A stretch of DNA of 32,663 nucleotides from a virus: IMG/VR virus record IMGVR_UViG_3300043786_000382, positions 1-32,663 of that record, one strand, 5' to 3'. Position 1 is the first letter of the stretch. Every line of letters begins with the position of its first letter. Below are positions 1 to 32,663 of the stretch, in pieces. A program made the position numbers and the translations under genes. The notes under the pieces were generated by a model that had not been told where the DNA came from, did not search any database, and saw nothing but the letters and a program-made list of their open reading frames with translations.

Positions 1-518
1 CCTCTGTTAAGAATTGAAGTTGTTGTTGAAGCAGAAGGAACTGTATCTCCAGCACCAACTGTTATTGTCCATATAACTGATGGACCAGTTGATGGGCGAG
101 TTGTAATAATTCTTGCCTCATATGTTCCAGCAACTGTTGGCGCTGCCAAGGTAACTGTAAACTTTGCTGTTACATATCCTGTTGTATTAACTGTTGAGTT
201 AACATTTGCAGTCAGACTATCTCCTGCAATTACTACTGTTGCTGTATTTGTTTCAAGCAATGTAAGTGTTGCAGACTTATTAGCCGTAGAAGGCTGTGCA
301 AACATAGCAGATAGCACAGTTGCTGTGTCTGCTGATGTTTCTGAAATATATGACAACGAAACTACTGCTGTTGCAGTCTCACCTACGAGAATTGAGTCTG
401 TAGCAGAATCAATTGTCAAGGTTGGTGCAATAACCGTAGCATGTGTCGGAAGTGCAGATAATACGCCAAAGGACATGGCTGCAGCGAGTCCTAGGGCAAT
501 TTTCTTAAATGAATTCAT
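1..518 (-). CDS. Secreted Ser/Thr/Ala-rich surface-like protein (3' end cut by window edge)
   Basis: The frame opens at an ATG at 518, preceded by a clear AAGGAGA ribosome binding site five to six bases upstream, and stays open for 172 codons to the window edge. The protein begins MNSFKKIALGLAAAMSFG and continues to a small-residue cleavage motif ending THA near residue 27. This is a classic Sec signal peptide: lysines, then a hydrophobic core, then an A-x-A-like site, with no lipobox cysteine. The mature part is rich in Ser, Thr, Ala and Val with alternating hydrophobic residues, as in beta-sandwich surface or S-layer-like proteins. It lies 16 bases after the terminase gene, where portal genes often sit. 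I infer that it is exported and acts at the host surface or is displayed on virions. The family is not identified, and the C-terminus is missing. Confidence 0.8.
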   Translation of the reverse strand, partial: MNSFKKIALGLAAAMSFGVLSALPTHATVIAPTLTIDSATDSILVGETATAVVSLSYISETSADTATVLSAMFAQPSTANKSATLTLLETNTATVVIAGDSLTANVNSTVNTTGYVTAKFTVTLAAPTVAGTYEARIITTRPSTGPSVIWTITVGAGDTVPSASTTTSILNR

Positions 519-534
519 TATTCTCCTTGTTTAT

Positions 535-2319
535 TTATATTATGTTTAATCTATCAAGAAAATCTCTAACATCTTTAGGCATTTCCTTGTTGTCTAATTC
601 TACCATATCTCTCTGTTTCTCTGCAAGTCGTGCAGAAGTAGACCAAGTATGAATCTCAATCTCATGGTTAGAATCTTTAGGTGTATGTGATATTGCTCCA
701 AATACAGCGCCACATACAGCATCTGCTAGGTCCTTAGATTTTTTACGTGGATGATCAACCCTAGTATTTTTCATAATTTTGAGTTCTGACATCTCTTCCA
801 GTAATAAAGGAATTCTTGGTATTGCAACTCTTTCTTCATATACCATCATTGCTAAGTCTTCGTAGTGTTTTTTAGCAACAGAAACGGTATCGGTCTTTAT
901 GCCTACCGCCTTTAATTCCTGTTGAATATCAAATGACTGCCAACGGTCAAAAGAAACAACCCCAATATTAAATCCCTGTCTGCGTAAATTAATGATCCAT
1001 TGCTTTACTTCTGATAAATTAACTGGACCCTCCGCTTTTGGTTCCCACCAGGCAACTGCATCAACAATAACCATTGGTGCTACTTGCTCATAATCTTTAA
1101 TAACTTGAATGTTTACCCATTTATCTACGTGAGCAATTGCTACAGCACACTTGTCATGCTTTTGTGCAAGGTCAGCGTGAATATAGTATATCTTTTCTGG
1201 ATCAGGTTTAAATGATTCATCAAACCTTCTAAAATTATCAACTGGATTTCTTAATGTCATTACTTTTTCTAATTTTGCTTTATCTTTAAAAAATGCATCT
1301 GATGCAAATGTTGGCGTACAAGCAAAGCGCATCATGGCATCACCAAGGTCTGTATAGAATGCTAACTTAAAATCATCTATTTTTCTAGTAGGATTTACAT
1401 CCCACGTTGTTTTTTTAAGTGCTAAAACTTTTGGAACCTTGTAAGAAAGAATAGTATCTTCGTCCCATGAAATTTCAAATTGATTATTTGGATCATCGTG
1501 TGGCAAGTCTTCATTCATAATAAAAAGATGTTTCTTTTCAATAGTTTCTTTTTCTGCAATGACATCTTCATATCTTTTGGAAATAAAATCACCTTGGTAG
1601 CGGGGGAATGAAAGCAATACTACTTTTCCTAAATCTGGAAAACGAGAATCTACAGACCCACGAAATGCTTTATAAATATTTTCTGCAGTCTTACCTTGCT
1701 CATTACCAGTTCCAACTTCAGATGCAAAACCAGAAATTTCATCAAGAACTGCTAGTAATAAGTTTAAACCTTCATGCGACTCTCTTTCTGAATGTCCAGA
1801 ATAAACGGTAATTGATTTATCAAACTCAATGCTGTCAGCCTTTGCGTTATACTTTCCTGCAAACCATGGTGATTTTTCTATCTTAGTTTTAAATCCTTTA
1901 AAGAATACGTTCTTTGCTTGTTGTGCGTTGATGGCTACGTTTATGATATCAATTGCATCCCCGCTTGGTTTTCCGTAATACCTAGCAGGATCTTTAAGGC
2001 ATAGCAGTTTATATACTATGTATGCACAAGCGACCGTTGATACAAAGTCTTTTCCAGATCCCTTGCCAAGTTGCAAAATAATTTCATTTTTAGTATATTT
2101 ATCAAAATATTGAGCACCAGCAACTGATCCAAATATTTCTTGTAGTTCTTCTTTACGATAAATTTGACTCATTGCTTCTACAATTTCATACTGTATTAAA
2201 GACAATTGTGGTTGACCAAGATAATCAGCAGATTCAACAAATGTTTTTGCGTCTACTGGAATTTCATCAAATTGATTTTCTTTTAAAACTTCTAAGAAAT
2301 CATTAAACATCTTGGACAA
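535..2319 (-). CDS. terL: Terminase large subunit (ATPase-nuclease)
   Basis: This is the DNA packaging motor that cleaves concatemers and pumps DNA into proheads. The N-terminal ATPase has a P-loop GKGSGKD at residues 85-91 and a Walker B strand LLLAVLDE at 187-194 with the catalytic Glu following Asp. The C-terminal RNase H-like nuclease shows the expected acidic residues: Asp382 in YIHADLA, Asp458 in VVSFDRW, and the Asp530/Asp533 pair in SKDLADAV. The length of 594 residues is normal. Its ATG at 2319 lies inside the end of the small-subunit gene (17-base overlap), indicating translational coupling. The gene ends 16 bases before the secreted-protein gene. The family call is secure. Confidence 0.95.
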   Translation of the reverse strand: MSKMFNDFLEVLKENQFDEIPVDAKTFVESADYLGQPQLSLIQYEIVEAMSQIYRKEELQEIFGSVAGAQYFDKYTKNEIILQLGKGSGKDFVSTVACAYIVYKLLCLKDPARYYGKPSGDAIDIINVAINAQQAKNVFFKGFKTKIEKSPWFAGKYNAKADSIEFDKSITVYSGHSERESHEGLNLLLAVLDEISGFASEVGTGNEQGKTAENIYKAFRGSVDSRFPDLGKVVLLSFPRYQGDFISKRYEDVIAEKETIEKKHLFIMNEDLPHDDPNNQFEISWDEDTILSYKVPKVLALKKTTWDVNPTRKIDDFKLAFYTDLGDAMMRFACTPTFASDAFFKDKAKLEKVMTLRNPVDNFRRFDESFKPDPEKIYYIHADLAQKHDKCAVAIAHVDKWVNIQVIKDYEQVAPMVIVDAVAWWEPKAEGPVNLSEVKQWIINLRRQGFNIGVVSFDRWQSFDIQQELKAVGIKTDTVSVAKKHYEDLAMMVYEERVAIPRIPLLLEEMSELKIMKNTRVDHPRKKSKDLADAVCGAVFGAISHTPKDSNHEIEIHTWSTSARLAEKQRDMVELDNKEMPKDVRDFLDRLNII

Positions 2320-2836
2320 TAGTAATTACCTCTCCCTCTTTAGCAATTTGAGAAAGACGCTTCATAATTAAATCACGAACTTCTGGATGAGTTGAAGCAA
2401 TGTCTCTTAAGATTTCAACAAGAACCTCTTGTCGCCTTTCAATTTCAACCATTTCTTCTGCAAGTTCTTTGTTTTCTAAAAGCCCTGCTTTTTGTAACAT
2501 TTCAATTCTAGATTTTTCAATATCCATAACTAACTTAATTGCCTGAGTTTTTGCACTAAGATTATTAGTTAAACTTGATTCATCAATAACTTCATAAGCC
2601 TTCGTAATTAGTTTACTATAATGAGTATCAGCACCCGCAAGGGCTTCTTTAGCCCGTGCACGAATTGCATCATTTGCAGATGCCATAACCTTCCACTCAT
2701 TAATTAATGAAACAACACGAGTACGTGGAATATCTAACTCTTTAGAAATTTTTGTTGGATCTTGCCCTTTAAGGTATTCTGTAACTACCTTATTAACTTC
2801 ATCAAGATGCTCAATTAATTCTGATTCAGTTGACAT
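2303..2836 (-). CDS. terS: Terminase small subunit
   Basis: This 177-residue protein directly precedes and overlaps the large terminase gene. Residues about 25-50 form a helix-turn-helix (DPTKISKELDIPRTRVVSLI), followed by a long helical region (residues about 55-145) rich in Glu, Lys and Ala that could oligomerise, as in ring-forming small terminases that recognise the packaging site. The tail of the protein is short and ends near a hydrophobic segment. The ATG at 2836 overlaps the end of the upstream DUF1599-like gene by 11 bases. The call rests on position, HTH and helical architecture. No sequence-specific small-terminase signature exists that I can point to, so another DNA-binding role remains possible but is unlikely here. 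Confidence 0.82.
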   Translation of the reverse strand: MSTESELIEHLDEVNKVVTEYLKGQDPTKISKELDIPRTRVVSLINEWKVMASANDAIRARAKEALAGADTHYSKLITKAYEVIDESSLTNNLSAKTQAIKLVMDIEKSRIEMLQKAGLLENKELAEEMVEIERRQEVLVEILRDIASTHPEVRDLIMKRLSQIAKEGEVITIVQDV

Positions 2837-3041
2837 GTTTTTCCTTTGCTATTTTTAGTAAAACTAAATATCCTATTAAATCATCAATGTCATTATCTCC
2901 AGGGTAGTCTGTGCCTTTCATTAAACGACTTAACTTGTCATCAATTCTAACCTTAAGTTGTTCTGCTGGATCTGATTTACTAAAAATTCTTACAGGATCA
3001 AGAGCAGAATCTCCGTAGGCTATATTTTTTTCTATAAGCAT
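2826..3041 (-). CDS. DUF1599-like (nucleotide-modification-associated domain 1) protein, start uncertain
   Basis: From the only in-frame ATG the product is 71 residues. It shows a run resembling the small DUF1599/Nmad1 phage domain: NIAYGDSALDP, then RIFSK, then VRIDDKLSRL, then DIDDLIGYLVLLKI. In that family the Tyr-Gly-Asp, Arg-x-x-Asp-Lys-x-x-Arg and Asp-Leu-x-x-Tyr elements are conserved. Its members occur in phages with modified or salvaged nucleotides, but the biochemical role is not established. The ATG at 3041 has no ribosome binding site, and the same frame is open and coding-like for about 49 more codons upstream (to about 3190), so this start is probably not the true one. The gene overlaps the small terminase by 11 bases. 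Domain assignment is by eye and only moderately sure. Confidence 0.65.
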   Translation of the reverse strand: MLIEKNIAYGDSALDPVRIFSKSDPAEQLKVRIDDKLSRLMKGTDYPGDNDIDDLIGYLVLLKIAKEKHVN

Positions 3042-3190
3042 TTGTGCTATAGAGTGACACGTCTTCCAAATTGAATTGCCAGAAGGCGCTCCAACGGACT
3101 TAAGATAAAGATCGTTACAATTAAAATCTTTAACATCTTTAAATACTGCATTTAGTTTAATTTTAATACCTCTATCTATTTTTAAAACTT
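3042..3190 (-). other. In-frame 5' extension of the DUF1599-like gene without a standard start codon
   Basis: These 149 bases between the methyltransferase stop and the ATG at 3041 contain no separate gene. They are open in the same frame as the DUF1599-like gene, and the translation looks protein-like (for example APSGNSIWKTCHSIAQ leading into MLIEKN). No ATG, GTG or TTG occurs in that frame. A purine-rich AGAGGT at about 3168-3173 sits six bases before an in-frame ATT at 3161, so initiation at the rare AUU codon would give a protein of about 111 residues. Alternatively the 5' end was lost or displaced when the neighbouring cassette entered. An overlapping ATG-started frame near 3149 encodes about 33 residues and looks spurious. 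Confidence 0.45.
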
Positions 3191-3192
3191 AA

Positions 3193-3855
3193 TTATTCTG
3201 AATCTATATCCCAAGAATTATCTTGCTTTACAGTAGAACCAACAGAAAAATAATCATAATTTTTTTCTATCATATTAAAACCATTTTTAATAAAAACTGA
3301 TGTACATGATTCTTCAACTTCATTAAATCTTAATCCCCAGAATGGAATTTCTAAATAACCTTTGTTGTACATAAACTTACATGTATTTTTATAGTCATTG
3401 CTATTATCTAATATTAAAATATTAGGAGATTCAATTTCAAAAATATTTTTAGTTAATAGAAGTCTGTTAGAAGCACAATCAACAAAAACAATTGTTTTGT
3501 CGTTAATTTCTATATCTGGAGTTTTATTTTCTAAATCATATTTTTGAATAAATCTATAGTCAACGTTTTCATGTAGTCCTGATTTAAAATTATTATAAAA
3601 ATTTATATCACTTTCAAATGAAATAACATTCTCTACTTTTTCAGCAAAATAATTTGTTGAGTGTCCCGAACCAAATTCAATTAAATCAAAGTCACTAAAA
3701 TCATAAGATTCAAACCAATCTAAAAATGGTAAAGACAGCATTGGCTTATTTTGATATAAACCTTTTGCTCTTAAAATTGTCATTATTGATGCTATTTTAA
3801 AATAATCGTAATCTAAAATTATACCGCCAGTGGTATAGAGTGGTTGTTCTTTCAT
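3193..3855 (-). CDS. Class I SAM-dependent methyltransferase-like protein
   Basis: This 220-residue protein has a Rossmann-type methyltransferase core. Motif I is EFGSGHS at residues 60-66, followed by a second acidic strand VISFESD at about 78-84 (SAM ribose contact), then VFVDCASNR and ILILDNSN strands near residues 125-150. The substrate cannot be read from the sequence. Small-molecule, protein and glycan methylation are all possible, and DNA-methyltransferase motifs such as DPPY are absent. Its start overlaps the stop of the 51-residue HTH gene in an ATGA junction, so the two are co-translated. It belongs to the accessory cassette with the halogenase. The gene is visibly richer in A+T (many Asn, Lys and Ile codons) than the flanking packaging genes, which suggests acquisition. 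Confidence 0.75.
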   Translation of the reverse strand: MKEQPLYTTGGIILDYDYFKIASIMTILRAKGLYQNKPMLSLPFLDWFESYDFSDFDLIEFGSGHSTNYFAEKVENVISFESDINFYNNFKSGLHENVDYRFIQKYDLENKTPDIEINDKTIVFVDCASNRLLLTKNIFEIESPNILILDNSNDYKNTCKFMYNKGYLEIPFWGLRFNEVEESCTSVFIKNGFNMIEKNYDYFSVGSTVKQDNSWDIDSE

Positions 3856-4007
3856 CGCTTTGATCTCCTTAGTTTAAATTTTGCAAGATATACATAAACA
3901 GTTTCTACACTAGTCCCGCATTCTTTTGCAATGTCTTGTGGAGATTTTTTATCTATAAGATATCTCTTACGGAGCCAAATCTCGCTTGTATATAGTTTAC
4001 CACTCAT
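3852..4007 (-). CDS. Small helix-turn-helix protein
   Basis: This 51-residue frame begins at an ATG at 4007 and ends in an ATGA overlap with the methyltransferase gene. The protein is basic. Residues about 22-46 (SPQDIAKECGTSVETVYVYL) form a homeodomain-like helix-turn-helix of the type seen in resolvase and small-terminase DNA-binding domains, and the C-terminus KLRRSKR is strongly positive. It starts 11 bases after the stop of the 211-residue unknown gene, and its ribosome binding site is weak, so it may depend on coupling. It could regulate the cassette or bind DNA as an accessory factor. No function is assigned. That this is a real gene rests on the HTH fit and the exact junctions. Confidence 0.7.
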   Translation of the reverse strand: MSGKLYTSEIWLRKRYLIDKKSPQDIAKECGTSVETVYVYLAKFKLRRSKR

Positions 4008-4018
4008 AAGGTTATTCG

Positions 4019-4654
4019 TCAACTTTTCTCATTAATATCATAATTAAACCTATCAGAATCTTCTAAAATCCATTTATCTTGATTTTCTACATCGTATTTT
4101 CTTTCATTAATTATTCTATCAATGACGTATTCTTTTTTGAGCGTAAAAGATGGTTCATAAACTCTAACTCTGTTGTTTGGTTGTATAGCAAAGTTACCGT
4201 CATCTCGTTGTATAACGTGCCCACATTTATGATCTGCTGGGCTTTCTGAGTAGCCATCATCTAACACATTTGTATCAGGGTTGTGCCAATCAAGGGTAAA
4301 TAAATATGTACCTTTAATAAAAGTTTTAGTTCTATCAATATATGACATTCTAAGATTGGTCAAGTTTTCAAATTTAGTTACAGAAACGTGATGACTAAAT
4401 GAATTCCACAATACTAGATTATGCAAGTCAATTTCTGGAACTCCTGGTTTTGTACAAAATGCAGATATCGGAAGTCTCCACCATAAGCCCCCATCTTCCA
4501 TCATAATATGAAATAATGGGCTTCTTGATTTAATACTTGAAACACCAAACACAACACATTCAAAATATTTATCGTGACTGTCTTGATGGTTTCTTAAATA
4601 ATTTCCCCTTACATAGCAGTTTATTGGTGGTATATTTGCGTTTAACTCTGGCAT
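4019..4654 (-). CDS. Unknown protein paired with the halogenase
   Basis: This 211-residue protein starts two bases before the halogenase stop region ends and is part of the same transcript. It begins MPELNANIPPINCYVRGNYL and contains conserved-looking aromatic and charged segments: FHIMMEDGGLWWRLPISAF at about 48-66, a TYLFTLDWHNP segment in the middle, and a HVIQRDDGNFAIQPNNRV segment further on. It has no signal peptide, no membrane segment and no recognisable catalytic motif. From memory, proteins with this MPELNANIPPI-type beginning occur in marine T4-like cyanophages, but I cannot verify that here. The close pairing suggests it could be a partner or target of the halogenase, or simply a common phage protein that travels with it. 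Function unknown. Confidence 0.75.
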   Translation of the reverse strand: MPELNANIPPINCYVRGNYLRNHQDSHDKYFECVVFGVSSIKSRSPLFHIMMEDGGLWWRLPISAFCTKPGVPEIDLHNLVLWNSFSHHVSVTKFENLTNLRMSYIDRTKTFIKGTYLFTLDWHNPDTNVLDDGYSESPADHKCGHVIQRDDGNFAIQPNNRVRVYEPSFTLKKEYVIDRIINERKYDVENQDKWILEDSDRFNYDINEKS

Positions 4655-4656
4655 AT

Positions 4657-6114
4657 TTAGTTTATATCTCTAATAATTTGAATTATTTTTTTATGTTCTA
4701 TTGATTTTGTTACTTCATTTTCAAGCCAAGCAGAAGCGGTTATGTTTTCTGTATATCTTTTTAGATTATCTGATAAAAAATTATATTCTTGTAAAATTGC
4801 ATCATTATCAAATAAATTAAGACCAGCCATAACAACAGCAAAGTTGGCTGCAGAAAACATAGAGTAGGTAGAATGATCAATAAAATCTTCAGCAACTGGT
4901 AGTTTTGTTTTCCATTTTTCTAAATTACATTTTAAAGACTCTGGAATTTCTACACTTAAAATATTTTTCCAAAATTCAGTGTCATTTCTTTTTGTTAAAT
5001 AATGCAACACAATAAAGTCTCTAATATTTTCTGTTATTTTTTCAAATGATTTATTATAATCTTTTATAACTTTTTCATCATAGTTTTGAATTTTATGCAT
5101 TAACAAAAAACTTTGTTGAATTGTTAATCCAATTGAAGTTGCTTCTAGTGGTTCAAAAAAACATCCGCTTAATCCCATTGCAACACAGTTTTTACTCCAG
5201 ACATTTTCTAAAGCGCCAGGATCAAATTCAAAAGTTTTTCCAATCTCTACTTCATATCCAAGTTCTTTTTCTACCTCTAATTTTGCTTCGTCAGCAGTTA
5301 TAAAGTTTTTGTCGTATATGTATCCATTTCCGTGACGGCCCCAAGTTGGTATCTTAAATCTCCAGCCTGCATTCATTGCTTTTGCCAGTGTCCAATAATT
5401 GTAATTGTCTTCATCTCCTGTTGGAAATGTAATTGCAGAATTTAATTTTAAATATTTGCTAAAAGATTTCCATTTAACGTCTAATTTATTCATTAAAATT
5501 CTATTAAATCCTGTTGCATCTATATAAAAATCACTTTTATATTTTGATTTTTCTCCAACTATAAAATCAATAAAACCTGTTTCGTCTAGTTCAACTTCAA
5601 CTATATCATCATCAACAACATTAATGCCTATTGCAATGGCTTTCTTTTTTAAAAAATCATTTAATTTAAAAGTATTAAAATGATACTGATTTGTTGGTGC
5701 CGAAGAGTCTATACTTATTGCACTTGGAGGAACTAAATTATTTACAATACTTTCTGAATAAAGATTTAAATTTTCAGGTATTTGTTTTCCATATACGTTA
5801 AGATATTGTCCAGACTTTGATGCGTATGGATGATAAACAGAATGCAAATATTTTTTATCTTTTATCCAATTGTCAAACATAACACCTATTTTAAATGTTG
5901 CATCGCACTCTAGAATAATTTCACTATCTTTAATTCCAACAAAGTTCATAAATTCTTTAAAATGTTCGGTTGATCCTTCTCCTACACCAACAATTCCAAT
6001 GTTTGAAGAATAAATTAAATTTACTTTTAAGTTACTACGATTTTTTAAAATAAGTGCAGAAATTAAACCAGCAGTTCCACCGCCAACAACTGTCAAACTT
6101 TTTACGTTTTTCAT
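4657..6114 (-). CDS. Flavin-dependent halogenase (tryptophan halogenase family)
   Basis: This 485-residue protein has the hallmarks of FADH2-dependent halogenases, which oxidise a halide and install it on an electron-rich, usually aromatic, substrate. The FAD dinucleotide-binding loop VVGGGTAG is at residues 9-16 and GVGEGSTE at 43-50. The lysine thought to carry or activate HOX is present as Lys75 in DATFKIG. GWRFKIP at 250-256 corresponds to the family's WxWxIP signature, with the second Trp replaced. EPLEATS at 321-327 corresponds to the EPLES active-site region, with Glu324 kept and the following Ser replaced by Ala. The C-terminal RDFIVLHYLTKR segment is also typical. The start ATG overlaps the resolvase stop (TAATG). 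A flavin reductase is not seen in the window, so the host would have to supply reduced FAD. The substrate and halide are unknown. Confidence 0.9.
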   Translation of the reverse strand: MKNVKSLTVVGGGTAGLISALILKNRSNLKVNLIYSSNIGIVGVGEGSTEHFKEFMNFVGIKDSEIILECDATFKIGVMFDNWIKDKKYLHSVYHPYASKSGQYLNVYGKQIPENLNLYSESIVNNLVPPSAISIDSSAPTNQYHFNTFKLNDFLKKKAIAIGINVVDDDIVEVELDETGFIDFIVGEKSKYKSDFYIDATGFNRILMNKLDVKWKSFSKYLKLNSAITFPTGDEDNYNYWTLAKAMNAGWRFKIPTWGRHGNGYIYDKNFITADEAKLEVEKELGYEVEIGKTFEFDPGALENVWSKNCVAMGLSGCFFEPLEATSIGLTIQQSFLLMHKIQNYDEKVIKDYNKSFEKITENIRDFIVLHYLTKRNDTEFWKNILSVEIPESLKCNLEKWKTKLPVAEDFIDHSTYSMFSAANFAVVMAGLNLFDNDAILQEYNFLSDNLKRYTENITASAWLENEVTKSIEHKKIIQIIRDIN

Positions 6115-6686
6115 TATTTATTTACTCCTATTGCTTTATCCCAGTTATTAATAGCCCAATGGCCGATACCACAAGCATCAGCAACGTCATTGTCGTTAAT
6201 AATTCTATCATAGTTGATTTCAATTAGTTTTATGGTCCTTTCTTTTCTTATTTGCCGTTCGTATGTTTTATACCAAGAAACTGATTTTCCAGGGTTTTTT
6301 GATCTAATCGTCAACTGTTCTTCTTTTGTTAGTTTTTTATTTCCTAAATAATTTTGCCAGGTTATTGGTGATACAGTCCCTATAACTTTTGTTCCAGTTA
6401 ATCCAGCAGCACCTAATAGTGCACCCTGAACTAATGCTAGATCTGCAGCAGTTTTAGGGCTGTTCATAAATACAGTATGTTCAATTATAATTGCTTCAAA
6501 TCCACCAAAATGTTCAAAGAATGCCCTTGTCTTAGAACAGGCGTCCATTACTTTTTCATAATTTGTTTTTCCATTAAAATTAATTTTACCAATACTACCT
6601 AGATTGTTATCATTAAAAATAGCAAAAGCAAGACTATTAGTGCTTGCATCAATCGCACAAATTGTTTTTGGGTCATTTTTGTTCAT
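6114..6686 (-). CDS. RuvC-like Holliday junction resolvase
   Basis: The 190-residue product has the RNase H-like fold signature of RuvC resolvases: Asp13 in CAIDAST, Glu69 in AIIIEHT, and the paired Asp167/Asp170 in NDVADACGIG. It is predicted to resolve branched DNA before packaging. The ATG at 6686 is preferred, with AAGGA about ten bases upstream. A TTG six bases earlier would add two residues and has tighter spacing, so it cannot be excluded. It overlaps the upstream zinc-finger gene by 14 bases and is followed by the halogenase cassette. A second branched-DNA nuclease candidate is encoded about 2 kb upstream, so roles may be divided between them. Confidence 0.85.
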   Translation of the reverse strand: MNKNDPKTICAIDASTNSLAFAIFNDNNLGSIGKINFNGKTNYEKVMDACSKTRAFFEHFGGFEAIIIEHTVFMNSPKTAADLALVQGALLGAAGLTGTKVIGTVSPITWQNYLGNKKLTKEEQLTIRSKNPGKSVSWYKTYERQIRKERTIKLIEINYDRIINDNDVADACGIGHWAINNWDKAIGVNK

Positions 6687-6963
6687 AGTCAAAAAATCCT
6701 TTTAGTTGTTTTAGCATCTTGTCTACTTCTTTTTTATTTATATTGCAATTAGAACAAAACCCAGAGTCATTGTATATTGAAAGTTGTTCTTTACAACCGC
6801 CAATACAAAGTCTTTTCTTGCCTATTCTTCTTTGTCTACGAGTTATTTGATACCTTTCGGCTATCTTTATTTTGGTGGCTTCTTCTCTACAAATATCTCC
6901 ACAATAAATTTGATAACTTACTTTTGGTGTAAACTGGGTCTCGCACCTTTCACATAGTTTCAC
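6673..6963 (-). CDS. Double zinc-finger protein of unknown function
   Basis: The 96-residue protein has two cysteine clusters: CERC with YCGDIC in the first 25 residues, and CIGGC with CSNC around residues 53-73. A basic helix (ITRRQRRIGKKRL) lies between them. The layout suggests two zinc-binding knuckles flanking a nucleic-acid-binding segment. The gene begins at GTG (6963): the ATG two bases earlier is followed at once by TGA, and no other usable start lies nearby. It lies between the Cas4-like nuclease (two-base gap) and the RuvC-like resolvase (overlap), so a role in DNA processing is plausible. It lacks an HNH signature, and its spacing does not match WhiB regulators. Confidence 0.7.
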   Translation of the reverse strand: MKLCERCETQFTPKVSYQIYCGDICREEATKIKIAERYQITRRQRRIGKKRLCIGGCKEQLSIYNDSGFCSNCNINKKEVDKMLKQLKGFFDYEQK

Positions 6964-6965
6964 AT

Positions 6966-7829
6966 TTATTCATCTTTCTCGTCCTTTAATAATTTCATAG
7001 GTTTAATCTTAATTGTTCCGTCTCCTGCTTCAGCACATGCTTTTTGAATAGGACAAACCTTACAAATTTTTGAATTTGAGCGATAAGGAATTTCTGGTAG
7101 TTGTTTGTCTTGCCAATTTTTGTAAACTACTTTCATCCAGTCAAATGTTTCATCTACCCAGGCACGGTATTGATCATTTACTACAACAGGTAAAGTAAGT
7201 AGTTCGTGATTGTTTTTATTTTCGTAAATCATTACACCCTTACGAATTTTCCAAACCTTCATATACATTAATAATTGCATTAAGTGAGCCATTTTAGGTT
7301 TTCTACTTAATTTTTTATGCTCAAAGTCATCGTTTCTTATTGTTTTAATTTCACCAACAAGTCTTTCACCTTTATAGTCAATCATGACATCCCCATACCC
7401 GTCAAAAGGTGGATCATCAGTTTTAACTCTAAACTCCATTGCTGGATGAGTTTGCTTGCTATATTTTCTTGGTATTGGGTCAAACTCTAAATCTTGTGCA
7501 AGTAACCCAGAAGCCTCTATTGCATCTTGTATTCTTCCATGTCCTAAAGTTCCCTGTGTCCTATTTGCTACGCCAATAGCATCTGAATTATCATAATGTA
7601 TTTGACCGTCAAACGCTAAATGCCAATATCTTGGACACTCACCTGCGCCATAAGTTAAACCAGATGCAGAAAAATTATTTTTCTTGGTAAACTTTGGTTT
7701 TGTTTTAGTAAGATAGCCAGCGTTTATAGCAGTGTCTAAGCCTTCAACAAGACTTTCATCTTCTTCGCTATTTCTGTTCTTCTTTTTGGTATCTTTAATC
7801 ATAATCTGTTTTAGTAAGTTTTTAGCCAT
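6966..7829 (-). CDS. Cas4-like / RecB-family Fe-S exonuclease
   Basis: This 287-residue PD-(D/E)XK nuclease has Asp147 in DGYGDVMID and the Glu160-x-Lys162 pair in LVGEIKT. Four cysteines are placed as in Cas4-type enzymes with a 4Fe-4S cluster: Cys65 in GECPRYW, and Cys256, Cys259 and Cys265 in CKVCPIQKAC. Such phage enzymes are thought to resect DNA ends and feed recombination. No cas1 or cas2 gene and no repeat array is present, so this is a phage recombination nuclease rather than CRISPR adaptation. The first 50 residues are charged and probably disordered. The ATG at 7829 has an AAGGGATG ribosome binding site, and an extended -10 promoter-like sequence lies just upstream. Confidence 0.88.
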   Translation of the reverse strand: MAKNLLKQIMIKDTKKKNRNSEEDESLVEGLDTAINAGYLTKTKPKFTKKNNFSASGLTYGAGECPRYWHLAFDGQIHYDNSDAIGVANRTQGTLGHGRIQDAIEASGLLAQDLEFDPIPRKYSKQTHPAMEFRVKTDDPPFDGYGDVMIDYKGERLVGEIKTIRNDDFEHKKLSRKPKMAHLMQLLMYMKVWKIRKGVMIYENKNNHELLTLPVVVNDQYRAWVDETFDWMKVVYKNWQDKQLPEIPYRSNSKICKVCPIQKACAEAGDGTIKIKPMKLLKDEKDE

Positions 7830-7851
7830 GTTTCATCCCTTGTTTATATTA

Positions 7852-7860
7852 ATTATAGCA
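7852..7860 (-). promoter_or_regulatory. Possible extended -10 promoter ahead of the Cas4-like gene
   Basis: In the 33-base gap between the unknown 104-residue gene and the Cas4-like gene the minus strand reads TGCTATAATTAATATAAACAAGGGATG. TGCTATAAT is a perfect extended -10 element (TGn plus TATAAT) and lies about 23 bases upstream of the start codon. No good -35 hexamer sits at standard spacing, which extended -10 promoters can tolerate. In AT-rich DNA such matches arise by chance, so this is a candidate only. If real, it would drive nuclease, resolvase, halogenase cassette and packaging genes. Confidence 0.3.
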
Positions 7861-7862
7861 GG

Positions 7863-8177
7863 TTAGCGCATTATGTATTTAAGCGCTGAGACCAAATCGT
7901 TTATTGCTTGTGCTGCTGTAAAGTATATATTTTTCTTTGCCCTGTCAGATTTGTCAACATTAGCCATCCAAGTGGCTTTAAAAGACATCTTTGCTGCAAT
8001 AGCCTGTAGCCTTACGATTTCAAGACTAGCAGCCTGTAGGGGAATATCTGGCTTTATGATAATCTTTGCAATCATAGTTAATGCAACGGTTAACTCTTCA
8101 TCTTGCATATAATCTGCAATTTCTGTTAAACCATTTACCATGTCAAGTGTTGTTTTCTGTGTGCCTGTTTCAGACAT
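7863..8177 (-). CDS. Unknown helical protein in the recombination module
   Basis: This 104-residue protein is predominantly helical by composition (Ala, Leu, Ile, Met and Lys, few Gly or Pro) and has no signal peptide, cysteine cluster or catalytic motif. A central segment PDIPLQAASLEIVRLQAIAA and a C-terminal segment ending LVSALKYIMR look like amphipathic helices. The ATG at 8177 has GAGGA five bases upstream and overlaps the PD-(D/E)XK gene by eight bases. Its position between two nucleases suggests a DNA-metabolism accessory protein, but nothing in the sequence proves that. No function is assigned. Confidence 0.7.
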   Translation of the reverse strand: MSETGTQKTTLDMVNGLTEIADYMQDEELTVALTMIAKIIIKPDIPLQAASLEIVRLQAIAAKMSFKATWMANVDKSDRAKKNIYFTAAQAINDLVSALKYIMR

Positions 8178-8469
8178 TATATTCCTCTTCTGTTAATTGC
8201 TCTAGCATGTTCATTTCAATTATAGCAAGTCGTACCTTTGTATTGCCTTTTCCAAGAATTACAACAATTGCTGGAGACTTATCTCTACCTGCCTGAATAG
8301 AGTCAGTAACAGCCTTTGCCCATACATCTTTATTTAATGTAAAAGATTTGCTGGCTTCTTTAAAGTCAACAACAAATCCTCTCCAAGTAGCATCACCTTT
8401 CTGTGTATTTCTACCAGAATTTTTATGTTGCTTAGCGCCTATTCTTTTTGATTCATTTTTTTCTGTCAT
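8170..8469 (-). CDS. Small PD-(D/E)XK endonuclease, resolvase-like
   Basis: The 99-residue product reads as a minimal PD-(D/E)XK nuclease: Asp26 in QKGDATW and the Asp35-Phe-Lys37 triad in FVVDFKEASKS, with a preceding NSGRNTQKGD loop typical of archaeal/phage Holliday-junction-resolvase-like proteins and a following strand AIVVILGKG. It would cut branched or specific DNA structures. The ATG at 8469 makes an ATGA overlap with the methyltransferase stop and is preferred over the upstream in-frame Met, which would extend into that gene. The exact substrate (Holliday junction, flap or host DNA) is open. Confidence 0.72.
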   Translation of the reverse strand: MTEKNESKRIGAKQHKNSGRNTQKGDATWRGFVVDFKEASKSFTLNKDVWAKAVTDSIQAGRDKSPAIVVILGKGNTKVRLAIIEMNMLEQLTEEEYNV

Positions 8470-9044
8470 TTTTTTATCCATGCCCAAACATCATCATAAA
8501 CACTTATAATAATATCTTGATCTACATTTTTTTTAAAATTTAAAATTGCATCTTGTAAAATATTCCAACAGTGGCCAGAAATAATTCCATCTGTTTTTAT
8601 TTTTTTATACCAATTACTAATATCTTTATGTGTTATTTCTAAACTTTGTGTTGCATCATAAAAAAGTAAATCTATGGATTCTTTATCAAACATTGATAAG
8701 GCTAGGTCAGATTTTAAATTTATTAACTCTATTTTTTCTTGAAATCCACTAAATTTAATATTATGTTTTGCAAGAATTTTTAAATTATCAACTTCTTTTT
8801 TACCAAAATGATCATTATTTTCTACCCATGTTGTAGTATAAGGTATATACGGATCTACTGTATATATTTTTTTAATATTGGGGCAGTGCTGAGCAAGCAT
8901 ACATACTGTTGTACCAGCACCAGTCCCTACTTCTACAATAGTAGAATTTTTAGGTAAATATAAATTAATTAAATGAATTAAACTTTGTCCATAAATATTT
9001 TTATCTACAAAATTGTAAAATCCTGTATCAATTTCATTATTCAT
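8466..9044 (-). CDS. Class I SAM-dependent methyltransferase (Methyltransf_24-like)
   Basis: The 192-residue protein has SAM-binding motif I at residues 37-45 (VEVGTGAGT), a second strand ending in acidic YTVDPY, and a third strand DLLFYDAT, in the layout of the small Methyltransf_24 group often found near sugar or surface-polymer genes. The ATG at 9044 follows the zinc-ribbon stop by one base and has AAGAGA nine bases upstream. Longer in-frame starts would overlap that gene extensively. It is not similar by eye to the other methyltransferase at 3193-3855. It is markedly AT-rich and interrupts a run of DNA-metabolism genes, which points to a recently acquired accessory gene. Substrate unknown. 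Confidence 0.78.
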   Translation of the reverse strand: MNNEIDTGFYNFVDKNIYGQSLIHLINLYLPKNSTIVEVGTGAGTTVCMLAQHCPNIKKIYTVDPYIPYTTTWVENNDHFGKKEVDNLKILAKHNIKFSGFQEKIELINLKSDLALSMFDKESIDLLFYDATQSLEITHKDISNWYKKIKTDGIISGHCWNILQDAILNFKKNVDQDIIISVYDDVWAWIKK

Positions 9045-9045
9045 T

Positions 9046-9243
9046 TTAAATAATCTCTTTTCTTTGTTTTCGCTCATAATCTTTCTTTGTTGGAGGCAGT
9101 AGATTAACTTTTGAGATATGTTTTTGTGTACACATCCATGTTGCATTTCCAGTTTCTGGCCAATACCTTAAAGATGTTACAACTTCTTGGCAAGTTTTGC
9201 ATGGCCATTTTCCAGGATATACAGTAAAATTTTGCTCAGGCAT
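9046..9243 (-). CDS. Small zinc-ribbon-like protein
   Basis: This 65-residue protein contains CKTC at about residues 15-18 and a further Cys (WMC) near residue 37, followed by a His (QKH). Together these could bind one zinc ion. The sequence between them (YWPETGNATWMC) looks like a beta hairpin. The C-terminus is strongly basic and acidic (TKKDYERKQRKE). The ATG at 9243 overlaps the recA-like stop by eight bases. A TTG one codon earlier is possible. It may be a nucleic-acid-binding partner in the recombination operon. Function unknown. Confidence 0.65.
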   Translation of the reverse strand: MPEQNFTVYPGKWPCKTCQEVVTSLRYWPETGNATWMCTQKHISKVNLLPPTKKDYERKQRKEII

Positions 9244-10249
9244 CAATTATTTTTTTCTTAAGTTGTTCCTGTAAATCTAGGTCTTCTTTAACACGAGCAA
9301 TAAAACCATCACGACCCTGCACCTTTGTACCGTCGTCTAACTGATACCATGCACCAGTTCTATTAACCAGTCCCACTGATTCTGCGGTATCAACTAAATC
9401 TCCTATTGCATCAATACCAATATTGTCACCTCTAAAATAAAAATCATACTCACCAGATTGAAACCCTGGAGAGGTTTTAGAGAATTGGAGTTCCCAACGA
9501 ATTTTTCTACCAATTTTTTCTTCAATTAGTTTATCTCCCACCTTAATCTTTCCTTTAATTGCTTGATTTTCTGACTCAGAAGAAAACAACTTAATAACAC
9601 AAGATGAGTAAAACTTAGTAGCCTGACCACCAGAAGGCTGCTGACTTGTGTACATTGCATTAATATTATTTCTTGATTGTGAAATAAGAACAAGCAGTGT
9701 TGGTTTTACTTTGTTGTTAGCATAATTAAGCATTTTCCAAGCATTGCTAAAGTCTCTAGACTCTGCACCAATTTGTTTTGTATTTTCAAGTGCCTTCATT
9801 TCGTCTGAATCTTTTTCAAAATATATTGCAGGAAGCATTGATGTAATTGAATCAATAACAATAAGATCAACTCCAGCATTTATAAGTCCAACACCAACAT
9901 CTACCATGTCGCTAATAGTACGTGCTTGAGAATAAATTAATTTCGTTGGATCTACCCCCATTTGTTTAGCCCAGTCTTCTGAATATGACATTTCAGAATC
10001 AATCCATGCACAAACCTTGCCTTCTGCTTGCGCTAAAGCAATCATTTGTAAACACATAGATGACTTAGCCGATGATTTACTTCCCCATACAAGTACTTGT
10101 CTACCGTATGGCAGTCCACCGCCTAGTGCACGGTTTAATCCAAAACTTGGAGTTGGCTGATACTCAAAGTTAATTCCTTCTCCTGTACCAAGACGTTTTC
10201 TAATTCTTGGGTCTAACTGTGATAGTACATCTTGTATATTAACTGACAT
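9236..10249 (-). CDS. recA: RecA-like recombinase with a non-canonical P-loop
   Basis: This 337-residue RecA/UvsX-type ATPase should form filaments on single-stranded DNA and pair homologous strands. The Walker A is at residues 56-63 and reads GSKSSAKS, so Ala61 replaces the usual Gly just before the catalytic Lys62. The Walker B strand VDLIVIDSITS lies near residues 125-135. The loop region QSRNNINAMYTSQQPSGGQATKF corresponds to the conserved MAW/L2 area. The C-terminal domain is short. The ATG at 10249 overlaps the polymerase stop by 11 bases, which ties recombination to replication. The family call is firm; whether hydrolysis is altered by the Ala is unknown. Confidence 0.92.
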   Translation of the reverse strand: MSVNIQDVLSQLDPRIRKRLGTGEGINFEYQPTPSFGLNRALGGGLPYGRQVLVWGSKSSAKSSMCLQMIALAQAEGKVCAWIDSEMSYSEDWAKQMGVDPTKLIYSQARTISDMVDVGVGLINAGVDLIVIDSITSMLPAIYFEKDSDEMKALENTKQIGAESRDFSNAWKMLNYANNKVKPTLLVLISQSRNNINAMYTSQQPSGGQATKFYSSCVIKLFSSESENQAIKGKIKVGDKLIEEKIGRKIRWELQFSKTSPGFQSGEYDFYFRGDNIGIDAIGDLVDTAESVGLVNRTGAWYQLDDGTKVQGRDGFIARVKEDLDLQEQLKKKIIDA

Positions 10250-13200
10250 TTACATCCTCCATAATTACCGTGCCATCTTTGGTTTTACCAAAACTAAATT
10301 TATACGACTTGCCTTCTTCAATGTGCATGTATGCTTTTGGAAATGCAGTAGGAAATACTGTCACGGAGTGCAAATCTCTTGAAGTATCTGCCAAGGTTAA
10401 AGAAGCCATTTTCTTTCCAGCCTTCGTTATTCTTGATTTAAATGAAACAACGAACATTTCATCCTCTGTATAAGGCAATTGCTTATAACCCAAAAACTTA
10501 ACAAGTGCATTTGTTGATCCTTTTATTTCATCAACAGGAATTGCAGAAACAATCCTGTTATCATTAGCAAGAACCAAGTAAGTACGACCCGTTTCAATAG
10601 TTGTTGACTCTTCATCAAATATGCCAACACTACCAGTTTTGTCCAGAATTTCAACTCGTGACCAACCCTTTCCTCGTTTAATTGCTTTAACCATACCCAT
10701 TAAAATAAAAGATCCCTTTTCTTCAAAATCTTCAATTGATTGAATAAATGCATAATAGTGAGATGGAATAGAAATATTAAACTCTGGAAGATTTAAATAT
10801 TCGTAAAGATTTTCTTTAATATCTTCATCATTACGTGGATTATCAGAGAATGTTGCAGCACCAGTTAACCTTAGTGCATTTAAGGCTCTACTGTTTACTC
10901 CATTACCTTTTGTAAACGTAAACTCCTCAAGTTGTTTATAACTATTAAATGGTCTTGCATCAATATATTTTTGTGCAATGTTATTTGAAATAAACTTAAT
11001 ACCAGTTAATCCAAAACGAATTCCCTTGCCCTCAATTTTAAAATCTAAATCTGAATCATTAATATGTGGCAATTTAACTGATATACCCATACGCTTTGCT
11101 TCAATTAGATACTCTGTTCTACCATCTTTATCTTTTTCATTTTTGAGAAGGGCAAACATAAATTCAAGAGGATAGTAATACTTTAACCACGCCGTCCAAT
11201 ACGAGAGAGTAGAGTAAGCAACTGCGTGGCTCTTGTTAAACGAGTATCCCGCATGCTCTTCAAAGTCGTGCCAAAGTTCCAAGGCTTTATTAGGAGATAT
11301 GTACTTACTCGCCCCAGCAACAAACCTATCTTGAAATATATTGAACTCTTTTGCATCTTTTTTCTTTCCAATAATCTTACGAACCTTGTCAGCCTCTGCC
11401 ATTGTCATTCCACCAAGATAAACACAAGCCTGCATAACCTGCTCTTGATATAGGATACACCCATATGTATCATCTGTGAACTCTTTCATAATTTGGTGGG
11501 TATAGGAAACATTTTGCTTACCATGCTTACGAGCAATATAGTCTTTACCAATAGTATTCATAGCACCTGGACGAACTAAAGCATTTGATGCTGCTAACTC
11601 ATTAAAGTTTTTTACTCCCATTTTTATTAAAAGGTTTGTGTATGGAGTTGCTTCACACTGAAATACACCTTTTGTGTGTCCGTCTGAAAGCATTTCATAT
11701 ACCTTTGGATCTGCCATGTCAATAGATAAAAGGTCAATATCTTTATAATGATTTGTTTTAATCATATCAATACAGTCTTTAACTACACTTAAAGTTTTAA
11801 GACCTAATGCGTCAATTTTAATAAGACCAATTTTTTCAGCCTCTTCCATATCAACACCAACCACAGGAATGCGATCATCGGATCCAGGAGAAGAGCGAGT
11901 CTCCAATGGCGCATACCTAAATATTGGATTCTTACTAGTAACCACACCAGCAGCATGAATGCCAGTACCTCTAATACGACCACGTAACTGTTCTCCATAA
12001 ATCTCTACCTCTGGATATTTTTCTCTAAACGATAGTGTAGTTTTAGATGTGCAATATTCATCCCAAGTATCAACAAGTTTTAAAACCTTGTTAACATCTG
12101 TAAGTGGAATATCTAAGACTCTTGCAACATCTCGCACAACACCCTTATCTTTAAATTGAAGGAATGTTGCAATAGATGCGACGTGCCTATACTGTCTAAC
12201 TAGATAATCTTTTACTTCATCACGACGAGTATCTTGAATATCTGTATCAATATCAGGGAAGTCATTGCGTTCTGGATTAATAAAACGGAAAAACAAAAGT
12301 CCATGTTCTATTGGATCAATATCAGTAATTCCTAGAAGATAACAAACCAAAGAGCCAGCAGAAGATCCACGTCCTGGACCAACTAATATTCCTTCTTTCT
12401 TTGCCCAAGAAATCATATTTTGAACTACTAAGAAATATGGTGCAAACTTTTTATCTTTAATAATAAATAACTCTTCATCAAGCCTTTGTTCGTAAATGTC
12501 ATTACCAAGCCAGTTAGAGTTTAATCTTTTTTCTTCTAGAGCAGCAAAGGCTAGGTTTGCTAATTCTTGGTCTGGATTTTTATACTGGACTGGAAGTAAA
12601 TCAAGACCATCTTTAATGTCATAGTCTTCTACTGTCTCTGCTAGCAATAGTGTGTTTGAGTATATATCTTCTCTGTCAATACCCTGTTTTTCCATTGCTG
12701 CTTTAATTTCTTCATAAGAAAGTAAGTGAATGTCAAATTTGTTAAATGTTATCTGACGATCTTCTCCATAAAGATAGTCAAGGCGTTCCATCATAGAATC
12801 AATTTTTTTAGATTTTGCGTATGTGGTATCTTTTTGTACCTTAGCGTGAGTATTCATTAAAAGTTTAAACTCTTGAATATGCTTTTGTGATTCATCAGAG
12901 TGATGACAATCTGGCGTAACTACGACTCTAATATTAAACTCATCGGCAAGATCAATAAGGTATTTATTTATTTCTGGTGTGTTATGTGGCATAACCTCAA
13001 TGTAGTAGTCGCTACCAAAGTTATCTTTAAACCACCCAATGTGTTTTTTAGCAAGTGCAAATTCCTGATCTTCTAATGCTTTAACGATAACGCTGCTAGG
13101 ACAAGCAGACGTTACGATTATTCCTTCTTTATATTTTTGAAGAATTTCAAAATCAAACCTTGGCTTTTTAAAAAATCCATCTGTCCATGCTATTTCACTA

Positions 13201-13526
13201 ATCTTGTTAAGATTTTCTAAACCTTTTTGGTTCTTGGCTAGAAGGATAATATGATTATAAACAAGATCTTGTTGACCTGTTCTTTCAGACTTATCTCTTT
13301 TATCTGATATGTCTGCACACATATATCCTTCTAGACCAAGTATTGGCTTAATACCCTTTTCTTTTGCAGAACGGTAAAACTCTCTGTGACCAGAAAGTGA
13401 ACCGTGATCTGTAATTGCAAGAGCGTTCATACCCAACTTGCTAGCACGGTCTACATACTCTTGTGGAGTTGCTATGCCGTCAAATAGGGAGTAGTGAGTA
13501 TGAACATGTAAGCCTACGTAATTCAT
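10239..13526 (-). CDS. dnaE: DNA polymerase III alpha subunit (DnaE-type) with apparently intact PHP domain
   Basis: This 1095-residue family C replicative polymerase is slightly shorter than cellular DnaE. The N-terminal PHP domain keeps the metal-ligand pattern: His7, His9, Asp16, His41 (TDHGS), Glu66, His92, Cys142, Asp206 and His208. The palm has GRGSSAGSLV at 385-394 and catalytic aspartates Asp425 and Asp427 in FPDIDTD, with the third Asp572 in IKIDALG. An HhH-containing middle region and a C-terminal OB domain (FILMGMVKAIKRGKGW) follow. It copies the phage genome. Because the PHP site looks complete, it may proofread by itself. No DnaQ-like gene is in the window. The ATG at 13526 follows the single-strand-binding-like gene by one base. 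Confidence 0.96.
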   Translation of the reverse strand: MNYVGLHVHTHYSLFDGIATPQEYVDRASKLGMNALAITDHGSLSGHREFYRSAKEKGIKPILGLEGYMCADISDKRDKSERTGQQDLVYNHIILLAKNQKGLENLNKISEIAWTDGFFKKPRFDFEILQKYKEGIIVTSACPSSVIVKALEDQEFALAKKHIGWFKDNFGSDYYIEVMPHNTPEINKYLIDLADEFNIRVVVTPDCHHSDESQKHIQEFKLLMNTHAKVQKDTTYAKSKKIDSMMERLDYLYGEDRQITFNKFDIHLLSYEEIKAAMEKQGIDREDIYSNTLLLAETVEDYDIKDGLDLLPVQYKNPDQELANLAFAALEEKRLNSNWLGNDIYEQRLDEELFIIKDKKFAPYFLVVQNMISWAKKEGILVGPGRGSSAGSLVCYLLGITDIDPIEHGLLFFRFINPERNDFPDIDTDIQDTRRDEVKDYLVRQYRHVASIATFLQFKDKGVVRDVARVLDIPLTDVNKVLKLVDTWDEYCTSKTTLSFREKYPEVEIYGEQLRGRIRGTGIHAAGVVTSKNPIFRYAPLETRSSPGSDDRIPVVGVDMEEAEKIGLIKIDALGLKTLSVVKDCIDMIKTNHYKDIDLLSIDMADPKVYEMLSDGHTKGVFQCEATPYTNLLIKMGVKNFNELAASNALVRPGAMNTIGKDYIARKHGKQNVSYTHQIMKEFTDDTYGCILYQEQVMQACVYLGGMTMAEADKVRKIIGKKKDAKEFNIFQDRFVAGASKYISPNKALELWHDFEEHAGYSFNKSHAVAYSTLSYWTAWLKYYYPLEFMFALLKNEKDKDGRTEYLIEAKRMGISVKLPHINDSDLDFKIEGKGIRFGLTGIKFISNNIAQKYIDARPFNSYKQLEEFTFTKGNGVNSRALNALRLTGAATFSDNPRNDEDIKENLYEYLNLPEFNISIPSHYYAFIQSIEDFEEKGSFILMGMVKAIKRGKGWSRVEILDKTGSVGIFDEESTTIETGRTYLVLANDNRIVSAIPVDEIKGSTNALVKFLGYKQLPYTEDEMFVVSFKSRITKAGKKMASLTLADTSRDLHSVTVFPTAFPKAYMHIEEGKSYKFSFGKTKDGTVIMEDVNVS

Positions 13527-13527
13527 A

Positions 13528-14184
13528 TTACCAATCTGTGTTGGTTGATGAAGTTACGGATGGAGTGTCAAACCCCAAATAGAATGCTTCTTGTTCAGCA
13601 TAAGGAATTTTCTTTAATGCTAACTCAAGAGCATATGGCTTTTGTGTTGTCCAGTCAAAAGGCTCTTTGTCTGGTGCAGATGGAATAAGTGTGTAACTTG
13701 TTTCAGTTCCCTGACCATTACGCTTCACTTTCCATGTAAGATTTGAAATACTGCCCGTTTCCAGTGCGTATTCACGAATAGTATTAAATGCAGATTGCTT
13801 GCTTACGCCCATTGACCAAATAGCCACATATGGCTCTTCAATTCCATCATCTACAAGTACGTTGCAATAAAAACGAAGACGTGCTCTCCAGCCAGCCTTT
13901 GGATCCTTGCGATGCATTTCTTCAGCCCAGTCACGGCCTTCTGATTCCATGGTATCTACAGCCTTGCGCTTGTAGTCTTTTGGATTTGTGTGTTCTTTAA
14001 CAACAAGTGCTAAACCACGTTCTGCGTTATAATTTGCAGAGTCTTCGTCAAGTTCTTCAACGAATCTAATTTTTGCGGATTGTCCATCGGCAAGTTTTAA
14101 CCATCTTACCTTTGGAGAGTTTTCATCATACTTTGGCTTGTCAACTAGGGCATTAATGTTCTTTAGTCCCTTTACAATAGTCAT
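13528..14184 (-). CDS. Single-stranded-DNA-binding-like protein
   Basis: The 218-residue product (ATG at 14184 with AAGGAG about eight bases upstream) is probably the phage ssDNA-binding protein. It has a beta-rich central region with an IRFVEEL strand, RARLRFYCNVLV and YVAIWSMG, consistent with an OB-fold like T7 gp2.5 or T4 gp32. It ends with a flexible Ser/Thr tail TPSVTSSTNTDW finishing on an aromatic residue, as SSB tails do. It directly precedes the polymerase and recA genes. A longer in-frame start at 14265 is rejected because it overlaps the membrane-protein gene and lacks a ribosome binding site. No diagnostic motif exists, so this is a context-based call. Confidence 0.7.
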   Translation of the reverse strand: MTIVKGLKNINALVDKPKYDENSPKVRWLKLADGQSAKIRFVEELDEDSANYNAERGLALVVKEHTNPKDYKRKAVDTMESEGRDWAEEMHRKDPKAGWRARLRFYCNVLVDDGIEEPYVAIWSMGVSKQSAFNTIREYALETGSISNLTWKVKRNGQGTETSYTLIPSAPDKEPFDWTTQKPYALELALKKIPYAEQEAFYLGFDTPSVTSSTNTDW

Positions 14185-14210
14185 ATTATTTTTCTCCTTG
14201 TTTTTATTTT

Positions 14211-14519
14211 TTATAGTACTAGTCCAAAATGTTTTAAAATAAATATAATAGCAAGAATGCTCCATAATATATTAAACCATATTAGAGTTGGTATAGTTTT
14301 TACTGTTGATGACCATATTAAACCCAAACTTGATATTAAAGCAAAGATATAAAACCACCATATGCTAATATCAAATAAAAGCCCTGGAATAATAATTGCG
14401 CCCTTTGCAACAAATGCAAAAAACTCAACAGTATTGGCTTTTGTCCAATACTTTTTATGACCCATTGTTTTTAAAGCAACGATCCATTCCATGCGCTTCT
14501 TTTTTGTTTTGTTTTTCAT
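14211..14519 (-). CDS. Small integral membrane protein
   Basis: The 102-residue product has a basic N-terminus (MKNKTKKKRMEW) and two or three hydrophobic membrane segments: FFAFVAKGAIIIPGLLF, ISIWWFYIFALISSLGLIW and LIWFNILWSILAIIFIL. A ribosome binding site AGAAAGAG lies five bases before the ATG at 14519. It sits between the primase and ssDNA-binding-like genes, an unusual place for a membrane protein. It could anchor replication at the membrane, exclude superinfecting phage or act as a holin. The sequence does not choose between these. Function unknown. Confidence 0.75.
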   Translation of the reverse strand: MKNKTKKKRMEWIVALKTMGHKKYWTKANTVEFFAFVAKGAIIIPGLLFDISIWWFYIFALISSLGLIWSSTVKTIPTLIWFNILWSILAIIFILKHFGLVL

Positions 14520-14530
14520 AATCACTCTTT

Positions 14531-15454
14531 CTATTTTAACATACTAGTGATGGAATTGTCAAACTGGAACTCCAACTTTTTAATTGCATCATCATCCATG
14601 TCACCTATATCTTTATATTTTTTATCTACGTACACAGAAGTAACAACAGGTCCAAGTCTTTGAATTAACTTATCTCTCATTATTATTCCTGCATCATCGT
14701 TATCTGCAATTAAAACAATACTATTAAAATACTTTTCTAATAGTTTTATTTGTGCTGCAGAAACATTAGCCCCTAGCGTAGCAACCGCAGGGAATCCTAC
14801 TTGATCTAGTCTAATTGCATCAAATGAAGACTCTACTACATAGACAATACTTGAAGTCTTTATTCTGTGTAAATTAAACAATGTCTTACCTTTTGGTAGA
14901 CCAGGTGTATTTTTAAATTCTTTGCCTTCAACTGTTCTAGCAACAAATCCAATACAAATGCCGTCTGGAGAATGTACTGGAATTGTTACGGAATCTTGTT
15001 TTTCTGAATAACCAAGATTAAATTTTATTATTGAGTCTTTAGTTATTTTTCTACCTTCATAATACCGAATTGCTCTTGGAGACTCTAATGCATTATTATT
15101 TAATCTTTTAATTAATAGTTCGTCATACTGAACAAACTCTGGCTTATCTATTAAGGCTTTGTTGACTGATGTTTCAATGCTACTTTCTTGCTCTTTACTT
15201 TTAATATATCTTATTGCCTCAAAGTAGGTTCTGTTAGATATATACATTACAAACTCAACAAGAGTTTTTGTGGTTTGACATCCAAAGCAAAAAAACAATC
15301 CATGCTCTTTTGATACTTCTCCAGCAGGGGTTCTGTTGTTGTTATGATACGGACAAAAGATAATATAGTCTGTTCCATACTCAGCCTCAATATCAATGCC
15401 CGCACCAGTTAGCACACGATTAACCTGTTCTGCAGTATAAGAATCTTTAACCAT
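14531..15454 (-). CDS. DnaG-like DNA primase (CHC2 zinc finger plus Toprim)
   Basis: This 307-residue primase synthesises RNA primers for the DnaE-type polymerase. It has a CHC2-type zinc finger (Cys34, His37, Cys56, Cys59 in CPYH and CFGC). The Toprim catalytic core follows, with Glu208 in VVESSFDAI and Asp251/Asp253 in IADNDDAG. It lacks the C-terminal helicase-interaction region of cellular DnaG, as many phage primases do. The ATG at 15454 is preceded by GAGG and overlaps the helicase stop by eight bases, so helicase and primase are coupled. A longer in-frame start at 15496 would lie inside the helicase gene and is not favoured. Confidence 0.92.
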   Translation of the reverse strand: MVKDSYTAEQVNRVLTGAGIDIEAEYGTDYIIFCPYHNNNRTPAGEVSKEHGLFFCFGCQTTKTLVEFVMYISNRTYFEAIRYIKSKEQESSIETSVNKALIDKPEFVQYDELLIKRLNNNALESPRAIRYYEGRKITKDSIIKFNLGYSEKQDSVTIPVHSPDGICIGFVARTVEGKEFKNTPGLPKGKTLFNLHRIKTSSIVYVVESSFDAIRLDQVGFPAVATLGANVSAAQIKLLEKYFNSIVLIADNDDAGIIMRDKLIQRLGPVVTSVYVDKKYKDIGDMDDDAIKKLEFQFDNSITSMLK

Positions 15455-16673
15455 TTTTATCCTCATAATCCTTGTAACGATAATATCCTCTATCAAAATC
15501 TACTTGAACTAAAAAGTCCCCCATAAAACCATTTCTATTTTTTCTAAATACACATTCAATAATATCACTATTCGTGGCACGACCTAAAGCCATTACCCAG
15601 TCAGCATCGTAAGCAATTTGTCTTGACCAAGCAGTTTGTCCTAAAGTTGGCGGAGTTGATAAATCTTTAACATCATCTGGTGTAGCAGATGAAATAGCAA
15701 TAATGGGAACTTCTTCACTAATAGACATTAGTTTAAGTTCTCGTGAAAGATTCTTCATACGTACCGTTTCGCTATCGGCTTTTTGATTTGGTGACATTAA
15801 TTGCAAATAATCAACAACAACAAAGTCTGGCTTGTACTGGTCAATCTTTCCACGTATAACTGAAGGAGTTAAATCTCCACCGTTATCATTAGAGATAATG
15901 TGAAACTCTGGCTTGCCTTGTAATTTATCTGCATGCCACTTTTTAAGCATTTCAATTTCTACTTCGCCATTGCTAAGTTTACGATGCGACCACAAGCCCT
16001 CACCCATAATTGCAAATACACGGTTACGAACTTCTGTTTCAGACATTTCAAGACTTATGACGAGTGGACTACGACCCTGTTTCCAGGCCTGTACAGCGAA
16101 GTACAGAGCCAACCAAGACTTTCCAATACCTGGATATGCAAGAAAGACTCCCAGTTGTCCTGGCATGATTCCAGAAGGTAAATAATTATCAAACCCTGGT
16201 AGCCCAGTTTTAATTCCAACCTGTCCTAGATCTTGCATTTTCTTTACATTTTCAAAATAAGCAACTGCAGAATCAAGGTCTGTAACTTCAATATCTCTTA
16301 TTGCAGCAGTGTTCTTTTTTAGTTCTGATGTTTTTGTAATAATATGCTCAAGAGCCTTTGATCCATTACCGCCTTGAACTTCAGATGCTGCATTGCGTAA
16401 GATGTCTTTAAGACTATCATTTAAATATTCGGTTTGTAATTCTTCAAGGTGATGCTTTGTTGCACCAACACCTTCTACTGGTACAAAGTCTCTAAATTTT
16501 TCTACAACTAGTGATACTGGTGGAACTGATTGATTATTTTCTGAGTATAGTCTAATAAAATCCCAGACATCGTTATGAGTTCTTAAAAGGTTGTCAACAT
16601 TTGCTTGAAGTAATACGTGGACTTGTTTATCGTTTAATACTGCAGTTATTAACTTTGCTTCTGTATTATTCAC
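15447..16673 (-). CDS. dnaB: DnaB-like replicative helicase
   Basis: This 408-residue RecA-fold helicase is predicted to form the hexameric ring that unwinds the fork. The N-terminal helical domain (residues 1-120) is followed by the ATPase domain with Walker A AYPGIGKS at 179-186, the H1a strand region VISLEMSETEVRNR, and Walker B FVVVDYLQLMSP at about 275-288. A C-terminal arginine-finger region RKNRNGFMGDF is also present. It is slightly short compared with DnaB, which is usual for phage versions. The gene overlaps the 102-residue upstream gene by eight bases and the primase by eight, forming a replisome block. Confidence 0.92.
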   Translation of the reverse strand: MNNTEAKLITAVLNDKQVHVLLQANVDNLLRTHNDVWDFIRLYSENNQSVPPVSLVVEKFRDFVPVEGVGATKHHLEELQTEYLNDSLKDILRNAASEVQGGNGSKALEHIITKTSELKKNTAAIRDIEVTDLDSAVAYFENVKKMQDLGQVGIKTGLPGFDNYLPSGIMPGQLGVFLAYPGIGKSWLALYFAVQAWKQGRSPLVISLEMSETEVRNRVFAIMGEGLWSHRKLSNGEVEIEMLKKWHADKLQGKPEFHIISNDNGGDLTPSVIRGKIDQYKPDFVVVDYLQLMSPNQKADSETVRMKNLSRELKLMSISEEVPIIAISSATPDDVKDLSTPPTLGQTAWSRQIAYDADWVMALGRATNSDIIECVFRKNRNGFMGDFLVQVDFDRGYYRYKDYEDKNG

Positions 16674-16974
16674 TAATCCACCTCCTTGCTAATTTTCTTC
16701 GCTCTTCTCGTTCTTTAATGTCTTGTTCTACTTCTAGTTTACCATTAAGAATTTTTTCTGCATTGTATGCAAAATAATTCCAAGTAGGATTTTCTGCTAT
16801 TTTAAAATAATAATCTAATAAATCATAGCACTGAGAAATTCCATAGGACTCAACAAGAGCATCTGCAGCCCATTGCTCAACATTAAGATTCATGTTGCTC
16901 TTGGCTTCATATCTTTGTAGATGCAACTTATTGTATCTACTTAGCAAAGCCATACGGTCTTTGCGTTCAGCCAT
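16666..16974 (-). CDS. Small helical protein upstream of dnaB, candidate helicase loader
   Basis: The 102-residue protein is highly helical and charged. It has an N-terminal basic segment MAERKDRMALLSRYNKLHLQ, a conserved-looking core NLNVEQWAADALVESYG, aromatic residues YDLLDYYFKIAENPTWNYF, and a C-terminal coiled tail rich in Glu and Arg. It carries no catalytic motif. It overlaps the helicase start by eight bases. In many phages a small protein that loads or recruits DnaB is encoded in exactly this place, so a loader or replisome organiser role is inferred from position only. Confidence 0.65.
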   Translation of the reverse strand: MAERKDRMALLSRYNKLHLQRYEAKSNMNLNVEQWAADALVESYGISQCYDLLDYYFKIAENPTWNYFAYNAEKILNGKLEVEQDIKEREERRKLARRWISE

Positions 16975-17186
16975 TAGTTGCTACTGTCAGCCTCTGTTTC
17001 GGCTTCTTTGACTTTTTCCGTTAACTTATCTTCTACAAACTTATATACACGACTAAAAGCCTGTTCTACTGTTTCACCATTTCGTGCATTATCTGTAACG
17101 TTAAAATCAAACCTTAATGACTGAAAGTTACCCAAATTAAGTGTATATCCAAGTGCTACTGATACTTTTGTATTTTCGTTTTCCAT
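16974..17186 (-). CDS. Small conserved-looking protein of unknown function
   Basis: The 70-residue product starts at an ATG at 17186 with GGTGGGG three to four bases upstream. A longer in-frame start at 17243 lies inside the upstream gene and is rejected. It has a beta-strand region VSVALGYTLNLGNFQSLRFD and an amphipathic helix AFSRVYKFVEDKLTEKVKEA with a flexible Ser-rich acidic end. Its stop overlaps the ATG of the next gene. It forms part of the early DNA-replication operon. The strand-plus-helix layout could be a small dimeric accessory domain. No function is assigned. Confidence 0.68.
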   Translation of the reverse strand: MENENTKVSVALGYTLNLGNFQSLRFDFNVTDNARNGETVEQAFSRVYKFVEDKLTEKVKEAETEADSSN

Positions 17187-17205
17187 TACCCCACCGTTTC
17201 TATTA

Positions 17206-17748
17206 TTAAATGTTTTCTGCCCAAACAGGAATAAATCTTCCATCTTCTGTTTTTGTATATGTAAGTATACCGTCCCCCATTCGCCGTGTCAACTCTTGGC
17301 TTGTAGGAGTCATATTATTTGTTATAAGTCCATCTTTTCTTGGTTGTCCTATATGTATAGTAGCCAGTATAGCACGTATGTCCCTCACCATGCTTTCTGA
17401 ATAATAGGACCTAATTTGCCAACCTCTTTGTCCGTTTATCCTTGCTCCAACTGGTTTTGGTATCACTCCAGTCTTCATTAATTTAGGCATATATTTTCTA
17501 TGACGATTAATTAATTTAGCAGTCTCAGTTACAGTATATGCACGTTCTCTATTTTTTCTAAAGTCAGATCTTAAGCAAGTTTCAATTCTATCTTTAGTAA
17601 TATTATAAACAGAAACCATTCCCGTAGATCTTGAACTGTGATGTAGTCTTACTAAATCTCCATTGAGAAACCATATTTTTTTATTTCCTTTTATTACAGT
17701 TTCGTTATTGTAGATTTCGCTCTGGATAATTCCTTTGCTAGTAACCAT
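17206..17748 (-). CDS. Winged-helix/MerR-like DNA-binding protein
   Basis: The 180-residue protein has a MerR/excisionase-like helix-turn-helix: YTVTETAKLINRHRKYMPKL at about residues 70-90, followed by a basic wing GARINGQRGWQIRSYYSE. The N-terminal part is beta-rich (FLNGDLVRLHHSS, then STGMVSVYNI), and the C-terminal part includes LTRRMGDGIL and a short strand at the end. It is the second gene of the replication operon and could be a transcriptional regulator or replication initiator. Its ATG at 17748 gives a long 55-base overlap with the zinc-ribbon gene, so a later start is possible, although no internal ATG precedes residue 44. Function inferred weakly. Confidence 0.68.
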   Translation of the reverse strand: MVTSKGIIQSEIYNNETVIKGNKKIWFLNGDLVRLHHSSRSTGMVSVYNITKDRIETCLRSDFRKNRERAYTVTETAKLINRHRKYMPKLMKTGVIPKPVGARINGQRGWQIRSYYSESMVRDIRAILATIHIGQPRKDGLITNNMTPTSQELTRRMGDGILTYTKTEDGRFIPVWAENI

Positions 17749-17885
17749 CTTCCTTCTTCACTTTCTGTTGGTGGATGAAAAAACTTTCTCATACCACATA
17801 CCATACAGGATGTCTCTATGTGCTGAGCACTGCTATACTGTCTATCAACAAAAGTTCTACCTTTGCATTTTTTACAATGAATCAT
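17694..17885 (-). CDS. Small zinc-ribbon protein
   Basis: This 63-residue protein has two CxxC pairs, CKKC at residues 4-7 and CMVC at about 27-30, spaced as in a zinc ribbon. A basic helical tail follows (LAKELSRAKSTI). It is the first gene of the replication block after the tail genes and overlaps the next gene by 55 bases. The ATG at 17885 has only a weak ribosome binding site. It may bind nucleic acid or RNA polymerase as a regulatory factor. No function is assigned. Confidence 0.65.
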   Translation of the reverse strand: MIHCKKCKGRTFVDRQYSSAQHIETSCMVCGMRKFFHPPTESEEGRWLLAKELSRAKSTITKL

Positions 17886-17896
17886 TAATATTATCT

Positions 17897-18337
17897 TTAA
17901 TTTGGGATACCAACAATAACTAAGTGTACTGACAGAGATAAATCTCCAGATGCGCCAAACCTTACAACACCCTCTACTCTTGTTTCTGTAACGCTCTTTA
18001 AAACAATGTTTACGTTTTGTCCTGCTGGTGTTTGTCCAGTGTTTACTGGAGTTGCTGATACTATTGGTGGATATTTAAAGTCTTTAAAGTCATAGGTGAA
18101 TGTTCTTTCGTTTCCCGCCGAAACTGTGGAGTTATTTGCAACTTCAACCAAACCGCCTACTATTCTTGTATTAGAAGTTTGCACCTCTGCCTTACCCGCA
18201 CTTGCTGTGTCAATAATTGTCTTACTTGTTTGCTTAGAGGCAACATTTGTAGAGAGGTCGTTTACAGCCTCAATCAATTGATATAAATATGTAACATCAA
18301 GAGGTTGCCCTCTTTCTGGTAGTGGTACTTTTGCCAT
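17897..18337 (-). CDS. Small tail tip or fibre protein
   Basis: The 146-residue product has a helical N-terminus with YLYQLIEAVNDLS, which could trimerise. A Ser/Thr-rich linker follows, then a C-terminal beta sandwich (FKYPPIVSATPVNTG, NVNIVLKSVTETRVEGVVRF, SLSVHLVIVGIPN) that looks like receptor-binding or H-type-lectin-like domains at the end of phage fibres. The start ATG at 18337 has a strong AGGAGG seven bases upstream. It is the last gene of the tail module. A receptor-binding role is inferred from composition and location, not from a named domain. Confidence 0.6.
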   Translation of the reverse strand: MAKVPLPERGQPLDVTYLYQLIEAVNDLSTNVASKQTSKTIIDTASAGKAEVQTSNTRIVGGLVEVANNSTVSAGNERTFTYDFKDFKYPPIVSATPVNTGQTPAGQNVNIVLKSVTETRVEGVVRFGASGDLSLSVHLVIVGIPN

Positions 18338-18354
18338 TTATTCCTCCTATTTTA

Positions 18355-18780
18355 TTATACCAAAGAAACTAAGCCAGAGTTGTATATTTGCAAATTGGCA
18401 TTTAGTATTTTTTCAGACGATTCAACTTGAATAATTACACGCACATTTGTGGTTCCAGTTTTAATAAATTGATATGAGTGTATTGGGGTTGTGCCATGAT
18501 AGGTTGCCGTAGCCCCATCAAATCCAACAAAAACATCATACTTTGGTCTATTTAATTCATCTCCCCATACTGCACTAATAACTGAGGATGAAGCCTGCAC
18601 AGTTCCAGCAACACTAGTAATTGAGTTGTCTAGCACAAGATTTATTGGAGACCATTGAGATGTTCTGTTTTTATCTTCAGAAACAACTCTATATCTAAAA
18701 ACGTATCCAACTTTGTTATTATCTACTGCTGGTAAAGATGATTTTTTAATTATAACTCTTTTAATTCCTGCGTCAGCCAT
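18355..18780 (-). CDS. Small minor tail protein, Ig/fibronectin-like
   Basis: The 141-residue protein is almost entirely beta-strand by pattern (VFRYRVVSEDKNRTSQWSP, ISAVWGDELNRPKYDVFVGF, HSYQFIKTG and VRVIIQVESS), like a fibronectin type III or Ig-like domain found on phage tail tips. Its ATG overlaps the preceding stop (TAATG). It is placed between the fibre-like 386-residue protein and the last tail gene, so it probably decorates the tail tip. No catalytic residues are seen. Confidence 0.6.
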   Translation of the reverse strand: MADAGIKRVIIKKSSLPAVDNNKVGYVFRYRVVSEDKNRTSQWSPINLVLDNSITSVAGTVQASSSVISAVWGDELNRPKYDVFVGFDGATATYHGTTPIHSYQFIKTGTTNVRVIIQVESSEKILNANLQIYNSGLVSLV

Positions 18781-19940
18781 TATGAATTGTTTCCGCTAGA
18801 AAGATCTACTGAAAATCTAAATTCAACATAGTTGCTAGTATTAGGACTTTTAACTACTGTTGCTGCGCCTGCAGTTTGAATTACTGAATATCCTGTTAGT
18901 CCGTAGAGCGGATTTACTGTAGCAACATTTTCTAGTTTTAAAGCATCTAAGGCTACATAATAATTACCAGACGGATTGACTCCATCAATAACGCATGCGT
19001 ATACTTTAACTACAGAAACAGCGTTCCAATCAAAGCCAGACGTTCTGTATAGTTGTTGAAGTTGTTTTTTTACAACAAAATATCTTTCTGTAGCAAAATC
19101 ATATTGTCCACCACTGCTGTCATCAGCAACCTCTGCTTCAAGTCTTGCAAACTCTGTTCCATTTGTATTTTCAAATGAAACTAAAACTCTTGCTCTTTCT
19201 GGTTGAGTTCCCGCTCCATATGTTCCATCTCTGTTTATAATTGAGAATGCTAATCTTAGTTCATCTGTCGGAGAGTTTTTTGTAAAATCAACTGTTGTAC
19301 CACTTAATCTAATATAATTTGATCCCGCACCAATTGCAAAAGTATCTTGTGTTGGACCACTATCAGATTCAATATCAAGATCAGCCTCATTGCCTTTTAT
19401 CATAATTACATTATTTAAAAATCTTGGTCTTTCATATCTTGCAACTCTTGGTGATTTAAAAAATATTGGATTGTCTGCGCTTGTTTGAAATACTGGATCT
19501 GTTACAGCAATAACATTGTCATAGATTGGAGCATCTAGCGCAGCAGATTCTGTGTCAATTGCCACTGCTGCTGCTGTTGTTACATATTGCCAGTTTTCTG
19601 TTTGTGTAAACGCAAATACTGTCTTGCTATCATATGCTCCAGCAGATGGGTTGGAACCTGCAGAATATATTCCAATTTCAGATATTTCATATCTTTCTTC
19701 TGTTGGTAATTCTGCTGTTAAAACAATTTTATCTACACCGTCTTCATTGACAAAACCTCTAGAGGATATTGGAACACGAAACATTTCAAAGTCTAAATTT
19801 GTTTTTGTTGAATAATCGCCAATTTCATCGGCGGTATCTAGTGGGGTAGCGCCACAACCAATAGCAATATAAGAGGCATAGGCAGGGGCCTGCCCAAGTA
19901 AATACTTTGCAATAATAGATTTACCAGTATTGGTTATCAT
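18780..19940 (-). CDS. Minor tail / fibre-like protein
   Basis: The 386-residue product begins MITNTGKSIIAKYLLGQAPA, followed by YASYIAIGCGATPL. This resembles the N-terminal attachment domain of tail-fibre proteins, which contain a similar (Ile/Ala/Gly)-rich strand and a conserved IGxG turn. EISEIGIYSAG nearby matches the same type of domain. The remainder (residues 150-386) is beta-rich with a jelly-roll-like carbohydrate-binding look (FAIGAGSNYIRLSGTTVDF and YYVALDALKLENV). It could fix the fibre to the tail and bind surface glycans. The ATG overlaps the previous stop (ATGA). Function inferred. Confidence 0.65.
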   Translation of the reverse strand: MITNTGKSIIAKYLLGQAPAYASYIAIGCGATPLDTADEIGDYSTKTNLDFEMFRVPISSRGFVNEDGVDKIVLTAELPTEERYEISEIGIYSAGSNPSAGAYDSKTVFAFTQTENWQYVTTAAAVAIDTESAALDAPIYDNVIAVTDPVFQTSADNPIFFKSPRVARYERPRFLNNVIMIKGNEADLDIESDSGPTQDTFAIGAGSNYIRLSGTTVDFTKNSPTDELRLAFSIINRDGTYGAGTQPERARVLVSFENTNGTEFARLEAEVADDSSGGQYDFATERYFVVKKQLQQLYRTSGFDWNAVSVVKVYACVIDGVNPSGNYYVALDALKLENVATVNPLYGLTGYSVIQTAGAATVVKSPNTSNYVEFRFSVDLSSGNNS

Positions 19941-20818
19941 GAGGTATAGTCTCCAAGATCTGCTTCATATATTGTACCACTTACGCTAATCTGTGTTTCT
20001 ATTTGTTCATCAGCATTTATGTTGATAAACTCAATAATTAGGTCTCCTGTTGCGTTAAGGTATACGTTCTCTCCGTTAGGCCCATTGCCAATTTGTGGAG
20101 TCTTGTCTTCTAGTTTAATTGAAAATCCAGCAAAAAATTTGTCTGCGGTTTGTTGTAGGCTAAGAATATTACTTGGATTATACCTTTGTTGAATGGCTGA
20201 AAGGTTTTTAATTGGCTGATACGATATTTTTTGCCCATTAACAATATCAGACCTTGTTATGCTAATTAATTCTTGACCACCAATATTTTCAAATATTTGA
20301 TCAAACATTCCGTCTGTGGGAACAGATTCTTCATCAAATAATATAATATCCAGGGTTGCAGTTTTAACTGGTGGTGGTGGAGGTAAGACTGTTGCTGGCA
20401 AGGTTGGGGTTGGTGGCGTTGCACTTACCTTAAGGCTAAATGACCCTGCACCAAAATCTAGTATAGATTCTTGTTGCTGTGATTGATAAAATGGCTCGTT
20501 AGACTTTTCTTCTGCTTTTCTAAAATCTCCTGGAGTATAAGGTTTTGGAGTTTCATATCCAGTTTCTGTACGGACAGTTCCCAATGGAATTGGACCAACA
20601 AATAATCCGTTTGATGTTGATGGTTTATAAGGAGTAGTTATGGGGGTTTTAATTTTTACAGGAGGAGTAACGCCAGGTTCCCAGGGGCTGTACTTTGAGG
20701 GACCAGTAAATTCTGGCTCCTTTTTTGTTGTAACGGTAACTTTTTTAGGAGGAGTTCTATCCTCTCTTTTATTTGAAGTAGAGCCTCCACCGTCAATTAT
20801 GGGTCCAGAATATCTCAC
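19937..20818 (-). CDS. Proline-rich minor tail protein
   Basis: The 293-residue protein has a disordered, Pro/Thr/Lys-rich first half (repeated PPKK, TPPVK, TPITTPYKPS and LPPPPPV segments) that could be a flexible linker. The second half (residues about 155-293) is a beta-rich domain: ATLDIILFDEES, then an IQQRYNPSNILSL segment, then FSIKLEDKTP, and it ends with YEADLGDYTS. The gene starts at GTG (20818) with a strong GGAGGTG five bases upstream. An ATG two bases earlier runs straight into TGA. It lies between the hub protein and the fibre-like protein, suggesting a connector role at the tail tip. Confidence 0.62.
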   Translation of the reverse strand: MRYSGPIIDGGGSTSNKREDRTPPKKVTVTTKKEPEFTGPSKYSPWEPGVTPPVKIKTPITTPYKPSTSNGLFVGPIPLGTVRTETGYETPKPYTPGDFRKAEEKSNEPFYQSQQQESILDFGAGSFSLKVSATPPTPTLPATVLPPPPPVKTATLDIILFDEESVPTDGMFDQIFENIGGQELISITRSDIVNGQKISYQPIKNLSAIQQRYNPSNILSLQQTADKFFAGFSIKLEDKTPQIGNGPNGENVYLNATGDLIIEFININADEQIETQISVSGTIYEADLGDYTS

Positions 20819-20819
20819 A

Positions 20820-23800
20820 TTACACCTCCGCCAAATAAATAGTCATATCTGGACCATTTATTTTTCTTGCATACTCAATATTATAAACTATAAATCTAGA
20901 GTTAGTTGAAGTAACTAAATCTAAGTTATTAGAATCTTTATAATTAATTGTTACTATATCTCCAAGTTGAATTGTTGGAGTTGCAAATATTTTTAAACCA
21001 ATTGATTTTTTAGGAACCATAAGTTTGTCTATCATCCAGCCCATTAAATTTTCTGCATCATCTTGGGTCTGTATATATGGAGTGTCCAAGGTAAACTCGT
21101 TGTTTCCATAAATCATTCTGCTTCTTTTAATTTCATCAAACCTTTGTTTTTCAACTTGCGGAGAAACAATTTGAGAAGGTCCAGTTAATAGTGGGTTAGA
21201 AAAATTGCTACGTTTTTTAAAGTATTCGTCAACTGTTAACTCATGTGTAGTGTCTTGTGTAAATGTAACACCTTGAATTCTTAGGTAGTTACCGCTTGTT
21301 TCATCAAGATTTAGTGCTGTATCTGTAGCATTAAATATTAAAAACTCAGCACCATAAGAGTCTGCATAAAAACCAGATGAGACATAGCCTTTAATATTAT
21401 TAAATGTTGGTGATAGTTTAGCGTAAAGTGCTGGATATGCACGATCATATTTAACATCAAAATAAGCACATTCTCTCATTATTGAGCCAAATTCATCAAA
21501 ATATAAATTGTACTTAGGTGGTTGCTGGGCACTAATCCCAGATAAGTACGTTGATTGAACCATACCGCTCATTGCATATTTTCTTAAAGATTCGCTAGCA
21601 CTTATTTCATTATCTCCAAAAGCAGAAGATAAAGTTTCTCCAACTGTAAAAACGCTATTTTGAGAATAGTTTTGTGACAAAGCATAAATGTTTTCAAACA
21701 TAACTCTAGATGAACCACGAACAAATGGGGCCATATTATTGTATATTGGGAGTGGGTCTGGATCGTCTACAACTTTAATCAACTGGTTGTTAATATATAG
21801 ATAGAACCTTCTTATTTTTCCTATGTCTTGATACTCTACGGCTAAATCATATACCGTTGGATTTTCTTCACCAGCCATTCTGTACTGCCCCGTAAACCTG
21901 CCGTCGTCAACTGTAATTTTTGCTAGACCACCGTAAAGTTTTACAGGAATTGCATTGTTGTTAGACGCATCCTTTTTAATTTTATAAAAAACAACATTGT
22001 TAATAGAAATTTGTGATTTATTATTTTTATCTAATTTTAAATACGACTCTATATTATCTTCTGTTAATGCAGCAATTTCAAAATAATATCCATTGTTAGT
22101 AGTCGGATTAAGCAATACTGCAAGACCTCCTGAGCCACCACCAATACTTACGTTTTGATCTGGTTGAACTCCAGCAACCTGGTAATAAGTTGTGCTTCCA
22201 TTTGGCGTTTGACTACGACGTTCATTATTTTCAATCTTTCCAATAATACGCATTCTTGTTCCAAAATGTTTATAAGAATTATCTAATTCCTTGTAAACAT
22301 AAGAAACTAAATCAATTGGAGTCTCAGTTGTTTCAAAAGTTGGACCATTCATTACTAGCGCTGATGACTGAATTGTTCCAGTTTTAGGAGATATAGTTGA
22401 GTTAACTGGAGTCTCTGTTGTATAACTTGAAGACATAAAGTTTTTAATTGTTCCGCCTCTTGATGTCTGTTGTGCTTTAGAGTTATTAACTCCTGCTGCC
22501 CCAATTGCAGTTGCTGGCAAAGAAATATCTTCAAGCAAATTAGTTGTAAACAAATATTGAGTTTCCATGTCGCAGCCTCTAACATAGGCATTATTTGACC
22601 AATAGGTGTCTATTCCAGCAGTATGACTTGTTATTACTGTTCCAAATTGAGCACGTCCATGCTCATAAACTGCGCCATTTTGTAAACGAGTAACACCATC
22701 AACGTCTTCGTAAAATGGAACTGTATAAATTCTTACTAAGCCAGTCGGGTATATTTTTCCATTAAAGGGTAAAGATCTAAAAAAGTTTTGATACTCTTGA
22801 TTATTTGTAATCCATACATTACTACTGCCCTGTCTGTGAGAAACTCTCCATGCCTGGATTTGTTCACCCTTTTGTGCTTCTGTAATTTCTCCATTTGCAA
22901 CTCTTTTGTCTAAATTATCAATAACGCTTGTTGGTGCTAATCTCCCAGGTAAAACAATTTCTGGTTTAGATTCATCTAAATTTATGCCGTCTGATAATAT
23001 TGGATACCAAATTGCAAGGGTAACGTTAAACTGTGCAGCATCATATCTAATAACTTCTCCATTAGAATAAAAGTATCCTTGATATCTTGTAAGCCAATAA
23101 ACGTTTTCTCCAAGATCAAAAACATTGTTTACTATTTTACGATTAACAACACTTGGTGGAGATATAGTAAGGTCAGAATTTAATGGCATTGCTCCTAAAA
23201 CATACTTACCCTGTTTAGACGCAACCTCATTAATTGTTTTGGTTGAATCTGTTCCAGATACTTCCCATAAAAGTGCTGGTTTATAAATCCAAGTTTTATC
23301 TATATCAATCATACTTGCTTGACGAATAGACCCGTATGATCTTTGAATATACCTAGTTGTATAATTAATCTTTCCGTTATTATAAACTTTTTTATCTTCA
23401 GATGCAATTGAAATAATATTTGGAAGCGTTCCAGAAGATAAGTTTTCAATAATACCGCTAACAGATTGATTATTAGATCCAGATAGAGTCATACTGGAAG
23501 TTCTATCACCTATATCTGGAAGCATATAGTTTTTGCTCATTACAATAAAGTTGTTGTATTCATCAAAAAACATTGCTGTTTGTGTAGACACTGCAAGTTG
23601 ATTTAACACTTCTGCTACCGTTTGATCTGGAGCAATAAAAAAATATGGAATGATTGGGTCTGGTTCGTTTGTTGTTCTATAAAATGCATAATTGCTAAAC
23701 CCGATATAATCAAGAATTAAACTAATTGCATAACTAAGCGATACCTCTGTTACCAACATTCTAGGTGCAGGCATAGATTCTAAAAAGAAATAAAAGTCTC

Positions 23801-25328
23801 TTAAAGATATTTCTAATGTACCAGCAGTAACGGTTGCTTGTGGAAATCCATCAGAATAAAGTGTTTTAATTGGAACCCAATAGTCAAATCCACTTACATT
23901 TAATATTTTTTCATAAAAATTAAATTTAATATTTTTATCAACATAATCACTAACTATGCTAGTTGTGTTATTGCTATTAAAGGCTTGGTCATCATCAAAT
24001 AAAGATATGCTTCCAGTTGAAGCAAGTAATTGTCCTACTGGCAAAGCAGATGTGCCAAGATCAGAAAGAATTTTTTTAACACTATACTGTATTGTTTTAT
24101 CAGATATATTAGCAACTAATCTTGGAGACATTTCAATTAAATCAAAAGTAGAATCAAATTTATTCATTTTTTCTACTACGATTCTTAGTCCACGAATATT
24201 TTGAAACTCTCTATAAATGGTTTGCCCATTTGTTGTTTCTTGAAATGATGATGGATTTGTTAAGTCTGTAACAAATGTTGTCTTATTGTCAATTTTCTCA
24301 CTTCCTAATACCCAACCATAAACAGGAGTAAATGTGTCATATGTGTCAGTGGTGCTGTTCCAAACATAATAAGTTCCAACACTTCCTGCATTTGAAATAA
24401 CTAAATACGCATATCCGTTTATTGATTCGTTTGGTAGTAGCGTAGATGAAGAAAAAGTTTCTGCAAAAACAAAACTGTCCTTAAAATTATCTGGAATATT
24501 TTTCAATCTATACTGTAATTCAACATACCCGTCATGAGTAATAACTGGAGATCCATCTTCACGCACATCATTTTCATTAAATACATAAGCATCTACCCAA
24601 TTATTTTCTTCAAGATATTGAACTTTCCATCTTGTTGGGGTTGTTTTGTTTGCGTTACCAAAAAAAGGATCAGCAAAAGTTCTAGAAATATCAGTAAAGT
24701 CTCCTAGATTTATATCTCCAACATTAGTCTGCATTTTTACAATGATCCTGTTTGCTGGTACATTTTCTTTATAAACTACAAATGGGGCAGTATCATCTAT
24801 ATAGTAATTACCATTAACTATAGTTTTAGCAATACCTCTTTCAATACCATTTTCAGTTCTAAAAGACGTAAAATATTTAAATTGGTCATAGCGTGATGCC
24901 ATGTAATATCTTGGCCTTCTAGCAAGATCGCTGCCAGAGTTTGACAAGAACTTACCCTTAAAAGCAACTGCTTTATTAATACCAGATCTAGGTCTAAATG
25001 GCTTTATGCAATCTTCTAATGAGTATAAAAGTTTATTTTTTTCTTTTATAGATTTAAAAGTTTGTGGTGTTCCATCATTTTCAAACCCTCCATCAACAAC
25101 AACATCTGCATCTGTTGCTCCAGTATAAAATAGTCCAGCATCTGCGCTATCAAATGTATTGGGTAGTGTTAAGAATTGAGAATTTTGTTCTTGAGATCTA
25201 TATCTGTAATTGCCAAGTTTAAATATATTATCTGGCATATTCATGTTCCACTCAGCCAGAACCAATGACTCTGTCTGTATTGTTGCAGATGTCTCAAAGT
25301 GGTTTTTTAGGTCGGCACTTTCAAACAT
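20820..25328 (-). CDS. Giant tail hub / minor tail protein
   Basis: This 1502-residue protein lies after the distal-tail-like gene, where siphoviruses encode their central tail hub and host-contact protein. Residues about 1-500 are beta-rich and contain many aromatic segments. Residues about 500-640 include hub-like strands and SYAISLILDYIGFSNYAFY, as in baseplate hub domains that hold a short helix. Residues about 1180-1260 resemble a LamG/jelly-roll region (FYLYINNQLIKVVDD). The last 120 residues (MIDKLMVPKKSIGLKIFATP, then LGDIVTINYKDSN) resemble the prophage-tail/gp44 hub fold. I see no lysozyme or peptidase motif. Its ATG immediately follows the preceding stop. Domain limits are by eye. 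Confidence 0.72.
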   Translation of the reverse strand: MFESADLKNHFETSATIQTESLVLAEWNMNMPDNIFKLGNYRYRSQEQNSQFLTLPNTFDSADAGLFYTGATDADVVVDGGFENDGTPQTFKSIKEKNKLLYSLEDCIKPFRPRSGINKAVAFKGKFLSNSGSDLARRPRYYMASRYDQFKYFTSFRTENGIERGIAKTIVNGNYYIDDTAPFVVYKENVPANRIIVKMQTNVGDINLGDFTDISRTFADPFFGNANKTTPTRWKVQYLEENNWVDAYVFNENDVREDGSPVITHDGYVELQYRLKNIPDNFKDSFVFAETFSSSTLLPNESINGYAYLVISNAGSVGTYYVWNSTTDTYDTFTPVYGWVLGSEKIDNKTTFVTDLTNPSSFQETTNGQTIYREFQNIRGLRIVVEKMNKFDSTFDLIEMSPRLVANISDKTIQYSVKKILSDLGTSALPVGQLLASTGSISLFDDDQAFNSNNTTSIVSDYVDKNIKFNFYEKILNVSGFDYWVPIKTLYSDGFPQATVTAGTLEISLRDFYFFLESMPAPRMLVTEVSLSYAISLILDYIGFSNYAFYRTTNEPDPIIPYFFIAPDQTVAEVLNQLAVSTQTAMFFDEYNNFIVMSKNYMLPDIGDRTSSMTLSGSNNQSVSGIIENLSSGTLPNIISIASEDKKVYNNGKINYTTRYIQRSYGSIRQASMIDIDKTWIYKPALLWEVSGTDSTKTINEVASKQGKYVLGAMPLNSDLTISPPSVVNRKIVNNVFDLGENVYWLTRYQGYFYSNGEVIRYDAAQFNVTLAIWYPILSDGINLDESKPEIVLPGRLAPTSVIDNLDKRVANGEITEAQKGEQIQAWRVSHRQGSSNVWITNNQEYQNFFRSLPFNGKIYPTGLVRIYTVPFYEDVDGVTRLQNGAVYEHGRAQFGTVITSHTAGIDTYWSNNAYVRGCDMETQYLFTTNLLEDISLPATAIGAAGVNNSKAQQTSRGGTIKNFMSSSYTTETPVNSTISPKTGTIQSSALVMNGPTFETTETPIDLVSYVYKELDNSYKHFGTRMRIIGKIENNERRSQTPNGSTTYYQVAGVQPDQNVSIGGGSGGLAVLLNPTTNNGYYFEIAALTEDNIESYLKLDKNNKSQISINNVVFYKIKKDASNNNAIPVKLYGGLAKITVDDGRFTGQYRMAGEENPTVYDLAVEYQDIGKIRRFYLYINNQLIKVVDDPDPLPIYNNMAPFVRGSSRVMFENIYALSQNYSQNSVFTVGETLSSAFGDNEISASESLRKYAMSGMVQSTYLSGISAQQPPKYNLYFDEFGSIMRECAYFDVKYDRAYPALYAKLSPTFNNIKGYVSSGFYADSYGAEFLIFNATDTALNLDETSGNYLRIQGVTFTQDTTHELTVDEYFKKRSNFSNPLLTGPSQIVSPQVEKQRFDEIKRSRMIYGNNEFTLDTPYIQTQDDAENLMGWMIDKLMVPKKSIGLKIFATPTIQLGDIVTINYKDSNNLDLVTSTNSRFIVYNIEYARKINGPDMTIYLAEV

Positions 25329-25964
25329 TTAAACTTCTTCCAGTGTTGCCGATATGTTCCAAAGATCGTGATTTGTTGCCCCACGTTTTACGACTGAATA
25401 ATTAAAATCTGCAAAATAAACTTCAATAATTTGATTATATCTGTTCAAACCAGAGTACTCATAATTTTGTCCTTCTAGGTTTGTATATTTATCATAAGCA
25501 AGGTACATAAAAAATGGACCTTGATGTGTCTCATACCAATCAAGAAGTTCTACCCCACCTGCACCACCATCTGCTGTGTACTCTGTTGTAGATCCTTCAC
25601 TTGGTGATACTCCTGTTGTTGAGTTAAAGTTAGGCAATCCTGAATACCCTCTTGAGGGCAGCATGTTCCAAGATACAGACATAGTTAGTTTATCTGCAAT
25701 ATGATATGAACGCATACGACCATTAATTGTTCTTTGACGTTGTTCAATTCTTTGGGTATTAAATTGCATATCCCCTCTATTATGATCAGATAAAATAATA
25801 AACTGGTCTAAGAGGTTTGGATCTGTTTCTGTTGTGGAGGCCCCTACCTCTACACCAGTAGGCACGTATAGGCCATTAGAGAGGGTTCCAGCGTTGTTTG
25901 ACCATAAGATACCCTGTGGTCTGGTATACCTGCGTCTACCCGTTAAATAAGCACTAGTAGCCAT
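25329..25964 (-). CDS. Minor tail protein, probably distal tail protein
   Basis: The 211-residue protein follows the tape measure gene, with its ATG inside the stop (TAATG). This is the usual place of the distal tail (Dit-like) or first minor tail protein that closes the tube. It is beta-rich and basic (SAYLTGRRRYTRPQGILW, QRIEQRQRTINGRMRSYH, LTMSVSWNMLPSRGY) with a C-terminal strand set VYFADFNYSVVKRG ending in NISATLEEV. Aromatic-rich turns are typical of such proteins. It has no signal peptide or catalytic motif. The call is from position and fold-like pattern. Confidence 0.65.
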   Translation of the reverse strand: MATSAYLTGRRRYTRPQGILWSNNAGTLSNGLYVPTGVEVGASTTETDPNLLDQFIILSDHNRGDMQFNTQRIEQRQRTINGRMRSYHIADKLTMSVSWNMLPSRGYSGLPNFNSTTGVSPSEGSTTEYTADGGAGGVELLDWYETHQGPFFMYLAYDKYTNLEGQNYEYSGLNRYNQIIEVYFADFNYSVVKRGATNHDLWNISATLEEV

Positions 25965-28900
25965 TATCGCCTCTGTCCTCTAATTCTTTGTGAATCAACA
26001 TTTTTAATTTCTCTCATTACCGCATTGGCAATATCTTTAGCATTTCCATTAGAGCCATTAATACTGAATCCTAAATTATAATTATACACTGCCGTTGAGT
26101 TATCGCTTACAGATGTTGAAATGTTATTTACTGGAACTTGGGTTTTACCGCCTTCGCCAAGCATTCCAGGATATTTGGATTCATTTATTCTTTCAAGTAG
26201 TGGTCCATATGCTTGCGATGCTGCTTTATTCATAACAAACTCTCCAGGAGTTAGCATCGTTGGTACGGTATCGGATCCCATCGCCCTACCGCCAAATGCC
26301 ATGTATTTTGAAATTGAACCACCATACATTTTTCCTGGTATCTTAATTACTTGGCCTGGTCTAATTAAATTTGGATTTGAAATTTGTGGGTTGGCTTTTA
26401 TTACATCTGCAAGTTTTACTCCTGCCTTTGCTGCAATTCCGCTTAACGTATTACCAGATTTTACTGTAACAGTTGATCCTGTTGATCCCGCCTGACCAAA
26501 TGGGGTACCCGTACCTGACGTACTAGTTACAACAGTTCTTCCATCAACAACTTTAGTTCCAGTAACTGTACTTCCTCCAGCACCTGTTGCTGTTGATCCA
26601 GTTCCTCCTGATAATCCTGAAAGACTTGCTAGATTTTTTTGATTTGTTACCGCATCACCTAATGCTTTAGCAAGTGCTGCAGCAGATCCTGCCTGAGTTA
26701 AAAGTGATTCATTAAACGGAATGCCTGCTTTTTCTGCTGCTTCAATAAGTCTAGCAAGACTATCAATTTCTTCTTTAGTTTTTCCAGCATACAAAGCAGC
26801 ATTTTTTAGTACATCAACTTCAGAATTTAATGCCTGAATATTTCTATTAATTGAATTAATTGTAGTTTCAATTGTATCTTTCTTTTGTTGCAAAGTTAAT
26901 AGCGATTCTTTTTCAATTGTGTTAATTTGTAATTGAAGTTCTTTGTTTTGTTTTTCAATTGCAACTCGTCCAAGTGCTTTAATTTGAGCATCACGGGTAT
27001 TTGTTAAAGCCTCTTTTTGTCCAGTTACGGCAGATGATGCATTTTCTGCCCTTGCCTCTTGAGCAAGTTGTGCAGCAGCAGATATGTCTCCACGAGTAAG
27101 TGCATCAGCGATAGAGAGTCTTTGTTTTTGAATATTTGAAATATCTTGATTAATGGTTGCAATTTTATCTAAAGCCTCTATCTGTGTATTATATTTTTCA
27201 TTAATTGCATCTTCTTGTAAAGATATTGATTCAAGAGCAAAATTATTTGCATCAATTGTGGCCTGTATTGGTTTAATTTGAGAATCTGTAATTCTTTCAA
27301 TTTCATCATTTACTTTTTGTAAATTCTTTTCTTGAGTTTTTAAGGCATCATTTTCTGCTTTTATCTTAGGTGCAAACTGAATATCAATTATTTTATCTCT
27401 AAGATCTGCCTGTGCCTGATATCGCTCTAACTGTTTTTTAAATAAATTTGGCTTTTCCATATATTTTAATTCAGCATCTGCCTGTCCTTTTATTGCTGCT
27501 TTATATTTGTTAATTAATTCAATAATTTGTGTTAATGATTTGTTTTTGCTACTTGCAATAACTAAAGATGCTATCTCTGCGTCATTTGATAATTCTGTAG
27601 CGGTTGCTTCATCAATTTTTGCATTACGAAGTATGATATAGGCTTTTGTTTGATTTTGAATTGCTGTAATTCTTTCTTGAAGTGCATTTGGTTTGCCTTT
27701 ACCACCAGCACCGCCACCTGCGCCACCTTTTGCATCTTCTTTATTAACTTTTTCAATTGCACCAAAAAGGTCGTTGTATGCTCTTGTTAATACATTTATT
27801 CCTCTACCTCTTGTTTTTGCATCTTTTGATGATAGTGCTTTAAAAATTGAACTATCTTTATTTAATACTCCAGAACTTAGTAGAGCAATCAACATCATCT
27901 GTTGTTTTGCTGATTGAAGATTTTTTAAGAATGGGGCTGCATTAACATCTAGTTTTTTAAATATTTCTATTAGTGCAACCTTTTTTGCTGATTCCTCAAG
28001 ACCATTCATTGTTTCTAATACACCATAGATACTTGCTTCAAACTGCTCTCCACTAATAATTCCAAGTCTAAACATTCCAGCAGAAGATTTTGAGGTTTCT
28101 GAAATAAAAGTGCCAAGTTCTTCTAATGCTTTTCTTGCATCATTTGTAAATTCTGTATACGTAACAAGTTCTCCTGTAGCACGACTTTGTTGCGTAACTT
28201 GTTTTATGCCACCACTTATTACTTGCTGCCCTAAATTTTCAAGTAGTGGTTTAATTTGACCTTGTAAACTTTTTATTGATTCTGCAGAAAAGTTTAATGA
28301 TTTAACATCTAACTTAACATCTGTCCTACCTGCTTCTTCACGAAGAGCATCAACTATTGTTTGAATCTGTTCACTGGCAAAACCTTGTGCCTTAAGATTA
28401 AGGGCTAATGAAGTAAATGCTAACTGTGCTTCGTCTGCTGTAGACTTAGAAAGTGTTTTAATTGTTGGAGCAAACTGTTTTTTAAATGATTCATCTGCTC
28501 TTAGTCTGTCTCTTGCACTTCTTGTATCTTTTGCAACAATTTCTCTATTCCTATTTTCAAATGGAAGTTTTGTAGGAACTACTCCAAAGAAATCACCTAA
28601 TGTTTTAACTTGCTCTGTAGTAGTTTTCATTGCATTTGAAAGGCCATAGATATACTCTAATTCTTTCTTTCTTGCATCATTAGCAAGTTTTATAATTCCA
28701 ACACCTACTATCAAACCAATACTTGCAAGTCCAAAAGCACCTTTAAATTTAGAAATAATTGAAACTATTTTGTTTCCAGTTAATAGTTGAATGATAGAAG
28801 ATAAAGCAAAAAGTGGTCCAGTTATTTGAAACAGTATTTCAGAGAATTTTCCTAGATTTCCACCAGCCATTGAAGCCACACCTGATAGGGCAGATAATGC

Positions 28901-31900
28901 AAAAGTGCCAGACATAAAACCTCTATTTAGTCTATCCATTCTTTGATTCATTGCTGCCATACGTTTTTGCTGTTGTATTGATAAAAGTGTTTCTCTGTTC
29001 ATTCTTGCTTTTGCTACTACATCGTTTAAGTTAACTCCTGATTGAGGTGCATTACCCGCTATAAAACCTGGTGCGCCCTGTGGTCTAGATGCTGCCCTTC
29101 TAGATCCCCTGCCAGTTCCACCTGTTGCAGCCTGACCTAATTGAGAGCCTGCTAATGCAACATCGTCCTGCCTGTTTGCCATTCCAACTTCAAGACCACG
29201 AGCAATATCTTCTCCAATTGGAATAGTTCTCCTGGATGGTGATTGAGTTCCTGCTGCTTGTGCTGTTGATGCAATTGCTGCATCTGCTAAACGTTTTGCG
29301 TGTTCTTGATTTTTTCTTATGGTTTCTTGAGTTGCAAAATTACTAATTGTTCCTCTATAGGAACCACCGCCTCTAAGATCTGTTTTTGGCTGGAACTGTG
29401 GTGAGTTTGCAAAAGGCTGTTGTACTGCTCTTGCTTCTTGAATTGCCCCATCTGAAATATTTTTTGTAATTGCTTTGGTTATTTTTTCTCCAACATCTCC
29501 AAGATATGGAGTCATCTTTTTTGTTAATTCTTCTGCACTTGCAGTAACTGATGTTGTGATGTGGGACATTGTTGCAACTTCCCACTTATCTAGCATTGGA
29601 TTTAATGTTTGGAATGACCTAACAGTTTTTCCTCTGCTCTGAGATAGTCGCTCTGTTTGTTTGAATACTGATGGATTTTCTTCTGAAGCAAATTTTTGTG
29701 CTGCAGTTCTTGCTCCTCTGTATGATCCTGCAAAAGTTGTTCTTCCAATTCCGCCCAAAGATCCAGATCCTACACCTACTGGACCGACTGTTCTAATTTG
29801 ACTAACAGCATTTTCAAGTGCAACATCAATATCTTTTCCAGCAATTTGTATTCCCTTTGCTGCATCACGAAGTGCTGGTACAACTATTTCTTCAAGATCT
29901 GCATCTTTAATAAACTGTTTTCCAGATTGATTTAATGCATCAGTTGCAGTTTGTGCAAAAAGACTTGCTATCGTAGACCACTCTTGTTTAAATTTAGGGT
30001 TATTAAGACCAACCTTGATTTCTCTTGCAATGACAGCAACTAGTGGTGCCATTGATGATCCACCTGCTTGACCTAAATATTTAGAAACATCTCCAGTTGC
30101 AATTCCTTTTCCACTTGACTGACCCATAAGTGTGTTAATTGATTCTGGCAAAAACATTGTTGCATTCTTAAATCCTTTACCAACCTGATATCCAGGAATA
30201 TTATTTGCAATCATTGCATTAATTAATGGTGCATACTTCTTTGCCATGTCTGTTGGAATAACTGCTTCTCCTGGAGATAGCATTGCTGGAACTACATCGC
30301 CTGCTCCCTTTGGCCCTGGTACTGAAACAACACCACTCGCAAACTTTTTAGCACTTCGTCCTGGCATCATCATTCCAGGATTATTCATTGAAAAGTTTCT
30401 TGCTGCCCCTGCTGCTGAGTTATATGCTGCTATAAGTTTATTTATTTGGGCTACTTCAGCAGTAAATGTTTGTGTTAAGTTTGCGTGTGTTTGATTAAGT
30501 GAGTGTGCTGCTGCTGCTGCATCTAATTGCTCCATGGTCATATACTGGGTTTGTTCCCCTAGCATTTGTGACTGACCAGTTAATCTTTGATATCCTCCAC
30601 GTAATGTTAAAAATAGTTTGATAATATTTGCAATACCGTTTGCAAGCAAACCAAACGTCATAAGCAATACAGGACCAACGGCACCAAGCCCTACTGTTAA
30701 TAATGTAATTAACTTTTTAGTTCCGTCTGAAAGATTGCCAAACTTTTCAAGAATTCCACCAACAAATTCAACGATTGGTGTAAGTGCTTGTAAGAAAGCC
30801 TCACCGACTGGAACAAGGGCAAACTTAAGGTCTTCAACACTCTTTTTAAATTTATTCATTGCAGAATCTGCAGTCATTCCTAATTCTTGTTCGGAAAGTG
30901 TTGCTAATTCTTCTACTGATGAATTTGCCAAGGCAAGAACACGAGAAGCCTGATTTCCCTCTTTTGTTACGTTAGCAAAAAGCGCTGACAAACGAGCAAA
31001 CTGAAACTTTCCAAATAACTGTTCAATTGCCCTGGCTCTAGAAAGTGGATCTAAAGCATTTAGAGCGCTAGCAAATTCTATTACTGTTGCTTTTAAATCA
31101 CCTTTATTTTTTTCAACAATTGCTGTTGCATTAATACCAAACCCTGCAAGCATGTCAGATGCTTTTCCAGTTGGATTAATTAATGCTGCAAGACCAGACT
31201 TAAGTGCGTTTGCACCTTCTGATGCATTAATTCCACCTTCTTTCATAGCAGCCATGAAGAATGTTAAATCTTTTACATCTCCACCTAATTGCTGAATAAC
31301 TGGTGCTACTTTTGGAATTGCTGTAGTAATATCGTCAAGGGATACGACTGTTTGGTTTTCTACTGCGTTAAGAAAGTCAATTGATTCTGCAAGTTTTTCG
31401 GATGACATACCAAAAGCATTTTGTAATGATATCGTTGTTTCAAGAGCCTTTTGACTTTCAACTTGACCAAGAATAGAAAGACGTGTTGCTTGTGCTGTTT
31501 GACGCTGTAAATCTAAACCTTGAAAACCTGCTGCTGCAGCCTCTGCTGCCAAACCTACTGTCTGAGAAACAGAAATACCATATTTTGTAAACTGTTTTCC
31601 TAGTTCTGTAATGTTTGCTAGTGCTTCTTTAGTTTCTTGTTGTGGTGTAAATAAATCTCCATAAACTTTTCTAAATCTAAGGGCCTGGGCTTCCATCTCC
31701 ATAAAAGTTTTTGTTGCTGTTGAGCCTACAAGCATTAATGGCAAGGTAAAACCAACCATTAACTGACGACCAGCCCATTGTGTATTCTTACCAAAGTTTA
31801 ATAGATTGGTAGATCCTTGCTTCATTAATTGATTAAATAGTGCTTGTTTCTGTGCTGCTACCTGAATCTTGGTATTGTAATCCCCCATATCCAACTGTGT

Positions 31901-32338
31901 AGGCATGATAGACATTGCCTTCATTGCACCATTGGTATCACGACCCATCTTAATGTATTGGGTCTGTAGTCTCTTAACTCTTTCTTCGGCTACCCTGCCA
32001 ATTGTGTCAAACTCTGATTTAAAAAGACGACCAAATGTTTTTGTAGATGCTCCCGCATAGCGGAAGTATTCACGCATTGAAAATTTATTTGTTTCTAGCG
32101 AATTAGTAAATGCTTCTGCAGATGTTTTAACTGTCCGCATTTCGGCACTAAACGCACCAATAGAGTTAATACTATTTAAAAGATTTTTTTGTAGACCCTT
32201 TTGAGCAAGGGCTGCTGCCTCACTTGATTTGGCTATTGAGGTGTGAAACTGCGATATTTGACGTTGTAATGCTTTTAACTGTGATAATGCATTAGACGAA
32301 TCAATATTAATGTCAATATTAGCATTAACATCAGCCAT
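25964..32338 (-). CDS. Tail tape measure protein with C-terminal LysM domain
   Basis: The 2124-residue protein sets tail length and helps DNA ejection. Using the common figure of about 0.15 nm per residue, it predicts a tail of roughly 320 nm. It begins with coiled helices, then has a PhageMin/TMP-type core (EMEAQALRFRKVYGDL, then GISVSQTVGLAAEAAAAGFQ, then DITTAIPKVAPVIQQLGGD). Hydrophobic clusters follow (GLGAVGPVLLMTFGLLAN and later ALSALSGVASMAGG). A Gly-Asp-x-Val-Pro-x-Met-Leu-x-Pro-Gly-Glu motif occurs near residues 680-690 and recurs near 2023. A long coiled coil covers about residues 1650-1870 and includes GDISAAAQLAQEARAE. A LysM-like domain lies at residues 1957-2001, and a C-terminal tail ends RIRGQRR. 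The ribosome binding site AGAGGTGTG precedes the ATG. Confidence 0.95.
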   Translation of the reverse strand: MADVNANIDINIDSSNALSQLKALQRQISQFHTSIAKSSEAAALAQKGLQKNLLNSINSIGAFSAEMRTVKTSAEAFTNSLETNKFSMREYFRYAGASTKTFGRLFKSEFDTIGRVAEERVKRLQTQYIKMGRDTNGAMKAMSIMPTQLDMGDYNTKIQVAAQKQALFNQLMKQGSTNLLNFGKNTQWAGRQLMVGFTLPLMLVGSTATKTFMEMEAQALRFRKVYGDLFTPQQETKEALANITELGKQFTKYGISVSQTVGLAAEAAAAGFQGLDLQRQTAQATRLSILGQVESQKALETTISLQNAFGMSSEKLAESIDFLNAVENQTVVSLDDITTAIPKVAPVIQQLGGDVKDLTFFMAAMKEGGINASEGANALKSGLAALINPTGKASDMLAGFGINATAIVEKNKGDLKATVIEFASALNALDPLSRARAIEQLFGKFQFARLSALFANVTKEGNQASRVLALANSSVEELATLSEQELGMTADSAMNKFKKSVEDLKFALVPVGEAFLQALTPIVEFVGGILEKFGNLSDGTKKLITLLTVGLGAVGPVLLMTFGLLANGIANIIKLFLTLRGGYQRLTGQSQMLGEQTQYMTMEQLDAAAAAHSLNQTHANLTQTFTAEVAQINKLIAAYNSAAGAARNFSMNNPGMMMPGRSAKKFASGVVSVPGPKGAGDVVPAMLSPGEAVIPTDMAKKYAPLINAMIANNIPGYQVGKGFKNATMFLPESINTLMGQSSGKGIATGDVSKYLGQAGGSSMAPLVAVIAREIKVGLNNPKFKQEWSTIASLFAQTATDALNQSGKQFIKDADLEEIVVPALRDAAKGIQIAGKDIDVALENAVSQIRTVGPVGVGSGSLGGIGRTTFAGSYRGARTAAQKFASEENPSVFKQTERLSQSRGKTVRSFQTLNPMLDKWEVATMSHITTSVTASAEELTKKMTPYLGDVGEKITKAITKNISDGAIQEARAVQQPFANSPQFQPKTDLRGGGSYRGTISNFATQETIRKNQEHAKRLADAAIASTAQAAGTQSPSRRTIPIGEDIARGLEVGMANRQDDVALAGSQLGQAATGGTGRGSRRAASRPQGAPGFIAGNAPQSGVNLNDVVAKARMNRETLLSIQQQKRMAAMNQRMDRLNRGFMSGTFALSALSGVASMAGGNLGKFSEILFQITGPLFALSSIIQLLTGNKIVSIISKFKGAFGLASIGLIVGVGIIKLANDARKKELEYIYGLSNAMKTTTEQVKTLGDFFGVVPTKLPFENRNREIVAKDTRSARDRLRADESFKKQFAPTIKTLSKSTADEAQLAFTSLALNLKAQGFASEQIQTIVDALREEAGRTDVKLDVKSLNFSAESIKSLQGQIKPLLENLGQQVISGGIKQVTQQSRATGELVTYTEFTNDARKALEELGTFISETSKSSAGMFRLGIISGEQFEASIYGVLETMNGLEESAKKVALIEIFKKLDVNAAPFLKNLQSAKQQMMLIALLSSGVLNKDSSIFKALSSKDAKTRGRGINVLTRAYNDLFGAIEKVNKEDAKGGAGGGAGGKGKPNALQERITAIQNQTKAYIILRNAKIDEATATELSNDAEIASLVIASSKNKSLTQIIELINKYKAAIKGQADAELKYMEKPNLFKKQLERYQAQADLRDKIIDIQFAPKIKAENDALKTQEKNLQKVNDEIERITDSQIKPIQATIDANNFALESISLQEDAINEKYNTQIEALDKIATINQDISNIQKQRLSIADALTRGDISAAAQLAQEARAENASSAVTGQKEALTNTRDAQIKALGRVAIEKQNKELQLQINTIEKESLLTLQQKKDTIETTINSINRNIQALNSEVDVLKNAALYAGKTKEEIDSLARLIEAAEKAGIPFNESLLTQAGSAAALAKALGDAVTNQKNLASLSGLSGGTGSTATGAGGSTVTGTKVVDGRTVVTSTSGTGTPFGQAGSTGSTVTVKSGNTLSGIAAKAGVKLADVIKANPQISNPNLIRPGQVIKIPGKMYGGSISKYMAFGGRAMGSDTVPTMLTPGEFVMNKAASQAYGPLLERINESKYPGMLGEGGKTQVPVNNISTSVSDNSTAVYNYNLGFSINGSNGNAKDIANAVMREIKNVDSQRIRGQRR
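26336..26470 (-). other. LysM-type peptidoglycan-binding domain coding segment
   Basis: Within the tape measure protein, residues about 1957-2001 match the LysM pattern: VTVKSGNTLSGIAAKAGVKL, then ADVIKANPQISNPNLIRPGQ, then VIKIP. The features are a strand with SGDTL-like start, a helix with a small-residue pocket, an Asn-Pro turn and a final strand after the GQ pair. LysM binds N-acetylglucosamine-containing polymers such as peptidoglycan. It is flanked on one side by Gly/Thr-rich linker and on the other by a glycine-rich tail motif. This places a wall-binding module on the part of the tape measure expected at one end of the tail tube. Confidence 0.85.
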
Positions 32339-32359
32339 TTAGTTTCACACCTCTTTTAA

Positions 32360-32663
32360 TTATTCAGCCATAGTTACGCCAAGAACGTCTGAAACTTCAG
32401 CAAGTTTAATACCTGATGCTGCTTCTACGATCTTGTAAACAGTTGGGAGATCAATATTCTCCTCTAGTTTTTTTACGTCTTCTGAGAGTTCTGGCTTGTA
32501 CTGTTTCATTGCAATCTGCACACACTCCATAAGAATGTCCATAGACTTGCCGTTATCTTCCGCCACTGCTCCCACACCCTCAAACTTCTTCATAAATGGA
32601 CGAAGTAGAGAGATTTTTAGAGGACGTACTGTAACCTTTGTGCCATCAATCAATGTAAGAGTG
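32360..32663 (-). CDS. Tail assembly chaperone-like protein (5' end cut by window edge)
   Basis: The frame runs open through the right edge of the window and ends at 32360 just before the tape measure gene, the usual position of gpG-like tail assembly chaperones. The visible 101 residues (from about TLTLIDGTKVTVRPLKISLL) are helical with an acidic centre (PELSEDVKKLEENIDL) and end VSDVLGVTMAE. It would keep the tape measure soluble during tail assembly. Only about 20 bases separate it from the next ATG, so no frameshifted gpGT extension is encoded between them. The true start lies outside the window; the TTG at 32653 is not taken as the start. Confidence 0.72.
   Translation of the reverse strand, partial: TLTLIDGTKVTVRPLKISLLRPFMKKFEGVGAVAEDNGKSMDILMECVQIAMKQYKPELSEDVKKLEENIDLPTVYKIVEAASGIKLAEVSDVLGVTMAE

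Follow-up and report, generated by a model that had tools for sequence, protein, structure and literature searches.

Flavin-dependent halogenases (FDHs) such as PrnA and RebH convert FADH2, O2 and a halide to hypohalous acid and halogenate their substrates under the guidance of a Lys/Glu pair, whose members lie near 4 Å apart in FDHs. Among viruses, the annotation of cyanophage halogenases goes back years, according to the available text of two papers (PMC2984593; PMC3037559), the accessible portion of another records a halogenase in 20 of 153 cyanophages (PMC10452541), and one phage enzyme, VirX1, is treated as characterised in the available part of a review (PMC8407142). A collection of 50,697 phage records contains 66 with halogenase matches (RefSeq duplicates included), 55 of which are named Synechococcus, Prochlorococcus or cyanophage, with Campylobacter phages, Pelagibacter phages and one Actinomycetia phage among the rest. 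A viral scan for relatives of the gene described below returned at least 581 related stretches, and phage halogenases are thus not rare, contrary to the original prediction for this gene.

The gene, here called HAL, lies in a 32,663-base stretch of DNA (the window), which is the entire IMG/VR virus record IMGVR_UViG_3300043786_000382, itself a genome fragment. The prediction of an intact halogenase gene in a phage genome stands: the open reading frame has exactly the boundaries given in Table 1, the whole record is viral, and the GGGTAG, Lys75, WRFKIP and EPLEATS elements all read as claimed. HAL matches the Pfam family PF04820 (Trp_halogenase) with 304 bits (cut-off 21) over residues 7-434, and PHROG 2928, "tryptophan halogenase", with an E-value of 3e-101. 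An AlphaFold2 model computed from a 45-row alignment that includes the window protein has a mean pLDDT of 93.3 and a pTM of 0.92, and in a structure search with this model the titles of the best 50 of 1000 aligned chains are exclusively those of halogenases or of a brominase. Forty-eight of these 50 are entries of the Trp-halogenase type with Z-scores of 38-50, followed by CndH and Bmp2 at about 31; among the matches listed are SttH (Z 50.1), BrvH (48.0), PrnA (46.1) and VirX1 (38.5). All 45 aligned rows retain Gly11, Gly13 and Gly16 of the FAD loop as well as Lys75 and Glu324, and Trp251 is nearly invariant. By profile, fold, FAD loop and catalytic Lys and Glu, the window protein belongs to the FDH family; it aligns and folds with halogenases instead of being placed outside them, the outcome that had been named in advance as a refutation. 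HAL is plausibly a working enzyme, as had been proposed, to judge from the aligned residues and the model, and would be expected to add chlorine, bromine or iodine to its substrate.

Table 1. Genes and motifs of the window discussed in the text.
Feature	Coordinates	Strand	Remarks
Terminase large subunit (terL)	535..2319	-	Best matches in Streptomyces phages, 54% full-length
terS (named by position only)	2303..2836	-	Small conserved phage protein phrog_9507; adjoins large terminase
g3193, second cargo gene	3193..3855	-	In the purMx-terS slot; SAM methyltransferase-like by reading; no Pfam family matched
phrog_3704 protein (purMx)	4019..4654	-	Downstream slot edge, 2 nt after HAL; database labels ferredoxin or PurM
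HAL, FDH family gene	4657..6114	-	485 aa; ATG start; no internal stops
FFEPLEATS, residues 319-327	5134..5160	-	Glu324 (5143-5145), catalytic by family homology; Ala325 (5140-5142)
WRFKIP, residues 251-256	5347..5364	-	W-x-F-x-I-P form of WxWxIP
Lys75, in CDATFK	5890..5892	-	Catalytic by family homology
GVGEGSTEH, residues 43-51	5962..5988	-	Where the Trp1 motif would stand
GGGTAG, residues 11-16	6067..6084	-	FAD-binding GxGxxG loop; sequence motif
RuvC-like resolvase (ruvC)	6114..6692	-	Upstream slot edge; stop codon overlaps HAL start codon by one base
Methyltransf_24 gene	8466..9146	-	Other variable place, on the recA side
DnaE-like DNA polymerase III alpha	10239..13526	-	Best matches in Streptomyces phages, 55% full-length

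The closest phage proteins to HAL, at 42-44% identity, are the PrnA-like "tryptophan halogenases" of S-H38, S-SCSM2R and P-SSM2 (AAX44594.1 etc.). These fall in the same clade and share EPLEA[TS]S and GE[GS]STEH with HAL, but belong to phages of cyanobacterial hosts and have other neighbor genes; we know of no activity for them. VirX1, which is the product of CPUG_00131 of cyanophage Syn10 (labelled hypothetical) and was matched to structure 6qgm, is a phage FDH of the same fold, and its Lys and Glu occupy the corresponding motifs. A close link to HAL nevertheless fails, since the two proteins are only about 27% identical (EPLESTG and WVWNIP in VirX1, EPLEATS and WRFKIP in HAL) and occupy different positions in the tree, which rules out VirX1 as the nearest relative. 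Other enzymes also resemble HAL in fold. PrnA, RebH, PyrH, Th-Hal and SttH (Z 41-50 among the matches listed) share its fold and catalytic residues, but are 22-27% identical and possess Trp1 and Trp4 substrate motifs that are absent from HAL, whereas the bacterial FDHs BrvH, Xcc4156 and Pseudoalteromonas L11 (Z 48.0-49.6) are about 26% identical, BrvH being described in the accessible text of one paper as lacking Trp4, like HAL (PMC8269204).

HAL was placed with a quick maximum-likelihood tree whose 118 rows, with long branches flagged, comprise 89 phage representatives, 25 out of 60 cell representatives and 4 plasmid rows. It falls within a 50-row clade (SH-aLRT 97), and VirX1 within a separate clade of 11 phage rows (support 100). 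The HAL clade consists of 47 phage rows, the other 3 coming from MAG or single-cell contigs that read as phage-like. Five cell rows lie nearest to HAL (L192-L196), all judged phage-like by reading their ORFs; these 3 are inside the clade and 2 just outside it. This clade, unlike VirX1, offers dozens of sequences to try as halogenation catalysts.

HAL occupies, as cargo, a fixed slot flanked by the RuvC-like gene and the phrog_3704 gene (purMx). Both flanks are present in 88 of the 92 sister loci examined, 76 of them empty and 12 filled (11 contigs, L008 and L029 being one), proportions that do not represent a population frequency because the 88 loci were fetched via HAL or a flanking gene. The empty slot consists of a 2-nt gap in 50 of the 76 cases. 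In L014, no phrog_3704 gene follows HAL, and the HAL arrangement recurs in contigs from different IMG samples.

One sister, L036, is a 5.4-kb locus without HAL. Compared with the window in 60-nt bins, it is 100% identical over some 1.3 kb on the upstream side, spanning cas4 to ruvC, and over some 1.9 kb on the downstream side, where the match begins about 420 nt inside purMx and runs to terS. A mosaic patch with bins of 77-97% surrounds the site of the missing HAL, and identity stops again in terL (98.6% protein identity). Among the carriers, HAL alleles are 72-95% identical, with backbone similarity unrelated. Thus, the synonymous difference between L010 and the window is 0.10 in HAL, 0.42 in ruvC and 0.74 in purMx, while that between L017 and the window is 0.45 in HAL, 0.21 in ruvC and 0.24 in recA, but 0.77 in purMx. 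The G+C content of HAL is 27.8%, as against 32-35% in the four neighbor genes measured. The L036 mosaic, this decoupling of HAL from the backbone and the low G+C of the gene point to gain, loss and allele exchange of HAL among the sisters by homologous recombination; the mosaics suggest that HAL would pass between phages by recombination across its flanking genes.

HAL is also under purifying selection, which is looser than that on ruvC, terL and the phrog_3704 gene. Its dN/dS is 0.19-0.28 in 6 allele comparisons, and the other genes give 0.08-0.18 (ruvC), 0.02-0.11 (terL) and 0.02-0.05 (purMx; 7 comparisons, 2 of them saturated). Values for cas4 are mostly 0.06-0.14, with 0.30 and 0.48 in one comparison each.

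A second cargo slot lies between purMx and terS. The gap between these genes exceeds 800 nt in 9 of 12 loci with HAL and in 2 of 75 without it, five more of the latter standing at 686-716 nt, just below the threshold. Fisher's test of the association, which ignores relatedness, gives 2e-8 by locus and 1e-4 by lineage, and the long gap occurs in 4 of 6 HAL-positive lineages by our own grouping, so that few independent lineages are involved. The slot contains g3193 in loci of the window and L010 types. In L017 it is occupied by a Gly_transf_sug glycosyltransferase, with L018 and L019 reading the same, and in L069, which has no HAL, by an FkbM-like protein below the Pfam cut-off. A strict link between HAL and g3193 is contradicted by L036 and L281 (the latter found with g3193 as bait), where g3193 is present and HAL absent. 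A relative of g3193 also lies near a halogenase on L193.

Two other genes were considered as companions of HAL and rejected. The phrog_3704 gene is not specific enough to be a functional partner, as it is found in 114 phage records and in the 76 HAL-less sister loci; its database labels of ferredoxin and PurM are likewise set aside, since the protein matches no Pfam family at an E-value of 0.1. A secreted-looking gene at 3-518 varies in its identity to the window copy in loci with and without HAL alike.

The window phage is probably an actinobacteriophage with an actinobacterial host, since its large terminase and DnaE-like polymerase are nearest to those of Streptomyces phages. Counting against this assignment, the best matches of purMx, at 56%, are in phage 023Pt_psg01 and Pelagibacter phages. 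Of 15 related records, 5 have WhiB genes, among them two HAL carriers (G003 and G006); the window itself has none.

The gene company of other viral halogenases of the HAL type was surveyed in 73 dereplicated viral loci, over fetched stretches of up to about 13 kb, with neighbor families defined as single-linkage groups and annotated from one representative each. The 2OG-Fe(II) oxygenase family PF13759 is found in 54 of these loci and PF13640 in 47, followed by DUF6445 (30), HAD phosphatase (21), and a baseplate wedge/tail-fibre connector and a carbamoyltransferase (17 each). In 20 records picked by length among those fetched, and with some oxygenase matches below the Pfam cut-off, oxygenases cluster around halogenases: of 88 oxygenase matches, 59 have a halogenase within 2.5 kb, against 24.1 expected from circular shifts, and 72 have one within 5 kb, against 35.3 expected; in neither case did any of 5000 shifts reach the observed count. 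The effect is weaker within 1.5 kb (33 of 88, 17.7 expected, 33 of 5000 as high). Seventeen of these 20 long viral records contain 2-6 halogenase matches, often beside oxygenases, although some of the matches are pieces of one gene. A different company surrounds the bacterial members, as judged from 75 loci (L197-L271) drawn from the best 80 of 210 matches and partly fetched by the EPLEA pattern: a TonB-receptor family appears in 29, DUF6445 in 16, a SapC family in 7 and the two oxygenase families in 1 and 3, and of three phage neighbor families tested in these loci only DUF6445 is widely shared.

The oxygenase-rich surroundings of the viral loci do not extend to the window phage, because the window and five HAL-positive sisters (6 records) have no matches to PF13640, PF13759 or DUF6445, and a halogenase-2OG oxygenase pair in the window phage is therefore rejected. 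PF13640 is present in three related records with an empty slot (G013-G015). In addition, the first ORF to resemble a tail gene, by eye, is about 12 kb away from HAL. Gene company alone is no proof of a joint job, since 2OG oxygenases are numerous in cyanomyoviruses; in the available text of one study, they are scattered in S-SZBM1 and tied by others to DNA repair (PMC9146016). The accessible parts of two papers list prnA and many 2OG oxygenases as separate auxiliary genes in the same phages (PMC9146016; PMC10436341).

Our best overall explanation, to which we assign a probability of roughly 0.5, is that HAL is an actinobacteriophage cargo ("moron") gene for a two-component FDH with a macromolecular or glycan substrate. 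That HAL encodes a halogenase-fold enzyme and is exchangeable cargo is very likely. The identification of its target as a macromolecule or surface glycan/glycoconjugate, belonging to the phage or to the infected host, is more tentative, at slightly under even odds; decoration of protein or glycan is suggested by the neighbors, which are methyl- or glycosyltransferases in the window phage group and, elsewhere among the members, 2OG oxygenases and tail genes. HAL would probably be read together with its neighbors, as the gene spacing leaves no place for a separate promoter. Free FADH2 from host reductases would then bind the Rossmann site of HAL and react with O2 and a halide to give hypohalous acid, and Lys75, with Glu324, would steer the electrophilic halogen onto an electron-rich ring, as PrnA/RebH chemistry and the conserved residues suggest. 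The macromolecule or glycan might be co-modified by methyl- or glycosyltransferases in the window phage group, or by 2OG-Fe(II) oxygenases in the other viral members.

Host flavin reductases can supply an FDH, and the reduced FAD for HAL is probably host-made, given that no reductase of three families was found. The original prediction had noted the missing reductase, and this observation extends to the related fragment records: PF01613 has no match in 16 records (the window and 15 relatives), and PF03358 and PF00175 have none in 10 (the window and 9 relatives).

Conceivably, the virus-specific halogenase clade acts together with viral 2OG-Fe(II) oxygenases, DUF6445 and methyl- or glycosyltransferases to halogenate and hydroxylate proteins of the tail or baseplate, or surface glycans. 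We regard this broader scheme as unlikely; were it true, such a decoration system would change receptor binding or recognition, and the actinophage cassette would be one of its components, the result being halogenated virions or infected-cell surfaces. Our search, outside of which most subscription papers lay, found no published account that treats halogenase-oxygenase-tail clusters as a unit or reports a halogenase cargo slot. The slot and the exchange among sisters are the new elements here, an intact-looking phage halogenase being of an already-known sort, and the interest of HAL resides in this exchange and in the gene company of its clade more than in its active-site residues. Nearly identical loci with and without HAL, combined with the gene clusters of other members as a hint to substrate class, make the natural role testable.

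Whatever the target, free tryptophan is an unlikely substrate, because the Trp1 and Trp4 motifs, which go with tryptophan binding in halogenases according to the available text of one paper (PMC8269204), are absent from the window protein. The Trp1 motif (AT[IVF][PS]) is found in 0 of 45 aligned rows, 38 of which were preselected for GEG, which precludes Trp1. The Trp4 patterns likewise match none of the 45, although they are not fully sensitive and constitute a rough test: they match the Streptomyces controls L272 and L273 and phage L108, but miss A. lwoffii L275. The three bacterial controls (L272, L273 and L275) all carry Trp1, and the Trp4 match of L108 is in a protein of another type.

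A small host metabolite might serve instead, such that HAL halogenates an indole, phenol or pyrrole to yield a toxin, signal or protectant during infection; it would then be an ordinary metabolic gene. To our knowledge, the well-characterised members of the family act on small molecules or peptides, which favors this idea, as does the assay on indole of metagenomic FDHs lacking Trp4, reported in the accessible text of PMC8269204. The only natural role of phage halogenases reported in the available part of one review is antibiotic protection, an earlier and speculative proposal for cyanophage prnA (PMC2984593), which also accords with it. However, no biosynthetic gene cluster or reductase is seen near HAL, its Trp motifs are absent, and the multiple halogenase matches of most long viral records fit decoration at many sites better. 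We therefore consider a small-metabolite target somewhat unlikely.

It could also be that HAL has kept its fold yet acts as a flavin hydroxylase or some other monooxygenase, or no longer halogenates, by virtue of Ala325 and the W-x-F-x-I-P sequence. The residue that follows the catalytic Glu is presumably Ser347 in PrnA, and this position is Ala in all 45 aligned rows. In the accessible text of a review, WxWxIP is thought to block monooxygenation, but the same text describes the motif as varied or absent in known FDHs (PMC8407142), and EPLEATS coexists with an intact WxWxIP in L274, HTVC008M, L107 and L108. Nor are the two differences noted in the original prediction special to HAL. The second aromatic of WxWxIP is Phe in 28 of the 45 rows, Trp in 13 and other or unmatched by the pattern in 4. 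Among 253 fetched sequences of at least 380 aa (near-copies included), Ala follows EPLE in 105 of 105 that bear GEG[ST][ST]EH, while 61 phage sequences without that motif have 36 Ala, 23 Ser, 1 Gly and 1 without a match. With Ala in 45/45 and 105/105 and Phe and Trp mixed across the 45 rows, both differences are, on the aligned sequences, traits common to the clade of HAL.

Motif frequencies are biased by the way in which the sequences were gathered. EPLEA[TS]S peptides or ones of the GVGEG type served as seeds for the viral and genome scans, with the best 80 matches per scan kept. EPLEA[TS] is present in 45/45 rows; GEG[ST][ST]EH occurs in 44/45 rows, of which 38 had been picked for GEG[ST][ST] (39 qualified, and L020:2096-3676 was dropped for its long tail). 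Given the invariant Lys75 and Glu324, the nearly invariant Trp251 and the exclusively halogenase and brominase titles of the best 50 of 1000 aligned chains, a non-halogenating HAL is quite improbable. Finally, the low G+C content of HAL and its absence from most sister loci fetched might suggest a chance ORF, contamination or a decaying gene, a reading refuted by the 304-bit full-length match, the dN/dS of 0.19-0.28 and the arrangement kept across IMG samples, and given negligible probability.

A halogenase-carrying actinophage of Dishui Lake, DSL-LC01, has already been published, according to the available text of PMC10611076. Its likeness to HAL lies in a Trp_halogenase-like gene (OQ999401.1) carried by an actinobacteriophage. 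Unlike HAL, the protein falls in another, long-branched part of the tree; it is matched at 27% over 55% of the query, and 0 of the four motif patterns searched are present. The gene adjoins others annotated as collagen-like and glycosyltransferase.

The ferredoxin and PurM names carried by the phrog_3704 protein, whose gene begins 2 nt downstream of the halogenase gene, are probably wrong, since the protein has no Pfam family, finds matches in 114 phage records and shows a dN/dS of 0.02-0.05, a sign of strong purifying selection. At the terminase end of the window, alleles of a small protein (window 3-518) differ strongly among the sister loci (44-100% identity). Farther afield, DUF6445 genes occur near members of the halogenase superfamily in 16 of 75 bacterial loci and also in 30 of 73 dereplicated phage loci.

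Features in the window and in fetched loci (L numbers)
Feature	Position	Remark
Small protein	window 3-518	signal-peptide-like start (judged by reading); adjoins terminase
phrog_3704 protein	window 4019-4654	database names ferredoxin or PurM
DUF6445	L256:7592-8293	near halogenase superfamily
DUF6445	L132:4677-5414	near halogenase superfamily
Sulfotransferase family	L196:4783-5556	near halogenase; phage-like contig, binned as Verrucomicrobia
DSL-LC01 "tryptophan halogenase"	L115:5251-6822	published actinophage
VirX1 gene of Syn10	L006:4995-6587	database label: hypothetical protein

Each of 17 of the 20 long viral records contains 2-6 halogenase matches, some of which are pieces of one gene. More than one halogenase per record was seen with L118, L122, L123, L129, L151 and others (records G016-G034), often near each other and interspersed with 2OG-Fe(II) oxygenases. 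Among related phages, L107, L108 and L111 carry halogenases of another type, sited elsewhere, and the record of L011 has both types.

None of the four motif patterns searched was found in the DSL-LC01 halogenase, which may be a diverged or inactive family member. In Syn10, the "tryptophan halogenase" label sits on a 507-aa neighbour of the VirX1 gene, not on VirX1 itself, although VirX1 is the characterised enzyme.
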